Positions 1-64,000 of a stretch of DNA of 64,000 nt are shown here, piece by piece. The notes beneath the pieces were generated by a model. It saw nothing but the letters and a program-made list of their open reading frames with translations. It was not told the origin of the DNA and ran no database searches. The first letter of the stretch is position 1; every line of letters begins with the position of its first letter. The translations under genes and the position numbers were made by a program. Source of the DNA: Cryobacterium cheniae (GTDB lineage: Bacteria > Actinomycetota > Actinomycetes > Actinomycetales > Microbacteriaceae); assembly GCF_004403395.1 (NCBI RefSeq), contig NZ_SOGN01000035.1, positions 62,001 through 126,000 on the forward strand, in the 5' to 3' direction.

Positions 1-63
1 TAACCCTGCATCCTCGACCCGCTTCTCATAATTGCGCAGGCAATGTCGAAACCGATCATCCCC
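1..63 (-). ncRNA. ssrA: tmRNA, 5' part, cut by the window edge
   Basis: Read on the minus strand, the segment begins GGGGATGATCGGTTTCGACA and continues with AAGCGGGTCGAGGATGCAGG, which is the 5' tRNA-like part and following helix typical of actinobacterial tmRNA as I remember it. tmRNA charged with alanine rescues stalled ribosomes together with SmpB, whose gene lies 136 bases upstream in the same direction. Only the first 63 bases are in the window, so the tag reading frame and the 3' acceptor half are not visible. The stretch between this and smpB (64-198) shows no gene I can support. Confidence 0.85.
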
Positions 64-198
64 ATGTGCACTCACTGTCGGCATGCCGGCATTCGAGTGG
101 GTTACTGTCACACGCTGTTGAGTTTTCAATCTGCTCGACCCGATCAGGTCGACCGCTTCGTACAGCCCCTCAGTATACAACACAACAGGGGCGGAGGG

Positions 199-675
199 CT
201 AGTCGCCCAGGTTCTTGCGGGCCGAGATGGCCCGGTCGGACTCGCGTTTGTCCTGACGCTCGCGCAGCGTCTGACGCTTGTCGTATTCCTTCTTGCCCTT
301 GGCGACCGCGATCTCCACCTTGGCATTGCCGTTCTTGAAATACAGCCGCAGCGGAACGAGCGTGTAACCGCCCTCTTTGGTTTTGTGGCTGATTTTGATG
401 ATCTCCTGCTTGTGCATCAGGAGTTTGCGTTTGCGCCGCGGCGGGTGGTTGGTCCACGTTCCGGCGACGTATTCCTGAATGTGCACGGCGTCGAGCCAGA
501 TCTCGCCGTTCTCGATGAAGGCGTAGCCGTCCACTAGAGAGGCCCGGCCGGCCCGCAGAGACTTCACCTCGGTGCCGCTGAGCACCATTCCGGCCTCGTA
601 GGTCTCCTCGATGAGGTAATCGTGGCGTGCCTTGCGATTGGTCGATACGACCTTCTCGCCAATTTCCCTGGGCAC
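199..675 (-). CDS. smpB: SsrA-binding protein SmpB
   Basis: SmpB binds tmRNA and delivers it to stalled ribosomes. The 158-residue product has the family's usual length and order: an N-terminal '[17 protein letters not shown]' strand, '[15 protein letters not shown]', '[10 protein letters not shown]', then '[12 protein letters not shown]' and a basic C-terminal tail ending '...ARKNLGD' that inserts into the mRNA channel. The start is GTG at 675; the nearby ATG is out of frame. It follows the ftsE-ftsX pair in the same direction and is followed by ssrA, an order common in actinobacteria. Confidence 0.97.
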
Positions 676-767
676 GGCATACTCCTCGACTCGGTGTGGG
701 TTCGACGCGATGCCGACCAGCCCGTCAGTCTAGCGCGCACCGGGGTCAAGGCAGGCAGCGCGAGGGG

Positions 768-1682
768 TCAAACCTTCAGGTAGCGCGTGATGGCGAATTG
801 CGCGGAGAACGCCGCCAGCACCGCACCGACGACCAACAGGACCGGAACCACCACCAGGGCGTCTTGCATGCCGACCAGCGAGAAGTTGGTCAGGCGGTCG
901 CCCAGATAGCCCTGCACGAACCAGTAGACAAGGGCGAGAACGGCGCCCCCCGCCAGCAGCGAACCAAGGAGGGCCGCGAACACTCCCTCCAGAATGAAGG
1001 GCGTTTGAATGAACCGGTTGGATGCGCCGACCAGCCTCATGATGCCCAGCTCGCGGCGCCGTGAGAACGCGGAGAGGCGGATGGTGGTGGCGATCAGCAG
1101 CGCTGCCGCCACAAGCATCAGCGAGGCGATGCCGATCGCGGTGTAACTGGCCACGTTGAGCACGGAGAAGATCTGGTCCAGGTATTTGCGTTGGTCGGCG
1201 ACGTTCTCCACGCCGGCGATGCCGGACAGACCTTCCACGAGCACATCCGATTGGGACGGATCGTCGAGGTTGACCCAGAAGGTCTCGTTCAGCTGGTCCG
1301 CGGTGACGTAGTCGACGACAGGGTTGTCCGCGAACTGCTTCTTGAAGTTCTCGAAGGCCTGCTCGTGGGTCTCGAAGTAGTACTTGTCGATGAACGGCGA
1401 CAGGGCGGGCGATTCGAGCTGAGCCTTGACCGTGTCGATCTGCTCGGGCGTGGCCGCGCCGGCCGTGCACGTTTCACCCGACGAGATGGCGGTGCACATG
1501 TAGATGCCCACCTGGGCGCGGTCGTACCAGAAATTCTTCATCTGGCCGATCTGCATCTGCATCAGGATCGCGGCGCCGACGAAGGTCAGCGAAATGAAGG
1601 TGACGAGCACCACGGAGACGACCATGGACGCGTTGCGGCGCAGGCCGTTGGCGGCTTCGGAGAGCACGAGTCCGAGTCTCAT
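768..1682 (-). CDS. ftsX: Cell division protein FtsX (permease-like subunit)
   Basis: FtsX is the membrane partner of FtsE; the pair couples the divisome to peptidoglycan hydrolases rather than transporting a substrate. The 304-residue protein has the family layout: one membrane segment near residues 20-45 ('[20 protein letters not shown]'), an extracellular domain of about 130 residues with two cysteines ('[10 protein letters not shown]'), then three membrane segments in the C-terminal half around the conserved '[15 protein letters not shown]' loop. Its ATG overlaps the ftsE stop by 4 bp (ATGA), so translation is probably coupled. Confidence 0.96.
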
Positions 1683-2875
1683 CGGGTGGGTCCTACATTC
1701 TGTTCGCCGGTTTGGTCCGGTTTCTCGCCCGGTGCGCGCAGCCCGAGCTTTTCGGCCAGGGTCAGTTGCTCCGGCACGTCGTGCTGAATGATCGGAACAA
1801 CCGGACGGGTCATGGCCCGGCTGAGGTCGGTCTCGGAAGCGTCGGCGACGGCATCCGTTTCCGCTTCCGCTTCCGGCTCCGGCTCCGGCTGTGTGCTTGT
1901 GCCTGTGTCCTCGGACGATCCGTCGTCCAGCGGTTCCGGTACGGCCGGGCCGTCCACGGCTCGGAACGGTGCCGCGGCGGACGCCGGGGCAGGGACGGGC
2001 ACGGCGGGGAAGGTGAGCGGAGGATGTTCGGCCGGCAGAACCTCGTCAGCGGGGACGGGTTCAGGGGCAGCAGTCGGGGCGAACACGGATGCCGGGACCG
2101 GGACCGCCGCTGTCGGCGCCACACTCGACGTGCCGCTGGGCACCCCCCGAGCGGAGCGGCGCCCGGTGCCGGCCGTGGTGGTGGGGATCGCCGCGGTGGC
2201 GTAACCACCCTGACGCTCGTCGCGCACGATGCGGCCGCCGACGAGTTCGATCACGCGACGCTGCATCTGGTCGACGATTCCGGCCTCGTGGGTGGCCATG
2301 ATCACGGTCGTGCCGCCGGCGTTGATGCGCTCGAGCAGGGCCATGATGCCGGCGCTGGTGGTGGGGTCGAGGTTTCCGGTGGGCTCGTCGGCCAGCAGGA
2401 TCTGCGGCTTGTTGACGATGGCGCGGGCGATGGCCACGCGCTGCTGCTCACCGCCGGAGAGTTCGTGGGGCAGACGCTGGGCCTTCTCGGCCAGTCCGAC
2501 CATCTCCAGGGTGTCGGGCACGGCTTCCTGAATGAACCCGCGCGATTTGCCGATCACCTGCAGGCTGAAGGCGACGTTGTCGAAGACGCTCTTGTTCGGC
2601 AGCAGGCGGAAGTCCTGGAAGACGACGCCCATGTTGCGGCGGAAGTAGGGCACCTTGCGGTTGGAGATCGACCGCAGGTCCTGGCCGAGGACGTGGATGC
2701 TTCCGCTGGTGGGGCGGTCTTCCTTCAGCACAAGGCGGAGGCAGGTCGACTTCCCCGAGCCGGATGCGCCGACGAGAAAGACGAACTCCCCGCGCAGCAC
2801 TTCGACGCTGATGGCGTCCAATGCCGGTCGGTTCGTTCCCGGATACTTCTTGGTGATGGTGTCAAAACGAATCAT
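1679..2875 (-). CDS. ftsE: Cell division ATP-binding protein FtsE with a long C-terminal extension
   Basis: The ATPase domain covers about residues 1-225, with Walker A 'GASGSGKST', signature '[14 protein letters not shown]', Walker B 'LLADEPTG' and the switch histidine in 'MATHEAG'. Usual FtsE is about 230 residues; this one has 398. The extra 170 residues are rich in Pro, Ala and Glu with repeated [10 protein letters not shown]-type runs, then a non-repetitive tail around '[20 protein letters not shown]' that looks like a short binding motif. AAGGGG lies just before the ATG at 2875. FtsE powers FtsX at the septum; the tail's role is unknown. Confidence 0.96.
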
Positions 2876-2956
2876 GGCCCCTTGAGCCTAGGCAGGCATC
2901 CTGATAATTCCTACTCCGACATACCCAACCGGCGACAGGACCCGCGGATCCAGTTT

Positions 2957-4066
2957 CTAATCCTGCGGCGCCTGCTTGCGCCATCGGATGCCCGCGGCGA
3001 TGAAACCGTCAAGGTCGCCGTCGAACACCTGGCTGGGATTGTTGACTTCGTAGTTGGTGCGCAGGTCCTTGACCATTTGGTAGGGCGCGAGCACGTAGCT
3101 GCGCATCTGGTCGCCCCAGCTGGCCGTGATCACGCCGGCCAGTTCCTTCTTGGTGGCGGCTTCCTGCTCGCGCTGCAGCAGCAGCAGCCGGGACTGCAGC
3201 ACGCGCATGGCGGCCGCCCGGTTCTGGATCTGGCTCTTCTCGTTCTGGCAGCTCACCACCGTTCCCGTGGGCAGGTGGGTGATGCGCACGGCGGAGTCGG
3301 TGGTGTTCACGGACTGGCCGCCGGGGCCGCTGGAGCGGAAGACGTCGACCCGGATGTCGTTCTCGGGCACCTCGATCGACTCGGTCTGCTCGATCAACGG
3401 CACCACCTCGACCGCGGCGAAGGAGGTCTGGCGCTTGCCGGCGGAGTTGAACGGGCTCATCCGCACGAGACGGTGGGTGCCGGCTTCGACGCTCAGCGTG
3501 CCGAAGGCGTAGGGGGCATCCACCTGGATGGTCGCGCTCTTGATGCCGGCCTCTTCGGCGTAGCCCACGTCGAGCACCTGCACGGGGTAGTTGTGCTGCT
3601 CGGCCCAGCGCAGGTACATGCGCAGGAGCATCTCGGCGAAGTCGGCCGCGTCGACGCCGCCGGCGCCGGAACGGATGGTGATGACCGCGGGGCGCACATC
3701 GAATTCACCGTTGAGCAGGGTGTGCACCTCAAGGTCGCCGAGCACCTTCGTGATGCTCGCGAGTTCCGCGGTGGCCTCGTCGGCCGATTCCTGGTCGCCT
3801 TCGGCGTTGGCCAGTTCCACCAGCACCTCGAGGTCGTCCAGGCGGGACTCGATGCTCACGATGCGGGCCAGCTCCGACTGGCGGTGGCTGAGTTCGCTGG
3901 TCACCTTCTGCGCTCGCTCGGAGTCGTCCCACAGGTCGGGCGCACCGGCCTGTTCATTCAGGTCGGCGATATCCGTGCGGAGTCGATCGATATCGATCAC
4001 CGACCGGATGTCGTCAAACGTGGCCCGCAGTGCGGCGATCTGCTCCGAGAATTCCAGCTCAATCAT
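2957..4066 (-). CDS. prfB: Peptide chain release factor 2
   Basis: RF2 ends translation at UGA and UAA. The 369-residue product has the stop-codon-reading SPF tripeptide ('[16 protein letters not shown]') and the catalytic GGQ loop ('[17 protein letters not shown]'). I chose ATG 4066 ('MIELEFSEQ') because it gives the normal length; the frame stays open much further upstream but that part shadows the divergent MFS gene. There is no in-frame UGA near codon 26, so the autoregulatory +1 frameshift known from many bacteria is absent. Sits upstream of ftsEX-smpB in the same direction. Confidence 0.97.
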
Positions 4067-4129
4067 GTCGGACCCCAGCCTACCGGGCCGGAACGGGCTG
4101 GGCCCGGTGCGGGATAGCATCGAGGAGTC

Positions 4130-5401
4130 ATGAGTGAAGCCGAGCGCCCCTTCAAGATGCGCTCCGTCGCATTCGCCGCTTTCCTGCCGACCCTCCTGTT
4201 CTCCATCGGTGAGGGCGCGATCATCCCGCTGATCCCGATCGTGGCCGACGATCTGGGTGCCACGCTCGCGATCGCCGGCTTCATCGCCGCCATGATCATG
4301 GTGGGCGAACTGGCCGGGGACATCCCCAGTGGCTGGGTGGTCTCCCGCATCGGCGAGCGCAACGCCATGATCTGGGCATCCATGCTCGCGATCATCGCCG
4401 TGCTGATCTGCATCGCCGCCCCCAACCCGTTGGTGCTGGGTGTCGGCGTCTTCCTGATCGGCCTGGCCACCGCGGTGTTCGCGCTGGCCCGGCACGCGTT
4501 CATGACCAGCTACGTGCCCCTGGCCTATCGGGCCCGGGCACTGTCGACCCTCGGCGGAATCTTCCGCGCCGGCTGGTTCATCGGCCCGTTCATCGCCGCC
4601 GCCCTGCTCAGCCTCACCGGCAGCACCGAGTCGGTGTTCTGGGTGTTCGTGGTCTGCTGCCTCGGTGCGGCGGCCATGCTGCTCCTGCTGCCCGATCCCG
4701 AGAGCACCTTCGGCGGTCCGGAACTCGTGAAGGCTCCCGACGGCTCCATCGTTCCGGCCGGCCGAGAGCTCGCTGCCGAGGAGTCCCAGGGACTGTTCCG
4801 CACCATCTGGGGCTACCGGGCGGTGCTGCTGCGCCTGGGTACCGGCGCGGGCCTGGTCGGGGCGATGCGCGCCTCCCGCACGGTGCTGCTCCCGCTCTGG
4901 GCGGTCAGCATCGGCATCAGCGTGGCCGACATCGCCCTGATCATCGGCATCGCCGGCGCGGTCGACTTCGCCCTCTTCTACGCCAGCGGCCAGGTCATGG
5001 ACCGGTTCGGCCGGATGTGGACCGCCCTCCCGTCGATGATCGGCCTGGGTACCGGGCACCTCATCCTCGCGTTCACGCACGACCTTTCGAACAACGTGGA
5101 GTGGTTCATCGCCGTGGCCATGATCCTGTCGCTCGCCAATGGCATCGGCAGCGGCCTCCTGATGACCCTCGGCGCCGACCTGGCCCCGAAGAACACCAGT
5201 CCGGCCCCCTTCCTGGGCGCGTGGCGTTTCACCGCCGATTTCGGCGGCGCGGTCGCCCCCTTAGCCGTGGCCGGGATGACCGCGGTCGCCACCATCTCGA
5301 TCGCGAGCGGCGTGATGGGTGTGTTCGGGCTCCTCGGCGCCATGGCTCTGGGTCGCTACATCCCCCGCTACGCGCCCCGCCGCCCGCGCCTGCGCCCCTG
5401 A
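4130..5401 (+). CDS. Major facilitator superfamily permease
   Basis: A 423-residue integral membrane protein with about 12 hydrophobic segments in two halves. The '[13 protein letters not shown]' loop after the second or third helix matches the MFS cytoplasmic signature, and '[17 protein letters not shown]' is the equivalent loop in the second half. The overall type resembles drug or metabolite efflux carriers, but the substrate cannot be read from sequence. It is divergent from prfB with only 63 bp between them and runs in the same direction as the nitroreductase-like gene that follows. Confidence 0.9.
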
Positions 5402-5453
5402 CAGCCTCGACCTGAGGGGAATAGGCGTCGGACCCCAGGCGTTCAGTGGTCGT

Positions 5454-5915
5454 ATGCCCCTCATCGGAGAATACGAGCCAGGCACCCAGCAGTGGGTGCG
5501 CGACCAGGTCGACCTGTACGAGAGCTCCGGCGGCACGGAGGGAACCACCCTGCGCGGGATGCCCGTCATCGTGCTCACCACCCTCGGTGCCAAGTCGGGC
5601 AAGCTGCGCAAGACCCCGCTGATGCGCGTGGAGCACGAGGGTGCGTACGCCGCCATCGCCTCCCTCGGCGGCAGCCCGAAGAACCCGATCTGGTACGGGA
5701 ATGTGGTGGCCCACCCGCTCGTCGAGCTGCAGGATGGCCCGGTTCGGCAGGACATGCTGTCCCGCGAGGTCACCGGCACCGAGCGCGCCGCGTGGTGGGA
5801 GCGGGCCGTGGCCGCGTTCCCCGACTACGCCGACTACGAGAAGAAGACCGACCGGGTCATCCCGGTGTTCGTGCTCGAGCCTGTCCCTGCAGCCGCCGAC
5901 GCCCCTGCCTCTTAG
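5454..5915 (+). CDS. Deazaflavin (F420)-dependent nitroreductase family protein
   Basis: The 153-residue product matches the DUF385/DDN fold: '[20 protein letters not shown]', the phosphate-contacting '[19 protein letters not shown]', '[19 protein letters not shown]', and a C-terminal '[16 protein letters not shown]'. Relatives bind F420 or similar cofactors and reduce nitro compounds or quinones; physiological substrates are usually unknown. I start at ATG 5454 because homologues begin close to the '[15 protein letters not shown]' helix; the frame is open further upstream but overlaps the MFS gene's end. Probably co-transcribed with the MFS gene. Confidence 0.9.
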
Positions 5916-5917
5916 AG

Positions 5918-6166
5918 GTGGTGCGAGCGAAGACCCGCGGCCCCCAGCTCGACCGCATCGTGCTGGCCGGTCTGACGGATGCCGACGACCTCCGCGCCGG
6001 TGACAGCAGGGAAGCCGAGCGCTTCAGCGGATGCGACCTGTCCGGCCGGGACCTGACCGGCATCGGTTTCCAGGAGTGCGGGCTGCGCGGCGTCACCATC
6101 GACGACGCCCAGCACAGCCTGCTCGCGCCCGTTCCCTCCGCACACCTCGGCATCATCGTCACCTAG
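5918..6166 (+). pseudogene. Pentapeptide-repeat protein remnant with an internal deletion
   Basis: An 82-residue frame starts at GTG 5918 or 5921, just after the nitroreductase stop. It begins like the actinobacterial pentapeptide-repeat proteins I know ('RGPQLDRIVLAGL' ... 'GCDLSGRDLTGIGFQECGL') and ends like their extreme C-terminus ('APVPSAHLGIIVT'). The middle, normally around 130 residues of A(D/N)LXX repeats, is missing, and the two ends are joined in frame at 'LRGVTIDDAQ'. Only about one repeat turn remains, so no right-handed beta-helix can form. This is most simply a deletion remnant; a genuine mini-protein is possible. Family assignment is from memory. Confidence 0.6.
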
Positions 6167-6169
6167 CCG

Positions 6170-7054
6170 TCAGGGAATCGCGCCGGCGATGATCTCGAGT
6201 TCGGATTTCGGGGTATCGCGCTGGGAGGCGATGGCCGCCCCGGCCGCCACGCACACCACCACGATGGCGATCTGCTGCTGCAGCAGGAACGTCTCCCCCA
6301 GCACCAGCGCTCCGAACAGGGCGGCGATCACCGGGCCGAAGCTGGTGATGATCGCGTAGAGGCGCGGGGTGATGCGGCGCAGGATGAAGGTGTCCAGCGT
6401 GTAGGGGAACGCCGAGGAGAGCACGCCGATTGCGAGCAGCAGCCCGATCACGCCCCAGTTGAGGCTGTTCCAGTCGACCGTGAGCAGCGCGAACGGCACC
6501 AGCAGCGCCAGACTCACGACGCTGGCCACGGAGATGCCCTCGAGTCCGGGGAAGGACACGGCCACCTTGCGGGTCAGCAGGATGTACGCCGCCCACGACG
6601 CCGCCGCGGTCAGCGCGTAGATGATGCCGAGCACGTTCAACGCCCCGTTCGACCAGGTCAGCAGGAACACCCCGCCCGCCGCCGCGGTGGCGTAGACGAA
6701 GTCGAGCAGACGCCGCGAGGAGGCCAGTGCGAGAGCGAACGGGCCGAAGAATTCGATCGTGGCCGCGATGCCGAGCCCGAGCAGGTCGACGGCCTGGTAG
6801 AAGGTGAGATTCATCACCGCGAGCACGACGCCGAGCAGGAGGGCCGGCCACAGTCGCCGCCAGGTGAGCGTCGCGAGCCTGGGCCGGTAGAAGGGCAGCA
6901 CCGTGGCCGCCATCACAAGCTGCCGGACCGCGACGACGACGGGTGAGCCCACGAGCGGGATGGCCAGTCCGGCCAGCGAAGACCCGAAGTTGATGCTCAC
7001 CTCGGTCACGACCTGGGCGCCGGCACCGGTCAGGCGGTCGCGTTTGGCCGTCAC
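6170..7054 (-). CDS. EamA/RhtA-type drug/metabolite transporter
   Basis: A 294-residue protein with ten hydrophobic segments in two EamA repeats. Landmarks are 'VSINFGSSLAGLAIPLVGSP' at the start, 'FFGPFALALASSRRLLD' near the middle, and 'ITPRLYAIITSFGPVIAALF' followed by 'LGETFLLQQQ' in the second repeat, as in RhtA-like threonine/homoserine exporters. The substrate is uncertain. The start is GTG 7054. It ends 4 bases from the pentapeptide remnant, which is convergent with it, so no room is left for a separate terminator. Confidence 0.9.
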   Translation of the reverse strand: MTAKRDRLTGAGAQVVTEVSINFGSSLAGLAIPLVGSPVVVAVRQLVMAATVLPFYRPRLATLTWRRLWPALLLGVVLAVMNLTFYQAVDLLGLGIAATIEFFGPFALALASSRRLLDFVYATAAAGGVFLLTWSNGALNVLGIIYALTAAASWAAYILLTRKVAVSFPGLEGISVASVVSLALLVPFALLTVDWNSLNWGVIGLLLAIGVLSSAFPYTLDTFILRRITPRLYAIITSFGPVIAALFGALVLGETFLLQQQIAIVVVCVAAGAAIASQRDTPKSELEIIAGAIP

Positions 7055-7097
7055 AGTGCTCCTCCCCCTGCGCCGGGGCAGGCGCGTGACGCTAACG

Positions 7098-7595
7098 CTA
7101 GCGGAACACCGAGCGCGCCACCGCCGTGACCTCCAGCGGCACCCCCTCCGGCAGCAGCACGGCCAGCACCGGCGGGCGCCAATAGGCGCTCAGTGAGACC
7201 GTGGCACTCTGCCCGTCAACGGATGCCGCCCCGCTCACGCTCAGCCCCTCCATCCGTCCATTCGGAGTGGCGGCAAGATACTCCTCCGCGGCAGCCCGCA
7301 CGCCGGCAGACGACAGGGAGGGCCGCAGCCCCACGCCCGCGCCGTCGGGCGTGACGGTCATCGCACCCAGGTCGAACGCTTCGGCCCCGGCGAGCGCCGC
7401 GCCGTCCGCGAGGGTCAGCAGGCGTTTCCGCTCCAGGTACAGCGAGGTGGCGGCCACGACGACAAGGATCAGCAGCAGAGCGAGGAAACCGTAGAAGATC
7501 GTCAGGATGAGCGTCGAGCCCTCCTCGTCGCCGGGCAAGGCCGGCAGCCGCCTGCGTTCCGGCGTGGCCGGCACGACCGCGGCAGCGCGGCTCAT
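7098..7595 (-). CDS. TadG-like pilus assembly protein
   Basis: Last gene of the Tad operon, 165 residues. After a short cytoplasmic lead, 'DEEGSTLILTIFYGFLALLL' marks the TadE/G-type prepilin-like membrane segment, followed by 'LADGAALAGAEAFDLG', the helix typical of Rv3654c/TadG-like minor proteins. The remainder is a predicted extracytoplasmic domain. Such proteins are pseudopilins or envelope anchors of the Flp pilus. ATG 7595 overlaps the upstream gene's stop by 4 bp. The open frame extends upstream into the neighbour but the ATGA overlap decides the start. Confidence 0.82.
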   Translation of the reverse strand: MSRAAAVVPATPERRRLPALPGDEEGSTLILTIFYGFLALLLILVVVAATSLYLERKRLLTLADGAALAGAEAFDLGAMTVTPDGAGVGLRPSLSSAGVRAAAEEYLAATPNGRMEGLSVSGAASVDGQSATVSLSAYWRPPVLAVLLPEGVPLEVTAVARSVFR

Positions 7596-8107
7596 CCCGC
7601 CCGCCAGAACCGGGACACCGTCTGCGTGGCCTGCGCTTCGAGAGGCACGCTGGCGGCGCCCTGCAGCGAGAGAAGGTCGGGCACGAGCGGCAAGGCCACC
7701 CGAATGCGCACGGTCACCGTGACCGTGCTCTGCCGCGTCAGGCATCCGTTCACACCGGCCTCGCACGCCACGTTCACCTCGGTGCCCGCGGGGTCGATGC
7801 CGTAGTCCGTGAGCCCGAACTGCACGGCCCGTTCGGCCCGTTCGGTGGCCGTGGCCTCGTCCGGCGCTTGCACGTAGACGCGGGCGGCCTGGCGCGCGGC
7901 TCCCTCGACGGCGAGGGCGCCGCCCTGCAGGGCGGCCATCGCCAGCACCAGGTAGACGAGCGGCACCAGCAGGATCAGCCCCGCCGTGATGAACTCCAGC
8001 GACGCAGACCCGCGCTCTCCGGTCTCCGACCACGCGCGCCAACGGCCGGCTCCGCGCCGACCGGCCCGGCTGCCGCTCCGACTAACGCAGGGTCTCGACC
8101 GCAGCAT
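7592..8107 (-). CDS. TadE family pilus assembly protein
   Basis: About 171 residues. 'GERGSASLEFITAGLILLVP' is the canonical TadE motif: a Gly-Glu pair, then a hydrophobic helix, as in pseudopilins. Downstream are 'GAARQAARVYVQAPDE' and a pair of cysteines ('VACEAGVNGC') probably bridged outside the cell. I start at ATG 8107, which overlaps the preceding gene by 26 bp; the first 45 residues are arginine-rich and the true start could lie closer to the TadE motif. Role: minor pilin of the Flp/Tad apparatus. Confidence 0.8.
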   Translation of the reverse strand: MLRSRPCVSRSGSRAGRRGAGRWRAWSETGERGSASLEFITAGLILLVPLVYLVLAMAALQGGALAVEGAARQAARVYVQAPDEATATERAERAVQFGLTDYGIDPAGTEVNVACEAGVNGCLTRQSTVTVTVRIRVALPLVPDLLSLQGAASVPLEAQATQTVSRFWRAG

Positions 8108-8489
8108 GGCCCACCACCTCCAGCCCGCGATCGACGCCGAACAGGGCCAGCAACGGCAGCGGCGCCACGACGCGAATCTGCACGCTCGGGAAGCCGCCGT
8201 AGTCTCCATAGCTGGCCTCCACGTCGGTGGCATAGGCCGGGCCGATCGACATCGTGATCAGCTCACGGGTGCGCGCCGCGCCCTCGCCCAGCCCGCTGTC
8301 GGCGAGGGCGGCGTACCGCGCACCCTCGGCTGCGGCGTCGAGCACGGTGTTGCGCACCAGCAGGGCCAGCCCGAGTTGCATGACCCCGAGCGTCAACACG
8401 GTCAGCAGCGCCCCGACCATCACGAACTCGGCCGTCGCCGAGCCCTCCTCACTACCGGGCGATCGGGCCCGGCTCCCCCGCGTGCGCAT
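8082..8489 (-). CDS. TadE-like minor pilin (TadF position)
   Basis: A 135-residue protein with 'SEEGSATAEFVMVGALLTVL' at the N-terminus, again the Glu-containing TadE processing/assembly motif, then 'LVRNTVLDAAAEGARYAALA', the amphipathic helix found in TadE/TadF proteins. It starts at ATG 8489 (a GTG lies one codon upstream) and ends inside the next gene. With the two following genes it forms a trio of TadE/G-type envelope components. Confidence 0.82.
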   Translation of the reverse strand: MRTRGSRARSPGSEEGSATAEFVMVGALLTVLTLGVMQLGLALLVRNTVLDAAAEGARYAALADSGLGEGAARTRELITMSIGPAYATDVEASYGDYGGFPSVQIRVVAPLPLLALFGVDRGLEVVGHAAVETLR

Positions 8490-8498
8490 CACGGCCGG

Positions 8499-8687
8499 TC
8501 ACATTCCGCTGACCCGGTCGATCGCCTGTTGGAACACGCCGCTCAGAGCCGGCCCGGCCAGACCCCAGATGATCATGACCAGCCCGGCCGTCATCAACGT
8601 GATCAGAACCCAGCCGGGCACATCGCCTCGTTCGTCACCCCCGACGTCGCTCCACCGGTCGCGTACCCGCCGCTGCAGTGTCTTCAT
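8499..8687 (-). CDS. Flp-type pilin, DUF4244 family
   Basis: A 62-residue protein: a charged N-terminus, the short 'GDERGDVPGWVLITLMTAG' stretch, one hydrophobic helix, and a small C-terminal tail ending 'FQQAIDRVSGM'. This is the layout of the DUF4244/Flp pilin subunit that sits between tadC and tadE in actinobacterial Tad loci. ATG 8687 has a purine-rich GAGAGAAAG ahead of it. The long tandem repeat 8744-8815 is immediately upstream. No prepilin peptidase gene is visible in the window. Confidence 0.85.
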   Translation of the reverse strand: MKTLQRRVRDRWSDVGGDERGDVPGWVLITLMTAGLVMIIWGLAGPALSGVFQQAIDRVSGM

Positions 8688-8743
8688 GATTGACTCACTT
8701 TCTCTCGTGGGGACCGTGGTTCTCTCGTGGGGCAATGGTTCAG

Positions 8744-8815
8744 TGGTTCGGCAGTTCAGTGGTTCGGCAGTTCAGTGGTTCGGCAGTTCAGTGGTTCGGC
8801 AGTTCAGTGGTTCAG
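8744..8815. repeat. 16-bp tandem repeat between tadC and the pilin gene
   Basis: Four exact copies of TGGTTCGGCAGTTCAG run from 8744 to 8807, and a fifth copy breaks off after TGGTTC. The array ends over the stop codon of tadC. Just to its left a second motif, CTCTCGTGGGG, occurs twice (about 8702-8732). No coding function is evident: the period of 16 is not a multiple of 3. It occupies the space where a pilin promoter or a tadC-pilin processing site would be. Confidence 0.95.
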
Positions 8816-9750
8816 AACCCGCTCTGCAGGATGAACAAACCGGGAAAGATTGCGAACAGGATCGTCATCGGCAGAATCAGGAAGACCAGCGGCACGAGCA
8901 TGGCCACCTCTTTCTTGCCGGCCACCTCGATCAGCCCCCGCTTGGCTTCGTCGCGGGCGTCCTGCGCCTGGGAGCGCAGCACCTCCGCGAGCGGGGTGCC
9001 ACGGTCGAGCGCCCCCGTGACCTGGTCGACCAGGCGGGTCACCGCGGGCAGCGCGATCCGGCGCGACAGGGTGTGCAGGGCGACGGCGAGCGGCACCCCG
9101 GTGCGAACATCCGCCACCACCCCCGCGAGTTCCTTCGACAACTCGCCCGTGCTCGTTCGCGACACCCGGGCGAGCGCATCCAGGATGCCCTCCCCCGCCG
9201 ACAGCGACAGCGTCATGAACTCGAGCACGGTCGGGAATTCGCTCTGCATGCGCGCCAGCCGGGCGGTGGCGGCGCGGCCGAGCATCCAGTCACGGGCCAG
9301 TGCGCCACCCGCCGCGGCGACCACCGGCAGGCAGACCTGCACGAACGCCGGCAGCGACCGGAAGGTGGGCAGCGCCACGACCACCCCCGCGCCGACAGCG
9401 AGCCCGACGAGCGCCCAGACCACCTGCTCCGACCGGAACTCGTCGGTGCTGCGGCGCGACCCCGATTGCCGCAGCCGTCGCTCGATCGTCTCCGTGCCAC
9501 CGAGAACGGCGGCGAACGCGCGTTTGAGGCCACCGAACACGGGCGCGAACAGGGTGCCGATGACCGGCAACGGATGCACCGTCGTGCGCCCCACGAATTC
9601 CCGCGCCTCCTCCGACACGTCCAGGATGTACGGCGCCAGCCTCTGCGCGAGACGCGGGCGGCTCAGCCGGGGAACGAGGCTGGCCAGAGACCAGAGACCC
9701 ACGCCCAGCGCGGTGCCGCAGAAGAGCCCCCAGGCCTGCACGGCGCTCAC
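8812..9750 (-). CDS. tadC: Tad secretion system inner-membrane protein TadC
   Basis: A 312-residue protein of the type II secretion F family, partner of TadB in the pilus assembly platform. The GspF-type domain is marked by 'MQSEFPTVLEFMTLSLSAGE' and 'VPLAVALHTLSRR'; 'EAKRGLIEVAGKKEVAMLVP' and a C-terminal hydrophobic hairpin ending 'FPGLFILQSGF' complete it. GTG 9750 overlaps the tadB stop by 4 bp (GTGA), which fixes the start although the frame is open much further upstream. The stop codon lies in the last unit of a tandem repeat. Confidence 0.92.
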   Translation of the reverse strand: MSAVQAWGLFCGTALGVGLWSLASLVPRLSRPRLAQRLAPYILDVSEEAREFVGRTTVHPLPVIGTLFAPVFGGLKRAFAAVLGGTETIERRLRQSGSRRSTDEFRSEQVVWALVGLAVGAGVVVALPTFRSLPAFVQVCLPVVAAAGGALARDWMLGRAATARLARMQSEFPTVLEFMTLSLSAGEGILDALARVSRTSTGELSKELAGVVADVRTGVPLAVALHTLSRRIALPAVTRLVDQVTGALDRGTPLAEVLRSQAQDARDEAKRGLIEVAGKKEVAMLVPLVFLILPMTILFAIFPGLFILQSGF

Positions 9751-10604
9751 CGGAACCACCGGCGTTCCTCCGGCAGCCGCCCCAGCGCCACCATCAGACG
9801 ATAGGCGACCGCGGAGACCCCGAGGCCGCCGACGATCACGACCACGCCGGCAGGGGTGTTGTAGGCGACGGCCGCCTCGGGCCGGGACGCCAGGAGCAGC
9901 AGAACGATCCAGGGCGCGGCCACGCCGAGCCGCGCCGCATTGACGATCCAGGACTGGCGGGCCTCCACCTCGGAGCGGATGGCGGCATCCTGCCGGAGCC
10001 ACGCCGCGAGACTGCGCAGCACGACCGTGAGGTCGCTGCCGCCGACCTCCCGTGCCATGCGCAGGGTCTCCAGGATGCGGTCGGCCACCGGGTCGGCCAG
10101 GGACGCCTTGAGCCCGTCGACGGCGACACCGAAGTTGCCGGTCGCCTGATACTCCCGAGCGAACTCGGCGAAGGCGGGCCGGGTCGACAGCGGACCGGCC
10201 CCGGCCAGGCTGCCCACACTGTCGGGCAGCGCCAGGCCCGACCGCACCGCCGACACCAGGTGGTCGACGACGTCGGGCCAGACGGCCCGGTTCGCCCGCC
10301 GCCGGGCGCGCGTCCGCCAGGCCACCATCAGCGTCGGCAGCCCCAGCCCGACGAGCGCGGCGACAAGGGACAGGGCCGCAATGCCCAGGATGGCCTGGCT
10401 CAGCGCCGACACGGCCAGCCCCAGCACCACGGAGAGGGCGACGAAAGCCGGCAGCGGGAGGCTGCCGAGCCCGGCCTGGGCGAGGCTCGCCCGCAGCCGG
10501 CCCGGCGTACGGGACCGGTCCTTGTCGCCGGTTCGTGGCCAGAGGAACGGTGCGGCGAGCAGGAGAAAACCCGCGCCGAGCATCCCCCCGAGTGCGAGCG
10601 TCAT
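9747..10604 (-). CDS. tadB: Tad secretion system inner-membrane protein TadB
   Basis: A 285-residue F-family protein of the Tad pilus platform. Two hydrophobic N-terminal regions are followed by the conserved cytoplasmic domain 'WPDVVDHLVSAVRSGLALPD' and 'EYQATGNFGVAVDGLKASLA' ... 'LRMAREVGGSDLTVVLRSLA', then two C-terminal membrane helices. The ATG overlaps the tadA stop by 4 bp. TadB and TadC form the membrane ring driven by the TadA ATPase. Confidence 0.92.
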   Translation of the reverse strand: MTLALGGMLGAGFLLLAAPFLWPRTGDKDRSRTPGRLRASLAQAGLGSLPLPAFVALSVVLGLAVSALSQAILGIAALSLVAALVGLGLPTLMVAWRTRARRRANRAVWPDVVDHLVSAVRSGLALPDSVGSLAGAGPLSTRPAFAEFAREYQATGNFGVAVDGLKASLADPVADRILETLRMAREVGGSDLTVVLRSLAAWLRQDAAIRSEVEARQSWIVNAARLGVAAPWIVLLLLASRPEAAVAYNTPAGVVVIVGGLGVSAVAYRLMVALGRLPEERRWFR

Positions 10605-11833
10605 GCGGCCCCGGCCCGGAGCACGATGGCCGGGTCGAGTCCGGCCGCGTGGAACTTGGCCAGCTTCGTCGGGTAGCCCCCGGTCGGCTCGAGCGCCCCC
10701 CGCGTGGCTTGGAAGATCGGGCTGGCCTCAATCATCGCCCCCGACAGTTGTCCACTGGGCGCAAGGATCTCCGTCACCCGGCGACGCCCGTGCCGGTCGA
10801 TCTCGCAGTGCACGACGATGTCGATGCAGCCGGCCACGGTCGGCAGCACGAACGACGAGTCGATGTTGCGCCCGGCGAGCAGCGGAAGCGTGGACAGCTT
10901 GCCGAGCGCATCCCGCGCACTGTTGGCGTGGATAGAACACATACCCGGCAGCCCACTGTTCAGGGCGATCAGCAGATCGAGGCTTTCGGCCTCGCGCACC
11001 TCGCCGACGATCAGCCGGTCCGGGCGCATCCGCAGCGACTCCTTGATCAGGCGCCGCAGGGTGATCTCCCCGGTGCCCTCGAGGCTGGGTTGGCGGCACT
11101 GCATCGCCACGACGTCGCGTGCGGCCAGGTCGAGCTCGAAGGTCTCCTCCACCGTCACGATGCGCTCGTTCTTGCGCGTGGCCGAGAGCAGAGCGTTGAG
11201 CATGGTGGTCTTGCCCGTCTGGGTGGCCCCGGAGACGAGGATGTTCTGCCCGGCCAGCACGCACATGCGCAGAAACTCGGATGACTGCTGCGTGAGCGAG
11301 CCGAGCCCGACCAGTTGGTTCAGGTCACGGATGCGCCGGGTGAACTTGCGAATATTGACGGCCCAGTGCTGCCTCGTGATGTCTGGGATGACGACGTGCA
11401 GCCGCGAACCGTCGGGCAGCGAGGCATCGACGAACGGGGAGGAGAGGTCGACGCGGCGACCGGATGCCTGCAGCATCCGTTCGACCAGGTCGCGCACCTC
11501 CCGCTCGGTGAGCACCATCGTGGTCAGCTCGGGCACCCCGTCGCGGGCCACGAAGACCCGGCTGGGCGCGTTGATCCAGATCTCCTCGATGCCGGGATCG
11601 TCGAGGAACGGCTGCAGCGCACCGAATCCGGTCAGCGAGGCCACGACCTCGCGCGCGGCCTGGTTCTCGTCGGCGATCAGCGGCAGGGAATTGCCGAGCG
11701 CCCGCTCGGCGTAGCGCTGCACCTCGTCGCGCACATACTTCTCGGCGAGCCCGGTGTGCGACGCCAGGTCAACGCCGTCGCGGCGCACCCGAGACCGAAC
11801 CTGCTCGGTGATGATGCGCACGGCTTCGCTCAT
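10601..11833 (-). CDS. tadA: Tad pilus assembly ATPase TadA/CpaF
   Basis: First gene of the Tad operon. The roughly 410-residue protein has an N-terminal helical domain and the secretion ATPase core: Walker A 'SGATQTGKTTMLNAL', Asp box 'RIVTVEETFELDL', His box 'MRPDRLIVGEVREAESLDLL' and 'LPGMCSIHANSARDAL'. I start at ATG 11833 because homologues begin near 'EAVRIITEQVRSRVRRDGVD'; an ATG at 11851 adds six residues and neither has a clear ribosome site. The Ssd/CpaE-like localisation gene often found upstream is not here. Confidence 0.93.
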   Translation of the reverse strand: MSEAVRIITEQVRSRVRRDGVDLASHTGLAEKYVRDEVQRYAERALGNSLPLIADENQAAREVVASLTGFGALQPFLDDPGIEEIWINAPSRVFVARDGVPELTTMVLTEREVRDLVERMLQASGRRVDLSSPFVDASLPDGSRLHVVIPDITRQHWAVNIRKFTRRIRDLNQLVGLGSLTQQSSEFLRMCVLAGQNILVSGATQTGKTTMLNALLSATRKNERIVTVEETFELDLAARDVVAMQCRQPSLEGTGEITLRRLIKESLRMRPDRLIVGEVREAESLDLLIALNSGLPGMCSIHANSARDALGKLSTLPLLAGRNIDSSFVLPTVAGCIDIVVHCEIDRHGRRRVTEILAPSGQLSGAMIEASPIFQATRGALEPTGGYPTKLAKFHAAGLDPAIVLRAGAA

Positions 11834-11872
11834 TCCTGCATGATTGCCCATCCACGGCCGGCCACGCCCGAC

Positions 11873-11881
11873 TTATCCACA
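11873..11881 (+). other. Isolated DnaA-box-like site
   Basis: TTATCCACA matches the standard DnaA box consensus exactly. It is single, lies just upstream of tadA, and no second copy, AT-rich unwinding region or replication gene is near, so it is not an origin. It could titrate DnaA, influence tadA, or be chance. The surrounding 11834-12171 holds no supported gene; besides this site it contains only the palindromic element. Confidence 0.35.
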
Positions 11882-11943
11882 GCCCCACGCCGGTCCCCGC
11901 CCCTGTGCCGCACGCCGAGCCTCTCCGCACGCAGGCACCTTGG

Positions 11944-12024
11944 GCATAACTCCTGCAAATTCCTCCGTTTTGGCCGAATTCAGGCCTCATACGGGACACG
12001 GCGCAGAATTTGCAGGAGTTATGC
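11944..12024. repeat. Palindromic dispersed element, copy 1
   Basis: An 81-bp element bounded by perfect 19-bp inverted arms: the left arm begins GCATAACTCCTGCAA at 11944 and its exact reverse complement ends at 12024. The 43-bp interior is not palindromic and contains GAATTCAGG. A second element with the same arms and the same interior word is at 36112-36205. It sits between the divergent tadA and tRNA-Leu genes. It encodes nothing visible and is too long and too loosely looped for a normal terminator. It is best described as a MITE- or REP-like non-coding repeat. Confidence 0.85.
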
Positions 12025-12171
12025 AAGGAGGGGCAGGTCTTGGAGGCGTGCAGGTCCGGCAGGTTGAGCGGCCCTGGAGAAGACACTCGACGGACGTGCG
12101 CTCTCCCGCACGGCCGACGGTTAGGGGAGTCACTACTCCAAGCGGCATCCTCCGCCTGACCGGCACGCTCT

Positions 12172-12199
12172 CGGACAGGTCACTCCCGCGAAGTACACT
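12172..12199 (+). promoter_or_regulatory. Candidate promoter of tRNA-Leu
   Basis: CGGACA at 12172-12177 and TACACT at 12194-12199 are separated by 16 bp and resemble sigma-A -35 and -10 boxes, putting the start about 7 bases before the mature tRNA. A perfect 14-bp inverted repeat (12181-12194 with 12208-12221) overlaps both this promoter and the 5' end of the tRNA. Only the box match and the spacing support the call. Confidence 0.4.
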
Positions 12200-12212
12200 G
12201 GAAGCGCACTTC

Positions 12213-12294
12213 GCGGGAGTGGTGAAATTGGCAGACACGCAGGATTTAGGTTCCTGTGCTTTCGAGCGTGGGGGTTCAAGTCCCCTCTCCCGCA
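12213..12294 (+). tRNA. tRNA-Leu (anticodon TAG)
   Basis: A long class II tRNA of 82 bases: acceptor GCGGGAG pairs with CTCCCGC followed by discriminator A. The D-loop region is TGGTGAAATTGGCAGACACGC, the anticodon stem CAGGA/TCCTG encloses the loop TTTAGGT (anticodon TAG, reads CUA and probably other CUN codons), a variable arm follows, and the T-arm is GGGGGTTCAAGTCCCC. CCA is not encoded. A protein start codon lies one base after its 3' end. Confidence 0.97.
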
Positions 12295-12295
12295 C

Positions 12296-12970
12296 ATGAG
12301 TCACATCTCGGCCCTGGACGGCCAATTGAACGACCTGCTGGCGAACACCGGCGTCGTTGTTTTCTACCTGCTCGTCTGGGCCCTCGTCTTCGCCGGCACC
12401 GCCGTTTTCCTCGGAGTCTTCATCCCGTTCATCACCGGCGACTCCCTTCTCTTCGGCTCCGGCCTGGTGGCCGCGTCCACGCCGAGCCTGAGCATCGCCG
12501 TCCTGGCCGTCGGCACCGGCATCGCCGCGTTCCTGGGCGACCAGGTCGGTTTTGTGCTCGGGCGCCGCTTCGGGCGCTCTTACCTGGACCGCCACGGCGG
12601 CCGGCGCACCCGAACCGCCATCACCAGGACCGAGATTTTTTACCGCAAGTACGGCTGGTGGTCGGTGGTCGTCGCCCGGTTCATGCCGTGGGGCCGGGTC
12701 TTCGTCCCGGTGATCGCGGGCGTCGGCCGCATGAACTACTACAAGTTCCTGACCAGCAATCTGGTCGGAGCCCTCGCCTGGGGCGTGGGCCTCACCCTGA
12801 CCGGGTATTACGCGGCCGCCATCCCTGGCGTGAAGAGCGCCGCCTACGTCATCGCCGGTGTCTTCATCACCGCCTCGATCGTCTTCGGCGTGCGCACCCT
12901 GCTCATCGATCGCGCCCAGAACCGGCTGGATGCCCGGAACGCGCTCCTCCACGACCCGACCGCCCCGTAG
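12296..12970 (+). CDS. DedA family membrane protein (first of two)
   Basis: A 224-residue member of the DedA/SNARE-associated family, proposed flippases or proton-linked carriers of undecaprenyl phosphate and other lipids. Visible marks are 'FAGTAVFLGVFIPFITGDSLLF' (split by membrane re-entrant loops), 'LGDQVGFVLGRRFGRSYLDR', and 'RFMPWGRVFVPVIAGVGRMN', the family's Arg-Gly-containing motif. The ATG is one base beyond tRNA-Leu, so any ribosome-binding site would be inside the tRNA gene; leaderless translation or expression from RNA that escapes tRNA processing are alternatives. Confidence 0.9.
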   Translation: MSHISALDGQLNDLLANTGVVVFYLLVWALVFAGTAVFLGVFIPFITGDSLLFGSGLVAASTPSLSIAVLAVGTGIAAFLGDQVGFVLGRRFGRSYLDRHGGRRTRTAITRTEIFYRKYGWWSVVVARFMPWGRVFVPVIAGVGRMNYYKFLTSNLVGALAWGVGLTLTGYYAAAIPGVKSAAYVIAGVFITASIVFGVRTLLIDRAQNRLDARNALLHDPTAP

Positions 12971-13101
12971 GCCCGCGGACCGCTGCAACCCACGGACCGT
13001 TGCAGCCCACGGCGGACTGTCGGCAAACCGCGTTAGCCTGTATCAGAGCACGGCGATCCCGCCGCCCGGCCGATCTGACCGACGCCCACTGGAGATTCTT
13101 A

Positions 13102-13860
13102 GTGATTCATACCGCACTGCTTCCCACGGCAGTCATCCCCTGGCTCGACCCGGAAGTCCTGATCAACGGCTTCGGGCCCTGGGCCCTGCTGGGCGTCTGC
13201 GCGATCGTCTTCGCCGAGACCGGCCTGCTCGTCGGGTTCCTGCTTCCCGGGGACACCCTGCTGGTCATCACCGGCCTGCTGACCTTCGCCGGAGTCATCC
13301 AGATCGACATCTGGTGGGTGGCCCTGGCCATCGGCTTCGCGGCGTTCCTCGGCGGTGAAGTCGGCTATATGATCGGGCACAGGTTCGGCCCCCGGGTATT
13401 CGAGCGCAAGGAATCGGGCCTGTTCAGCATCAAGAACGTCGAGCGTACGAACGCGTTCTTCGTGCGCTTCGGCGGCGTCGCCGTGATCGTGGCGCGCTTC
13501 GTGCCGATCGTGCGCACCTTCGCCCCGGTCGCGGCCGGCGTCGGCCACATGGACTACCGCAAGTATTCGCTCTACAACCTGATCGGGGCTCTCCTCTGGG
13601 GTGCCGGCCTCACCTACTTCGGATTCTTCCTCGGTTACATCCCGCCCGTCGCGGATTTCGTGCAGAACTACATCGACATCATCCTGCTGGCCGCGGTCTT
13701 CATCACGCTCATCCCCACCGTTTTCCACTACCTCCAGGCCGCGTCCAAGTCCCGCCGGGACGCGCGCGCCGGGCTGACCGTTCAGACCGGAAGCCTCGTC
13801 CTGGACGCCGATGCCTTCGAGGGCGCCCCCGAGCAGAAGCGCGACGAGCCCGAACTCTGA
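13102..13860 (+). CDS. DedA family membrane protein (second)
   Basis: A 252-residue DedA protein, about 130 bp downstream of the first and clearly related to it: 'FAETGLLVGFLLPGDTLLVI', 'LGGEVGYMIGHRFGPRVFER' and 'RFVPIVRTFAPVAAGVGHMD' are the corresponding motifs. 'E...PGD' and the two arginines of the last motif are the residues usually essential in DedA proteins. GTG 13102 begins 'VIHTALLPTAVIPWLD'. The acidic tail 'FEGAPEQKRDEPEL' is cytoplasmic by prediction. Tandem duplication of DedA genes is common. Confidence 0.93.
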   Translation: MIHTALLPTAVIPWLDPEVLINGFGPWALLGVCAIVFAETGLLVGFLLPGDTLLVITGLLTFAGVIQIDIWWVALAIGFAAFLGGEVGYMIGHRFGPRVFERKESGLFSIKNVERTNAFFVRFGGVAVIVARFVPIVRTFAPVAAGVGHMDYRKYSLYNLIGALLWGAGLTYFGFFLGYIPPVADFVQNYIDIILLAAVFITLIPTVFHYLQAASKSRRDARAGLTVQTGSLVLDADAFEGAPEQKRDEPEL

Positions 13861-13881
13861 TCCCCCTCCGCGCCGCCGGAG

Positions 13882-14793
13882 CTACGGGTGCGGGTTCTCC
13901 TCGTGCGCGGCATGTTCGGCCGGCTCGAGCTGGAACGTGGAGTGGGCCACGTCGAAGTGGTCCGCCAGACAGGCGGAGAGCTCATCGAGCAGCGCGCCGG
14001 AGCCTCCTCCGCTGAGCACGGCCGGCTCGACCACGACGTGGGCGCTGAAGACGTGCGCGCCGGACGTGATCATCCAGACATGCACATCGTGCACCGTCAG
14101 CACGCCCTCCGTCCCGAGCAGGTGCCTCCGGATCTCCGCGATGTCCGTGTCGGCCGGCACCGATTCACTGAGCACGCGCACCACGTCACGCAGCAGCACG
14201 AACGCTCGGGGCGCGATCATGCCGGCGATGACCAGCGACGCGATCGCATCCGCCTGCACGAAACCGGTGAGCAGGATGATCGCGGCGGCGACGATGACCG
14301 CCACCGAGCCCAGGGTGTCCCCGAGAACCTCGAGGTAGGCGCCGCGCATATTGATCGACGACCCGGCCGCCGGCCGCAGCAGGAGCAGTGCCGCGACATT
14401 GGCCAGCAGACCGATCGCCGCCACGACCAGCATCGGGGCCGCCCGTACCTCGCTGCCGCCGGCATCGACAAGCCGGCCGATGGCGCCGATCACGACGGCG
14501 ATGGCCACCCCCACCAGGATGATCCCGTTCAGCAGGGCGCCGAACACCTCCGCCCGCTGGTAGCCGAAGGTCTGCCGGTCGGTGGCCGGGCGGGCGGCCA
14601 CCACGGTGGCCGTCAGGGCGATGATCAAGCCGGCAAGGTCGGAGAACATGTGGCCGGCATCCGCCAGCAGGGCCAGGGACCCGGTCAGCCAGGCGCCGAC
14701 GACCTCCACGACCAGTACCGCGGCGACGATCCCGATCGCCACCGACAAGCGCGCACGGTTCGTGTGCGAGGTGTGCGCGTGATCGTGGCCCAT
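13882..14793 (-). CDS. Cation diffusion facilitator family metal exporter
   Basis: A 303-residue CDF protein of the CzcD/ZitB type that exports Zn2+, Co2+ or Cd2+ in exchange for protons. A histidine-rich start ('MGHDHAHTSHTN') is followed by six membrane helices; helix 2 holds 'LLADAGHMFSDLAGLIIA' (the HxxxD metal site) and helix 5 'GDTLGSVAVIVAAAIILLTG' with an Asp in 'GDTLGS' where related proteins have HxxxD. The C-terminal domain has 'VHDVHVWMITSGAHVFSAHV' and a final His-containing tail. Convergent with the second DedA gene. Confidence 0.93.
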   Translation of the reverse strand: MGHDHAHTSHTNRARLSVAIGIVAAVLVVEVVGAWLTGSLALLADAGHMFSDLAGLIIALTATVVAARPATDRQTFGYQRAEVFGALLNGIILVGVAIAVVIGAIGRLVDAGGSEVRAAPMLVVAAIGLLANVAALLLLRPAAGSSINMRGAYLEVLGDTLGSVAVIVAAAIILLTGFVQADAIASLVIAGMIAPRAFVLLRDVVRVLSESVPADTDIAEIRRHLLGTEGVLTVHDVHVWMITSGAHVFSAHVVVEPAVLSGGGSGALLDELSACLADHFDVAHSTFQLEPAEHAAHEENPHP

Positions 14794-14884
14794 GCCTCCA
14801 CGGTATGGCCGCGGGCACCCGACCGCCAGTTCGGGCGCCAGTCGGGAATGAGTGCCGTTCTCAACCGGGTGACGGATGCGCCGG

Positions 14885-15475
14885 TCAGGCTTCCAGCAGC
14901 GTCTCCAGCACCGGAATCAGCTTGCCGAAGGCTCTCGCCCGATGACTGTGCTCGTTCTTCACGTTGGGGGTCAGCTCTGCGGCGGAGATCGCGTAGCCGT
15001 CGGGCAGGAAGATCGGGTCGTAGCCGAAGCCGCCGGCACCGCTTCGCTCGGTCAGGATCTGCCCGGGCCATTCCCCCGTCACGTGCCACTCCGTGCCGTC
15101 GGGCATGGCCAGAGCGGCGACGCAGGTGAAGTGGCCGCCCCGGTGCTCCGCGGCCACATCTCCCAGCTGCCAGAGCAGCAGCTGCAGGTTCTGGTCGGAG
15201 TCCCGGGCGGGTCCGGCCCAGCGTGCCGAGAAGATGCCGGGCGAGCCGCCGAGCACGTCCACGCAGATGCCGGAATCGTCGGAGATGGCCGGCAACCCGG
15301 TGTGCGCCGCGGCGGCCCGCGCCTTGATCAGGGCGTTCTCGGCGAAGGTGACGCCGTCTTCGACCGGCTCGGGGCCGTCGTAGGCCAGCACCTCGAGGCC
15401 GGGGATCGCCGGGGCCAGGATGCGCCGCAATTCCTCCACCTTGTGCTGGTTGTGGGTGGCGAGAACGACCTGCAT
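14885..15475 (-). CDS. rdgB: XTP/dITP diphosphatase (HAM1 family)
   Basis: A 196-residue housekeeping pyrophosphatase that removes ITP, XTP and dITP from the nucleotide pool. Motifs are 'LATHNQHKVEELRRIL' at the N-terminus, 'TFAENALIKARAAAAHTG', 'SDDSGICVDVLGGSPGIFSA' with the catalytic acids, 'GFGYDPIFLP' and 'SHRARAFGKL' at the C-terminus. ATG 15475 is 2 bases after the rph stop; longer versions of the frame only shadow rph. Last gene of murI-rph-rdgB. Confidence 0.97.
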   Translation of the reverse strand: MQVVLATHNQHKVEELRRILAPAIPGLEVLAYDGPEPVEDGVTFAENALIKARAAAAHTGLPAISDDSGICVDVLGGSPGIFSARWAGPARDSDQNLQLLLWQLGDVAAEHRGGHFTCVAALAMPDGTEWHVTGEWPGQILTERSGAGGFGYDPIFLPDGYAISAAELTPNVKNEHSHRARAFGKLIPVLETLLEA

Positions 15476-15477
15476 GG

Positions 15478-16212
15478 TCAGTTCCCCAGCGCTGTCTTCT
15501 GGAACTCGGTCAGGGAGATCGTCCCTGCCAGCGCCAGGTCGAGCAGCGAGTTCAGTTCCGTGCGGTCGAAGGGCGCGGCCTCGGCCGTCCCCTGCACCTC
15601 CACGAACAGCCCGCGGCCGGTGACGACCACGTTCATGTCGGTCTCGGCGCGGGAGTCCTCCGTGTAGGCGAGGTCGAGCATGGGCGTGCCACCCACGATG
15701 CCGACGGAGATGGCCGCCACGCTGTCGGTCAGGGGCTGAGCCTTCTGGCTGATGAACTTCTTCTCGCGACCCCACTCGAGGGCGTCGGCGAGGGCCACGT
15801 AGGCGCCCGTGATCGCCGCGGTGCGGGTGCCACCATCGGCCTGGAGCACGTCGCAGTCCAGCACGATGGTGTTCTCGCCGAGCGCCTTCATGTCAACCAC
15901 GGCGCGCAGGCTGCGTCCGACCAGGCGGCTGATCTCGTGCGTGCGGCCGCCGATGCGGCCCTTGACCGATTCGCGGTCCATCCGGGAGTCGGTGGAGCGC
16001 GGCAGCATGGAGTACTCGGCGGTGACCCAGCCCTTGCCCTTGCCGGCCATCCACCGCGGCACGCCGTTGGTGAACGAGGCCGTGCAGAGCACCTTGGTGC
16101 GTCCGAACGAGATGAGGGCGGACCCTTCGGCCTGATCGCTCCAACCGCGCTCGATCGTGACGGGGCGCAGCTGGTCGTTCGTTCGTCCGTCTACGCGCAC
16201 GGTGTCGGTCAC
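15478..16212 (-). CDS. rph: Ribonuclease PH
   Basis: A 244-residue phosphorolytic 3'-exoribonuclease trimming tRNA precursors. Clear motifs: '[16 protein letters not shown]', '[18 protein letters not shown]', '[17 protein letters not shown]', '[15 protein letters not shown]' and '[19 protein letters not shown]'. Start GTG 16212 overlaps the murI stop by 4 bp and has AGGAG shortly upstream. Middle gene of murI-rph-rdgB. Confidence 0.98.
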
Positions 16213-17072
16213 GGGGTCTCCTTCTGGTCGGGATGCGATACGGCGAACTCGGCAAGCTCGCTCAAAGTGAAGGACCCGGTCTCGACCAGGTCGACGCGGC
16301 CGATTTCCGGCCCGATCAAACGGTGAGCCAGGGACAGGAACTCTTGGGCACTGTCGCCGGTGGCCTCGTAGCGGTAGCTCGGCGGTGCCTGCTCGGTGCG
16401 TTCCAGGCCCTGGCTGACCAGCAGCCGGTACACGTCGTTGGCCGTCTCGGTGTCGCTGGAGACGAGGGTCACGGTGTCCCCCATCACGAAGGAGATGGCG
16501 CCGCGCAGGAACGGGTAGTGCGTGCAGCCGAGCACGAGGGTGTCGACCTCCGCGGCCCGCAGCGGGGCGAGGTAGCCCTCGGCGACCGAGAGCAGCTCGT
16601 CGCCGGTGGTGATTCCCGCCTCGACGAATTCGACGAACCGGGGGCAGGCCTGGGTGAGCAGCTGGATGTCGGTGGCCGCGGCGAACGCGTCGTCGTAGGC
16701 GCGCGATTTGACGGTGCCGAGAGTGCCGATCACGCCGACGCGTTTGTTGCGGGTGGTGCGCACGGCGCTGCGCACGGCGGGCTGGATGACCTCGACCACG
16801 GGAACGCTGTAACGTTCGCGGGCATCCCGGAGCATCGCGGCCGACGCGGTGTTGCACGCGATGACCAGCATTTTCACGTCCTGAGCGACCAGGTCGTCGA
16901 GAACGTCGAGGGCGAAGCCGCGCACATCCGCGATCTTCTTCGGGCCGTACGGAGAATGGGCAGTGTCTCCGATATAGAGGATCGATTCATTGGGCAGCTG
17001 ATCCTTGATCGCCCGGGCGACAGTCAGGCCGCCCACTCCGGAATCGAAGATTCCAATCGGTGCATCCGTCAC
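16209..17072 (-). CDS. murI: Glutamate racemase
   Basis: Makes D-glutamate for peptidoglycan. The 287-residue product has both catalytic cysteines in place, '[18 protein letters not shown]' and '[15 protein letters not shown]', plus the N-terminal '[17 protein letters not shown]' with the catalytic Asp-Ser pair and '[13 protein letters not shown]'. GTG 17072 is chosen because it gives '[15 protein letters not shown]', the family start; the open frame continues upstream without homology. First gene of an overlapping trio with rph and rdgB. Confidence 0.98.
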
Positions 17073-17259
17073 GACGTTCGAGCTTAGTCGCAATCCCTGA
17101 ACGGGGAGTCTATAAGCACATTCACAGCCTCGCGAGTGCGGCGCGAGCACGTTCCATTCGGGGAATATGGCCGTAACTACACTCGGAATATGGCTCCCGC
17201 CAACCGACGGTCGCCGCACCAGAATGACGTCACATCCGTCGTTTGAGGAGATGATCACC

Positions 17260-18492
17260 GTGAATGACCGAGTCGTAATCACCGGACTGGGCGCCTTGAC
17301 GCCCCTGGGCAACAATTGGCGCGACACGTGGTCGGGTCTCATCGAAGGACGCAGCGGCGTCGATCGCATCACTCTGTTCGATCCCACCGGACTGCCGACG
17401 CAGATCGCCGGAGAGGTGAAGAACTTCGTTCCGGCCGAGCGGATGACCGTGAAGCAGGTCAAGCGCGCATCCCGGTCCTCACAACTCGCCATCGCCGCCG
17501 CCCGCGAGGCGGTGGCGGATGCCGGCTTCGGCTCTTCCATGGAAGGCATCGACACGGCGGTCGTCGTCAATAGCGCCGTCAGCGGTTTCGCGGAGATCCA
17601 GGAAGCCACCGAGCTCGTCAACTCCGGTGATTCCCGGCGCATCCCACCGCGCTTCGTGCCCTCCGCCCTGCTGAACATGGCCGCCTGTGAGGTCGCGATC
17701 GACCTCGGCATCCACGGACCGGTAAACGCGAGCGCCCTGGCCTGCGCCAGCGGGGCCTACGCGCTCCTCGAGGCCCGCACCATGCTCGTCATGGGTGACG
17801 CCGACGTCGTCATCGCCGGCGGCGTCGAGGCAGCCATCACGCCGGTCATGTTCGCCGGCCTGAACGCGATGCACGCGGCCTCCAAGAACAACGAGTCGCC
17901 GGCCGAGGCCTCCCGCCCGTTCGATGCCGACCGCAACGGACTCGTCTTCGGCGAGGGAGCGGTCGTCTTCGTGATGGAGCTGCTCTCCCACGCCCGCGCC
18001 CGCGGCGCCCAGATCTACGCGGAGGTGCTGGGCGGCGCCCTCACCAGCGACGGCCACAGCATCGTCGCGCCCGAACCCACCGGCAAGTTCGCCAGCCTGG
18101 CCATGACCCGCGCCCTCATCAAGTCCAAGCTGAATCCGAGCGACGTCGACATGATCTGCGCCCACGGCACCTCCACCCAGGCCAATGACCGGGCCGAGAC
18201 CTCGGCGATCCGCCAGGCACTCGGGCACAGCGCCGACTCCATCGCCGTCACCGCCCCCAAGTCGATGACCGGCCACATGATCGGAGCCGCGGGCGCCCTC
18301 TCCGGCCTGCTCTGCGCCCTGTCGGTTCGCACCGGCATCATCCCGCCCACGATCAACTACACGACGCCCGACCCGGACTGCACACTCGACTACGTGCCGA
18401 GGGTTGCCCGGGAGAAGCCGGTGAAGTTCGCTCTGGCGAACGCCTTCGGCTTCGGCGGGCAGAACTGCATCGTCGCCTTCGGGGCGCTGTAG
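17260..18492 (+). CDS. fabF: Beta-ketoacyl-ACP synthase II-type enzyme
   Basis: Condensing enzyme that elongates acyl-ACP with malonyl-ACP. All catalytic residues are present: Cys in '[14 protein letters not shown]', His in '[14 protein letters not shown]', His in '[15 protein letters not shown]'; the C-terminal '[14 protein letters not shown]' is also typical. Start: GAGGAG ends at 17250, nine bases before GTG 17260 ('[17 protein letters not shown]'), so I prefer this over ATG 17251, which directly abuts it. 410 residues, normal for the family. It stands apart from other fatty acid genes, between murI and pncB, so it may serve a special lipid rather than bulk synthesis. Confidence 0.93.
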
Positions 18493-18543
18493 GCCCGCAC
18501 TGCAGGCAAGAACCCGTACCGGTCGGGCGGATAAGCTTTCCGG

Positions 18544-19866
18544 GTGACCGAATCTTCAGCATTCCGCACCGACCGGTACGAACTCACCATGGTGGACGCC
18601 GCAATCCAAAGCGGCACCGCCGGCCGGGAGTGCCAGTTCGAGGCCTTCGCCCGTCGCCTCCCCTCCGGCCGCCGCTACGGCATCGTGGCCGGTACCGGGC
18701 GTCTGCTCGAGCTCATCCGCGCCTTCCGGTTCACGGATGCCGAACTCACCTGGCTGAGAGACAACGAAGTGGTGCGCGAGCCCACCCTCGACTGGCTCGC
18801 CGACTACGCGTTCCGCGGCACCATCTGGGGGTACCAGGAAGGCGACGCCTACTTCCCCGGCTCTCCCCTGATCACGGTGGACGGCACCTTCGCCGAGTGC
18901 GTCATCCTGGAAACCCTCATCCTCAGTGTGCTCAACTACGACAGCTCCGTCGCGAGCGCGGCCGCACGGATGGTCTCGGTCAGCCTGGGCCGTCCGCTCG
19001 CCGAAATGGGTTCGCGCCGCACAGGCGAGTACTCCGGCGTCGCCGCCGCCCGGGCCGCCTACATCGCCGGTTTCGCCTCGACCAGCAACCTGGAGGCCGG
19101 CCGCAGCTGGGGCGTGCCGACCATGGGCACGGCCGCCCACTCCTTCACCCTCCTGCACGACAGTGAGGAAGACGCCTTCCGCGCCCAGGTCGCAGCCTTC
19201 GGGCCGTCAACCACCCTGCTCGTGGACACCTTCGACGTCGCCCGCGGCATCGAGCTGGCCGTCAAGGTGGCCGGACCGGCGCTCGGATCGATCCGGATCG
19301 ACTCCGGCGACCTTCCGACCATGGTCGCGGAGGCCCGCAGCCAGTTGGACGCGCTCGGCGCCGTCAACACACTCATCACCGTCACCAGCGACCTCGACGA
19401 GTTCTCCATCGCAGCCCTGTCGGCGTCGCCCGTGGACGCCTTCGGTGTGGGCACCTCGGTAGTGACGGGTTCCGGCTCCCCCGCCGCGGGGATGGTCTAC
19501 AAGCTGGTCGCGCACCGCGACGACGCCGGAGAATGGGTGCCCGTCGCCAAGACCTCGGCCGCGAAGGCCTCGGTCGGCGGCCGCAAGCGGGCCGTCCGCC
19601 GACTCGACGCAGCGGGGATCGCGCGCGCCGAGATCATCCTGATCGGTGAGGATTCGGCCGACTCCACCCCGCCCGCCGCGCCCTCCGGCCGGGACCGCGT
19701 GCTACTGGTACCTCTGGTCACCGACGGCGTGATCGACGAACGTCACCTCGGTGCGGCCGGCACGACCCGCGCCCGGGCGCACCACGCATCCGTCATGCAG
19801 GAACTGCCGATCGAGGCCTTCCGCCTCGGCCGCGGCGACCCCGTCATCCCGACCCTGTACCGGTAG
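18544..19866 (+). CDS. pncB: Nicotinate phosphoribosyltransferase
   Basis: Converts nicotinate and PRPP to nicotinate mononucleotide in NAD salvage. The 440-residue protein shows the family's 'TDRYELTMVDAAIQSGTAGR' start, 'FEAFARRLPSGRRYGIVAGT', 'SRRTGEYSGVAAARAAYIAG' containing the phosphate-binding Arg, 'TMGTAAHSFTLL' with the active-site His, and 'IRIDSGDLPTM'. GTG 18544 gives the right N-terminus. It complements the de novo genes nadABC near 43-47 kb. A 15-bp repeat begins at its stop codon. Confidence 0.96.
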   Translation: MTESSAFRTDRYELTMVDAAIQSGTAGRECQFEAFARRLPSGRRYGIVAGTGRLLELIRAFRFTDAELTWLRDNEVVREPTLDWLADYAFRGTIWGYQEGDAYFPGSPLITVDGTFAECVILETLILSVLNYDSSVASAAARMVSVSLGRPLAEMGSRRTGEYSGVAAARAAYIAGFASTSNLEAGRSWGVPTMGTAAHSFTLLHDSEEDAFRAQVAAFGPSTTLLVDTFDVARGIELAVKVAGPALGSIRIDSGDLPTMVAEARSQLDALGAVNTLITVTSDLDEFSIAALSASPVDAFGVGTSVVTGSGSPAAGMVYKLVAHRDDAGEWVPVAKTSAAKASVGGRKRAVRRLDAAGIARAEIILIGEDSADSTPPAAPSGRDRVLLVPLVTDGVIDERHLGAAGTTRARAHHASVMQELPIEAFRLGRGDPVIPTLYR

Positions 19867-19925
19867 GCGACGAACCGGTAGTCGACGAACCGCCAGGCGA
19901 CGAACCGCCAGGCGACAAGCCGGCA
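19866..19925. repeat. 15-bp tandem repeat at the 3' end of pncB
   Basis: Four degenerate copies of GGCGACGAACCG(G/C)(T/C)A follow one another from the last base of the pncB stop codon. The ACCGGTAG at the end of the gene is itself the end of a repeat unit, so the array seems to have grown from the gene's last codons. The period is five codons and unit 1 carries another in-frame TAG. The array fills the space between the convergent pncB and DUF3039 genes. Confidence 0.9.
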
Positions 19926-19941
19926 GCGACCGGTCCGGTCG

Positions 19942-20232
19942 TCAGGCCTTCATTTTCTCGTAGATGGCCTTGCAGGCCGGGCAGACCGGGAACTTCTCCG
20001 GGTCGCGTCCGGGCAGCCATTTCTTGCCGCAGAGGGCGCGCACCGGTTTGCCGGAGATGGCCGATTCGAGGATTTTGTCTTTGGGAACGTAGTGCGAGAA
20101 ACGCTCGTGGTCGCCCGGCTCGATGTGCTCCTGGTTGAGGAGTTCCTCGAGCTCGCGGTCGAGCGTCGAGGTTCCGCCGCCTGTGCCGGGGTTCCCGGGT
20201 TCTGCGATGCTCGCGCGAAAGTGTTCAGTCAT
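19942..20232 (-). CDS. DUF3039 family small zinc-binding protein
   Basis: A 96-residue protein with two CxxC-like half sites, 'VRALCGKKWLPG' and 'FPVCPACKAIYEKMKA', that fit a zinc ribbon. The middle part 'FSHYVPKDKILESAISGKP' matches the actinobacterial DUF3039 family, which lies beside pncB in relatives I remember. Function is unknown; a small regulator or RNA-associated protein is conceivable. ATG 20232; convergent with pncB. Confidence 0.88.
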   Translation of the reverse strand: MTEHFRASIAEPGNPGTGGGTSTLDRELEELLNQEHIEPGDHERFSHYVPKDKILESAISGKPVRALCGKKWLPGRDPEKFPVCPACKAIYEKMKA

Positions 20233-20275
20233 AAGTCCAGTGTAAAACAACCCGGAGGCACACGGGCAGGCCTGC

Positions 20276-21850
20276 CTAGGCCCGGATGGCGGAGGAGATC
20301 GTCTCCGGCCCACGCCGTTCGAAGGCGAGCGACCCCGCCCAGACCCCGCCGACGAGGGTGATCAGGCCGATGCCGACGCCCAGTGCGAGCGCCGGGATGT
20401 TCCAGACCGGGTCGACGAAGACGCCGAGCAGACCGCAGGCCAGCGCCGGCAGCGACAGCAGGATCGACCCGGCGAAGGTGAACGACTGGATCAGCGCGGC
20501 CGCCGTGTCCGACGCCTGAGGCTGGGAGAAGGGACTGTCTCCGGGTTTGGTGGCCGGGTAGGGGAAGCGTGCCGATGAATAACTCGAGAGTCCGAGCCCG
20601 GTCAGCAGGATGCTGGTGCTCACCCCCAGGATGGACGGCATCACCGCCCAGTCGCCGTAAACCGACACGCTGATGGCCGACCCCGCCGCGATCATCGGGA
20701 TCCCCACGAAGAGGGCGGGAACCAGACGGCCCATCCGGTCCTCGAATCCGCGGGTGCCGGAGGCCACGTGCAGCCATACCGCGGTGTGGTCCAGGGCGAC
20801 GTCGTTGTGCAGGGTCCAGCCCAGGAACACGCTCATCAACGGCACCGGCAGCAGCGCGAGATAGGAGACCGGCAACCCGGCGAAGGACAACGGCAGGATG
20901 ACGATCAGCGGGATGACGGGGATGACGATCACCGACATCCAGTACCGGGAGTCGCGGCGCCAGTAGGTGAGACTGCGGGCGGCGATCGCTCCCATCGGGG
21001 TGTGCGGCATGCTGTCGAACCACCCGAGCCCGCCGTACTGACGGGCCTGAGCCTCGCGGCCCGGCGTGACGAGCATCCGTGACACCAGACCCTGCCAAGC
21101 CAGCCACAGCAGGTAGGTCGTGAACGTGGCCATCAGCAGTTTGAGCACCGCCTCGCCCCAGAGCCCCGTGGCGGCATCCCCGGGAACGGCCCAGGCCGCG
21201 CCGAGGGGCGTCCAGCCCAGGATGCCCGCCAGCCCGCCGATCAGGTCCAGGCCGTACCGACCCCAGTCGAAGTTGAGCGCCAGAAGCACGACGGGTGCGA
21301 TCATGACCAGGATCAGCACCCCGATGATCCCGGTGAATTCCCGTGATCGGCGCGTGTCCAGCAGGAAGGCCGCCAGCGACGTGCTCACCCGGGAGGCGAG
21401 CATGCAGGTGGCCAGCAGCAGTGCCGCGGAAATCAGGGCGAGGAGCGTCTCGATGACGCCCCGGGACCAGGTCACGACGGTTCCGAGCAGCACGACCCCG
21501 AGGACGAACGCGGGCACGCCCACCAGCGAGGACAGCGCAAGGCCGAGCGACAACCGCTGGGTGGGGATGCCCATGGTCGCGAATTTGCGCGGGTCCATGG
21601 TGTCGTCGATCCCGAACACGAGCGGGAAGAGCAGGAAGCCCAGCACGACCAGCGACCCGGCCACGACCATGCCGTCGCGAATGGCCACCGCATCGCCCGT
21701 GAAGCGCAGCCCCACGAGCACCATGAACAGGCCGACGGCCAGGGCGAGGCCGTAGAGCATACCGATCACGATGCCGACGACCTGCCAGGGGCTGCGCCGG
21801 GAGAAATTGGCGAGCAGACGGACTTTCAGTCCGAGAAACTGTGCAACCAC
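20276..21850 (-). CDS. ABC exporter permease subunit
   Basis: A 524-residue membrane protein with about twelve hydrophobic segments in two halves and cytoplasmic loops such as 'TMDPRKFATMGIPTQRLSLG'. The type is the large actinobacterial ABC-2-like exporter permease that pairs with a single ATPase gene, here the overlapping upstream one (25 bp overlap). Substrate unknown; drug, lipid or peptide export are the usual guesses. The hydrophilic piece 'QYGGLGWFDSMPHTPMGAIA' is conserved in these proteins as I recall them. Confidence 0.82.
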   Translation of the reverse strand: MVAQFLGLKVRLLANFSRRSPWQVVGIVIGMLYGLALAVGLFMVLVGLRFTGDAVAIRDGMVVAGSLVVLGFLLFPLVFGIDDTMDPRKFATMGIPTQRLSLGLALSSLVGVPAFVLGVVLLGTVVTWSRGVIETLLALISAALLLATCMLASRVSTSLAAFLLDTRRSREFTGIIGVLILVMIAPVVLLALNFDWGRYGLDLIGGLAGILGWTPLGAAWAVPGDAATGLWGEAVLKLLMATFTTYLLWLAWQGLVSRMLVTPGREAQARQYGGLGWFDSMPHTPMGAIAARSLTYWRRDSRYWMSVIVIPVIPLIVILPLSFAGLPVSYLALLPVPLMSVFLGWTLHNDVALDHTAVWLHVASGTRGFEDRMGRLVPALFVGIPMIAAGSAISVSVYGDWAVMPSILGVSTSILLTGLGLSSYSSARFPYPATKPGDSPFSQPQASDTAAALIQSFTFAGSILLSLPALACGLLGVFVDPVWNIPALALGVGIGLITLVGGVWAGSLAFERRGPETISSAIRA

Positions 21851-23493
21851 TCCATGCCCTCCGCCACCTTGCGTCCGCCGGCCAGCTCGACGAACCGTTC
21901 CTCGAGCGTCTGCTCGCCGCGAACCTCGGCGATGGTGCCGGAGGCCAGCACCGCGCCCTGCACGATGATGGCGACATGATCGCAGACGCGCTGGATCAGG
22001 TCCATGCCGTGGCTGGACAGCACGACGGTTCCTCCGCTGGCGACGTATTTCTGCAGGATCTCGGTGACGTTGACCGCGGAAACCGGGTCGACCGACTCGA
22101 AGGGTTCATCGAGCACGAGCAGCCGTGGCGAGTGGATCATCGCGCAGGCAAGTGCGATCTTCTTCGTCATGCCGGCCGAGTAATCGGCGACGAGGCGGTT
22201 GAGGGCGTCTTCGAGGCCGAAGGCGGTCGCCAGGTCGGCCGAGCGCTGCCGCACAGTGACGTCGTCGAGGCCCCGGAGCACCCCGGAATAGTAGAGCAGC
22301 TGGGCTCCGGTCAGGCGGTCGAACAGGCGCAGCCGGTCCGGGAGGACGCCGATGATGCGTTTGGCGGCGAAAGGGTTCGCCCAGACATCGATGCCGTTGA
22401 CCGTGACCGTGCCCGCATCCGGCCGGAGCAGCCCGGTGACCATGGAGAGTGTCGTGGTCTTGCCGGCGCCGTTGGGACCGACGATCCCGAAGAACGACCC
22501 GGCACGCACCTCGAGGTCGATGCCCGATACCGCCACGGTCTGGCCGAAGCTTTTCTGCAGACCGCTGATATTCAGCACCACGGGCGACGCCGGATCGTGG
22601 ACGGTCTGCGCGATCACGGGGGCGCGTTTGCGGGGGGCGCCTTTGAAAGCGGGTCGCTTCATCGCAACGGCCCCGGCGGCGGGCGGCAGGTCGGTTGTCT
22701 CGAGCGAGGCCGCGGACGACTCGTCGTCAAACGGGACGAACTCCGGCAGAACCAGCGTGGCAGGTTCCGGCTCAGGCTCAGGCTCTCGGTCCGGCTCGAC
22801 AGGGACCGGCTCATGTGCCGCTTCCACGGGCTCAGGCTCCATGGGCTCAGGCTCGACAGGCGCAGGCTCGACAGGCGCAGGTTCGACAGGCTCAGGTTCG
22901 ACAGGCGCAGGGACGGCAGCGGCGGCAGAAGCCAGGGCCGCTGCTCGCGCGGCTGCAGCGCGAGCAGCGCTGGCCTTGGCCGCGCTGGACCGGGCCGCAC
23001 CGGTCTTCCCGACAGATTCCGACTTCGCCGCCGCCGGGCGCGCGGCCGTGGCGCGAGCGGCCGACGTGTGAGATGAGAGGGCTGTCGGAACCTCGACTGC
23101 CGGCAGGGTGGCCGACGGGTCGGCGTGGACGGTCTCCGGCGCCGCGGCACGCTTCTTCGGGGCCGTCCTCGTCGCCGGTTTTTTCGGAATGGCCCTGGCC
23201 ACGGGTTTTGGAACGGTCCTGGCCGCGGGTTTCTTCGAAACCCCTTCTCCGGGAGTTACTTCTCCCGCCCCCGCCCCCGCCCCCGCCGTCGCCGTCGCGC
23301 GGGACGCGTTCGGGCGCACAGCGGACGTTCGGGGGGTAACGATCGTGCGCGCCGGAGCCTTATGGACCGGGGCCGTGCGCACCGAGGACGGGCGCGTGGC
23401 GGCCGGCGTCGTGGCCTGTGTTTCAGCGGAATAGGGCACGGAGGACGCTGCCTTCGGCTCGTCGGGCTCGGATGTCGGGGGTGCTGAAGTCAC
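21826..23493 (-). CDS. ABC exporter ATPase with a long disordered N-terminal region
   Basis: A standard ABC-2 type ATPase occupies about residues 290-555: Walker A 'GPNGAGKTTTLSMVTGLL', 'YSAGMTKKIALACAMIHSP' as signature (SAGMTKK instead of LSGGQ), Walker B 'LLVLDEPFESVD', and 'LSSHGMDLIQRV'. The first 285 residues are low complexity: Ala/Thr/Lys-rich, then many EPVEPAPVEP-type repeats. Usual relatives have about 250-310 residues in all. The extension may be a flexible cytoplasmic linker or a scaffold. Paired with the overlapping permease gene downstream. Confidence 0.88.
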   Translation of the reverse strand: MTSAPPTSEPDEPKAASSVPYSAETQATTPAATRPSSVRTAPVHKAPARTIVTPRTSAVRPNASRATATAGAGAGAGEVTPGEGVSKKPAARTVPKPVARAIPKKPATRTAPKKRAAAPETVHADPSATLPAVEVPTALSSHTSAARATAARPAAAKSESVGKTGAARSSAAKASAARAAAARAAALASAAAAVPAPVEPEPVEPAPVEPAPVEPEPMEPEPVEAAHEPVPVEPDREPEPEPEPATLVLPEFVPFDDESSAASLETTDLPPAAGAVAMKRPAFKGAPRKRAPVIAQTVHDPASPVVLNISGLQKSFGQTVAVSGIDLEVRAGSFFGIVGPNGAGKTTTLSMVTGLLRPDAGTVTVNGIDVWANPFAAKRIIGVLPDRLRLFDRLTGAQLLYYSGVLRGLDDVTVRQRSADLATAFGLEDALNRLVADYSAGMTKKIALACAMIHSPRLLVLDEPFESVDPVSAVNVTEILQKYVASGGTVVLSSHGMDLIQRVCDHVAIIVQGAVLASGTIAEVRGEQTLEERFVELAGGRKVAEGMEWLHSFSD

Positions 23494-23755
23494 CTCGCTA
23501 ACCTACCAAGGACCGTCTGACACCGCAGGTTTCGGGGGTCACGGGGGAACACCGTCAGGGGCAGCCCGGCCCCGGCGGCCCGGATCACGAAAGCGACACG
23601 GAATAGGGCCGCTCTTCCCCCCAACAGAGGGCTTGGGGTACTCTGGAGTTGGCATAACGGTGTGTCTATACGTGAACTTACAAGTGAACCCTAGGCAAAC
23701 TCGATCTCAACAGGAGCGTGTCTCGGTCACTCGAATTCTTTTTTAGGAGACAATC

Positions 23756-24448
23756 GTGACCACCCAGGTAGTCATTTTGGCAGCAGGCATGGGCAGCAGA
23801 CTCGGTCGTTCGCTCCCGAAGCCGCTGACCGAACTCAACGACGGTCGAACGATCATGCAGCAGCAGTTCGACAACATAGACCACGCCTTCGGCAAGAAGG
23901 CCAAGGTCACCATCGTCGTCGGTTACAAGCTCGAGCACATCATCGAAGCGTTCCCGCAGGCATCCTTCGTTTACAACGAAGAGTACGACCAGACAAACAC
24001 CTCGAAGAGCCTGATGCGCGCCCTCCAGGCGTCCACCACCGGCGGTGTGCTCTGGATGAACGGCGACGTCGTCTTCGACCCGGCCATTCTCGACCGCGCT
24101 GCCGCGATGGTGGCTCGCGACCAGTCCTTCGTCACCGTCAACACTTCCAAGGTGTCCGACGAGGAGGTCAAGTACACGACCAGCGCCGAGGGCTACATCA
24201 AGGAACTCTCCAAGACCGTCAAGGGGGGCCTGGGCGAGGCCGTGGGGATCAACTACATTTCCAGTGCGTATAAGGCGGTCCTGCTCCACCACCTGACGAA
24301 GGTCGCCGACCAGGACTACTTCGAGCGCGGCATCGAACTCGCGATCGAGAAGAACAACCTTCTGGTCGAGCCTCTCGACATCTCCGATTTCTATGCCGTC
24401 GAGGTCGATTTCGCCGAGGATCTGGAACGCGCGAACCTGTTCGTCTAA
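23756..24448 (+). CDS. Nucleotidyltransferase of the sugar/choline/inositol-phosphate type
   Basis: A 230-residue NTP transferase with the signature 'LAAGMGSRLGRSLPKPLTEL' and a typical 'MNGDVVFDPAIL' metal site. It resembles LicC-like and inositol-phosphate cytidylyltransferase domains, which make CDP-choline, CDP-alditol or CDP-inositol. GTG 23756 follows AGGAG. It heads a + strand operon with a teichoic-acid-type ABC exporter, and a CDP-alcohol phosphotransferase and a CDP-glycerol transferase lie nearby, so a CDP-linked alcohol for a wall polymer is the likely product (inference). The upstream gap 23494-23755 contains no gene. Confidence 0.8.
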   Translation: MTTQVVILAAGMGSRLGRSLPKPLTELNDGRTIMQQQFDNIDHAFGKKAKVTIVVGYKLEHIIEAFPQASFVYNEEYDQTNTSKSLMRALQASTTGGVLWMNGDVVFDPAILDRAAAMVARDQSFVTVNTSKVSDEEVKYTTSAEGYIKELSKTVKGGLGEAVGINYISSAYKAVLLHHLTKVADQDYFERGIELAIEKNNLLVEPLDISDFYAVEVDFAEDLERANLFV

Positions 24449-24494
24449 CGCTGCCTTTCGCGGGGGCGCGCATCGCGCCCCTACGATAGAGCGC

Positions 24495-25295
24495 GTGAGT
24501 AGTTATGCGGAAGTGCGCCCTGAGCAGCGCACGTCTTTCGCCAGGTACCGTCATTCCCTCTGGTTGCTCACACAGCGGGATCTGCGGGTGCGCTATTCCA
24601 CCTCGCTGCTCGGTTACTTCTGGTCGATTCTCGACCCTCTGGTGATGGCCGGCATCTACTGGTTCGTCTTCACCCAGGTCTTCCAGCGCACCGTCGGCAA
24701 CGAGCCGTACATCGTCTTCCTGCTGTCGGCGCTGCTGCCGTGGATGTGGTTCAACGGCACCGTGTCCGACTGCACCCGCGCGTTCCTGCGCGAGGCGAAG
24801 CTGATCCGGTCCACGCGAATCCCGCGCACGATCTGGGTTAATCGTCTCGTGTTGTCCAAAGGCATCGAGTTCGTGGCGTCCATCCCCGTCCTGCTGCTGT
24901 TCGCGCTGATCGCGGGTGCCGAGCTGAGCGCGGGAGCTGCGCTGTTCCCCCTCGCGATCCTGATCCAAACGATCCTGACCGCGGGGATCGGGCTGATCGT
25001 CGCGCCCCTCGTAGTCTTCTTCCGCGACCTCGAGCGTGCCGTGAAACTCATCCTCCGCTTCCTGTTCTACGCTTCCCCGATCATCTACGGCACCGCGGAC
25101 CTTCCCGCGGACCTGCAGTTCTGGGCCGCGTTCAACCCGCTCAGCGGCCTGTTCAGCCTGTACCGTGCCGCGTTCTTCCCCGAGCAGCTCGACTGGACCA
25201 TCGTGCTGATCAGCGCGCTGATGTCGGTCCTCTTCCTCGTCGTCGGCCTGGTCGTCTTCACGCGCACCGAACGCGCAGTCCTGAAGGAGATCTAG
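24495..25295 (+). CDS. ABC-2 exporter permease, teichoic acid/polysaccharide type (TagG-like)
   Basis: A 266-residue ABC-2 permease with six membrane helices. 'QRDLRVRYSTSLLGYFWSIL' is the cytoplasmic coupling motif at the N-terminus shared by TagG, Wzm and similar polysaccharide exporters, and 'PLVVFFRDLERAVKLILRFL' is the matching loop before the last helices. GTG 24495. Its stop overlaps the start of the ATPase gene by one base (TAGTG). Together they would export a lipid-linked polymer. Confidence 0.9.
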   Translation: MSSYAEVRPEQRTSFARYRHSLWLLTQRDLRVRYSTSLLGYFWSILDPLVMAGIYWFVFTQVFQRTVGNEPYIVFLLSALLPWMWFNGTVSDCTRAFLREAKLIRSTRIPRTIWVNRLVLSKGIEFVASIPVLLLFALIAGAELSAGAALFPLAILIQTILTAGIGLIVAPLVVFFRDLERAVKLILRFLFYASPIIYGTADLPADLQFWAAFNPLSGLFSLYRAAFFPEQLDWTIVLISALMSVLFLVVGLVVFTRTERAVLKEI

Positions 25296-26041
25296 TGTCG
25301 GCTCCGGTGATCACCCTGACGGGTGTCGGCATCCGCTTCCGACGCAATCGACGCGGTCGGCGCTCTTTCAAGGACCTGTTCGCCGCCCGAGGGCGGCGCA
25401 TCCGCCCCAACGAGTTCTGGGCGCTGCGGAACGTGTCGTTCACTGTGCAGCACGGCGAGGCGATCGGCGTGGTCGGTCGCAACGGGCAGGGCAAGTCGAC
25501 CCTGTTGAAGCTGGTCACGGGCGTCGTGCTGCCCGACGAGGGCGCCGTGCGCGTGACCGAGGGTGTGGCACCGCTGATCGAGATCACGGGTGGCTTCGTG
25601 GACGATCTCACGGTGCGGGAGAACGTCTACCTGACCGCGGGACTCCACGGCATGACCAAGAAGCAGATCGCCGAGCGTTTCGATGAGATCATCGACTTCG
25701 CGGAGATCGCCGACTTCGTCGACACCCCCTACAAACACCTGTCCAGCGGCATGAAGGTGCGCATCGCGTTCGCCGTGATTTCGCGGCTCGAGGAGCCCAT
25801 CCTGCTCGTGGATGAGGTGCTCGCGGTCGGCGACAAGGCGTTCCGGGAGAAGTGCTACCGGCGGATCGAGGAGCTCCTCGCCGGCGGGCGAACGCTGTTC
25901 TTCGTGTCCCACAACGAGCGCGACCTTAAACGGTTCTGCACCCGGGGCCTCTACCTCGACAAAGGTGCGCTGGTTCTGGACGCCCCGATCACCGATGTGC
26001 TGGCGCTCTACAACTCGCAGTACGGTATCAAGCCGGCCTGA
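25295..26041 (+). CDS. ABC exporter ATPase, teichoic acid/polysaccharide type (TagH-like)
   Basis: A 248-residue ATPase: Walker A 'GVVGRNGQGKSTLLKLVTGV', signature 'KHLSSGMKVRIAFAVIS' (SSGMKVR, typical of polysaccharide exporters), Walker B 'LLVDEVLAVGD', 'VSHNERDLKRFC'. 'SFKDLFAARGRR' before the domain is a common insertion in the TagH/Wzt group. There is no extra C-terminal carbohydrate-binding domain. The last 34 bp overlap the convergent XRE gene. Confidence 0.92.
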   Translation: MSAPVITLTGVGIRFRRNRRGRRSFKDLFAARGRRIRPNEFWALRNVSFTVQHGEAIGVVGRNGQGKSTLLKLVTGVVLPDEGAVRVTEGVAPLIEITGGFVDDLTVRENVYLTAGLHGMTKKQIAERFDEIIDFAEIADFVDTPYKHLSSGMKVRIAFAVISRLEEPILLVDEVLAVGDKAFREKCYRRIEELLAGGRTLFFVSHNERDLKRFCTRGLYLDKGALVLDAPITDVLALYNSQYGIKPA

Positions 26042-26331
26042 CGGGCCGCGGCGATCACGGCATCCTGGTCGGACAGGCCGTCCCGGCTGGGCGGCAGGTG
26101 ATCGGCATTGAACCCGGTGACCAGGTCGCCGGGTTCCATGCCGAGCACCGTCGCAAGCCGGATCAGGGTGTGAAAGGTGGGGTTGCCGAGTCCGCGGTCG
26201 ATCCGAGCGTAGTTGGACACGTTGAGGCCGGCCCGGTGGGCCACGGCTTCCTGATTGAGGGACAGCTGACGCCGTCGACGTCGCAGGCGAACACCGAGGA
26301 TGCGGGACGCTTCAGACTTCGGCTCAGGCAT
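26008..26331 (-). CDS. Small XRE-type transcriptional regulator
   Basis: A 107-residue protein with an N-terminal helix-turn-helix: 'RLRRRRRQLSLNQEAVAHRA' then 'NVSNYARIDRGLGNPTFHTL' and 'LATVLGMEPGDLVTGF'. It would bind DNA as a dimer; the target is unknown. ATG 26331. Its 3' end overlaps the end of the TagH-like gene by 34 bp on the opposite strand, and its own promoter faces the start of the next + strand gene, which it may regulate. Confidence 0.85.
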   Translation of the reverse strand: MPEPKSEASRILGVRLRRRRRQLSLNQEAVAHRAGLNVSNYARIDRGLGNPTFHTLIRLATVLGMEPGDLVTGFNADHLPPSRDGLSDQDAVIAAARQAGLIPYCEL

Positions 26332-26419
26332 TCTCTTTGTATAGGCGCGGGCCGCGTTTTCCGCCAGTGGTCCAGCCAAGGCACGTAAACTCATCGGAAC
26401 ACTGAGGGAGGGCACTCTG

Positions 26420-27358
26420 ATGGTCAGAAGGACCAAGCCGATTATTTCCGAGACGGGCGGCACGCCGAGGGGCGGCCAGCTGCCCACCGGGATCGTCACG
26501 GGCTTCGACCGCGTGATGGCGATCCATCGTCCTGCCGTACTCGCGCATATCCGGTCCGTGCGTCGCCGTTCGCCGCAGGCGTCACCCATGGAGATCATCC
26601 AAATCCTCGAGCGGCGCTACCTCGCCGCCGTCACCACCGGGGGTGCGGCGGTCGGCGCGACGGCGGTCATCCCGGGAGTCGGTACCGGAGTCACCCTGGC
26701 CATCTCCGGTGTGGAGACGGCAGGCTTCCTCGAGGCCACCGCCCTGTTCACGCAGTCGGTGAGCGAGGTGCACGGCATAGCGGTCGAGGACCCCGAGCGG
26801 GCACGCGCTCTCGTGATGACGATGATGCTCGGCCGTGAAGGATCGGATCTGGTGCGCCAGCTGGCCGGCCAGGTCTCCGGCTCCGGCGTCCCGCGCACCG
26901 CTTACTGGGGCGAACTCGTCACGACCAGCCTCCCCCGGGCGATCATGGGCCCGCTGACCGACCGGCTGAAGAGCAGCTTCATCCGGCAGTTCGTCGCGAA
27001 AGGCGGCGCCAGCTTCATCGGCAAGGCTCTGCCGTTCGGCGTGGGCGCCATCATCGGCGGTGCCGGCAACCACATCCTGGGCACGCGGGTCGTGCACTCA
27101 TCGAGGCTCGCGTTCGGCCCTCCCCCGGTCGGTTTCCGCGAGGAGCTGGACCCGCAGGTGCGGATCGTCGATCGGGAATCGCCGGCCCGCCGCATCCCCG
27201 GGCTCACCCGGTTGTCCCTGACCGCTCTGTCCGGCCGGTTGTCCCCACGGCGACGGATGCAGGCCGCGCCCGGTCCAGAGGAACCGGCGGTCGATCCCGC
27301 GGGCGGCCCCGTCCTCGACACCGACCCCGTCCCCGGTGCCGGTCCCGGCGGCGTGTAG
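26420..27358 (+). CDS. Hypothetical glycine-rich membrane-associated protein
   Basis: I do not recognise this 312-residue protein with certainty. After a basic N-terminus ('RSVRRRSPQASPMEIIQILE') there is a Gly/Ala-rich region ('VTTGGAAVGATAVIPGVGTG') and a second one ('IGKALPFGVGAIIGGAGNH'), which recall the EcsC family but are too short to count as proof. The C-terminal 80 residues are Pro/Arg-rich and probably disordered. GAGGG precedes the ATG at 26420. It sits in the middle of a wall-polymer locus beside an XRE regulator. Confidence 0.75.
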   Translation: MVRRTKPIISETGGTPRGGQLPTGIVTGFDRVMAIHRPAVLAHIRSVRRRSPQASPMEIIQILERRYLAAVTTGGAAVGATAVIPGVGTGVTLAISGVETAGFLEATALFTQSVSEVHGIAVEDPERARALVMTMMLGREGSDLVRQLAGQVSGSGVPRTAYWGELVTTSLPRAIMGPLTDRLKSSFIRQFVAKGGASFIGKALPFGVGAIIGGAGNHILGTRVVHSSRLAFGPPPVGFREELDPQVRIVDRESPARRIPGLTRLSLTALSGRLSPRRRMQAAPGPEEPAVDPAGGPVLDTDPVPGAGPGGV

Positions 27359-27369
27359 AGACCCGCAGG

Positions 27370-28671
27370 CTAAAGCTTCTCGACGTCCGTGACCTCGTCC
27401 GTCGCGGCGTCGATGGTCGGTTCCGCCACTTCCAGGCGCACGGCCTGCGGGTGTGAGGCGTCGACGCGCTCCCATTCGTCCATCAGGTGCACCACTGCGG
27501 CGTGGAAACGCTCCGTGGCGACCCCGGCTCCGGTGTCGCCGAAGTAGCGCTCGACCCAGACCTTGAGCCGGTCCTGGGCCTCGCTGTCATCGGTGAGGTC
27601 GTCGAGCACGTCGAGGATGTTCCCGGCCCGGTCGACGTGCAGCCATTCGCAGTCGGACAGGTAGCCACTCAAGTCGATCTGAGCGTCGGGGTCGACGGGG
27701 CGTGTCACCATCAGGGCCTTCCCCGAGGCCAGGCGGTCGTAGACCATCGCGGAGATGTCGACGATCGCGACATCCGCTGCCGACAGCTGCCAGCCCAACT
27801 CGGGGCTGGCGTCATAGATGTGCCGGGCGGAGGGATCCCGCCCATTCGCCGTCGCGATGGCCGCGATGATGGCCTTGTTCGCCGCGCCGTACTCACTGCT
27901 CACCACGCCGCTGCGGGGGTGCGGGCGGTAGATCACCCGGTGCCGTCCCGAGCAAAGCAGTGCCGTCACGAGGGCGACGCCGTGGGTCGCGATGGAGCCG
28001 TAGGCGGCGGCCGGCCGGTCGCCCTCCCAGGTCGGAGCGTAGAGGATGACCTGGCGCTCGTCCGGGGTGAACGGGGTCGTCCCGGAATAGTAGTCGGCCT
28101 GGGGGCGACCGATCTTGATGGCGCGCTTGTCGAAGTCGTAGTCCCAGAGCACCTTGTCGAGGCGGGCGAGCGCGGCATCGCCGGCGACGAGGGCGTAGTC
28201 GTAGGCCTTGATCTGGTTCGTGACCATGTACATTTTGTCGCTCTCACCGTGGTTGATGAAAACATGCCAGCGGCGCCCGTAGCGCATCATCTGGAAGTTG
28301 CGGCTGTTCTGGTTCACGTAGAACACGATCCGGATGTCCTGCTCGGCCAGCACGCGTTCCAGGTCGACGATCCGGCGCACGTAGGCGACCGGGATCGGCG
28401 ATTCGTCGATCAACGGCAGTGCACCTGCCCCGCTTCGGCTCAGCACGAGGACGGGCCAGGTCTCGGCGAGTTTCGCGAGCGGCTTGTACCACTGCCGCAT
28501 CTGGTAGAGATTGACGCCGCTGTCGGCGAAGTAGACCGCGATCTTGAAGTGCTGGCGGGGCAGCGCTTCCCGTGTGGCCAGCCGCCCGTTCAGCAGGCGC
28601 TGAGCCTTGCGCGACGCCGTGACGTCTCTGACCAGCTTGAGTCCAAGCCTGACGTCCCGTTGAATACTCAC
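27370..28671 (-). CDS. CDP-glycerol glycerophosphotransferase family protein (TagB/TagF type)
   Basis: A 433-residue protein of the GT-B-like teichoic acid polymerase family, which transfers glycerol-phosphate (or ribitol-phosphate) from CDP-alcohol. Family marks are 'NQNSRNFQMMRYGRRWHVFI' leading to 'INHGESDKMY' with the catalytic-type His-Gly, 'VILYAPTWEGD', 'HRVIYRPHPRSGVVSSEYG' and 'LSAADVAIVDISAMVYDRLA' with a conserved Ser in the nucleotide site. The polymer built is unknown. Last gene of the minus-strand operon; convergent with the hypothetical + gene. Confidence 0.88.
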   Translation of the reverse strand: MSIQRDVRLGLKLVRDVTASRKAQRLLNGRLATREALPRQHFKIAVYFADSGVNLYQMRQWYKPLAKLAETWPVLVLSRSGAGALPLIDESPIPVAYVRRIVDLERVLAEQDIRIVFYVNQNSRNFQMMRYGRRWHVFINHGESDKMYMVTNQIKAYDYALVAGDAALARLDKVLWDYDFDKRAIKIGRPQADYYSGTTPFTPDERQVILYAPTWEGDRPAAAYGSIATHGVALVTALLCSGRHRVIYRPHPRSGVVSSEYGAANKAIIAAIATANGRDPSARHIYDASPELGWQLSAADVAIVDISAMVYDRLASGKALMVTRPVDPDAQIDLSGYLSDCEWLHVDRAGNILDVLDDLTDDSEAQDRLKVWVERYFGDTGAGVATERFHAAVVHLMDEWERVDASHPQAVRLEVAEPTIDAATDEVTDVEKL

Positions 28672-28744
28672 GCTTCCAGAGTACCGACGATGCCGCTCGA
28701 CCGAGCGCCCCTGACCCCCCGAAGGGGTCGTGACGCCGGAATCG

Positions 28745-29644
28745 TCAGACGATGGGCGGCCGGCCGGCCAGCGTCATCCGCCACACCGTGTGGGCTTTGA
28801 GGGGACGCCGCTCCCCGGGGTCGGTGGTCCATCCCTCGCGGAACCCGGCGAGCCAGGCCCGCAGCGCGCCCGGATTGCGGGCCCAGCGCAGCAGCTGGAT
28901 CAGGAGCCAGGACCCGGTGTACACGGGCACGAGCAGGGCCGGGAGATTGCGGCGGGCCAGCCACACCCGGTTGCGTGCGTTCAGGCGGTAGTAGTCGGCG
29001 TGCCGGGTGGGCGCGATCACCGGATGATTCGCTTCCAGCTCCCCCGCGTACCAGGCGCGCAGGCCGAGGTCCCACACGCGCCAGGCCAGCTCGATGCCCT
29101 CATGGGCGTAGAAGAACGGCTCGGCCCAGCCCCCGGTGGCGTCGAACGCGGCACGGGGCAGCAGCACGGCGCCCTCCCAGACCGAGAAGACGTTGCTGGA
29201 ATGGGTGGCCGCGCCCTTGCGGATGCGCGGGATCCAGCGCCGGGGAGACGCGATCCCGGCCGGGTCGACCACCCGGGGCTGCAGTAAGCCGATAGTCGGA
29301 TCCGCCCGCAGCACGGCGATGGCCTCACGCAGAAAAAGCGGGTCCGGAATGCTGGCGTCATCGTCGAGGAAGAAGAGGAAGTCGCCGACGACGCGGGAGA
29401 CCCCGCGGTTGCGCCCCGCCGGAATGCCCAGGTTCTCGGGCAGGCCGAGCGTCTTCACCTCGGCCGGCAACCCCGTCGGCTGCCAGCCGTTGCCCACGCA
29501 CACGATGTCCAGGCGCACGTCCTGCTGGGCCAGCAGGCTGCGGATGCCGCGGGCCAGGTCGTCGGGACGGGTGCCCTGGGTGAGCAGCACCACCCCCACG
29601 GTCGGCAGGGCGAGGCTGACCGGTGACGCGTCAGGACCGGACAC
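28745..29644 (-). CDS. Family 2 glycosyltransferase
   Basis: A 299-residue GT-A enzyme. 'PTVGVVLLTQGTRPDDLARG' is the nucleotide-binding start, 'NLGIPAGRNRGV' precedes the DxD-type metal site 'DFLFFLDDDASI', and 'AHEGIELAWRVWDLG' is the acceptor-side ED motif (here HEGIELA). The C-terminal hydrophobic run 'LPALLVPVYTGSWLLIQLLR' is a membrane-associating segment. Starts at GTG 29644 and overlaps the CDP-alcohol transferase gene by 14 bp. Probably adds a sugar to the wall polymer or its lipid carrier. Confidence 0.9.
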   Translation of the reverse strand: MSGPDASPVSLALPTVGVVLLTQGTRPDDLARGIRSLLAQQDVRLDIVCVGNGWQPTGLPAEVKTLGLPENLGIPAGRNRGVSRVVGDFLFFLDDDASIPDPLFLREAIAVLRADPTIGLLQPRVVDPAGIASPRRWIPRIRKGAATHSSNVFSVWEGAVLLPRAAFDATGGWAEPFFYAHEGIELAWRVWDLGLRAWYAGELEANHPVIAPTRHADYYRLNARNRVWLARRNLPALLVPVYTGSWLLIQLLRWARNPGALRAWLAGFREGWTTDPGERRPLKAHTVWRMTLAGRPPIV

Positions 29645-30443
29645 GTTTGGAAGCCATGATGGCCACGAAGTGGCCGACCAGTGAGAGGAACGCCAGCGGG
29701 ACGAGCGCGACCAGCACGAACCGGTCGACCGTCGGCTCGCCGAGGAAGCTGCCGAGGATCGCGGCGACGAAGATCAGCATGGTCAGTTCGACCGAGTGGT
29801 AGAGCCGGTGGAACGGGAGGAAGCGCGCCAGACGGCGGGCACGGGCGATGAGGCTCGACGTCGGGGTCTGCTCGTGCTTGCGGTCGGCGAGCTTGGTCAT
29901 GCCCGCGTTCGCTCGGGCAACGTGCACCATGTCGTTGAGTGCCTTGTTCAGCACGATGATCAGGGCGAGCAGGAGTGCGAGCGTGGTCCACAGGAAGTCG
30001 GCCGGGGCCTCGAACGGGTAGAAGGCGCACCGGATGCCGAACGCGATCGGGATGAGTGCTTCGGTCGTGTAGTGCCCGACCTTGTCGAGGAACACGCCGG
30101 CCGGCGAAGACTGCCGGCGCCAGCGGGCGACCTCGCCGTCGGAGCAGTCGACCAGCATCTGCAGCTGCCCGAGCAGGAGGGCGAGCAGAGCGCCCCAGAT
30201 GCCGGGAATGAGCAGCGCGGCCGCCGTGGACCAGCCGACCAGGATCATCAGGCCGGTGACGCCGTTCGCCGAGATGCGGGTCTTCAGCAGCATCCAGGTC
30301 AGGTACGGGGAGATGTCGCGCAGGTACAGGGACGCCGTCCAGTGCTCGGCGTTCGCGCGCAGCCGCACTTCCGGCGGCTGCGCCACCCGGCGCAGCTCGT
30401 CGATTGAGGAGGGTCGAGTCGCCGCGGGATTCGCTGACGTCAT
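29631..30443 (-). CDS. CDP-alcohol phosphotransferase with a variant catalytic motif
   Basis: A 270-residue integral membrane enzyme of the CDP-alcohol phosphatidyltransferase family. The signature should read D-x2-DG-x2-AR-x8-G-x3-D-x3-D. Here it is 'DCSDGEVARWRR' followed by 'SSPAGVFLDKVGHYTTE': the first three acids are present but the last Asp is His. The start, ATG 30443, overlaps the upstream GT gene by 4 bp. With the nucleotidyltransferase at 23.8 kb it could transfer a CDP-activated alcohol to an alcohol or lipid in a wall-polymer pathway, like di-inositol-phosphate synthases; the exact acceptor is unknown. Confidence 0.82.
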   Translation of the reverse strand: MTSANPAATRPSSIDELRRVAQPPEVRLRANAEHWTASLYLRDISPYLTWMLLKTRISANGVTGLMILVGWSTAAALLIPGIWGALLALLLGQLQMLVDCSDGEVARWRRQSSPAGVFLDKVGHYTTEALIPIAFGIRCAFYPFEAPADFLWTTLALLLALIIVLNKALNDMVHVARANAGMTKLADRKHEQTPTSSLIARARRLARFLPFHRLYHSVELTMLIFVAAILGSFLGEPTVDRFVLVALVPLAFLSLVGHFVAIMASKRVRS

Positions 30444-31501
30444 TGGTGCCTTCCGGTATGGGCCGAGATGTTGGTGGTGAGTTTCAGATACCCGAGCAGG
30501 AAGCCGATCCCCCAGCAGAAGTGGATGCAGGGCAAGACTACGAGAAACCACAGCCCGGCACGAAACCCGTCCGGCCGGGTGACCAGGGCCGTGGCCATGG
30601 CGACGAGGAGCAGGTAGCCGGCGGGAATCAGGAATCCGAGCAGCAGCCACGGCGTCGCCCCGGTGACCAGCTGCACCAGGCCGGCCAGACCGAGCAGGGT
30701 TCCGAGCAGGACGCCCAGCACCATGACGGGTGGGGCGAAGTAACGGATGCCGTTGTCCTCGGGATAGCGGCGGGCCAGTTCCCCCCGCCAGAGTCCGGTG
30801 GACACCATCTGCCGGGCCAGTCGGGCCAGGCTCGGTCGCGGCCGGTAGACCACCCGGAGCCGGGGCGTGAACCAGACGGTGCCACCCTGGTCGCGCAGGC
30901 GGCGGTTGAGTTCCCAGTCCTGGCCGCGCTTGATGCCCTCGTCGAAGAGGCCGACGCGCACGATGCTCTCCATTCGGAAACAGCCCAGGTAGACGGTTTC
31001 CGCCGAACCCTCCGGGCCTCCGATGTGCAGGGGCGTGCCGCCGAGACCGATCTTCGTTCCGTAGGCGCGGGCGACGGCCTTCTGGAAAGGGCTCTCGCCT
31101 TGGGCATCCATGACACCGCCGACATTGTCGGCACCGGTGCGCTCGAGGGCTTCCACCGCGATTCGGGCGTAGTCGATCGGCAGCACCGAGTGGGCGTCGA
31201 CGCGGATGACGACCGGGTATTGCGAGGCGCGGATAGCGGTGTTGAGGCCTGCCGGAGTGGAGCCGATCTCATTCGCGACGACGCGGATGCGCGGATCGAC
31301 CGCGGCCATCTCTTCGACGAGTTCGGTCGTGCCGTCGATACTCGGCCCGAGGGCCAGGGTGACTTCGAAGGGCCCCTCGTAGTCCTGGCGGAGCAGGCTG
31401 GTCACCGCGGCGCGCACATGTGTCACGTCGTTCAGCACCGGCATCACGTAGGAAACCCCGAGCAGGGATGTGTCTCCGGAAGAGGAATCCTGGCTGGTCA
31501 T
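30440..31501 (-). CDS. Family 2 glycosyltransferase with membrane C-terminus (ExoA-like)
   Basis: A 353-residue GT-A enzyme. 'GVSYVMPVLNDVTHVRAAV' starts the domain, the metal site is 'VVIRVDAHSVLPIDYARIAV' (DAH instead of DxD, as in ExoA-type succinoglycan transferases), and 'GIKRGQDWELNRRLRDQGG' carries the QDxELN base motif. About three hydrophobic helices follow near residues 250-335. First gene of the minus-strand half of the wall-polymer locus; its stop overlaps the next ATG by 4 bp. Confidence 0.9.
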   Translation of the reverse strand: MTSQDSSSGDTSLLGVSYVMPVLNDVTHVRAAVTSLLRQDYEGPFEVTLALGPSIDGTTELVEEMAAVDPRIRVVANEIGSTPAGLNTAIRASQYPVVIRVDAHSVLPIDYARIAVEALERTGADNVGGVMDAQGESPFQKAVARAYGTKIGLGGTPLHIGGPEGSAETVYLGCFRMESIVRVGLFDEGIKRGQDWELNRRLRDQGGTVWFTPRLRVVYRPRPSLARLARQMVSTGLWRGELARRYPEDNGIRYFAPPVMVLGVLLGTLLGLAGLVQLVTGATPWLLLGFLIPAGYLLLVAMATALVTRPDGFRAGLWFLVVLPCIHFCWGIGFLLGYLKLTTNISAHTGRHQ

Positions 31502-31572
31502 AGTTCCATTCTTCTGGAGGGAGGTTAGAGCCTACCAGCCGCGTCTTTCCGGCCAGTCTCGGGCCGGAATAC

Positions 31573-31613
31573 GACGACTGCGCCGCCGGTGGATCACCGG
31601 CGGCGCAGTCGTC
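31573..31613. terminator. Bidirectional intrinsic terminator
   Basis: A perfect 18-bp stem (GACGACTGCGCCGCCGGT and its complement) closes a 5-base loop, with TTTCT on the + side. It lies between htrA, which ends at 31637 on the minus strand, and the first gene of the next minus-strand operon, so it most likely ends htrA transcription. Confidence 0.8.
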
Positions 31614-31636
31614 TTTCTGCAAGAAGGATCGAGTGG

Positions 31637-33244
31637 TCAGCTGGAGAGTTCGCCGACCGTGACGGACACCGTGACCGATTTGCCGTCGCGCACATAGGTG
31701 ACGTCGGCGGTTTCGCCCGCAGCGAGAGCGCGCACCTGGGCGGTCAGGTCGTTGGCGTCGGTGATGGGCAGTTCGTTCAGGTTGGTGACGATGTCGCCTT
31801 CCCGGAGGCCGGCCTTCTCCGCCGCGCCGCCCGGGGACACCTCGCTGATCAGGGCGCCGACGGTGGTGCTCTCCGGGCTGCCGGCCGCGCTGGTGACGCT
31901 CGCTCCGAGCAGACCGTGGCTGGCCGTGCCGGTGGCGATCAGTTCGTCGGAAATGCGCTTGGCCAGGTTCGACGGGATGGAGAAGCCGACGCCGATGCTG
32001 CCGGCCGCCGCCGACTCGCCGCCCGCGCTGGCGATGGCGACGTTGATGCCGATCAGCTCGCCCTTGGAATTGAGCAGGGCTCCGCCGGAGTTGCCGGGGT
32101 TGATCGCGGCATCCGTCTGGATGACCGAGAGCGAGATGCTTCCGGTGGACGGCGCTTGAGGCTGGCCGCCGTTCTGATCGGGCAGGTCGAAGAAGAACGG
32201 ACTCTGGTCTTCCTCGGGTGCGGAGTTGTCGGGCGTCGACGGTGCGGCCGAGGAGGCGATGGAGATACTGCGGTTCAGGGCGCTCACGATGCCGTCGGTG
32301 ACACTGCCGGAGAGACCGAGCGGCGCGCCGATCGCGATGGTCGTGTCACCGACGTTGAGCTTGCCGGAATCCGCCCACTTGATCGGCGTCAGGTCGCTCG
32401 CCCCCTCGAGCTTGATCACGGCGAGGTCGGAGATCGGGTCGGTGCCGACGATGGTGGCCGCGTACAGCTTTCCGTCGCTGGCAGTGACCTGGATGGTGGC
32501 GTCTGCAGCGGCGCCGTCGAGGGTGACGACGTGCGTGTTCGTGAGAATGTAGCCGTCATCGGTCAGGACGACGCCGGAACCGGTTCCGCCGGAACTGCCG
32601 TCGGAGGCGGCAATGGTGACGACGCTGGGCGTGGCCTTTGCGGCGACAGCGGTGATCTGGTTGACGCTGTCGGTGTTGTTGACGACGACCGTGCTGGGGC
32701 CCTCGGCCTGGCTGGCCGGGATGCCCGCGGTCTGGTTGGTGAGCACGAACGCCGAGACACCGGCGCCGGATGCTCCGCCGACGAGAGCGCCGATGGCCAG
32801 CGCCGCGATCAGTGCGACATTGCCCGAGCGGCGGGGAGCCTTGCGGGGGCCGCCGAGCTGGTCGGTGGCGTCACCGTTCTGCTGGGCGTAGGACTGCGGC
32901 TGGGGGTTCGGCGCGTAGGGATTCGAGGTGGGGCCTCCTGCGACCGGCCGGCCGAAGGCATCCGTGGCGTAAGCGAGCGTGGGCTGGGCAGCGGTGGGAT
33001 GGGCAGCGGTGGGCCGGTCGGGTGCCGGCTGGGCGGCGGCGGACTGAACCGGCGCCTGCTGCTCGGAGGCGGTGAGCGTCTCGGGAATGACGTCGGTCGG
33101 CTGCTCATCGCCGGGGGTTCTCGGGGAAGGATTCACCGCCGCAGGCTGCGCCGGTGCCGACGCCTCGCCGGCCGCATTCACTTCGAATGGGACTGCGTTG
33201 TCGGGATCGGGAGTGGTGCCGGGTACCTGCGGGTTGTCGGTCAT
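31637..33244 (-). CDS. HtrA/DegP-like serine protease with PDZ domain
   Basis: A 535-residue membrane-anchored protease. Residues 1-140 are Pro/Ala/Gln-rich cytoplasm, one transmembrane helix follows ('GNVALIAALAIGALVGGASG'), then a trypsin-like domain with His in 'ILTNTHVVTL', Asp in 'PISDLAVIKLEG' and Ser in 'NPGNSGGALLNSKG', and a C-terminal PDZ domain ('AGLREGDIVTNLNELPI'). It would act outside the membrane on misfolded or signalling proteins. ATG 33244. This belongs to the PepD/HtrA group of actinobacteria. Confidence 0.95.
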   Translation of the reverse strand: MTDNPQVPGTTPDPDNAVPFEVNAAGEASAPAQPAAVNPSPRTPGDEQPTDVIPETLTASEQQAPVQSAAAQPAPDRPTAAHPTAAQPTLAYATDAFGRPVAGGPTSNPYAPNPQPQSYAQQNGDATDQLGGPRKAPRRSGNVALIAALAIGALVGGASGAGVSAFVLTNQTAGIPASQAEGPSTVVVNNTDSVNQITAVAAKATPSVVTIAASDGSSGGTGSGVVLTDDGYILTNTHVVTLDGAAADATIQVTASDGKLYAATIVGTDPISDLAVIKLEGASDLTPIKWADSGKLNVGDTTIAIGAPLGLSGSVTDGIVSALNRSISIASSAAPSTPDNSAPEEDQSPFFFDLPDQNGGQPQAPSTGSISLSVIQTDAAINPGNSGGALLNSKGELIGINVAIASAGGESAAAGSIGVGFSIPSNLAKRISDELIATGTASHGLLGASVTSAAGSPESTTVGALISEVSPGGAAEKAGLREGDIVTNLNELPITDANDLTAQVRALAAGETADVTYVRDGKSVTVSVTVGELSS

Positions 33245-33363
33245 GATGTGCTCCTTCCAAGCAAGTCCACCTTGACTCCTGAACCTGAACGAATGATATG
33301 TGCAAGCTGGGAGCATTCGATGACGACGCAGTGACTTGTTCGCGACCGGGTCGACCCCCTCAT

Positions 33364-34215
33364 TCAGCAGCCCGGACCTGAGGGATTCACCGTGCACTCC
33401 CGGTTGACGAGCACCGTCTGGGCATCTCCCACGATCACCCCGAGCGGGCCGGCCGAAACCGCCAGAGTACCCTCGACCGCACGCCAGGCAAGGCCCGCGA
33501 ATCGGTACTCGGCCGAGTACACCACCGCGACGACGACAACGTAGCTCCCCGGTACGACGAACGCGTGGCTGGTCGCGGTGTCCGAGAATTCCGGCAAGCC
33601 CAGTGCCGCCCAGGTGGCACCGCCCGAGCTCGTACTCGCCTGAGCGCCGTCGCCGTAGGTCCAGCGGTAGCCGACCGGGGTGAAACGCACCTCCGCCGGA
33701 TAGCCCAGCAGCGTACCCGTGCGGGTGTGCACGGATGCCGACGCGATGAAGTTGGCGGGCAACCCCGCCACGCTCCAGCCCTGCGGTTCCATCGTCTGAG
33801 ACGGCGCGGCGGGCTGGAAGTTGATCAGGTCGCCGACCCGCACCACCAGGTTCGGATCGCACGGCGATCCCGGGATGCAGTTCACGGTGAAGCCGTCACG
33901 CACGAACACCAGCGGATCGACAACGGGAGATGCACCAGGCTGCCCGGTACCGCCGCTGCCGCTGCCGGACCCACCCGCCCCGGATTCCGCTCCGCCACCG
34001 GTCCCGTTTCCGGAGCCCTGTCCCCCGCCGCCGGTCTCGTACCCCGCCGAAAGGTCCACCCCTCCGTTGTTGATGTTGCCTGTCACAACTGGGCAGAGAC
34101 CAGCGACGGCCAGTTGGTATGGGCAATCTTGACCTTCGGCCGCTGCGGACACAACCGAGGTCAGGGAGAGAATTGAGAACATCATCGCTGCTAGCAGAAG
34201 TCTGATCCGGCCCAT
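33364..34215 (-). CDS. Secreted protein with a PKD-like domain
   Basis: A 283-residue exported protein. The signal peptide is 'MGRIRLLLAAMMFSILSLTS' with cleavage likely after 'VVSAAA'. A Gly/Ser-rich linker (about residues 60-95) leads to a beta-rich domain; 'VGYRWTYGDGAQASTSSGG' resembles the PKD core WxFGDG. Four or more cysteines ('VNCIPGSPC' and the C-terminal 'RECTVNPSGPGC') suggest disulfides. Function unknown; it overlaps the start of the upstream lipoprotein gene's coding end by 25 bp, so the two are likely translated together. Confidence 0.8.
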   Translation of the reverse strand: MGRIRLLLAAMMFSILSLTSVVSAAAEGQDCPYQLAVAGLCPVVTGNINNGGVDLSAGYETGGGGQGSGNGTGGGAESGAGGSGSGSGGTGQPGASPVVDPLVFVRDGFTVNCIPGSPCDPNLVVRVGDLINFQPAAPSQTMEPQGWSVAGLPANFIASASVHTRTGTLLGYPAEVRFTPVGYRWTYGDGAQASTSSGGATWAALGLPEFSDTATSHAFVVPGSYVVVVAVVYSAEYRFAGLAWRAVEGTLAVSAGPLGVIVGDAQTVLVNRECTVNPSGPGC

Positions 34216-34763
34216 ACCCGCGACTCCGTCATCTGAAGATGATCATTGCTTTGGTCAGTTCCGACGAAAGCCACTTCCAACGGCATCCGAAGTGGGCGGT
34301 CGGGTTGAGATACCGAAACACCGAAAGAATCGACGATGTCGCTATTTGTCACATCAAGACACACGTAGACCCGAATTTCCCATCTTCTTTTCTCATTTAT
34401 TTCCGCAGATTGGATGGCCATCGAGTCAAAGGAGGTGGAACCGATTTGCTTCCAGCCCTTCTCATCGAATGATGCCGCAACGGATAGATCTTGCTCGTGA
34501 GCCTCTCCGGAGCTCAGGGCGAGAAACTGATCCCGTGATGGGGTCCCGGCTCCCTCTTCTGCATCGCCGGCAGCTAGGTAGGCCGCATAGGCCTCCGTGG
34601 CCGCGGCGAGGGCCTGCTCGTCGGAGGCGAAGACGGGGGCATCCGTCGGCGCCGTCGTCTCGGACGCGCGGGGAGCCGGTTCGGGCGCGCATCCCGTCAG
34701 CGACAGCGCGCCGAGCAGCAGCAGCGTGCCCAGAACGAGGAGGTCGCGCTTCACGGTCCGCAT
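34191..34763 (-). CDS. Lipoprotein of unknown function, partner of the PKD-like gene
   Basis: A 190-residue lipoprotein: signal helix 'LLVLGTLLLLGALSLTGC' with lipobox LTGC, then a disordered Pro/Thr stretch and a domain beginning 'ASDEQALAAATEAYAAYLAA' ending 'ESRVWAGSDFC'. I recall similar lipoproteins paired with PKD-like exported proteins in Microbacteriaceae, function unknown. The DNA encoding the C-terminal half (roughly 34321-34500) is much poorer in GC (about 43-52 percent by hand count) than the N-terminal half. Confidence 0.8.
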   Translation of the reverse strand: MRTVKRDLLVLGTLLLLGALSLTGCAPEPAPRASETTAPTDAPVFASDEQALAAATEAYAAYLAAGDAEEGAGTPSRDQFLALSSGEAHEQDLSVAASFDEKGWKQIGSTSFDSMAIQSAEINEKRRWEIRVYVCLDVTNSDIVDSFGVSVSQPDRPLRMPLEVAFVGTDQSNDHLQMTESRVWAGSDFC

Positions 34764-34841
34764 CCGGCCAACCTAGGGCATCCGGCGGAAGCGCGCTCGA
34801 ACTTTCCACATGTCGTAGTTTGGAGCCATGCAGGTGACACC

Positions 34842-36041
34842 ATGACGATCTCCGGAGCCTGGCGACGCACGGCCCGCGGGGCCGGTCTGCTCGCAGCGGA
34901 CGGTACCGTTGCCGCGAGTATTTTCGCCGAGATGAGTGCCCTCGCCGTGCGCACCGGCGCCATCAACCTGGGTCAGGGATTCCCGGACGAGGACGGCCCC
35001 GCCGAGGTGCTCGACGCGGCCCGCCAGGCGATCGCCGACGGGGTGAACCAATACCCGCCGGGGCGCGGCCTGCCCGTGCTGCGGGAGGCCATTGCTCGTC
35101 ACCAGCACCGGTTCTACGGTCTGTCCGTCGATCCGGACACCGAGGTTCTGGTGACGGCCGGCGCCACGGAGGCGCTGGCGGCGACCATTCTCGCGCTGCT
35201 CGAACCCGGCGACGAGGTGGTCACGCTCGAGCCGTTCTATGACGCGTACGGCGGCCTGATCGCGCTGGGCGGCGGCATCCACCGCACGGTGCGGCTGCGA
35301 GCGCCCGACTTCCAGCCGGACCCGGACGAGCTGCGCGCCGTGATCACCGACCGCACCCGGCTGATCATCGTGAACAATCCGCACAACCCCACCGGTGCCG
35401 TGCTGCCCCGTGAGACTCTGGAACTCATCGTGTCCCTCGCGCACCGCCACGACGCTCTCATCGTGACCGACGAAGTCTACGAGCACCTCACCTTCGGCGT
35501 CCCCCACGTGCCGGTCGCAATGATTCCGGGTGCGAGCGAGCGCACCATCACGATCTCCTCGGGCGGGAAGACGTTCAACACCACCGGTTGGAAGGTCGGC
35601 TGGCTCACCGCCCCGGCCGCCCTGGTCACCGCGATCCTGGCCGTGAAGCAGTTCCTCACCTATGTGAACGGCGCCCCGTTCCAGCCGGCGATCGCACGGG
35701 GTCTCGACCTGCCCGACAGCTTCTATAGCGGCATCGCCGCCGACCTCCGGGCCAGGCGCGACGTGCTCGAGAGCGGCCTGACCGCGGCTGGATTCACGGT
35801 CAGCCGCCCCCAGGGGTCGTATTTCATCGTGGCGGATGCCGCGCCGCTCGGCTACACGGACGGCGCCGAGTTCTGCCGGGTGCTGCCCGACTTGGCCGGG
35901 GTGGTGGCGGTTCCGATCGGAGCGTTCTGCTCCGCCGCGAACCGGCCCGAGTACGCCTCGCTGGTGCGTTTCGCCTACTGCAAGAAGGTGGACGTCCTCG
36001 AGCGCGCCGCCGCACAGCTGGCCGGCATCACCGCCCGGTAG
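34842..36041 (+). CDS. Class I/II pyridoxal-phosphate aminotransferase
   Basis: A 399-residue fold type I aminotransferase. The PLP lysine is in 'ISSGGKTFNTTGWKVGW', with 'NNPHNPTGAVLPRETLELIV' (Asn-Pro substrate/PLP contacts) and 'LIVTDEVYEHL' (Asp to the pyridine). 'NLGQGFPDEDGPAEVLDAAR' and 'GVNQYPPGRGLPVLREAIAR' suggest the methionine/kynurenine aminotransferase subgroup. The substrate remains a guess. Preceded by no operon partner; the lipoprotein gene is divergent. Confidence 0.92.
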   Translation: MTISGAWRRTARGAGLLAADGTVAASIFAEMSALAVRTGAINLGQGFPDEDGPAEVLDAARQAIADGVNQYPPGRGLPVLREAIARHQHRFYGLSVDPDTEVLVTAGATEALAATILALLEPGDEVVTLEPFYDAYGGLIALGGGIHRTVRLRAPDFQPDPDELRAVITDRTRLIIVNNPHNPTGAVLPRETLELIVSLAHRHDALIVTDEVYEHLTFGVPHVPVAMIPGASERTITISSGGKTFNTTGWKVGWLTAPAALVTAILAVKQFLTYVNGAPFQPAIARGLDLPDSFYSGIAADLRARRDVLESGLTAAGFTVSRPQGSYFIVADAAPLGYTDGAEFCRVLPDLAGVVAVPIGAFCSAANRPEYASLVRFAYCKKVDVLERAAAQLAGITAR

Positions 36042-36111
36042 CCGCCGCTCCGGCCTCCGCGCAACGAGACGCCGGGCCCTGCTCCGCAACCGCACTTCTT
36101 CGGTCACACAA

Positions 36112-36205
36112 TGCATAACTCCTGCAATTTGTCGGCTGCGACATCCACAGCCCCGGAATTCAGGGGGTGGTGCGCGAGCGCGTCACAAATTGCAGGAGTT
36201 ATGCA
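36112..36205. repeat. Palindromic dispersed element, copy 2
   Basis: A 94-bp element with perfect 21-bp inverted arms: the left begins TGCATAACTCCTGCAA at 36112 and the complement ends at 36205. The 52-bp interior contains GAATTCAGG at the centre, the same nine bases as copy 1 at 11944-12024. It lies in the convergent gap between the aminotransferase and old yellow enzyme genes. If transcribed it would fold into a long hairpin from either side. Confidence 0.85.
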
Positions 36206-36254
36206 CCGACCAAACCGGAAAGAGGGCCGGGCTGGTGCTGGGCTGCAGGGGTGC

Positions 36255-37328
36255 CTAGTGCGCCAGGGCGGGGTAGTCGGTGTAGCCCTCGGCTCCGGCT
36301 CCGTAGAAGGTGAGCGGGTCGGGCGCGTTGAGCGGCAGGTCCTTGAGCCAACGCGCCACGAGGTCGGGGTTGGCGATCACGGCACGACCCACGACGACCG
36401 CATCCGCCAGGTCGTCGGCGATGATGGCCATCGCTTCGTCCCGGCCGGTGACCTCGCCGAAGCCGCTGTTGACCAGGAGCGGGCCGCCGAAACGGGTACG
36501 CAGCTGCTGCACGAGTTCTCCGGCCGGCTCGCGGTGCAGGATGCTCAGATAGGCCAGCCCCAGCGGGGCGAGTGCGTCGGCCAAGGCGCCGTAGGTGGCC
36601 AGCACGTCGGCGGCATCCGTTTCGAGGGCGTCCTGGATGTTGTGCTCCGGGGAAATCCGGATGCCGACGCGGCCGGCGCCGATGGCTTCGGCCACCGCGG
36701 TGACGACCTCGACGACGAAGCGGGCCCGGTTCTGCGGGGAGCCGCCGTAGCTGTCGTCGCGCTGGTTGGAGGCCGGCGAGAGGAACTCGTGCAGGAGGTA
36801 ACCGTTCGCGGAGTGGATTTCCACACCGTCGAGTCCGGCGGCGATGGCGTTGCGGGAGGCCTGCACGAAGTCCGCGATCACGCCGGGGAGCTCGTCCGAG
36901 GTGAGGGCGTGCGGCACCGGGTAGGTGACTTTTCCCTCGTAGGTGCGGGTCTCGCCGTTGATGGCGATGGCGCTGGGGGCCACGACCTCGCGGCCGCCGT
37001 TCGTGCCCTCATGGGTGACCCGGCCGGCATGCATGACCTGGGCGACCAGGCGCCCTCCGGCCGAGTGCACGGCGGCGGCGACGTTCGTCCAACCGGCGAT
37101 CTGCTCGGGCGTGACCAGTCCGGGCTGGCCGGGGAAGCCCTGGCCGGCGTGGCTGGGGTAGGTTCCCTCGGTCACGATCAGTCCGAGGGATGCCCGCTGC
37201 TTGTAGTGCTCGACGACGAGAGGACCGGGCACGCCCTCGATTCCGGACCGCACCCGGGTCAGCGGCGCCATGACGAGCCGGTTGGGCAGTTCCAGGTCAC
37301 CGAGGGACAACGGGGAGAAAAGATTCAC
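36255..37328 (-). CDS. Alkene reductase, old yellow enzyme family
   Basis: A 357-residue FMN-dependent ene-reductase (NemA/OYE type) reducing activated C=C bonds or nitro compounds with NADPH. Start: GTG 37328 gives 'VNLFSPLSLGDLELPNRLVM', the family N-terminus. Other marks are 'RASLGLIVTEGTYPSHAGQG', 'LDGVEIHSANGYLLHEFLSP' with the active-site His/Asn, and 'RVGIRISPEHNI'. The open frame continues upstream without homology. Divergent from the hydrolase gene. Confidence 0.94.
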   Translation of the reverse strand: MNLFSPLSLGDLELPNRLVMAPLTRVRSGIEGVPGPLVVEHYKQRASLGLIVTEGTYPSHAGQGFPGQPGLVTPEQIAGWTNVAAAVHSAGGRLVAQVMHAGRVTHEGTNGGREVVAPSAIAINGETRTYEGKVTYPVPHALTSDELPGVIADFVQASRNAIAAGLDGVEIHSANGYLLHEFLSPASNQRDDSYGGSPQNRARFVVEVVTAVAEAIGAGRVGIRISPEHNIQDALETDAADVLATYGALADALAPLGLAYLSILHREPAGELVQQLRTRFGGPLLVNSGFGEVTGRDEAMAIIADDLADAVVVGRAVIANPDLVARWLKDLPLNAPDPLTFYGAGAEGYTDYPALAH

Positions 37329-37492
37329 GAATAGCTCTTTCTGTGGGGCGGGGTGTCGTCGGGCGGCGCGGACGCCGTCGTGGACAGGGGGAAACAGGTT
37401 CCCCTGAGCGGCAACGGCCCTGCTCTCCCGCATATTCCGTTGACTCGACACGGTCGGGCAATCCACAGGAGCCGCCGCACCGAACAAGCATC

Positions 37493-38494
37493 ATGAGCGC
37501 TCTCACCCTGACCCGGCCGACACCGTCGCCGCGGGATGCGCCTGACCGAACCGGATACTGCCCGTTCCCCTTCTTGTCCGACGCCCGAGCCTTCGGCCTC
37601 ACCACGAGTGCCATGCGCCTCAGCCGAGCCACGGTGTCGGTACGGCACGGCCGCCGCACCGGAAGCGACACTGCGACCATCCTGCTGCACGGCGCCGCCG
37701 GATCCTGGACGACCTGGACGCCGCTGCTGGCCGCGGCCGACGCCTCCGGCCGTCCCCTGACCGACCTGATCATCCCCGACCTCCCCGGCTGGGGCGACTC
37801 GCCGCTCCCCGCGGAGGGCCCTTCCCGCTCCATCGAGGCGACCGCGGCGGCGGTGGCCGAAATCGCCCGAGCGCTCGGCTACCGCTCCTGGAACGTGATC
37901 GGCCACTCCCTCGGCGGCTTCGTTGCCCTCGAACTCGCCGCGAACGAGGCCAGGTCGACCGCGTTCGTCGGACTCGTCTCGGCCACGACCTTCTCGGTGA
38001 TCGACACCGTGCAGCACCCCGTCGCCCGGTTCGCCGCGCTCCCCTGGTACGGCGCCCTGCTGCCGGTGATGCAGGCACTGGCCCGGGCCGGGCGCGTCGG
38101 CGACGGCCTGATCCGCGTGCTCCACCGCTCCGCGCTGCTGCGCACGCTGGCGGCGCCGCTGTTCCGCCGACCGGAGCTGCTGCACGAGAGCGTCACCGAC
38201 GCCCTCGCGAGCGAGCTGCGCCCGCAGGCGTTCGCCGTGGCATCAACCCTGGCCGGCACTTACGATACCGACCGCTGGTCCCGGATCGAGTGCGCTGTGC
38301 GGGCCGGGCAGGGCGATTCCGACATCTTCGTGGCGGCGACGGATGCGGCCAGGCTGGGTGCCGTCATCCGGGACTTCGACCTGGTCACGGTGCCGGGCAC
38401 CGGGCATTTCGCGCACGTGGAGAGGCCCTATGAGACGCTGCTGTTCGTCGTGCCGAACGGATGCCGGTCCGGTTCAGGCGTGTTCCCGCAGTGA
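37493..38494 (+). CDS. Alpha/beta hydrolase
   Basis: A 333-residue alpha/beta hydrolase. The oxyanion region is 'ATILLHGAAGSWTTWTPLL', the nucleophile elbow 'VIGHSLGGFVALELAANE', and the C-terminal catalytic His is in 'VPGTGHFAHVERPYE'. A cap domain of about 80 residues lies in between. Substrate unknown. I start at ATG 37493, but the first 35 residues are unlike the family and an ATG near 37613 ('MRLSRATVSVRHG') may be the real start. Confidence 0.85.
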   Translation: MSALTLTRPTPSPRDAPDRTGYCPFPFLSDARAFGLTTSAMRLSRATVSVRHGRRTGSDTATILLHGAAGSWTTWTPLLAAADASGRPLTDLIIPDLPGWGDSPLPAEGPSRSIEATAAAVAEIARALGYRSWNVIGHSLGGFVALELAANEARSTAFVGLVSATTFSVIDTVQHPVARFAALPWYGALLPVMQALARAGRVGDGLIRVLHRSALLRTLAAPLFRRPELLHESVTDALASELRPQAFAVASTLAGTYDTDRWSRIECAVRAGQGDSDIFVAATDAARLGAVIRDFDLVTVPGTGHFAHVERPYETLLFVVPNGCRSGSGVFPQ

Positions 38495-38602
38495 TTTCTC
38501 CACCGCCGCCAGCCGGACGTCGATCGCGTCGAGCCGATCGAGCACCTGCCGGTTGACCGCGGCCGATTCCTGCGCGCGGCGCGCCGAATCCGGTTCGCCC
38601 AT
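38474..38602 (-). CDS. Possible small coiled-coil protein
   Basis: A 42-codon frame from ATG 38602 translates to a charged, heptad-like helix ('RQVLDRLDAIDVRLAAVEKS') with no Cys, Trp or hydrophobic patch. GGGAA lies 12-16 bases ahead of the start. It overlaps the end of the hydrolase gene on the other strand by 21 bp. Codon use is compatible with a gene, but at this length that is weak evidence, and no homologue comes to mind. Confidence 0.4.
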   Translation of the reverse strand: MGEPDSARRAQESAAVNRQVLDRLDAIDVRLAAVEKSLREHA

Positions 38603-38723
38603 GCCCTTGTGCGATTCCCTTGTGAACCGGGTTCAATACGACCAAACTGAGGTTCAGTACTGAGAAGAGGCCACTCCGAGTGACCGGTCTCTGCACAGCC
38701 CCGACGATTGAGAGCGGCTCCCT

Positions 38724-39128
38724 ATGGGTTCGTTGACGTATGACAGGGTCACGGTCGAATTCGACGACCGCATATTGGCGCATCTTCAGATCGTGATCGT
38801 GCAGAAGCTCCGCCGGGGCGAGAGCTTCCTGCTCTCTTGGCGAAACGCCGCGGAAGCCGGAAACGGTCGCAGTTCCGCCTGGCTGCACCCGGCCATCCCG
38901 CTGTACTTCAAATTCTCCGGCGGCCAGCCGCCGAGCATCAACCCACTCTGGCTCGCTCAGCTCACCCGCTCCGCGAACAGTTCCCAGGGTCTGGTGGCCA
39001 CCGGCGAGGAGCGCGCGATGGGCGAGCCCGAACATCCGGAGCGCACCGACCGCGGTCACCGTCCGGATCAGAAGTTCACGGTGCGCGCGGCACCGGCCTC
39101 ACAGGACACCATCGCCACCGAACTCTGA
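38724..39128 (+). CDS. Conserved short Microbacteriaceae protein (often mislabelled ATP-dependent DNA ligase)
   Basis: A 134-residue protein with the lineage pattern 'FDDRILAHLQIVIVQKLRRG' and 'ESFLLSW' ... 'SSAWLHPAIPLYFKFSGGQP' and 'PSINPLWLAQLTRSANSS'. I remember this family as DUF7882-like, present in many copies per Microbacteriaceae genome and frequently annotated as ATP-dependent DNA ligase without a ligase domain. Here there is no KxDG motif either, so ligase activity is not supported. The C-terminal 45 residues are charged and disordered. Function unknown. Confidence 0.78.
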   Translation: MGSLTYDRVTVEFDDRILAHLQIVIVQKLRRGESFLLSWRNAAEAGNGRSSAWLHPAIPLYFKFSGGQPPSINPLWLAQLTRSANSSQGLVATGEERAMGEPEHPERTDRGHRPDQKFTVRAAPASQDTIATEL

Positions 39129-39138
39129 TTTCGCTCGG

Positions 39139-39177
39139 CCGGCTCGGCTCGGCTCGGCTCGACTCGACTCGACTCGG
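39139..39177. repeat. 5-bp tandem repeat
   Basis: GGCTC is repeated four times and passes directly into three copies of GACTC, a run that differs only by one base per unit. It lies between the short conserved protein and the nitrilase gene. No reading frame crosses it usefully; slippage is the simplest origin. Confidence 0.9.
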
Positions 39178-39196
39178 CCGACTGGGTTCTGCCGCC

Positions 39197-40051
39197 TCAG
39201 CGGGGTACAACCGCGAAACGGCGCAGTTCCAGTGCGGGGTTGCGGGCCCGCACGGCTGTGAGGCGCTCCGGCGACACCCAGGCGACCGCGACATCCGTTG
39301 TCTCACCGATCGTGACCAGCTCCACGCCCATCGGGTCGACCACCATGCTGTTGCCGACACCCACCGGCGGGGCATGGTCGGCCGCCGCCAGGTAGACCGT
39401 GTTCTCCAGGGCGCGCGCGGTCAGCAGCGTGCGCCAGTGTTGTTCCTTCAGCGGTCCGCGCACCCATTCGGCCGGCACCAGCACCAGGTCGGCTCCGGCG
39501 TCGACGAGGCGGCGCGTCACCTCCGGGAAACGGATGTCGTAGCAGGTCTGCAGGCCCACCCGCAGTCCCCGCACGTTGAACGTCTCGGGTTCCTCCACGG
39601 CCCCGGCCCGCACCCAGTCCGATTCGCGGTCCCCGAAGGCGTCGTAGAGGTGCAGCTTGCGGTACGTCGCAACGAGCTCGCCGGCCGGATCGAGCGCGAC
39701 GAGGGTATTGGAGAACCGGTTCGGGTCGTCCGTGGCCTCCAGCATGCCGGCCACGACGTGCACGCCGAGATCTGCGGCGAGCGCGGCCAGGGCACTCACG
39801 AAGGGCCCATCCAGAGGTTCGGCCGCGGCGACGAAGGATGGCCCCAGGACCGATTCGAAGAATGCGGAGTACTCGGGGAAGACGATCAACCGGGCTCCGC
39901 GGGAAACGGCCGTCTCGGCCAGAGAGCGCATGACGGCAAGGTTCACGGCAGGATCTGGCCCGGGCGCGAACTGGGCCACGCCCACGCCCAGGGCTGCGGC
40001 GGGCCCACCAGCAGTGGGTGAGGGATCGCGCGTGGCGAGGGGATCGTTCAT
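39197..40051 (-). CDS. Carbon-nitrogen hydrolase (nitrilase superfamily)
   Basis: A 284-residue amidase-type enzyme with the full Glu-Lys-Cys triad: Glu in 'RLIVFPEYSAFFES', Lys in 'VATYRKLHLYDAFGD', Cys in 'VGLQTCYDIRFPEVTRRLVD'. The group (close to omega-amidase/NIT2-like enzymes) hydrolyses amides such as deaminated glutathione. Substrate is not deducible. ATG 40051, divergent from the membrane glycosyltransferase gene. Confidence 0.93.
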   Translation of the reverse strand: MNDPLATRDPSPTAGGPAAALGVGVAQFAPGPDPAVNLAVMRSLAETAVSRGARLIVFPEYSAFFESVLGPSFVAAAEPLDGPFVSALAALAADLGVHVVAGMLEATDDPNRFSNTLVALDPAGELVATYRKLHLYDAFGDRESDWVRAGAVEEPETFNVRGLRVGLQTCYDIRFPEVTRRLVDAGADLVLVPAEWVRGPLKEQHWRTLLTARALENTVYLAAADHAPPVGVGNSMVVDPMGVELVTIGETTDVAVAWVSPERLTAVRARNPALELRRFAVVPR

Positions 40052-40162
40052 GGCGTCAGCCTAGCCGCCGGTCAGCGCCTCGCCCGGGCGTGCGGAACCG
40101 TTCCGGTCGGCCTTCTCCGACAGCGGGTATCAGGGTTCAGCGGAGTGGCCTAACGTATATGC

Positions 40163-41701
40163 GTGTCTTCCCCGCCGCTGGTCTCCCGCCTGATTCGCCC
40201 CGAGGCGCCGACCCTTCCCCTGAACCGAACCGGAGGACTGGCTGCGCTTCTCGGGCTGCTCGGCTTCCTCGTCTCGGTGGCCGGCTCGTGGCGGCCGTCG
40301 TATTGGGGCGACGAGGCCGCCAGCATCATGTCGGCCGGGCGTTCCCTGCGGGGGCTCGTCCGACTGCTGGACAACGTCGACGCCGTGCACGGCGCCTACT
40401 ACCTGCTGCTGCACGTCTGGATCGACCTCTTCGGCTCCTCGGAGCTGGCCACCCGTGGCCTGAGCGCCCTCTTCATCGGTGTCGCGACGACCGGCACCTT
40501 CGTGCTGGCCCGAACCCTGATCTCCACCCGGGTCGGCGTGTTCGCCGCCCTCGTGTTCGCACTGCTCCCCCGGGTCACCTATATGGGCGCCGAAGCCCGT
40601 TCGGCAGCCGTCGCCACGGCCGTCCTGGTCTGGCTGACAGTTGTGCTGGTGCACGTGCTGCGGAACCGCCACCTGGTGTCCGGCACCCGGTTCGCGCTCT
40701 GGGCGGGCTATGCCGCGCTCCTGGCCCTGGGAATCTACCTATTCCTCTACGTTCTGCTCCTGATCCCCGTGCTCGGCCTCGCCGCGCTGCTGCTGACGCC
40801 GCGGAAGGGCGACAGGGTGGCGAGCCTGCGAGCCTGGGCCCTGGCCACGGCCACCGCGCTCGCGCTGGCTGCCCCCGTGATGGCGGCAAGCGTGGAGCAG
40901 CGTGATCAGATCGCCTTTATCGGGCGGCGCCCGCCGATCGCCGTGCTCACCGCCGCCGTGCATCAGTGGTTCGGCAACGTTCCCCTGGCCGTCCTGGCGT
41001 GGGGACTGATCCTGCTGGCCGTCGTGATGGTCTTCGGTGTGCGCGGTCGAATGGCCGCACCGTCGAGCACCCGGGCGGCGCTGGCGGTCATGCTGGCCTG
41101 GATGATCCTGCCGAGCGCAGCGCTCCTGATCGGCACGCAACTGGTCACGCCGATGTACTCGCTGCGGTATCTGTCGGTTTGCACGCCGGCTGCCGCGATC
41201 GCCATCGCCGTGGGGATCTCCTGCCTCCGGCCGCACTGGCCGCAGGCCGCCGCCCTGGGCCTCATCACGGCACTCATGCTGCCCACCTATCTCGACCAGC
41301 GGGGAGAGTTCGGCAAGAACTACGGCAGCGACCTGCGCCAGGCATCCGCGGTCGTGCGGGCCGGAGCGCAGTCGGGGGACGCCGTCGTTTTCGATGAGAG
41401 TGTGCGGCCCTCCCGGAAGCCCCGCCTCGCCCTGCGGCTCTACCCGGCCGCGTTCGACGGCCTGCGGGATGTCACCCTCGCCGTGCCGTACGACGCCACC
41501 ACCGAGCTGTGGGACGTGGTCCTGCCCGTGGACCAGGTGACCGACCGGCTCACCGGCACGGACCGGGTCTGGGTGCTGCAGAACCAGGGCAGCGGTGAGA
41601 ATAGACGGGGGGACAACCTCCGCACCCTGCAGCAGCTCGGGTTCACCGTGACCGAGTCGACCATGCTTAACCGCACTCAGATCATCGAAATGACAAGGTA
41701 G
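40163..41701 (+). CDS. GT-C fold membrane glycosyltransferase (GT39/mannosyltransferase-like)
   Basis: A 512-residue protein with at least ten membrane helices. 'SWRPSYWGDEAASIMSAGRS' places the acidic catalytic pair (DE) in the first external loop, as in GT39/ArnT/PMT-type enzymes that use polyprenyl-phosphate-linked sugars. The next gene makes polyprenol-phosphate mannose, four bases downstream, so mannosyl transfer in the wall or on proteins is likely. GTG 40163. Acceptor unknown. Confidence 0.85.
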   Translation: MSSPPLVSRLIRPEAPTLPLNRTGGLAALLGLLGFLVSVAGSWRPSYWGDEAASIMSAGRSLRGLVRLLDNVDAVHGAYYLLLHVWIDLFGSSELATRGLSALFIGVATTGTFVLARTLISTRVGVFAALVFALLPRVTYMGAEARSAAVATAVLVWLTVVLVHVLRNRHLVSGTRFALWAGYAALLALGIYLFLYVLLLIPVLGLAALLLTPRKGDRVASLRAWALATATALALAAPVMAASVEQRDQIAFIGRRPPIAVLTAAVHQWFGNVPLAVLAWGLILLAVVMVFGVRGRMAAPSSTRAALAVMLAWMILPSAALLIGTQLVTPMYSLRYLSVCTPAAAIAIAVGISCLRPHWPQAAALGLITALMLPTYLDQRGEFGKNYGSDLRQASAVVRAGAQSGDAVVFDESVRPSRKPRLALRLYPAAFDGLRDVTLAVPYDATTELWDVVLPVDQVTDRLTGTDRVWVLQNQGSGENRRGDNLRTLQQLGFTVTESTMLNRTQIIEMTR

Positions 41702-41705
41702 CTCC

Positions 41706-42461
41706 ATGGCTCGGATTCTGATCATCATCCCGACCTACAACGAACAGGCCAACATCGCGTCGATCGTGGCCCGGGTGCGGGCGAGCGTGCCGGCCGCCGA
41801 CGTTCTGGTCGTGGACGATTCATCCCCCGACGGCACCGGGGTGCTGGCCGACACGTTGGCCAGCACGGATTCCCAGGTGCACGCGCTGCACCGCTCCCGG
41901 AAGAGCGGTCTCGGCGCCGCCTATCTCGAGGCCTTCACCTGGGGGCTTTCCCGCGGCTACGACCGACTGGTGCAACTCGACGCCGACGGATCGCACCTGC
42001 CGGAGCAGCTGCCGACCCTGCTCGAGGCGGCGGAGAGCGCGGATGTGGTGCTCGGCTCCCGCTGGGTCCCTGGCGGCATGGTGCGGAACTGGCCGTGGCC
42101 CAGGCGTCTGCTGTCGCGGGGCGGATCTGTCTACTCGCGCGTGCTGCTGCGGCTGCCCCAACGGGACGTCACCGGCGGTTACCGCGTCTACACGGCGCAT
42201 GCCCTCGAGCGGATGGACCTCACCAGCGTCGACAGCCTCGGTTACTGCTTCCAGATCGACATGCTGCTGCATGCGGTGCGGGCCGGGCTCAGCGTGGTCG
42301 AGAAGCCGATCACCTTCGTCGACCGCACCCTCGGCTCTTCGAAGATGAGTCCCTCGATTGTGGCCGAGGCGATGGCCCGGGTCACGATCTGGGGTCTCAC
42401 CGGCAGGAACGCCCGCCGCTCTGCCGCGGCGGCACCGGCATCCGTACCGCGCGTTCACTGA
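41706..42461 (+). CDS. Polyprenol monophosphomannose synthase
   Basis: A 251-residue GT2 enzyme of the Ppm1/DPM1 family that forms mannosyl-phosphoprenol from GDP-mannose. Motifs: 'ILIIIPTYNEQANIASIV', 'VVDDSSPDGTGVLADTL', 'YDRLVQLDADGSHLPEQL' (DxD), 'GSRWVPGGMVRNWPWPRR', 'VEKPITFVDRTLGSSKMS'. No C-terminal membrane domain, as in Mycobacterium-type Ppm where it is split. Starts 4 bases after the GT-C gene, which probably uses its product. Confidence 0.94.
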   Translation: MARILIIIPTYNEQANIASIVARVRASVPAADVLVVDDSSPDGTGVLADTLASTDSQVHALHRSRKSGLGAAYLEAFTWGLSRGYDRLVQLDADGSHLPEQLPTLLEAAESADVVLGSRWVPGGMVRNWPWPRRLLSRGGSVYSRVLLRLPQRDVTGGYRVYTAHALERMDLTSVDSLGYCFQIDMLLHAVRAGLSVVEKPITFVDRTLGSSKMSPSIVAEAMARVTIWGLTGRNARRSAAAAPASVPRVH

Positions 42462-42496
42462 CCGCCTCCGCACCCGTCGAACAGTGCGTGACTTCT

Positions 42497-42545
42497 GGTC
42501 AGACTGACTATAAGATGGATCCATTCAGTTAGAGTCACACTGACT
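42497..42545 (+). promoter_or_regulatory. Double operator and -10 upstream of nrtR-nadABC
   Basis: Two palindromes of the same design, GTCA-nnn-TGAC, lie 36 bp apart: GTCAGACTGAC at 42498-42508 and GTCACACTGAC at 42534-42544. Both fit GTCA(G/C)ACTGACT. TATAAG at 42509-42514 overlaps the first and looks like a -10 box. NrtR-type regulators bind upstream of NAD genes and often of their own gene, so these are the best candidates for its sites. No similar site is seen just before nadA. Confidence 0.55.
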
Positions 42546-42557
42546 TTTACTTGGTGG

Positions 42558-43268
42558 ATGGCGGTGGATGCGGCAATGAACACCCGGCTTGAAGCGGCCC
42601 TGGCCGTGTCGACGGTCATCTTCGCCTTGCGGTCGGATCCGGGATCCGGGCTCTCGTCCCTGTGGCTGCCGCTCGTGCGCCGCACCCGGGACCCCTACCT
42701 CGGCCGGTGGGCGCTGCCGGGCGGCGGTCTGCCGACGGACGAGGGACTGGCCGGCGCGGCCGCGCGTGCGCTGCGCGAGACCACGGGACTCACCCCGAAA
42801 TACCTCGAGCAGCTCTACACGTTCGGGGACCCGGGCCGCTCCCCCGGCGGCCGGGTCGTCTCGGTCGTCTATTGGGCGCTCGTCGAGTCCGGTGAGGCGG
42901 CACTGGCGGTCGAGGACGAGAACGTGCACTGGTTCCCGGCCGACCACCTGCCGCCGCTGGCCTTCGACCACAACCGCATCGTCGAGTACGCTCTCTGGCG
43001 CCTGCGCACCAAGGTGGAGTACTCCCGCATCGCGCACGCGTTCCTGGGCGAGACCTTCACGCTCGCCCAGCTGCGTGAAGTTCACGAGGCCGTGCTGCAG
43101 AAGGCCCTGGACCCGGCCAATTTCCGCCGCACGGTCGAATCGTCGGGCACCGTGGTCGACACCGGCCGGCGCGTGGCCGGCGTGCCGCACCGGCCGCCCC
43201 GCCTCTACCGTTACAACGATTCCGTTCCCGCCGCCGAGCCAGGTGCGCTCGAGCCGGCCATCGGCTGA
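42558..43268 (+). CDS. nrtR: NrtR-type Nudix regulator of NAD biosynthesis
   Basis: A 236-residue protein: N-terminal Nudix-like domain ('VSTVIFALRSDPGSGLSSLW', 'GRWALPGGGLPTDEGLAGAA' followed by 'ALRETTGL') and a C-terminal winged helix ('HAFLGETFTLAQLREVHEAV' ... 'LDPANFRRTVESSGTVVDTG'). In the known family the Nudix domain has lost hydrolysis and senses ADP-ribose, releasing NAD genes from repression. The Nudix box here is GGGLPTDEGLAGAAARALRE, lacking a Glu of the canonical REUXEE. It directly precedes nadA. ATG 42558 or 42576 are both possible. Confidence 0.9.
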   Translation: MAVDAAMNTRLEAALAVSTVIFALRSDPGSGLSSLWLPLVRRTRDPYLGRWALPGGGLPTDEGLAGAAARALRETTGLTPKYLEQLYTFGDPGRSPGGRVVSVVYWALVESGEAALAVEDENVHWFPADHLPPLAFDHNRIVEYALWRLRTKVEYSRIAHAFLGETFTLAQLREVHEAVLQKALDPANFRRTVESSGTVVDTGRRVAGVPHRPPRLYRYNDSVPAAEPGALEPAIG

Positions 43269-43349
43269 ACATGACTCACCCGCCCAGCGCATCCGTGCTG
43301 ACCCTGCTTGTCTGACCATCGCATTCTGTGAATTTCGAGGAGTTACCGC

Positions 43350-44660
43350 ATGTCCATCTCATCGGTCGACCAGACCATTCGGCTCATCAGCACGGGAGCG
43401 GCCGCCGGCAGCACCTGCAGCCCCGACCTGCTCACCGCTCCGTGGGAATTCGATTCCGGCGCGCCGGGCTACGGCCCGGGGTCGTCGATGGGCGACGTCA
43501 TCCCCACCGGGTCACCGCGTCAGGGCGAACTGCCAGAGGTCTACCGACGCGCGTCGACGGAGGAACTCGGTGACCGCATCCGTGCCGCCAAGGCCACGCT
43601 CGGCGACCGGGTCGTGATTCTCGGGCACTTCTACCAGCGTGAGGAGGTTGTGCAGCACGCGGACTTCGTGGGCGACTCGTTCCAGCTGGCGCAGGCCACG
43701 AAGAGCCGGCCGGATGCCGCGGCGATCATTTTCTGCGGCGTGCACTTCATGGCCGAAACCGCTGACCTGCTTTCGACGCCGGAGCAAGCGGTCATCCTGC
43801 CCAACCTCGCGGCCGGCTGCTCGATGGCCGATATGGCCGACATCGACTCCGTCACCGACTGCTGGGAACAGCTCGAGGACCTTTACGGCACGGAGCCGGG
43901 CGCCGACGGCCGCGTGCCCGTAATCCCGGTCACCTATATGAACTCCTCGGCCGCGCTGAAAGCGTTCTGCGGCGAGCACGGCGGCATCGTCTGCACCTCC
44001 TCCAATGCGGTGGCCGTTCTCGAGTGGGCCTTCGCCCGCGGCCGCCGCGTGCTGTTCTTCCCCGACCAGCACCTCGGCCGCAACACCGCCAAAGCGATGG
44101 GGGTGCCGCTCGAGCAGATGCCGATGTGGAACCCGCGCAATGCCCTCGGCGGCAACACGGCCGAGGAGCTCGAGGCCGCCCAGGTGGTGCTCTGGCACGG
44201 GTTCTGCAGCGTGCACAAGCGCTTCACGGTGGACCAGATCACCGCGGCCCGCGAGTCTCACCCCGGAGTGCGCGTGATCGTGCACCCGGAGTGCCCGATG
44301 AGCGTCGTCGACGCCGCCGACTCCTCCGGCTCCACCGACTTCATCAAGAAGGCCATCGAGGCGGCCCCGGCCGGGTCCACGTTCGCCATCGGCACCGAGA
44401 TCAACCTTGTGCAGCGCCTCGCCGCCGCGCACCCCGAGCACACCATCTTCTGCCTCGACCCGGTGGTCTGCCCCTGCTCCACGATGTACCGCATCCATTC
44501 GGGCTACCTGGCCTGGGTGCTCGAGGCACTGGTCGGCACCGCGGATCGCGCGCCCGAAGTACTCAATCGCATCCAGGTGCCGCACGAGGTCGCCGGCAAC
44601 GCCCGCATCGCTCTTGAACGGATGCTCGCCGCGAAGCCGCCCGCGCCGGTCGAGGCCTGA
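43350..44660 (+). CDS. nadA: Quinolinate synthase A
   Basis: Condenses iminoaspartate with dihydroxyacetone phosphate using a [4Fe-4S] cluster. The 436-residue product (normal for actinobacteria) has cysteines in 'IFCGVHFMAETADLLS', 'VIVHPECPMSVVDAAD' and 'LDPVVCPCSTMYRIHSGYLA', which are the family's cluster ligands. 'LGHFYQREEVVQHADFVGDS' is the substrate region. GAGGAG lies before ATG 43350. First enzyme gene in a nadABC-iscS operon. Confidence 0.97.
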   Translation: MSISSVDQTIRLISTGAAAGSTCSPDLLTAPWEFDSGAPGYGPGSSMGDVIPTGSPRQGELPEVYRRASTEELGDRIRAAKATLGDRVVILGHFYQREEVVQHADFVGDSFQLAQATKSRPDAAAIIFCGVHFMAETADLLSTPEQAVILPNLAAGCSMADMADIDSVTDCWEQLEDLYGTEPGADGRVPVIPVTYMNSSAALKAFCGEHGGIVCTSSNAVAVLEWAFARGRRVLFFPDQHLGRNTAKAMGVPLEQMPMWNPRNALGGNTAEELEAAQVVLWHGFCSVHKRFTVDQITAARESHPGVRVIVHPECPMSVVDAADSSGSTDFIKKAIEAAPAGSTFAIGTEINLVQRLAAAHPEHTIFCLDPVVCPCSTMYRIHSGYLAWVLEALVGTADRAPEVLNRIQVPHEVAGNARIALERMLAAKPPAPVEA

Positions 44661-44662
44661 CC

Positions 44663-46357
44663 ATGACCCGCGTGCTCGTCGTCGGCAGCGGATTGGCCGG
44701 ACTCATCGCCGCGGTGCGGGCGACGGATGCCGGCCACCGCGTGACCCTCGTCACGAAATCGGGCCTGCCCGACAGCAACACCCGCTACGCCCAGGGCGGG
44801 ATCGCCGCGGCCATGTTCCCGGACGACTCGGTCGAGTCCCACGTTCGGGACACCCTGCGCGCCGGCGCCGGGCTCTGCGACCCGGTCGCCGTGCGCGTGC
44901 TCTGCTCCGAGGGACCGGCCCGGGTGCGCGACCTGATCCGGTTCGGCGTGGACTTCGACCGCGACGAGTCCGGGCTGACCCGCGGGCTCGAGGCAGCCCA
45001 CTCACGGTCCCGGGTGCTGCACGCCGGCGGAGACGCCACGGGCGCCGCCATCGAGGCCGCCCTCGTGTCGACGGTGCGTGGGCGCGCCGCCCGGTCGCCG
45101 CATGACGGAGGTGCCCGCCTGCGCATCCAGGAACACACGATGCTGGTCGATTTGACCGTGCAGGACGACCGTGTCACCGGCGCCGTCCTTCTCGGACCCG
45201 ACGCGGAGCTCCGCACGATCCCCGCCGACACGGTGATCCTGGCCACCGGAGGAGCCGGCGTGCTGTTCCCGCACACCACGAACCCCTCCCTGGCGACGGG
45301 CGACGGTGTGGCTGCCGCGTGGCGCGCCGGGGCATCCGTCGCCGACCTCGAGTTCTACCAGTTCCACCCGACCGCGCTCGCGGTTCCCGGCACCCCGCTG
45401 GTCTCCGAGGCGGTGCGCGGGGAAGGGGCCGTGCTGCGGAACGTCGCGGGCCACCGCTTCATGCTCGACCTGCACCCCGACGCGGAACTCGCCCCGCGCG
45501 ACATCGTGGCCAGAGGAATCGCCCGGGAGATGACGAAGCAGGGCGGCCAACCAGTGCGACTGGATGCCACCGGCCTCGGCCGCGAACTGCTCGAGCGGCG
45601 TTTCCCGACCATCACAGCGGCGTGCCGCGCGGCCGGCCTGGACTGGGCCGTCGAATCCATTCCGGTCGCCCCGGCGGCGCACTATTGGATGGGCGGGGTG
45701 CTCACCGACATCTGGGGACGCAGCAGCCTGCCCGGCCTGTTCGCGGTGGGGGAAGCGGCCCGCACCGGCGCCCACGGCGCCAACCGGCTGGCCTCCAATT
45801 CCCTGCTCGAGGCGGCCGTGTTCGCGGACCGGGCCGTGCGCGCCCTGCGCCAACCGGTTCGGGTGCCGGCCGAGGTCGGGGCGGGTTCGACCGACGCGGC
45901 CCCGACCGACCGGGGCCGGGCCAACGTGGGCTCGACCAACGAGGGCTCGACCAACGAGGGCTCGGGCGCCGGTGTCGACCGCGACACTCTGCAGCAGCTC
46001 ATGTGGGAGTGCGCGGGAGTGCTGCGGAGCGGGGAGAAGCTCGCCGCCGCCTCCGTCACCCTGGCCGACTGGGTGACTCGCAGGGCGGACCCGGACAGCG
46101 CCACCCCCCTCCATATGCGCATTCGGGCATATGAAGATGCCAACCTGCTCGACCTGGCACGGGTCACAGTGGCCTCCGCACTGGCCCGGGAGGAATCGCG
46201 CGGCGCTCACCACCGCTTCGACTTCTCCGCGATACGGCCGGAGCTTGCCCGCAGCGTCGTCTGGAGCCGCGGAACGTCCCTGGTCACCCGCGATGGCATG
46301 CGGAGCACGCCGAATCTGAACCATCCCACCGAGGCCGAGGAGGCCATCGCATGCTGA
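44663..46357 (+). CDS. nadB: L-aspartate oxidase
   Basis: A 564-residue FAD enzyme oxidising aspartate to iminoaspartate. FAD site 'VVGSGLAGLIAAVRATDAGH', 'NTRYAQGGIAAAMFPDDS', and 'HTTNPSLATGDGVAAAWRAG'; active-site region 'DLEFYQFHPTAL'. Between the FAD domain and the C-terminal helical domain is a low-complexity linker ('GRANVGSTNEGSTNEGSGAG'), absent from usual relatives. It starts 2 bases after nadA and overlaps nadC by 7 bp. Confidence 0.96.
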   Translation: MTRVLVVGSGLAGLIAAVRATDAGHRVTLVTKSGLPDSNTRYAQGGIAAAMFPDDSVESHVRDTLRAGAGLCDPVAVRVLCSEGPARVRDLIRFGVDFDRDESGLTRGLEAAHSRSRVLHAGGDATGAAIEAALVSTVRGRAARSPHDGGARLRIQEHTMLVDLTVQDDRVTGAVLLGPDAELRTIPADTVILATGGAGVLFPHTTNPSLATGDGVAAAWRAGASVADLEFYQFHPTALAVPGTPLVSEAVRGEGAVLRNVAGHRFMLDLHPDAELAPRDIVARGIAREMTKQGGQPVRLDATGLGRELLERRFPTITAACRAAGLDWAVESIPVAPAAHYWMGGVLTDIWGRSSLPGLFAVGEAARTGAHGANRLASNSLLEAAVFADRAVRALRQPVRVPAEVGAGSTDAAPTDRGRANVGSTNEGSTNEGSGAGVDRDTLQQLMWECAGVLRSGEKLAAASVTLADWVTRRADPDSATPLHMRIRAYEDANLLDLARVTVASALAREESRGAHHRFDFSAIRPELARSVVWSRGTSLVTRDGMRSTPNLNHPTEAEEAIAC

Positions 46358-47211
46358 CCATGAACGCCATCGACACCGTCGTGCGCGCCGCGCTCGAGGA
46401 GGACGCCCCGTGGGGCGACCTGACCTCGCAGGTGCTGATTCCGGCCGACGCGGATGCGACCGCGCAGCTGGTTGCCCGTGAATCCGGCGTCTTCAGCGGC
46501 GGTGCCGTGTTCGCGGCGGCCTTCCGGCTGACCGACCCGCGCATCGTCGTGCGGGTGCTCGTGGCCGACGGCACCGTCTTCGCCGCCGGCGACGCCCTGG
46601 CCGAGGTGTCCGGGTCTGCCCGCGGAATCCTGCAGGCCGAGCGCATCGGGCTGAACTTCGTGCAGCGGATGAGCGGAATCGCCACACTGACCGCGCTCTA
46701 CGTGGCCGAGACGGCCGGCACCAGGGCCCGCATCGTCGACACCCGCAAAACCACCCCGGGCCTGCGTGTGCTGGAACGCGCCGCCGTGCGCGACGGCGGC
46801 GGCCACAACCACCGGTTCAGCCTCTCCGACGCCGTCATGGCCAAGGACAACCACCTTGCCGTGCTCACCGCGGGCGGCCTGAACCTGACCGAGGCGCTCC
46901 GCCAGGTGCGCGACCGCATCTCCCACACCACGCACCTCGAGGTCGAGGTCGACCGGATCGACCAGATCGAGCCCGTCCTCGCCGCCGGCGTCGACACGAT
47001 CATGCTCGACAACTTCAGCCTGGGCGACCTGCGCGAGGGAGTGCGCCTCACGGAGGGACGGGCGCTCGTGGAGGCCAGCGGCGGCGTCTCGCTGCAGACC
47101 GTGCGCGGCATCGCCGAAACCGGTGTCGACATCATCTCGGTCGGGGCCATCACGCACAGCGTGCGCTCCCTCGACCTCGGCCTCGACGTCGTCATTCTCA
47201 CCGAAGGCTGA
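46351..47211 (+). CDS. nadC: Nicotinate-nucleotide pyrophosphorylase (carboxylating)
   Basis: Turns quinolinate and PRPP into nicotinate mononucleotide, the last step of the de novo NAD branch. The 286-residue enzyme has 'ALEEDAPWGDLTSQVLI', 'RIGLNFVQRMSGIATLTALY', 'RIVDTRKTTPGLRVLERAAV', 'GGGHNHRFSLSDAVMAKDNH' (catalytic Lys and His) and 'ASGGVSLQTVRGIAETGVDI'. The ATG at 46351 overlaps nadB; a second in-frame ATG at 46360 lies just past the nadB stop. Confidence 0.97.
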   Translation: MLTMNAIDTVVRAALEEDAPWGDLTSQVLIPADADATAQLVARESGVFSGGAVFAAAFRLTDPRIVVRVLVADGTVFAAGDALAEVSGSARGILQAERIGLNFVQRMSGIATLTALYVAETAGTRARIVDTRKTTPGLRVLERAAVRDGGGHNHRFSLSDAVMAKDNHLAVLTAGGLNLTEALRQVRDRISHTTHLEVEVDRIDQIEPVLAAGVDTIMLDNFSLGDLREGVRLTEGRALVEASGGVSLQTVRGIAETGVDIISVGAITHSVRSLDLGLDVVILTEG

Positions 47212-47222
47212 TCGGTCCCGCC

Positions 47223-48368
47223 ATGATCTATCTCGACAACGCCGCCACCACACCGGTGCGCCGGGAGGTTCTCGAGGTGCTCTGGCAGCAGCTCGCCGGC
47301 CGGTTCGGCAACCCGTCGAGCCACCATCGGGTCGGTGAGGCCGCGGCCACCACCCTGACCGAGGCTCGGGCCACGGTCGCGGGCGTGCTCGGCTGCCGGC
47401 CGGCCGACGTGGTGTTCACGACCGGCGGCACCGAGGCCGACAACCTCGCGGTCAAGGGCATCGCCCTCGGCGCCCCGCGCGGCCGCCACCTCATCACCAC
47501 GGCGATCGAGCACGAGGCGGTGCTCGAATCCTGCGACTACCTGCGCCGCCTGCACGGGTTCGCGGTGACGTTCCTCGACACGGATGCCACCGGCCGGGTC
47601 GACCCGGCGCAGCTCCGCGCCGTGATCCGCTCGGACACTACCCTCGTCTCGGTGCACTACGCCAACAACGAGGTCGGCACCGTGCAGCCGCTCGCGGAAC
47701 TGTCCGCCATCGCGCAGGGCGCCCGAGTGCCTCTGCACACCGACGCCGTACAGGCGGCCGGCTGGCTCCCCGTGAACGTGGGCGCCCTCGGCGTCGATGC
47801 CCTGAGCCTGTCCGGCCACAAACTCGGTGCGCCTCCCGGCATCGGTGCACTCTTCCTGCGCCGCCGGATCGCGGTGGAACCGGTGTTGCACGGTGGAGGT
47901 CAGGAGCGCGGACGCCGCAGCGGCACGGAGAACGTGGCCGGGGCTCTGGCGCTGGCCACCGCGCTGCGCCTCGCCGAGGCCGAACGCTGCGAGGCCGCGC
48001 CGCGGATCACGGGGCTGCGGGATGACTTCATCGCCACAGTGCTGGCCGGCACGCCCTCCGCCCGACTCACCGGGCACCCCACCGAGCGTCTGCCGGGCAC
48101 CGCGTCGTTCGTCTTCCCAGGCACAAGCGGGGAAGCGGTGCTCCTCGAACTGGAACGACGCGGCATCGTCTGCTCCAGCGGGTCGGCTTGCGCGGCAGGC
48201 AGCGACGAACCGTCCCACGTGCTGACCGCGATGGGAATCCCGGCCGAGGTCGCCCAGACCTCCGTGCGGTTCACGCTGGCGACAACGAACACGGCCGCGG
48301 ATGCGATGGAAGCGGCCGCATCCGTTCAGGCCGCCGTGGCCACCGTGCGCGGTCTCGGCCGTGGCTGA
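47223..48368 (+). CDS. iscS: Cysteine desulfurase (IscS/NifS type)
   Basis: A 381-residue PLP enzyme giving sulfur for iron-sulfur clusters. PLP lysine in 'LSLSGHKLGAPPGIGALF', catalytic cysteine loop 'GIVCSSGSACAAGSDEPSH', PLP region 'IYLDNAATTPVRREVLEVL' and 'FTTGGTEADNLAVKG'. The operon position after nadABC suggests it supplies the [4Fe-4S] cluster of NadA, as found in several bacteria. Eleven bases separate it from nadC. Confidence 0.95.
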   Translation: MIYLDNAATTPVRREVLEVLWQQLAGRFGNPSSHHRVGEAAATTLTEARATVAGVLGCRPADVVFTTGGTEADNLAVKGIALGAPRGRHLITTAIEHEAVLESCDYLRRLHGFAVTFLDTDATGRVDPAQLRAVIRSDTTLVSVHYANNEVGTVQPLAELSAIAQGARVPLHTDAVQAAGWLPVNVGALGVDALSLSGHKLGAPPGIGALFLRRRIAVEPVLHGGGQERGRRSGTENVAGALALATALRLAEAERCEAAPRITGLRDDFIATVLAGTPSARLTGHPTERLPGTASFVFPGTSGEAVLLELERRGIVCSSGSACAAGSDEPSHVLTAMGIPAEVAQTSVRFTLATTNTAADAMEAAASVQAAVATVRGLGRG

Positions 48369-48402
48369 CCTGTCGCGACACCGCGCGCCCTGGAGCGCGT
48401 AG

Positions 48403-48466
48403 AGCGCGCGTGCGCGTCTCGCGCGCACACGCGCACACGCGCACACGCGCGCGAGCCTTTTTGCGA
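48403..48466 (+). terminator. Alternating CG/CA tract with possible hairpin and T-run
   Basis: From about 48403 to 48454 nearly every step alternates purine-pyrimidine (GCGCGCGTGCGCG, then repeats of GCACAC and CGCGCGCG), a classic Z-DNA-prone and self-complementary sequence. A hairpin such as GCGCGCGTGCGCG pairing with CGCGCACACGCGC, followed by CCTTTTT at 48457-48463, would serve as an intrinsic terminator of the nad operon. Whether it acts as terminator or DNA structure is open. Confidence 0.5.
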
Positions 48467-48473
48467 TTTCTAG

Positions 48474-48491
48474 TTGTCTGACAATTCACAA
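48474..48491. promoter_or_regulatory. Rex-like operator upstream of adhE
   Basis: TTGTCTGACAATTCACAA is an 18-bp match to the Rex consensus TTGTGAAnnnnTTCACAA: the right half is perfect (TTCACAA), the left half keeps TTGT but not GAA. Rex represses fermentation genes when NADH/NAD is low, and adhE is a classic target. It lies 170 bp before the adhE start. No rex gene is in the window. Confidence 0.5.
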
Positions 48492-48659
48492 TTGATTGGC
48501 CCCACATGGATAAGAGGCCTCCGATCAGGCAATCCACCTCCGACACTAGGTCTCTGGAGGCCATACTGTGCATTCCCCAACGTGCGACCATCTGGCGGGA
48601 GTCGTAAGGTTAGATACAAGAGGCGATAAGCCCAAGTTGGGCCGCCAAAAAGGGACACA

Positions 48660-51380
48660 ATGACAATAATCGACCAACCAGTCACCGAGTCACTTGCCAC
48701 TCAAATTGACTCCCTGGTTAAAGCCGCTCAGGTCGCGCTTCTGGATTACGCGAATTTTACCCAAGAACAAATCGATCACATCGTTAAAAAAGCATCTGTA
48801 GCAGCCCTCAGCAAGCACGCCGAGTTGGCAGTTCACGCAGTCGAAGAGACTGGACGCGGTGTCTTCGAAGACAAGGCAGTGAAGAACCTCTTCGCATGTG
48901 AGCACGTTACGAACTCCATGCAGAACCTTAAAACAGTCGGCGTCATCAGCCACGACGAAATTAGCGGAATCACCGAAATCGCCGAGCCGGTCGGTGTTAT
49001 TTGTGGCGTGACCCCCGTCACCAACCCCACCTCGACCGCGATCTTCAAGTCGCTGATCGCGCTGAAGACCCGCAACCCGATCGTTTTCGGTTTCCACCCG
49101 GGCGCCCAGCAGTCCTCCGTGGCCGCAGCGCGCGTCGTGCGTGACGCCGCGATCCTCGCCGGCGCACCCGCGAACTGCATCCAGTGGATCGAAACGCCGT
49201 CGCTCGAGGCCAGCAGCCTGCTGATGAACCACCCGGGCGTCGCAACCATCCTCGCCACCGGTGGCAACGCCATGGTGCGGGCCGCGTACTCTTGTGGCAA
49301 GCCGGCCCTCGGCGTCGGCGCGGGCAACGTTCCCGCCTTCATCGAGAAGAGCGCCAAGCTCAAGCGCGCCATCAACGACGTCGTGCTGTCCAAGTCCTTC
49401 GACTACGGCATGATCTGCGCGTCGGAGCAGGCCGTCATCATCGAAGAGCCGCTCTACGAAGCGGCCATGGCCGAGTTCAAGATCCTGCACACCTACCTGG
49501 TCACCCCGGCCGAGAAGCTCCTCCTCGAGGACTACATCTTCGGAGTACAGGCCAACTCGACCAACTGTGGTGAGGCCAAGCTCAACGCCGCCGTCGTCGG
49601 CAAGTCGCCGGTGTGGATCGCCCAGCAGGCCGGATTCACCATCCCGGCCGACACGTCGATCATCCTCGTCGAGGTCTCCGGAGTGGGACCGCACGAGCCG
49701 ATGACCCGCGAAAAGCTGGCCCCCGTTCTTGCCGTTCTCCACGCCAAGGACGCCGAAGAGGGCATCTCGCTCTCCGAGCAGATGGTTGAATTCGACGGCC
49801 TCGGCCACTCGGGCTCGATCCACAGCGAAAACCCGGCGATCATCGAGCAGTTCGGAATCCGCGTCAAGGCGGTCCGGATCATCACGAACGCGCCGAGCTC
49901 ACTCGGTGGCATCGGCGACATCTACAACGCCTTCATCCCGTCGCTCACGCTCGGCTGTGGTTCGTACGGACACAACTCCGTCTCGAACAACGTCTCGGCG
50001 ATCAACCTCATCAACGTCAAGCGCATCGGCAGAAGGAACAACAACTTGCAGTGGTTCAAGGTTCCCGCGAAGACCTACTTCGAGCCGAACGCCATCCGTT
50101 ACCTGGCGGACATGCGCCACGTCGAGCGCGTCACCATCGTGACCGACGCCACCATGACCAAGCTCGGCTTCGTCGACAAGATCCTCGACATCCTGAACCG
50201 TCGCGAGAACCGCGTCTCCCTGCAGATCATCGACAACGTGCTCCCCGAGCCGACCGTCGCCGCCGTCAAGAAGGGCGCAGAGGAAATGCGCGCCTTCAAG
50301 CCGGACACGATCATCGCCCTCGGCGGCGGCTCGCCGATGGACGCTGCCAAGGTGATGTGGCTGCTGTACGAACACCCCGAAATCGAATTCTCGGACATGA
50401 AGGAAAAGTTCTTCGACGTGCGCAAGCGCGCGTTCAAGTTCCCTGACCTCGGCGAATTGGCCAAGCTCGTCTGTATCCCGACCACGTCGGGTACCGGATC
50501 TGAGATGACCCCCTTCGCCGTGATCACGGACGAAGTCAGCGGAGTGAAGTACCCGCTCGCCGACTATGCGCTCCTGCCGACCGTCGCGATCATCGACCCG
50601 TCACTCACCGCAGCGATGCCGTCGTTCCTGGTAGCGGACTCGGGCTTCGACGCTCTGACGCACGCGACCGAGGCGTACGTCTCCGTCTACGCGAACGACT
50701 TCACCGACGGTCTGTGCCTGCACGCGATCAAGCTCATCTTCGAGAACATCGTCACGAGCGCCAACGGCACGTCGAACAGCACGGATGCCGCCGTCATCAA
50801 GTCGCGCGAGAAGATGCACAACGCCTCGTCGATCGCCGGCATGGCGTTCGGTAACGCGTTCCTGGGTATTTGCCACGCGATGGCTCACGTCACCGGCGCG
50901 CAGCTCCACCTGATCCACGGTCGGGTGAACGCCACGTACCTGCCGCACGTGATCCGCTACAACGGCCTCATCCCGACGAAGCTGACCAGCTGGCCCAAGT
51001 ACGAGAGCTACATTGCTCCCGAGCGCTTCCAGCAGATCGCCAAGCACCTCGGCCTCCCGGCCTCGACGCCTGAAGAGGGCATCGAGTCCTACGCCCAGGC
51101 CGTCGAGAAGCTGCGCGACCAGGTCGGCATCAAGCCGTCCTTCCAGGCTCAGGGTGTCGACGAACAGGACTTCATCGGTCGCCTCGATGCCCTCGCGATG
51201 GGCGCCTACGGCGACCAGTGTGCACCCGCCAACCCGCGGATGCCCATGCTCGCGGACATGAAGACGATCATGGAAGCCGCGTACTACGGCACCTCGTTCA
51301 ACGAGGTCCGCGACGGTCGCGCGGCCGTCGAAGCATTGGCGCCGACCGAGAAGAAGCCGGCCCGCAAGGCAGGCAAGTAG
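48660..51380 (+). CDS. adhE: Bifunctional acetaldehyde-CoA/alcohol dehydrogenase
   Basis: A 906-residue AdhE that reduces acetyl-CoA to ethanol in two NADH steps. Residues 1-440 are the aldehyde dehydrogenase half with catalytic Cys in 'SFDYGMICASEQAVII'; a linker leads to an iron alcohol dehydrogenase half with 'IIALGGGSPMDAAKVMWLLY', 'PTTSGTGSEMTPFAVITDE', 'SGFDALTHATEAYVSVYAND' and 'GICHAMAHVTGAQLHLIHGR' (metal ligands). GGGA precedes ATG 48660. The first 340 bp are about 50 percent GC, the rest about 65 percent (by hand). A Rex-like site is upstream and a strong terminator downstream. Confidence 0.97.
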   Translation: MTIIDQPVTESLATQIDSLVKAAQVALLDYANFTQEQIDHIVKKASVAALSKHAELAVHAVEETGRGVFEDKAVKNLFACEHVTNSMQNLKTVGVISHDEISGITEIAEPVGVICGVTPVTNPTSTAIFKSLIALKTRNPIVFGFHPGAQQSSVAAARVVRDAAILAGAPANCIQWIETPSLEASSLLMNHPGVATILATGGNAMVRAAYSCGKPALGVGAGNVPAFIEKSAKLKRAINDVVLSKSFDYGMICASEQAVIIEEPLYEAAMAEFKILHTYLVTPAEKLLLEDYIFGVQANSTNCGEAKLNAAVVGKSPVWIAQQAGFTIPADTSIILVEVSGVGPHEPMTREKLAPVLAVLHAKDAEEGISLSEQMVEFDGLGHSGSIHSENPAIIEQFGIRVKAVRIITNAPSSLGGIGDIYNAFIPSLTLGCGSYGHNSVSNNVSAINLINVKRIGRRNNNLQWFKVPAKTYFEPNAIRYLADMRHVERVTIVTDATMTKLGFVDKILDILNRRENRVSLQIIDNVLPEPTVAAVKKGAEEMRAFKPDTIIALGGGSPMDAAKVMWLLYEHPEIEFSDMKEKFFDVRKRAFKFPDLGELAKLVCIPTTSGTGSEMTPFAVITDEVSGVKYPLADYALLPTVAIIDPSLTAAMPSFLVADSGFDALTHATEAYVSVYANDFTDGLCLHAIKLIFENIVTSANGTSNSTDAAVIKSREKMHNASSIAGMAFGNAFLGICHAMAHVTGAQLHLIHGRVNATYLPHVIRYNGLIPTKLTSWPKYESYIAPERFQQIAKHLGLPASTPEEGIESYAQAVEKLRDQVGIKPSFQAQGVDEQDFIGRLDALAMGAYGDQCAPANPRMPMLADMKTIMEAAYYGTSFNEVRDGRAAVEALAPTEKKPARKAGK

Positions 51381-51400
51381 TCTCCACCGCCTGAATGCAT

Positions 51401-51440
51401 GAAGAACGGCCCCGCACCGAAAGGTGTGGGGCCGTTCTTC
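51401..51440. terminator. Bidirectional terminator after adhE
   Basis: An 18-bp stem with one G-T pair (GAAGAACGGCCCCGCACC and complement) closes a GAAA loop and ends in TTCTTC on the + side. It separates adhE from the convergent maleylpyruvate-isomerase-like gene and probably ends both. Confidence 0.82.
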
Positions 51441-51486
51441 ATGTGCGGCCCACCCGGTGGGAGGACCGAGTCTGGTCACGGTCAGG

Positions 51487-52218
51487 TCAGAGCCAGCGCA
51501 CCGCCACGGGGATCTCCCCCGCATCGGAAACAACGCCCGACCGGGCACGACCGGCCGCCCAGGCAGCCAGGTCGGCGAGCGACCCCGTGATCTCCTCGGC
51601 GGCATCCGGATCGCCGTAGCCGTCGTGCGCCGAATCCGTCGCGGTCAGCCGGCGGCCCGTGTCACCCCGGGAAGCCCAGGCGCCGACGATGTCGCCGAGA
51701 AGACGCTCGAGAACGACCTCCGGCAGGTCCCTGAAACCGGCACCGTGGTTGAGGTCGACGGTGTGGATCCAGAGTTCGCGGGTGCGCATCCAGATGCTGT
51801 CCCGCACGGGGATCGTGGCCCCCTGTCCGTTCCGGACCGGGACGGACCAGCGGTCGTCCGGCAGCGCCTGCCAGCGTCGGTCCAGATCGGCGGCCGAGTC
51901 AGCCCAGGATTCACGGAGCGCGTCGGAACTGAGGATGCTACCCGCGGCGATCTCCGCATTCCGCGCCTCCATCGAGGCGTACATCACCGTCTCGGTCCCG
52001 GTGTCGGCCCACTGCGCCAGCCGTCCGATCGCGCGGGCGTTGGACGCGACGTGCGCGACTACCTGGCGCCGGGTCCAGCCCGGCAGCAGGGAGTCCCCGT
52101 CGAGTTCCTCGTCCGTGAGCCCCTGCAGTTCGCGGGCGAAGAATTCCGTGCCCTGCCGGGCGAGGTCCAGCGTCAACCGGCGGGCAGAAGGCTCAGTCGG
52201 ATCGGGGGGTGCGCTCAT
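51487..52218 (-). CDS. Maleylpyruvate isomerase family mycothiol-dependent enzyme
   Basis: A 243-residue protein of the DinB-like helical family. 'LPGWTRRQVVAHVASNARAI' carries the metal-binding His and 'MRTRELWIHTVDLNHGAGF' is the second conserved block with His. The C-terminal sterol-carrier-like domain is present but short. Relatives use mycothiol in isomerisation or detoxification, which fits an actinobacterium. AGGAG precedes ATG 52218. Specific substrate unknown. Confidence 0.85.
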   Translation of the reverse strand: MSAPPDPTEPSARRLTLDLARQGTEFFARELQGLTDEELDGDSLLPGWTRRQVVAHVASNARAIGRLAQWADTGTETVMYASMEARNAEIAAGSILSSDALRESWADSAADLDRRWQALPDDRWSVPVRNGQGATIPVRDSIWMRTRELWIHTVDLNHGAGFRDLPEVVLERLLGDIVGAWASRGDTGRRLTATDSAHDGYGDPDAAEEITGSLADLAAWAAGRARSGVVSDAGEIPVAVRWL

Positions 52219-52310
52219 GGGGGCTCCTGTCGTGGGTCAACGCGTGCGGTCCCCACGCTACCCGGCGACCCGCCCGCGCCAAGGTTCCCGCGACGCTGTT
52301 CCAACCTGTC

Positions 52311-52360
52311 GAGACCAGAGACCAGAGACCAGAGACCAGAGACCAGAGACCAGAGACCAG
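52311..52360. repeat. 7-bp tandem repeat downstream of the HNH gene
   Basis: Seven exact copies of GAGACCA (52311-52359) plus a partial one end 4 bases before the HNH gene's stop codon on the minus strand. The unit is not a codon multiple and lies outside any frame I support. A slippage-made array. Confidence 0.95.
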
Positions 52361-52364
52361 AACC

Positions 52365-53855
52365 CTACTCGTCGTCGCGGGTCACGTTCTTCCGTTCGAC
52401 TGCGTCCGTCATCCGGGTGCGGGATTTGGTGACGGTGCGCCATGTGCGGGTCCCGGTTTCGAGCCAGGGTGGTGCCATGATCTGCACCGCCCCGCGCACC
52501 ATCCGGATCGCCCACCCCGAGGCGGCGAGCATGCGGTGGTGGAACCAGCAGAGGCAGACGCCGTTGTCGGTGTGGGTTCGGCCGCCCTGGGCGTGGGGGA
52601 TGACGTGGTGGATTTCGGTCATCCCGGCCGGGATCTTGCAGCCTGCGATGATGCAGGTGCCGTCGCGGAGCTGGATCGCCCGCCGCTGTGCGGGGGTGAA
52701 GCAGCGTTCGGGTGAGCCGAGGGCGATGATGCGGCCTTCGGCGTTGATCACGACTTTCTGCTGTCCGCCGTTGCTGATCAGATCCTTGACGGTGGTGATC
52801 GCGATCGGGGCCTCGACGCCGTCGATCCATCCGACGCCGCGGCCCTGGCCGAAGTCCGCGTTCAAATCTTGCTCCCGCACGCTGACGAGGACCGTGGCCG
52901 GGGCGCCGCCGATGGTCGGGGCCTCGCCGGCGCGGGAGGCGACGTCGAGGATCACCGCGAGGACGTCGTGGCGGCGCTGGTCGGGGGTGCGGTCGTCCCG
53001 CTCCAGAAGCGCCTGTTCCTGGTCCTGTGCGGCTTCTTCTTCCGTGTGGAAGGCGACCGGCGCAGACTTCGGCGACAGGTATGCGTCGAAGAGGCGGCGG
53101 AGCTTGCCCGCGATCTCCGGCATCAACGACCCCGATACCGGCACGATGCCGTCGCGTTCCCGGCCGAGCCGGATCCCGCGGGCGGTCATGGCGTGGTCGT
53201 CGGGCCGAGACCCGTCCGGGGCGAGAACGGCCTTCCAGACCGAGGCCTGCAGCCGGATCTCGTCCGCCGACGCCGGCACCGGGGTCTCCGCACTGGTGCC
53301 GGTCGCCGCGGCGACGAGTTCGCTCTCGGCGGCCTGCACCGAGTCCAGGTCGGTGCACCGCAGCGTCGGCGTCAACGCGGTGACAATCGCGTCGGCCGTG
53401 TCCACGCCGATGGCACCGGTGGCCAGGCCGATCGCCGTGGCGCGGAAGGTGGGCGGCAGAGGCTCGCCGCCCAGGGACAGGCCGGTGCGGAGCTGCCTGC
53501 CGAGCCGCATCCGCCGCCCCGCGGTCGGCCCGGACACCAGGGTGACCCGCTCGAGGAGCTCCCCGGCAGTGCGGCAGCCGCGTTTCGCCGAGAGCTGACC
53601 CGTGCCGAGCTCCGGACGGGACCGCTCCGCGACCTCCGCCGCGGCCGCCACCCCCAACGCGTCCACCCGCCGGCCGAGGACCTCGACCGCCGCGGTCACC
53701 TGCAGCAGGCCGTCATCATCGAACCCGCGCACCGCCGAACACCGCAGCGATTCCCCGAGACCGGCCGCGAGGGCCTGCAGCTCCGCGACCACCCGCGCCG
53801 CAGCGGAGGGGCCGGGTGCGGCATCCGCTTCGGGGTGTTCCAGGAGGGTGGTCAC
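52365..53855 (-). CDS. DUF222 / HNH endonuclease domain protein
   Basis: A 496-residue protein of the family abundant in Microbacteriaceae and other actinobacteria: an N-terminal DUF222 domain ('AAEVAERSRPELGTGQLSAK' onwards) and a C-terminal HNH motif 'CIIAGCKIPAGMTEIHHVIP' followed by 'DNGVCLCWFHHRMLAASGW', with four cysteines that bind zinc. These often belong to lineage-specific gene families of mobile or regulatory character; a nuclease role is only inferred. GTG 53855. Upstream (53856-54060) no gene is visible, but CTAGT-n10-ACTAG near 53890 may be an operator. Confidence 0.9.
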   Translation of the reverse strand: MTTLLEHPEADAAPGPSAAARVVAELQALAAGLGESLRCSAVRGFDDDGLLQVTAAVEVLGRRVDALGVAAAAEVAERSRPELGTGQLSAKRGCRTAGELLERVTLVSGPTAGRRMRLGRQLRTGLSLGGEPLPPTFRATAIGLATGAIGVDTADAIVTALTPTLRCTDLDSVQAAESELVAAATGTSAETPVPASADEIRLQASVWKAVLAPDGSRPDDHAMTARGIRLGRERDGIVPVSGSLMPEIAGKLRRLFDAYLSPKSAPVAFHTEEEAAQDQEQALLERDDRTPDQRRHDVLAVILDVASRAGEAPTIGGAPATVLVSVREQDLNADFGQGRGVGWIDGVEAPIAITTVKDLISNGGQQKVVINAEGRIIALGSPERCFTPAQRRAIQLRDGTCIIAGCKIPAGMTEIHHVIPHAQGGRTHTDNGVCLCWFHHRMLAASGWAIRMVRGAVQIMAPPWLETGTRTWRTVTKSRTRMTDAVERKNVTRDDE

Positions 53856-54060
53856 AAGATGAGTCTAGCTCAAGTAGTACAAAGTATCTAGTGTCGTCGC
53901 ATACTAGCATCAATTTTCTCGAAGAAAACCTCAGCGGCGCGGTCACCCAGAGAGACATGCCGAGCGCGCGGTCCTCTGGGCGGCTCGGCGTGATGTCCGC
54001 GCGACGGCACTACGGGTGAGTGCGTGCAAAGCCCACCGCGACGAAACGGCCATGCCGTTA

Positions 54061-54900
54061 CTACGGACGCTCCAGTTCGTGCGCCAGCGCCTCGAGTTCG
54101 GCCCCGCCGGCCATCAGTGCGGTCATCTCGTCAATCGTGATGGCGCTCTTGGCGAAATCGCCCACGCTCGTGCCGCGCTGCAGCAGCAGGAAGCGGTCGC
54201 CGACCGGGTAGGCGTGGTGCGGATTATGGGTGATGAAGACGACGCCGAGCCCCCGGTCCCTTGCCCTGGCGATGTAGGAGAGCACGACCCCGGCCTGCTT
54301 GACGCCCAGCGCCGACGTGGGCTCGTCGAGGATGACGACCTTCGCCCCGAAGTGCACAGCACGCGCTATCGCGACGGATTGCCGTTCCCCGCCGGAGAGC
54401 GTCCCGATCGGCTGGTCCACGTCTCGGAGGTCGATGCCCATCCGGGCGAGCTCATGTTTGGTCGTGGACCGCATGCCGGCCACGTCGAGGCGCCGCAGCG
54501 GGCCGCGGCCCCGGCTCAGTTCGGAACCGAGGAAGAAGTTGCGCCACACCGGCATCAGCGGCACCACGGCCAGGTCCTGGTAGACGGTGGCGATTCCAAG
54601 ATCGAGAGCCTCCCGCGGATGCTCGAATCGGCGCTCCACCCCGAAGGCGAGCAGCGTGCCCTCCGAATGCCGGTGCGCCCCGGAGAGGATCTTGATGAAC
54701 GTCGATTTGCCCGCGCCGTTGTCGCCCAGTACGCAGAGCACCTCACCGGGGCCGACGGCTGCCGACACGCCCTGCAATGCCCGCACCGACCCGTAGGACT
54801 TGCCGATGTTCCGCACCTCGAGGATCGCCTCCGGGCGACTCTGCTCCGGGTCGCTCTTCTCCGGGCGACTCTGCTCCGGGTCCAGCGAGCTCCGCGTCAT
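54061..54900 (-). CDS. Sugar ABC transporter ATPase (fructose/ribose type, one domain)
   Basis: A 279-residue ATPase with a single ABC domain, as in FrcA-type transporters. Walker A '[20 protein letters not shown]', '[18 protein letters not shown]', Walker B '[17 protein letters not shown]', '[20 protein letters not shown]'. The first 25 residues are a low-complexity DPEQSRPEK repeat encoded by two near-identical copies 30 bp apart (54831-54852 and 54861-54882). The start overlaps the permease stop by 4 bp. Last gene of the importer operon. Confidence 0.92.
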
Positions 54901-55937
54901 GCGCGTACCCCGGACTGGCGGCGAACGAGCAGGTTGACCAGCACGGCGAGTAGCAGCATCCCGCCGAGGAATGCCTTAAGCCAGTTGTTGTCCCACTGGG
55001 CGAAGACGATGCCCTGCAGGGTCATCCCGTAGATCAGGGCGCCGAGGGCCGCGCCGATCGCCGATCCGTAGCCGCCGGTGAGCAGGCATCCGCCCACGAC
55101 CGCACAGATGATGTAGATGAATTCCTGGCCGACCCCCGTCGTGGCCTGCACGGTCGACACGTCGAAGAGTTGCAACATTCCGACGAGCCAGCCGGCACCG
55201 GCCGTTGTCATGAACAGTCCCAACTTGACCTTCAGCACGGGAACACCGACCTGCCGTGAGCTCGTGACCTGGCCGCCGACGGCGAAGATCCAGTTGCCGG
55301 GCCGGGTGCGCAGCAGAACCCAGGTGGCCAACGCGGTGAGCGCGATCCACCAGACGATGGAGATCTTGACGTCCATGCCCAGGAAGGGGAACGAGGAGCC
55401 GAAGAAGACCTTGACCTGGTCGAACCCGGGCACACTTCCCATGCCCTGGATGGCGACGCTGCCCGTGATGAGTTTCGTCAGGGCCAGGTTGCAGCCCTGC
55501 AGGATGAAGAAGGTCGCGAGGGTCACGATGAAGCTCGGCAGGCCGGTCTTCATGACGACCCAGGCGTTGCCGGCGCCGATCGAGAGGGCCACCACCAGAG
55601 CCAGCACCAGGGCGAGCCAGATGTTCAGGCCCCATTGGGTGGTGACCACCCCGACGATGAGCCCCGTGGTGCCGGTCATCGCGCCGGCCGAGAGGTCGAA
55701 CTCCCCGCCGATCATGAGCAGCGCGACGGCGACGGCCATGATGCCGAAGAGGGAGGCCGAGTAGAGCCAGGTGGAGATGCCCGCGGGGGTCAGGAACGCC
55801 TGCGTGGAAAGAGAGAAGAACAGGAAGATCGCCACGGCCGCGACGAGTGCGCCGACCTCGGGTCTGCGCAGCACGGTGAGCAGCGGATGCGCCCTCGTCG
55901 GCCGTTCATCGATCTCCGCGCCCACCGCGACGGTCAC
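54897..55937 (-). CDS. Sugar ABC transporter permease (FrcC/RbsC-like)
   Basis: A 346-residue permease with about ten hydrophobic segments and the family motifs '[19 protein letters not shown]' and '[20 protein letters not shown]' (usually '...I(A/G)AVVLGG'). The EAA-like loop is '[19 protein letters not shown]'. It overlaps the substrate-binding gene and the ATPase gene by 4 bp each. The imported sugar cannot be read from the sequence. Confidence 0.92.
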
Positions 55938-56899
55938 CTGGTGCCGTTCTCCGCGAACTTCGCGACCTGGGCCGCGTTCTGCTTCGTCACGAAGCCCGGG
56001 CCGGAATAGACCGGGAGACCGCCGCCGACGACGTCGCCGTTACGCTTCTGCAGGGTGAGGAAGGTCACCGGCAGGTAGCCCTGGGAGTAGGGCTGCTGGT
56101 CGACGGCGAACAGCATCTTGCCGTCCTGGATGAGCCGGGTCACGTCGGCGGACACGTCGAACGTGGCCAGGGTCGCCGGGCTCTGCGCCTCGTCGATGGC
56201 CTGGCTCGCGGCCACGGCCACCCCGGTCTGCAGCGTGAGGACAGCGTCGATGGACGGGTCTGCCAGGAGCTTGCTCTTGATGGTGTTCTGGGCATCCGCG
56301 AGATTGGCGACGTCGACCTGAACGTTGCTCACGGTCGCGCCGATCGTGTCGGCGGCACCCTTGCAGCGCTCTTCGAGTCCCGAGTTGCCGGCCTCGTGAA
56401 TGATGCAGATCACGTTGGACACATCGGCTTCGGCCAGCTGTTCGCCGGCGCCCTGGCCCGCGATGTACTCGCTCTGGCCGACGTGGGTCTGCGCGCCGAA
56501 CTCGAGGGACTTCTCCAGCCCCGAGTTGATGGTGATCACCGGGATACCGGCGGCAACGGCTTTCTCGACGGCGCTCTTCACGCCGTCAGGGTTGGCCATC
56601 GACACGACGAGCCCGTCCGGCTGGGCGGCGACGGCCGCCTCGATCAGCTGGCTCTGCTTGACCGGGTCGCCGTCACCCTGGTACGTGACCGTGGCACCGA
56701 GGTCGGTGCCGGCCTGCTCGGCGCCGCTCTTGACGACGTCCCAGAAGGAATCGCCCGCGGTGCCGTGGGTGACCACCGCGATCGTGACCTGCTCCCCCGG
56801 CGCCGTTGCGCCGCCGGCACCGGATTCAGTGGCCGTGCACCCCGTCAGAGCCAGCGTTGCGACACCGAGAACGGCCAGCAGGCTGATCTTGAGCTTCAT
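55934..56899 (-). CDS. Sugar ABC transporter substrate-binding lipoprotein
   Basis: A 321-residue ribose-binding-like protein. Signal with lipobox 'LGVATLALTGCTATESG', then a periplasmic-binding type fold ('VTIAVVTHGTAGDSFWDVVK' and 'GLVVSMANPDGVKSAVEKAV', 'GIPVITINSGLEKSLEFGAQ'). Start ATG 56899; 13 more codons upstream exist but add no signal. First gene of a three-gene importer operon. No repressor gene is adjacent. Confidence 0.92.
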   Translation of the reverse strand: MKLKISLLAVLGVATLALTGCTATESGAGGATAPGEQVTIAVVTHGTAGDSFWDVVKSGAEQAGTDLGATVTYQGDGDPVKQSQLIEAAVAAQPDGLVVSMANPDGVKSAVEKAVAAGIPVITINSGLEKSLEFGAQTHVGQSEYIAGQGAGEQLAEADVSNVICIIHEAGNSGLEERCKGAADTIGATVSNVQVDVANLADAQNTIKSKLLADPSIDAVLTLQTGVAVAASQAIDEAQSPATLATFDVSADVTRLIQDGKMLFAVDQQPYSQGYLPVTFLTLQKRNGDVVGGGLPVYSGPGFVTKQNAAQVAKFAENGTR

Positions 56900-56993
56900 A
56901 TCTGTTCGATTCCCGACTGTCGTGCGGTGGCCTGACACAGCGGGGGTTCGCCGGTGACCTGGTGCATTTCACAATGTGCTGAACGCTGCAAGC

Positions 56994-57028
56994 AAAAAAG
57001 CCCCCGGAACCGTGTGGTCCCGGGGGCT
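56994..57028 (-). terminator. Terminator of the first tRNA-fMet gene
   Basis: On the minus strand AGCCCCCGGGACC-ACAC-GGTTCCGGGGGCT forms a long stem and is followed by TTTTTT. It directly follows the tRNA gene that ends at 57031. Confidence 0.9.
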
Positions 57029-57030
57029 GT

Positions 57031-57107
57031 TGGTTGCGGGGGCAGGATTTGAACCTACGACCTCTGGGTTATGAGCCCAGCGAGCTACCGAACTGCTCCA
57101 CCCCGCG
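57031..57107 (-). tRNA. Initiator tRNA-fMet (CAT), copy 1
   Basis: 77 bases with CCA encoded. The 5' end is CGCGGGGTGGAGCAG and the 3' end CCCCGCAACCA: the C1-A72 mismatch and the three G-C pairs in the anticodon stem (GGG/CCC around CTCATAA) mark an initiator tRNA. Identical to the second copy at 57256-57332. Confidence 0.97.
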
Positions 57108-57208
57108 GTGCAAGAACTAACTTACCACAGCCACGTGACCGGTCGGTCCCAGGCCGGCGGCGCTCGAACGGAGCGCCCTGAACGTGAGAATCGGCGGGAA
57201 CAAACACA

Positions 57209-57246
57209 ACAGGGCCGGTCCAGCATTTCTGCTGAACCGGCCCTGT
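57209..57246 (-). terminator. Terminator of the second tRNA-fMet gene
   Basis: ACAGGGCCGGTCCAGCA and TGCTGAACCGGCCCTGT are nearly complementary (one mismatched pair) around a four-base loop; on the minus strand the stem is followed by GTTGTGTTTGTT. It lies just beyond the tRNA end at 57256. Confidence 0.8.
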
Positions 57247-57255
57247 GCCTTGCAT

Positions 57256-57332
57256 TGGTTGCGGGGGCAGGATTTGAACCTACGACCTCTGGGTTATGAG
57301 CCCAGCGAGCTACCGAACTGCTCCACCCCGCG
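57256..57332 (-). tRNA. Initiator tRNA-fMet (CAT), copy 2
   Basis: Same 77-base sequence as copy 1, CCA encoded, same initiator features. The upstream segments of the two genes share GGCTGTGGTAA(G/A)TT, which suggests that a promoter with -10 TAAGTT/TAAATT was duplicated together with the gene, while the terminators differ completely. Confidence 0.97.
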
Positions 57333-57408
57333 CTACAAGTACAAATTTACCACAGCCTCCGGGGCGGTCTGACCACAGGACGGCCCGCACGGCCCTTTGA
57401 CGGCGAAA

Positions 57409-57468
57409 CGCGGGTGCTGCGCCGTTTCGCGGGAGGCGTGCCTCCGGCGAAACGGCGCAGCACCCGCG
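57409..57468. repeat. Large palindrome downstream of the UPF0182 gene
   Basis: Perfect 22-bp arms (starting CGCGGGTGCTGCGCCG at 57409 and its complement ending at 57468) enclose a 16-base centre that itself contains GGAGGC/GCCTCC. It lies 29 bases beyond the end of the UPF0182 gene. There is no T-run, so it is either an unusual terminator or a dispersed palindromic repeat. Confidence 0.8.
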
Positions 57469-57497
57469 CATCGGATGAAGCGGCGAACTACTCGCGC

Positions 57498-60413
57498 CTA
57501 CTGATCGAGCAGCACCAGCAACTTGGCGATCGCATCGTTCAGCTTCTTGTCGGCAACCCCGTAGGCGGCGAAGTCACCGGTCGTCAAGGCCGCCTGCTTC
57601 TCGGTCACGGCCAGCTTGGCTTCCGCGAGGAGCGACCTGATCTGGGCATCCGTCGCCGGGTCACCGGTCGAGGTTGTCGGCGTGGTGCCTCCCTCGGCGG
57701 GCGCCTCCCCTTCGACCGGGGTCTCGGACGGCGGCACATCCGTGTCTCCGGCGCTGGCGCCGGAGTCGCCTCCGAAGAGCACGTCAAGCGCCTTGTCCAG
57801 CGTGTCCTCGAACGCGATCTGGTCTCCGAAGGCGACGAGCACCTTCTGCAGCAGCGGGTAGCTGGTCTCACCCGTGGACTGCACGTAAACCGGCTGCACA
57901 TAGAGCAGGCCGCCACCCACAGGCACGGTGAGCAGGTTTCCGTTGAGCACCTTCGATTGGCCCTGCTTCAGCAGGTTCAACTGTTGTGAGACGGTCGGGT
58001 CCGCGTTGAACTTGGCCTGCACCTGGCCGGGGCCAGGCACGGTCACGTCCTCCGGCAGGTTGAGCAAGCGGAGCTTGCCGTAGCCCTCCGCCCGCTTTCC
58101 GTCGGTCGATCCGGCATCCGCGTCTACCGCCAGGTAGCCGGTCAGCACGTTACGGCTGGTCGCGCCGCTCGCATCCGGGATGAAGGTCGAGTAGAGCGAG
58201 AAGGCCGGCTTCTCCTGGCCCGGTACCTGCATGGTCAGGTAGTAGGGCGGCTGCAGGGTGGTGTTCGTCGACGGTGACACCGGGTCGTTCGGCGTGGTCC
58301 AGGCGTCGTCGACGGAGTAGAAGGAACCCGGGTCGGTGACGTGGTACTTGCCCAGAACCCGGCGCTGCACCTTGAACATGTCCGCCGGGTAGCGCACGTG
58401 GCTCATCAAATCGCCGCTCATCTCGGACATCGGCTTGACGGTCGTCGGGAAGATCTTCTGCCACGTCTTGAGCAGCGGATCCTCGTCGTCCCAGGCGTAG
58501 AGGGTGACCTTGCCGTCGTAGGCGTCGACCGTGGCCTTGACCGAGTTTCGCATGTAGTTGATGTTGTCGAGCGCGAATGGCTGCGGGGGCGTTTCCGTGT
58601 CGGCGATCGCGTCGCTCAGGCCCACGGAGGTGGAGTACGGGTAGTCGGCCGAGGTGGTGTAGCCGTCGACGATCCACTTGACCTTGCCGTCGACGATCGA
58701 CGGGTAGGCGTCGGAGTCGAGGGTGAGGTACGGAGCCACCTTCTGCACCCGGGTGACCGGGTCGCGGTCGTAGAGGATCTGCGATTTCTCGTTCACGGCG
58801 TTGGCCAGGAAGATCTGCTCCGACTGGAACTTGAGCGCGTAGATCAGCTTGTTGAACGCGTTGTCGAGCTTCGGCCCGCCGTCGCCGTCGAAGGTCGTGT
58901 AGGTCTGCTGCGCCCCATCCGTGCCCGACGGGTAGTCGAGCTCGACCGGCTTGCTGTCCTTGGGCGCACCCACGATGGAGTACGGCGGCGACGTCTCGCC
59001 GAAGTAAATCCGCGGCTCATAGTCGGGCAGCGACCCGGTGGTCGGGATGCCGGACTCGAGGAACACGGGCTGGCCGGCGGCCGAACGCTGGTTGCCGTAG
59101 GCCGCCACGACGCCGTAGCCGTGCGTGTAGACCACGGTCGAGTTGACCCAGGTGTTGCCGGCGTTCAAACCGGCCAGATTGAGGTCGCGCACGGTGACCA
59201 CTGTGTCCTGGGACTTGCCGTCAATCGGGTACCGGTCGACGTCGAGGTTCTGCGGGAACTGGTAGTACTGCTTGAACTGCTCGAGCTGGGAGAACGCGTC
59301 GCTGACCAGAGCCGGGTCGAGGATACGGATGTTAGCGGTGGTCTCCGCGTCGGCGCGCAGGGCGCCGGGCTCGGCCGTGGTGGTCGCGTTGTAGGGGATC
59401 TCTTCCACGTCGGCCACATCGTAGGCGTCGCGGGTGAGGTCGATATTGCGTTGAATATAGGGTTCCTCGAGCGTCTTGGCGCTCGGGACCACCTGGAAGC
59501 GCTGCACGACCCACGGGTAGAGCGAGCCGAGCAGCAGACTGCTCACGATCAGCAGCGCGGTGCCGACGATGGGCAGACGCCAGCGGCCGATCACGGCCGT
59601 GAGGATGAACAGGATGGCGACGATTGCTGCGATTCCGGCCAGGATGGCGCGGCCGGGGATCGTGGCGTTCACATCGGTGTAGCCGGCCCCGGTGATCAGG
59701 TCGTTGGTGTTGGTCAGCGTGGAGTACTGGTCGAGCCAGATGCTCACGGCCTGCAGCAGCAGGTACAGCGCTGCCGTGACGGCGATCTGCACGCGGGCGG
59801 CCTTGGAGACGAGGACCTCGCGCCCGCTGACCCGGATCGAACCGTACAGGTAGCTCGTGGCCGCGGCCACGAGGGCCGAGATGAACACCACGGCCGACGC
59901 GAAGCCGAGCACGGAGTGGAAGAAGGGAAGTTCGAACAGGTAGAACGAGATGTCCAACTTGAACTGGGGGTCGATTCGACCGGTTTCCGTGCGGTTGAGC
60001 CACATCAGGACGACCTGCCAGCGCGTCGCCGCGGCCACACCGGCGAACAGGCCCAGCAGCGCCGGGATGCCGTACATGGCCAGACGGCGCAGCGGCTCGA
60101 TGACCTGCTGGTAGCGGTCGAGCTGCGAATTGAGCTTCGCATAGACGGGCCGCAGGCGGTAGGCGATCTGGATGCTCACCCAGACCGGGACCGCCATGGC
60201 GACGAATCCGATTAGGAACAGCACGCCGCCGGCCAACCACTGCGTGGTCAGCACGCTGAGGAAGCCCAGCTGGTCGAACCAGAGGATGTCGGCATAGAAA
60301 CCGGCGAAAACGAAGAAAATGATCACCAGCCCCGCGATGATCGCTGCCGTAATGGCGAGGGGAGCGCGGCTGCGCTGCGGAGCGGGCGCGCTACGGGCTG
60401 GCTGTGACGTCAC
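57498..60413 (-). CDS. UPF0182 family membrane protein
   Basis: A 971-residue actinobacterial protein of unknown function. The first 320 residues contain seven membrane helices ('VLFLIGFVAMAVPVWVSIQI' and others), a large extracellular part follows with 'YVVNSTVVYTHGYGVVAAYG'-like strands (here 'NTWVNSTVVYTHGYGVVAAY') and 'MSEMSGDLMSHVRYPADMFK', and the C-terminal 120 residues are acidic and Pro/Thr-rich before a final helical domain. Length is typical. Stands in the same direction as the following PDZ gene. Confidence 0.94.
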   Translation of the reverse strand: MTSQPARSAPAPQRSRAPLAITAAIIAGLVIIFFVFAGFYADILWFDQLGFLSVLTTQWLAGGVLFLIGFVAMAVPVWVSIQIAYRLRPVYAKLNSQLDRYQQVIEPLRRLAMYGIPALLGLFAGVAAATRWQVVLMWLNRTETGRIDPQFKLDISFYLFELPFFHSVLGFASAVVFISALVAAATSYLYGSIRVSGREVLVSKAARVQIAVTAALYLLLQAVSIWLDQYSTLTNTNDLITGAGYTDVNATIPGRAILAGIAAIVAILFILTAVIGRWRLPIVGTALLIVSSLLLGSLYPWVVQRFQVVPSAKTLEEPYIQRNIDLTRDAYDVADVEEIPYNATTTAEPGALRADAETTANIRILDPALVSDAFSQLEQFKQYYQFPQNLDVDRYPIDGKSQDTVVTVRDLNLAGLNAGNTWVNSTVVYTHGYGVVAAYGNQRSAAGQPVFLESGIPTTGSLPDYEPRIYFGETSPPYSIVGAPKDSKPVELDYPSGTDGAQQTYTTFDGDGGPKLDNAFNKLIYALKFQSEQIFLANAVNEKSQILYDRDPVTRVQKVAPYLTLDSDAYPSIVDGKVKWIVDGYTTSADYPYSTSVGLSDAIADTETPPQPFALDNINYMRNSVKATVDAYDGKVTLYAWDDEDPLLKTWQKIFPTTVKPMSEMSGDLMSHVRYPADMFKVQRRVLGKYHVTDPGSFYSVDDAWTTPNDPVSPSTNTTLQPPYYLTMQVPGQEKPAFSLYSTFIPDASGATSRNVLTGYLAVDADAGSTDGKRAEGYGKLRLLNLPEDVTVPGPGQVQAKFNADPTVSQQLNLLKQGQSKVLNGNLLTVPVGGGLLYVQPVYVQSTGETSYPLLQKVLVAFGDQIAFEDTLDKALDVLFGGDSGASAGDTDVPPSETPVEGEAPAEGGTTPTTSTGDPATDAQIRSLLAEAKLAVTEKQAALTTGDFAAYGVADKKLNDAIAKLLVLLDQ

Positions 60414-60508
60414 GAATTGGCCTCTTGATCTCGAAATCGGCGGTCATCAATCATTCTAGACAGCCGCTTCGAACGAAAGCCGCACGTTCGCTGGGCAGCG
60501 GCTCGGGG

Positions 60509-61612
60509 TTATCCGAGAGGGCACTGCTCCAGGGAGTCGGTATCCGACCCGGTGCGGATGGCGTCCAGCGCGGCCAGCGCGTCATCGAGGGTCTCGACGG
60601 AGAAGACCGTCATCCCGTCCGGCACGTTCCCGGTGACCTCGTCGCAGTTGTCGGCGGGCGCGAGGAACCAGTCGGCGTCGTTCCGATCGGCGCCGATCAG
60701 CTTCTGGCGGATGCCGCCGATCGGACCGACCTCGCCGGCCTGGTTGATCGTGCCGGTGCCCGCGACATCTTCGCCGCCCTGAATGAAGCCGGGGGTGAGC
60801 GTGTCGATGATGCCGAGGGCGAACATCATGCCCGCACTGGGACCGCCGACCGAGTCAAGCTCGATCGTCACGTCGAAGGGGAATTCGTAGTCGCTCGTCA
60901 CGTTGATGCCCACCACGACGGCGTCACCGGACGCGACCGGGGTGACCTGCACGGTCTGGGCGCTGCCGTCCCGGATGATTCCGATGGAAGCGGCGGCGTC
61001 GATGCCGTTCCGCGTCAACGCGTCGCGCAGGGCCGTGATGTCGGCGACCTCTTCGGCGTTCACCGAGACCACCTCGTCCCCGGCTTCGAGGGCGCCCTCG
61101 GCGGGCGAGTCGTCGGGCAGGGAGACGACCGAGAGAATCGTCGGGTAGTCGTAGCCGAGGCTGGTCAGTGCGGCGGCGATCGCATCCTGCTGCGAATTCA
61201 CCATCTGCGCCTGGGTCTGCTCCTCGCGTTGCTTCGTGCTCACCTCGGGCGGGAATGCAGAATCGATCGGAACCACGGCCTGGTTCGGATCGAGCCAGGC
61301 CGTGGCGACGCTCAGCCAGCTCGGCCGGTTGTCGGGGTTGCCCACGAGTGAGACGGTCAGCAGGTCGAGGCTGCCCTCGGTCGGGTAGACGGGTTCGCCG
61401 GAGACAGAGATGAGCGGCACCTGCTCGCCGTCCCGTTCGGCCGTGCCGATGGTGTTGTAGACCGGTCCCGGCTTCTCGATCACGTACGGGGACGGCGTCA
61501 CGGCGAGAATGAGGCCGATGACCATCGCGATCCCGAGCACCACCCAACCCGCCCCGACGGCGCGAGTGGATCGGCCGGGCGGCTGTACCGGGTGATCGGT
61601 GAAGAGGGCCAC
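60509..61612 (-). CDS. PDZ-domain Lon-like protease (YlbL family)
   Basis: A 367-residue membrane-anchored protease: one N-terminal helix ('VLGIAMVIGLILAVTPSPYV'), a PDZ-like part ('EGALEAGDEVVSVNAEEVAD'), and a Lon-type catalytic domain with Ser in 'DSVGGPSAGMMFALGIID' and Lys in 'IGGIRQKLIGADRNDADWFL'. Related proteins clean secreted or membrane peptides. ATG 61612. It lies next to UPF0182 as in other actinobacteria. Confidence 0.93.
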   Translation of the reverse strand: MALFTDHPVQPPGRSTRAVGAGWVVLGIAMVIGLILAVTPSPYVIEKPGPVYNTIGTAERDGEQVPLISVSGEPVYPTEGSLDLLTVSLVGNPDNRPSWLSVATAWLDPNQAVVPIDSAFPPEVSTKQREEQTQAQMVNSQQDAIAAALTSLGYDYPTILSVVSLPDDSPAEGALEAGDEVVSVNAEEVADITALRDALTRNGIDAAASIGIIRDGSAQTVQVTPVASGDAVVVGINVTSDYEFPFDVTIELDSVGGPSAGMMFALGIIDTLTPGFIQGGEDVAGTGTINQAGEVGPIGGIRQKLIGADRNDADWFLAPADNCDEVTGNVPDGMTVFSVETLDDALAALDAIRTGSDTDSLEQCPLG

Positions 61613-61742
61613 TGGTCTCCTTGGAGGGATTGTGCCGGCTGTTCGCGGCGGGCGGACACCGGTTTACCAGCGTAGGTCATTTTCCAGTCCGCGCTGGGGA
61701 TCTCCGGCTAGCGTAGAAGGACGCGACTGAGAGGTGCCTGAA

Positions 61743-63107
61743 GTGGCCGACGACGACTCCCGACCCGACGAGGGTCACAATCCCGAAGATGAGTTTCGGG
61801 ACATGCTTCGCGACATCCTGAGTGGGAAGTCGTCCATCGACCCGAGCCAGCTGGCCGGTGCTGCCGGCCTTCCGAGCGACCCGGCGAGCATCTCCGCACT
61901 GATGAACCAGCTGCAGGGCGCCCTGCGCGGCGGCGGCGACGGATCCATCAATTGGGATGCCGCCCTCAGCCAGGGCCAGGAGCGCGCGGCTCAGGGTCAG
62001 CTCGACGTGACCTCGACCGAACGCGCCGCCCTCGACCAGGCGTTCCACATCGCATCCCTCTGGCTGGACGAGGTCATCTCGGTCGCCGAGCTCACCACTC
62101 CCCCGCGCCTGATGACACGCAAGGAATGGGTCACCGCGACCATGCCGCTGTGGACCCAGCTCGCCGAGCCCGTCGCGACCAGCATCTCCGACTCCCTGAC
62201 CCGGGTGCTCACCGATCAGGCCCCGGAGGAGCTCAAGGGAATGATGGCCGGCGCCGGGCAGGTGATGCGCAGCATCGGCGGCACCCTGTTCGCCATGCAG
62301 CTCGGCCAGGTCGTCGGCCAGCTGTCCAACGAGGTCGTCTCCGGCGGCGACGTCGGGATCCCCCTGCTCAGCGACCAGCAGGCCGCCCTGCTCCCCCAGA
62401 ACGTCGCCGCGTTCGGCGAGGGCCTCGACGTTCCCGCCGACCAGGTACAGATCTACCTCGCCGTGCGCGAAATCGCCCACGCGCGGCTGTTCCGCCACTC
62501 CCGGTGGCTGCGCCTGCACCTGATCAGCTCGATCACGGACTTCGCCCGCGGTATCCACATCGACTCCGGTCGCCTCGAGCAGCTGGCCGAGGGCTTCGAC
62601 CCGGCCAATCCGGAGGAACTGCGCGCGGCCATGGTCGACGGCTCGCTGATCCCGCCGAAGACCGAGGCCCAGCTGGCCGCGCTCGGCCGGCTCGAGACGA
62701 TGCTCGCCCTGATCGAGGGCTGGGTCGACGTCGTCACCCTCGAGGCCACGAGCCGGCTGCCCCGCGCGGACGCGATCGCCGAAACGGTGAAGCGACGCCG
62801 GGCATCCGGTGGCCCCGCCGAGTCGGCGTTCGCCACCCTGGTCGGTCTCGAGCTGCGCCCCCGGCGCCTGCGCGAGGCCGCCGCTCTCTGGCAGGCCGTC
62901 ACGGATGCCGTGGGCAACGAGAAGCGTGACGAGCTGTGGGGCCATCCGGACCTTCTGCCCTCGTCAGCCGACCTCGACGACCCGCAAGCCCTGATGGCCC
63001 GTCTGACCAGCGCGGCGGCGGGGGCCGAGCCGGTACTCGACGAGGTGGACCAGGCCCTGGAAGACCTGTTGCGCGACGACGAAACCGACCGGCCGCACGA
63101 GGCGTAG
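61743..63107 (+). CDS. Zinc-dependent metalloprotease-like protein (DUF2342/TIGR03624)
   Basis: A 454-residue protein of an actinobacterial family often called putative hydrolase or zincin-like. The helix 'VREIAHARLFRHSRWLRLHL' has the spacing of the family's HxxxxxH motif and is followed by 'SSITDFARGIHIDSGRLEQL'. C-terminal 'GHPDLLPSSADLDDP' is also typical. The start is GTG 61743 because GAGAGG lies 7-8 bases ahead; GTG 61734 is possible. It is divergent from the YlbL gene. Confidence 0.88.
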   Translation: MADDDSRPDEGHNPEDEFRDMLRDILSGKSSIDPSQLAGAAGLPSDPASISALMNQLQGALRGGGDGSINWDAALSQGQERAAQGQLDVTSTERAALDQAFHIASLWLDEVISVAELTTPPRLMTRKEWVTATMPLWTQLAEPVATSISDSLTRVLTDQAPEELKGMMAGAGQVMRSIGGTLFAMQLGQVVGQLSNEVVSGGDVGIPLLSDQQAALLPQNVAAFGEGLDVPADQVQIYLAVREIAHARLFRHSRWLRLHLISSITDFARGIHIDSGRLEQLAEGFDPANPEELRAAMVDGSLIPPKTEAQLAALGRLETMLALIEGWVDVVTLEATSRLPRADAIAETVKRRRASGGPAESAFATLVGLELRPRRLREAAALWQAVTDAVGNEKRDELWGHPDLLPSSADLDDPQALMARLTSAAAGAEPVLDEVDQALEDLLRDDETDRPHEA

Positions 63108-63111
63108 CCGC

Positions 63112-63975
63112 CTAGATCAGGCCCTTGGTGTGCCAGATCGTTTTCGTTTCGGTGAACGCCAGGATGCGGGACAGTGAGGGGCTCGCGGCATCCGGACCGT
63201 TTTCGGGCTGGAGCACCCGGGTGAGCGTCTCGGCCGCGTCGATCTCGAGGTGGATCCAGTCGAGGTCGCCGGCGCCGACCAGGTCGAGGGCGTTGACGTC
63301 GGCGTGGCTGGCCAGCCACGGCGCCATCTCGGCCGGCGACCCGGTGAGGATGTTGACCACGCCGGCGGGAACGTCGCTGGTCGCGAGCACCTCGCCCAGG
63401 CTGATCGCCGAGAGCGGCATGGTCTCGTTCGCGACGACGACCACGGTGTTGCCGGACACCAGCGCCGGGGCGACCGCACTGACGAGGCCGAGGAGGGATC
63501 CGCCGGTCTGCGGCGCGATGATGGCGACGACGCCCGTGGGCTCCGGTACCGAGAGGTTGAAGTAGGGGCCCGACACCGGGTTGGCGTTCCCGGCGACCTG
63601 CAGGTACTTGTCGGCCCAGCCAGCGTACCAGACCCAGCGGTCGATGGCCTCGTCGACCTGGGCGGATGCTGCCGCGGCGCTCACACCCTCCGACTGCACG
63701 ATTTCGGCGACAAACTGGGCCCGGCGCCCCTCGAGCAGCTCCGCGATGCGGTACAACACCTGGCCGCGGTTGTACGCCGTGGCGCCGGCCCAACCACCGA
63801 GGGCGGAGCGGGCGGCGACGACGGCGTCACGGGCATCCTTGCGGCTGGCCTTGGCTGCATTGGCGAGGAAGTCCCCGTCGTGGGAGCGGATCTCGTAGAC
63901 CCGGCCCGACTCGCTGCGCGGGAACTTGCCGCCGAGGTAGAGCTTGTAGGTTTTGGGAACGGCGAGGCGGGTCAC
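63112..63975 (-). CDS. Short aldehyde dehydrogenase-like protein without catalytic Cys
   Basis: A 287-residue protein with the N-terminal half of the aldehyde dehydrogenase fold ('DFLANAAKASRKDARDAVVA', 'GPYFNLSVPEPTGVVAIIAP', 'LVSGNTVVVVANETMPLSAI'). The catalytic part is missing: no E-L-G-G-K segment and no GQxC cysteine; the chain ends at 'TETKTIWHTKGLI'. I remember such short genes standing directly behind a complete aldehyde dehydrogenase gene in actinobacteria. The start, GTG 63975, overlaps the stop of the gene upstream, so it may form a heteromer with it. Confidence 0.85.
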   Translation of the reverse strand: MTRLAVPKTYKLYLGGKFPRSESGRVYEIRSHDGDFLANAAKASRKDARDAVVAARSALGGWAGATAYNRGQVLYRIAELLEGRRAQFVAEIVQSEGVSAAAASAQVDEAIDRWVWYAGWADKYLQVAGNANPVSGPYFNLSVPEPTGVVAIIAPQTGGSLLGLVSAVAPALVSGNTVVVVANETMPLSAISLGEVLATSDVPAGVVNILTGSPAEMAPWLASHADVNALDLVGAGDLDWIHLEIDAAETLTRVLQPENGPDAASPSLSRILAFTETKTIWHTKGLI

Positions 63976-64000
63976 TTGGCGGCCTTCTTCCTTGAAACGG
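63972..64000 (-). CDS. C-terminal tail of an upstream gene, cut by the window edge
   Basis: The last 29 bases, read on the minus strand in another frame, give '...VSRKKAAK' and a TGA that overlaps the start of the short aldehyde dehydrogenase gene by 4 bp (GTGA). A basic Lys/Ala tail fits a complete aldehyde dehydrogenase of the tandem pair, but nine codons cannot prove identity. Confidence 0.4.

Follow-up and report, generated by a model that had tools for sequence, protein, structure and literature searches.

Dispersed intergenic palindromes of Cryobacterium as probable cognate sites of an AbiEi-like protein with a predicted Vsr/EDxHD-type nuclease domain

Between a T2SSE-type ATPase gene and a tRNA-Leu gene of Cryobacterium cheniae lies a perfect palindrome whose arms recur within the 64,000 nucleotides analysed here (the window), which raises the question of what kind of element this is and which protein may act on it. 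Element 1 (11944..12024, no strand assigned; 81-bp class, arm type A1) is composed of a left arm of 19 bp (11944..11962, plus strand), an interior of 43 bp (11963..12005, no strand assigned) and a right arm of 19 bp (12006..12024, minus strand), and the analysis confirmed the perfect arms that a sequence-only reading of this DNA had described. As that reading had also indicated, a second element with shared arms is located some 24 kb away: element 2 (36113..36204, no strand assigned; 92-bp class, arm type A1) lies at a distance of 24.2 kb, has 20-bp arms at 36113..36132 (plus strand) and 36185..36204 (minus strand), shares 15 bp of its arms with element 1 and contains a conserved centre at 36151..36166 (no strand assigned; class consensus CCSCGkgATTcCGSGG). 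The arm 15-mer matches the window four times, always exactly, as compared to 0.55 matches expected by chance with up to three mismatches, and four matches were reached in 0 of 100 shuffles, i.e. the recurrence is beyond chance, as had been claimed. The proposed divergent intergenic setting holds for element 1, which is flanked by the ATPase gene on the minus strand, a gene compatible with a Tad locus, and the tRNA-Leu gene on the plus strand, but not for element 2, which is flanked by convergent genes. An Rfam scan of the window returned tRNAs only.

To call element 1 one of a dispersed pair was true but too modest. This genome (G000) contains 49 arms that match with one mismatch or none, as compared to 0 for a reversed control pattern, and 24 paired elements (arms with at most two mismatches) of 81 bp (6), 92 bp (9) or 93 bp (9), two of which are those of the window. 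Relatives carry them as well, since the A1 arm with at most one mismatch is present in 52 of 57 Cryobacterium genomes. The exact arm is found in 9 of 299 genomes of Microbacteriaceae, belonging to 2 of 85 genera, and the matches listed in a scan of the whole collection include Cryobacterium, some Lacisediminihabitans, Microbacterium, Rhodoglobus and Glaciihabitans, and one Microbacteriaceae MAG. Carriage by phages was considered and dropped, as viral_contigs holds 0 exact matches to the pair patterns of A1 or of a second arm type, A2. The literature searched, in which subscription papers are few, contains neither the 15-mer arm nor a report on palindromic intergenic repeats in Cryobacterium; it likewise holds no link between repetitive extragenic palindromic elements and Vsr endonuclease and no mention of AbiEi together with DUF559, and DUF559 and palindromes co-occur only in papers that are unrelated by title.

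A likely partner of the elements became apparent upon clustering of the genes near them, as one gene recurs between two elements both at orthologous loci and in a different genus. In this genome the gene (contig C40, 43186-44070) is bordered by an element at 43017-43109 and another at 44151-44243. Grouped by score to one query, homologs of at least 65% identity (22 genomes) were called type 1 and those of 49-59% (15 genomes) type 2, and flanks were searched within 700 bp of the gene with up to three arm mismatches. In 21 of 22 genomes the type 1 gene lies between A1 elements, and in the remaining one it has an A1 element on one side; the type 2 gene lies between A2 elements in 11 of 15 genomes and has such an element on a single side in three, the last having a one-sided A3-like match (L357). 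The type 1 gene occupies one syntenic locus in 20 of the 22 genomes, as judged by the downstream flank. Where genes are located at other places (L314, L322 and, for type 2, L323 and L324), matching elements are still found on both sides, as if gene and elements moved jointly. A stop-containing, truncated remnant of the gene (L359, G026:C15:44293-44535) has an A1 element on one side.

A strict automatic flank test was positive at 25 of 38 type 1 and type 2 loci (one genome being represented twice) and detected shared palindromes at 13 of 32 other paralog loci (retrieved lower-scoring matches, one a truncated copy), 19 of which fail, and at 4 of 29 homologs from other genera or families (the best match of 29 of the 43 other genomes with a match), 25 of which fail. 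Among control genes 3 of 397 were positive, after removal of eight family genes that had been found inside the control set and were all positive. Two control genes from outside the nuclease family (L152, L170) lie between A1 elements, nevertheless. At L392 and L395, two of the distant loci, the palindrome on one side of the gene is nearly identical to that on the other, which hints at recent copying that stayed local, comparable to the local tandem duplicates in Cryobacterium.

Arm counts follow the cognate gene. The median number of A1 arms is 36 in genomes with type 1 (n=22) vs 13 in those without (n=35; p=8e-6). For A2 arms, the 15 genomes with type 2 have a median of 27 and the 42 others one of 1 (p=9e-5). 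Kinship is ignored in both comparisons. A2 arms show no association with the type 1 gene (p=0.70). Genomes with type 2 contain fewer A1 arms than the others (8 vs 23.5, p=0.005, kinship ignored). Moreover, 491 of 795 A1 arms are exact with type 1 and 207 of 469 without, the exact-arm share per genome differing modestly (median 0.54, n=21, vs 0.44, n=25; p=0.011, kinship ignored; genomes with at least six arms). Against a pairing of gene and site argue one type 1 genome with just 3 A1 arms (G054), two type 2 genomes with 0 and 1 A2 arms (G022, G046) and the fact that, of the 21 out of 57 genomes that contain neither gene, 19 still hold 1-34 A1 arms.

Which kind of protein does the gene encode? 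The predicted structure (295 aa, mean pLDDT 89.1, pTM 0.84) is most similar to the AbiEi antitoxin (6y8q, E 7e-5), the sole Foldseek match at E <= 0.001, ranks 2 and 3 being mitoribosomal proteins. The C-terminal part matches Vsr (1cw0, E 0.011) and the catalytic domain of the EDxHD homing endonuclease I-Bth0305I (3r3p, TMt 0.80, E 0.047). E195, D222, H239 and D248 are shared by all 22 aligned proteins, whatever their type, and were assigned to the EDxHD motif by their order rather than by superposition. Pfam yields MTES_1575/DUF559 and AbiEi_4, mostly under cut-off, and leaves two of the proteins without a match, PADLOC gives weak AbiEi matches in 6 of 6 proteins and NCBIfam assigns no family to 6 proteins. 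A novel Vsr-type REase domain is described for MTES_1575 in a passage of PMC3710099. The partner is likely a protein of ~295 aa in which, according to the structural model, an AbiEi-like winged helix is combined with a Vsr/EDxHD-like nuclease domain.

Both halves of the predicted protein resemble known proteins. According to the relevant sections of PMC7319586, the DNA sites of AbiEi and Rv2827c are inverted repeats of 23 bp, and AbiEi induces a bend in its promoter. The Cryobacterium system resembles such operators in its N-terminal fold and in its inverted sites of ~20 bp, with DNA bending being a property of AbiEi (PMC7319586, same sections), but differs in the fused nuclease domain and in arms that are 66-88 bp apart and dispersed genome-wide. 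I-Bth0305I, as outlined in part of PMC3943268, forms dimers on a target that is nearly 60 bp long; the C-terminal fold of the predicted protein is similar to that of I-Bth0305I and Vsr, whereas dozens of presumed sites in its own genome set it apart. One may ask whether the elements are enlarged autoregulatory operators of an AbiEi-like repressor that were spread by chance, as they adjoin the gene and as the AbiEi family represses its own promoter via inverted repeats (PMC7319586, same sections). However, dozens of copies are distant from the gene, often near 3' ends, and its downstream side is occupied as well, and we regard this explanation as improbable. We consider it probable instead that the palindromes are the dispersed cognate sites of this usually single-copy AbiEi-type winged-helix protein with its Vsr/EDxHD-type endonuclease domain.

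The architecture of the elements is consistent with such a role. Two inverted arms of ~15-18 bp are held at a fixed spacing, resulting in lengths of 81, 92/93 and, rarely, 102/103 bp, i.e. whole helical turns. Of 197 distinct A1 elements among the matches listed, 191 measure 80-82 bp (32) or 90-94 bp (159) and the other six 83, 96, 96, 102, 103 and 123 bp, counts that are conditioned on a range of 70-100 bp as the set was drawn largely from loci chosen by a pattern of that length. The whole-genome arm lists of G000 and G009, from which only listed places were paired, are free of this preselection, and in G009 all 24 exact-arm pairs are 81, 92 or 93 bp long (50 of 52 exact arms listed). Canonical spacing was found in 57 of 58 cases in type-1-positive vs 23 of 30 in type-1-negative genomes (p=0.002, kinship ignored; 3 and 5 genomes, places listed). 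In the 92-bp consensus a 16-bp centre is separated from each arm by ~19 free bases, the spacers of this class being near random (mean identity 0.31 vs 0.28 in shuffles). The interior of element 1 had been termed unique; as a class, the interiors of 27 distinct 81-bp A1 copies are not random: A/T triplets recur from arm to arm with a period of 10.0 bp (power 6.84, null 99% 1.48). The same period is observed for A/T triplets in the 77-bp class of family B, a further palindrome family (power 6.30, null 1.17). This phasing is a DNA-bending pattern and points to bent double-stranded DNA that would present two sites on one face.

An RNA-level function, i.e. bidirectional transcription terminators or hairpins, was weighed against this protein-site reading. 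The predicted RNA fold of the elements is strong (z -6.6 and -8.8), but the interior of A1 elements was tested for base-pair covariation and none was found; at centre positions 41/52 of the 92-bp class C and G vary independently. An RNA or cruciform model was dropped since the covariation test gave no support, and from its sequence pattern the element looks like a double-stranded protein site rather than a hairpin. Positions 1 and 3 outside the arms pair above expectation (z 6.8 and 4.3), which is not fully explained. At the element 2 locus a classical terminator is present in 1 of 12 element-bearing orthologs, where it is located inside the element, vs 8 of 17 orthologs without the element (ortholog panels comprise loci from 30 of 57 genomes per place, 29 of which were readable here). 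In the wider set of convergent gaps, however, intrinsic terminators are more, not fewer, with an element (16 of 56 vs 6 of 52, uncorrected for the greater length), and replacement of terminators by elements, striking at the element 2 locus, was dropped in view of this opposite trend. Moreover, terminators have no need for a fixed length or sequence and would leave the link to the nuclease gene unexplained. Terminator function, which the sequence-only reading had named as a finding that would count against it, is unsupported genome-wide and in our view unlikely. At the convergent site of element 2 (36041-36255; orthologous loci L256-L261, L263 and L270) a classical terminator hairpin often takes the place of the element in species that lack it.

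Among short repeats tied to a single-copy enzyme, REPIN-RAYT serves as the paradigm. Passages of PMC3116915 describe REPINs as short extragenic sequences whose two inverted ends, invariant and 16 bp long, are kept at a set distance, with a less conserved spacer and occurrence in tandem clusters, and state that each RAYT gene has a cognate REP cluster beside it. The Cryobacterium elements are alike in having inverted conserved ends at a fixed distance, a variable spacer and an intergenic location, and also in their tandem copies and in the cognate elements that adjoin the partner gene. They are unlike in that their arms are complementary but their interiors do not covary, in that their lengths fall into helical-turn classes and in that their partner is AbiEi/EDxHD-like. 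Y1_Tnp, the family of the REP-associated tyrosine transposase RAYT, was detected in 0 of 57 Cryobacterium genomes and in 5 of 14 control genomes. The initial view of the palindromes as MITE/REP-like elements or binding sites is thus borne out insofar as they are numerous, intergenic and tied to a dedicated gene, but the RAYT or transposase that had been guessed as partner was wrong, an AbiEi/EDxHD-like nuclease gene being found instead. The simplest account is an element-nuclease pair that works like REPIN-RAYT without being a member, its enzyme being unrelated.

The history of the elements bears on how they may have been distributed. When the interiors of 237 A1 and A2 elements from Cryobacterium were compared, 43 of 44 similar pairs turned out to be orthologs or local duplicates, and no recent dispersed copying was found, a point against the mechanism proposed below. 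Similarly, the 39 family B elements in the retrieved regions of G007 contain a sole clearly similar pair, its members being 1.9 kb apart. For a family B element that is present in G027 but not in G000 or G009, no close donor exists within G027 (the best candidate reaches 81% over 76 bp, arms included), and its best match elsewhere (84%, G029:C69) is probably its ortholog by position. These data also concern the idea of an ordinary MITE or REP moved by a transposase or RAYT, which would fit the terminal inverted repeats, the dispersed copies, the tandem duplicates and the differing presence between species. Interiors are not shared between unrelated loci, which disfavours an ordinary MITE, no target-site duplication was seen at the single well-resolved empty site, which is one of family B, and the absence of Y1_Tnp, in a search limited to this transposase family, speaks against it as well; we consider it very improbable. 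In G007 (L275, G007:C13:14717-14931) five A2-like arms in one orientation, exactly 50 bp apart, are located beside a normal element.

Arms may change in place, as orthologous loci demonstrate. In close species pairs arms and length are mostly kept, while the neighbouring sequence contains indels. At the site that corresponds to element 1, adjoining the start of the same gene, five of six genomes carry an element, with A1 arms in G000 and G009, both of which have the type 1 gene, and A2 arms in G030, G007 and G029, which have type 2; G027, also type 2, has no element there. The orthologs of element 2 have A1 arms in G009 and, on both sides, GGCTAACTCCTG (A3) in G030 and G007, and their interiors are related to that in the window (z 10.0, 6.0 and 3.8 for G009, G030 and G007, respectively, the last being weak alone as two G009 elements at different places reached z 4.6). 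G030, G007 and G029 may be close kin, in which case the A2 and A3 states need not be independent. In G003, which lacks the type 1 gene, the element at locus 2 is short of 8 interior bases and has undergone an arm change; G003 and G048, which have type 2 only, retain A1 elements at the element 2 locus.

Element architecture, copy number, intergenic placement, the flanking of the gene, the matching of arm and protein types and the arm change in place are read from the sequence. From these we infer binding of the protein to DNA, cleavage and the spreading or mobility of elements, and propose the following scheme. Two or more copies of the protein would bind both inverted arms through their winged helices, with the whole-turn spacing and the 10-bp phasing of A/T triplets (replaced by the conserved centre in the 92-bp class) allowing the DNA to bend so that bound proteins can meet. 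The nuclease domains would then nick or cut the element or DNA close to it. The parent unit would be the gene plus its two flanking elements, and the scattered elements would be non-autonomous derivatives that spread rarely by nuclease-triggered copying and subsequently drifted, with arms and spacing kept. With ~38 bp between arm and centre, a monomer of 295 aa would have far to reach on DNA that is not bent, which argues against the scheme.

Placement is strictly intergenic, i.e. 0 of 197 A1 elements lie inside genes as predicted by an in-house gene caller. The neighbouring genes are convergent for 67 elements, co-directed for 88 and divergent for 33 (188 classified), and 9 elements are at locus edges. 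The arm motif contains GCATAA, and neighbouring genes often end on its TAA (10 left and 10 right genes at the 67 convergent sites). This avoidance of genes and the frequent convergent position could also belong to a domesticated host system, i.e. a chromosome-organising, insulating or regulatory network free of selfish spread in which the nuclease fold serves binding or rare nicking. Such a system would also agree with the one syntenic locus of most type 1 genes, with orthologous sites whose arms and spacing are conserved in close pairs and with the lack of recent dispersed copying. By contrast, the invariance of the catalytic-type residues in proteins of all types, the absence of both genes from more than a third of the genomes, the large range of family B and the coexistence of several paralogs in one genome, each with its own palindromes, do not fit it well, and we hold this possibility to be a serious one, albeit with a less than even chance. 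The cognate elements of the nuclease may thus be selfish or of use to the host.

The type 1 and type 2 proteins are not the only ones with palindromes of their own. Repeated between genomes, TTCCGAATTCAGG is found on both sides of the paralogs L331, L333 and L336, and family B, AATTCGACGGAGATT, on both sides of the paralog L346 in this genome and on one side of L364; weaker palindromes at paralog flanks are AATGCAGGATGC, AACTGCGGAGA and TATGCCGGTAAA. Family B is present in 29 of 57 genomes with 0 to 296 arms (40 in this genome, the maximum being that of G027). In the regions retrieved from G007 all 39 of its elements are 77/78 bp long, with 54-104 bp being allowed, and its interiors share some pattern (mean identity 0.395 vs 0.257 in shuffles). 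Based on these families we tentatively suggest, as a possibility of nearly even standing, an actinomycete class of repeat-nuclease systems in which AbiEi/EDxHD-like paralogs have their own phased palindromes around the gene and genome-wide, arms co-evolve in place, synapsis involves bent or wrapped DNA, and elements persist or spread without a transposase.

If true, the pairing with an unrelated nuclease would imply that repeat-enzyme partnerships evolved more than once, and it would provide a role for uncharacterised actinobacterial proteins, namely DUF559/MTES_1575-like ones with an AbiEi-like domain. Additionally, the protein types and their arms would constitute natural matched sets in which the co-change of DNA-binding specificity and sites can be studied. 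Further palindromes were encountered along the way. Some distant homologs (flanks of L375, L378, L390 and L396) have one-sided palindromes whose arms contain a CACAA-like core, an echo of GCA(T/C)AACTCC. At the element 2 locus in L253 and L266 a different palindrome, TGCGGACAAAGTACCTT, and its inverted partner occupy the same intergenic place, and in two species (L101, 2697-2802, and L124, 584-688) arms of TACCCAAACGATTGGGT enclose an interior of 71-72 bp.
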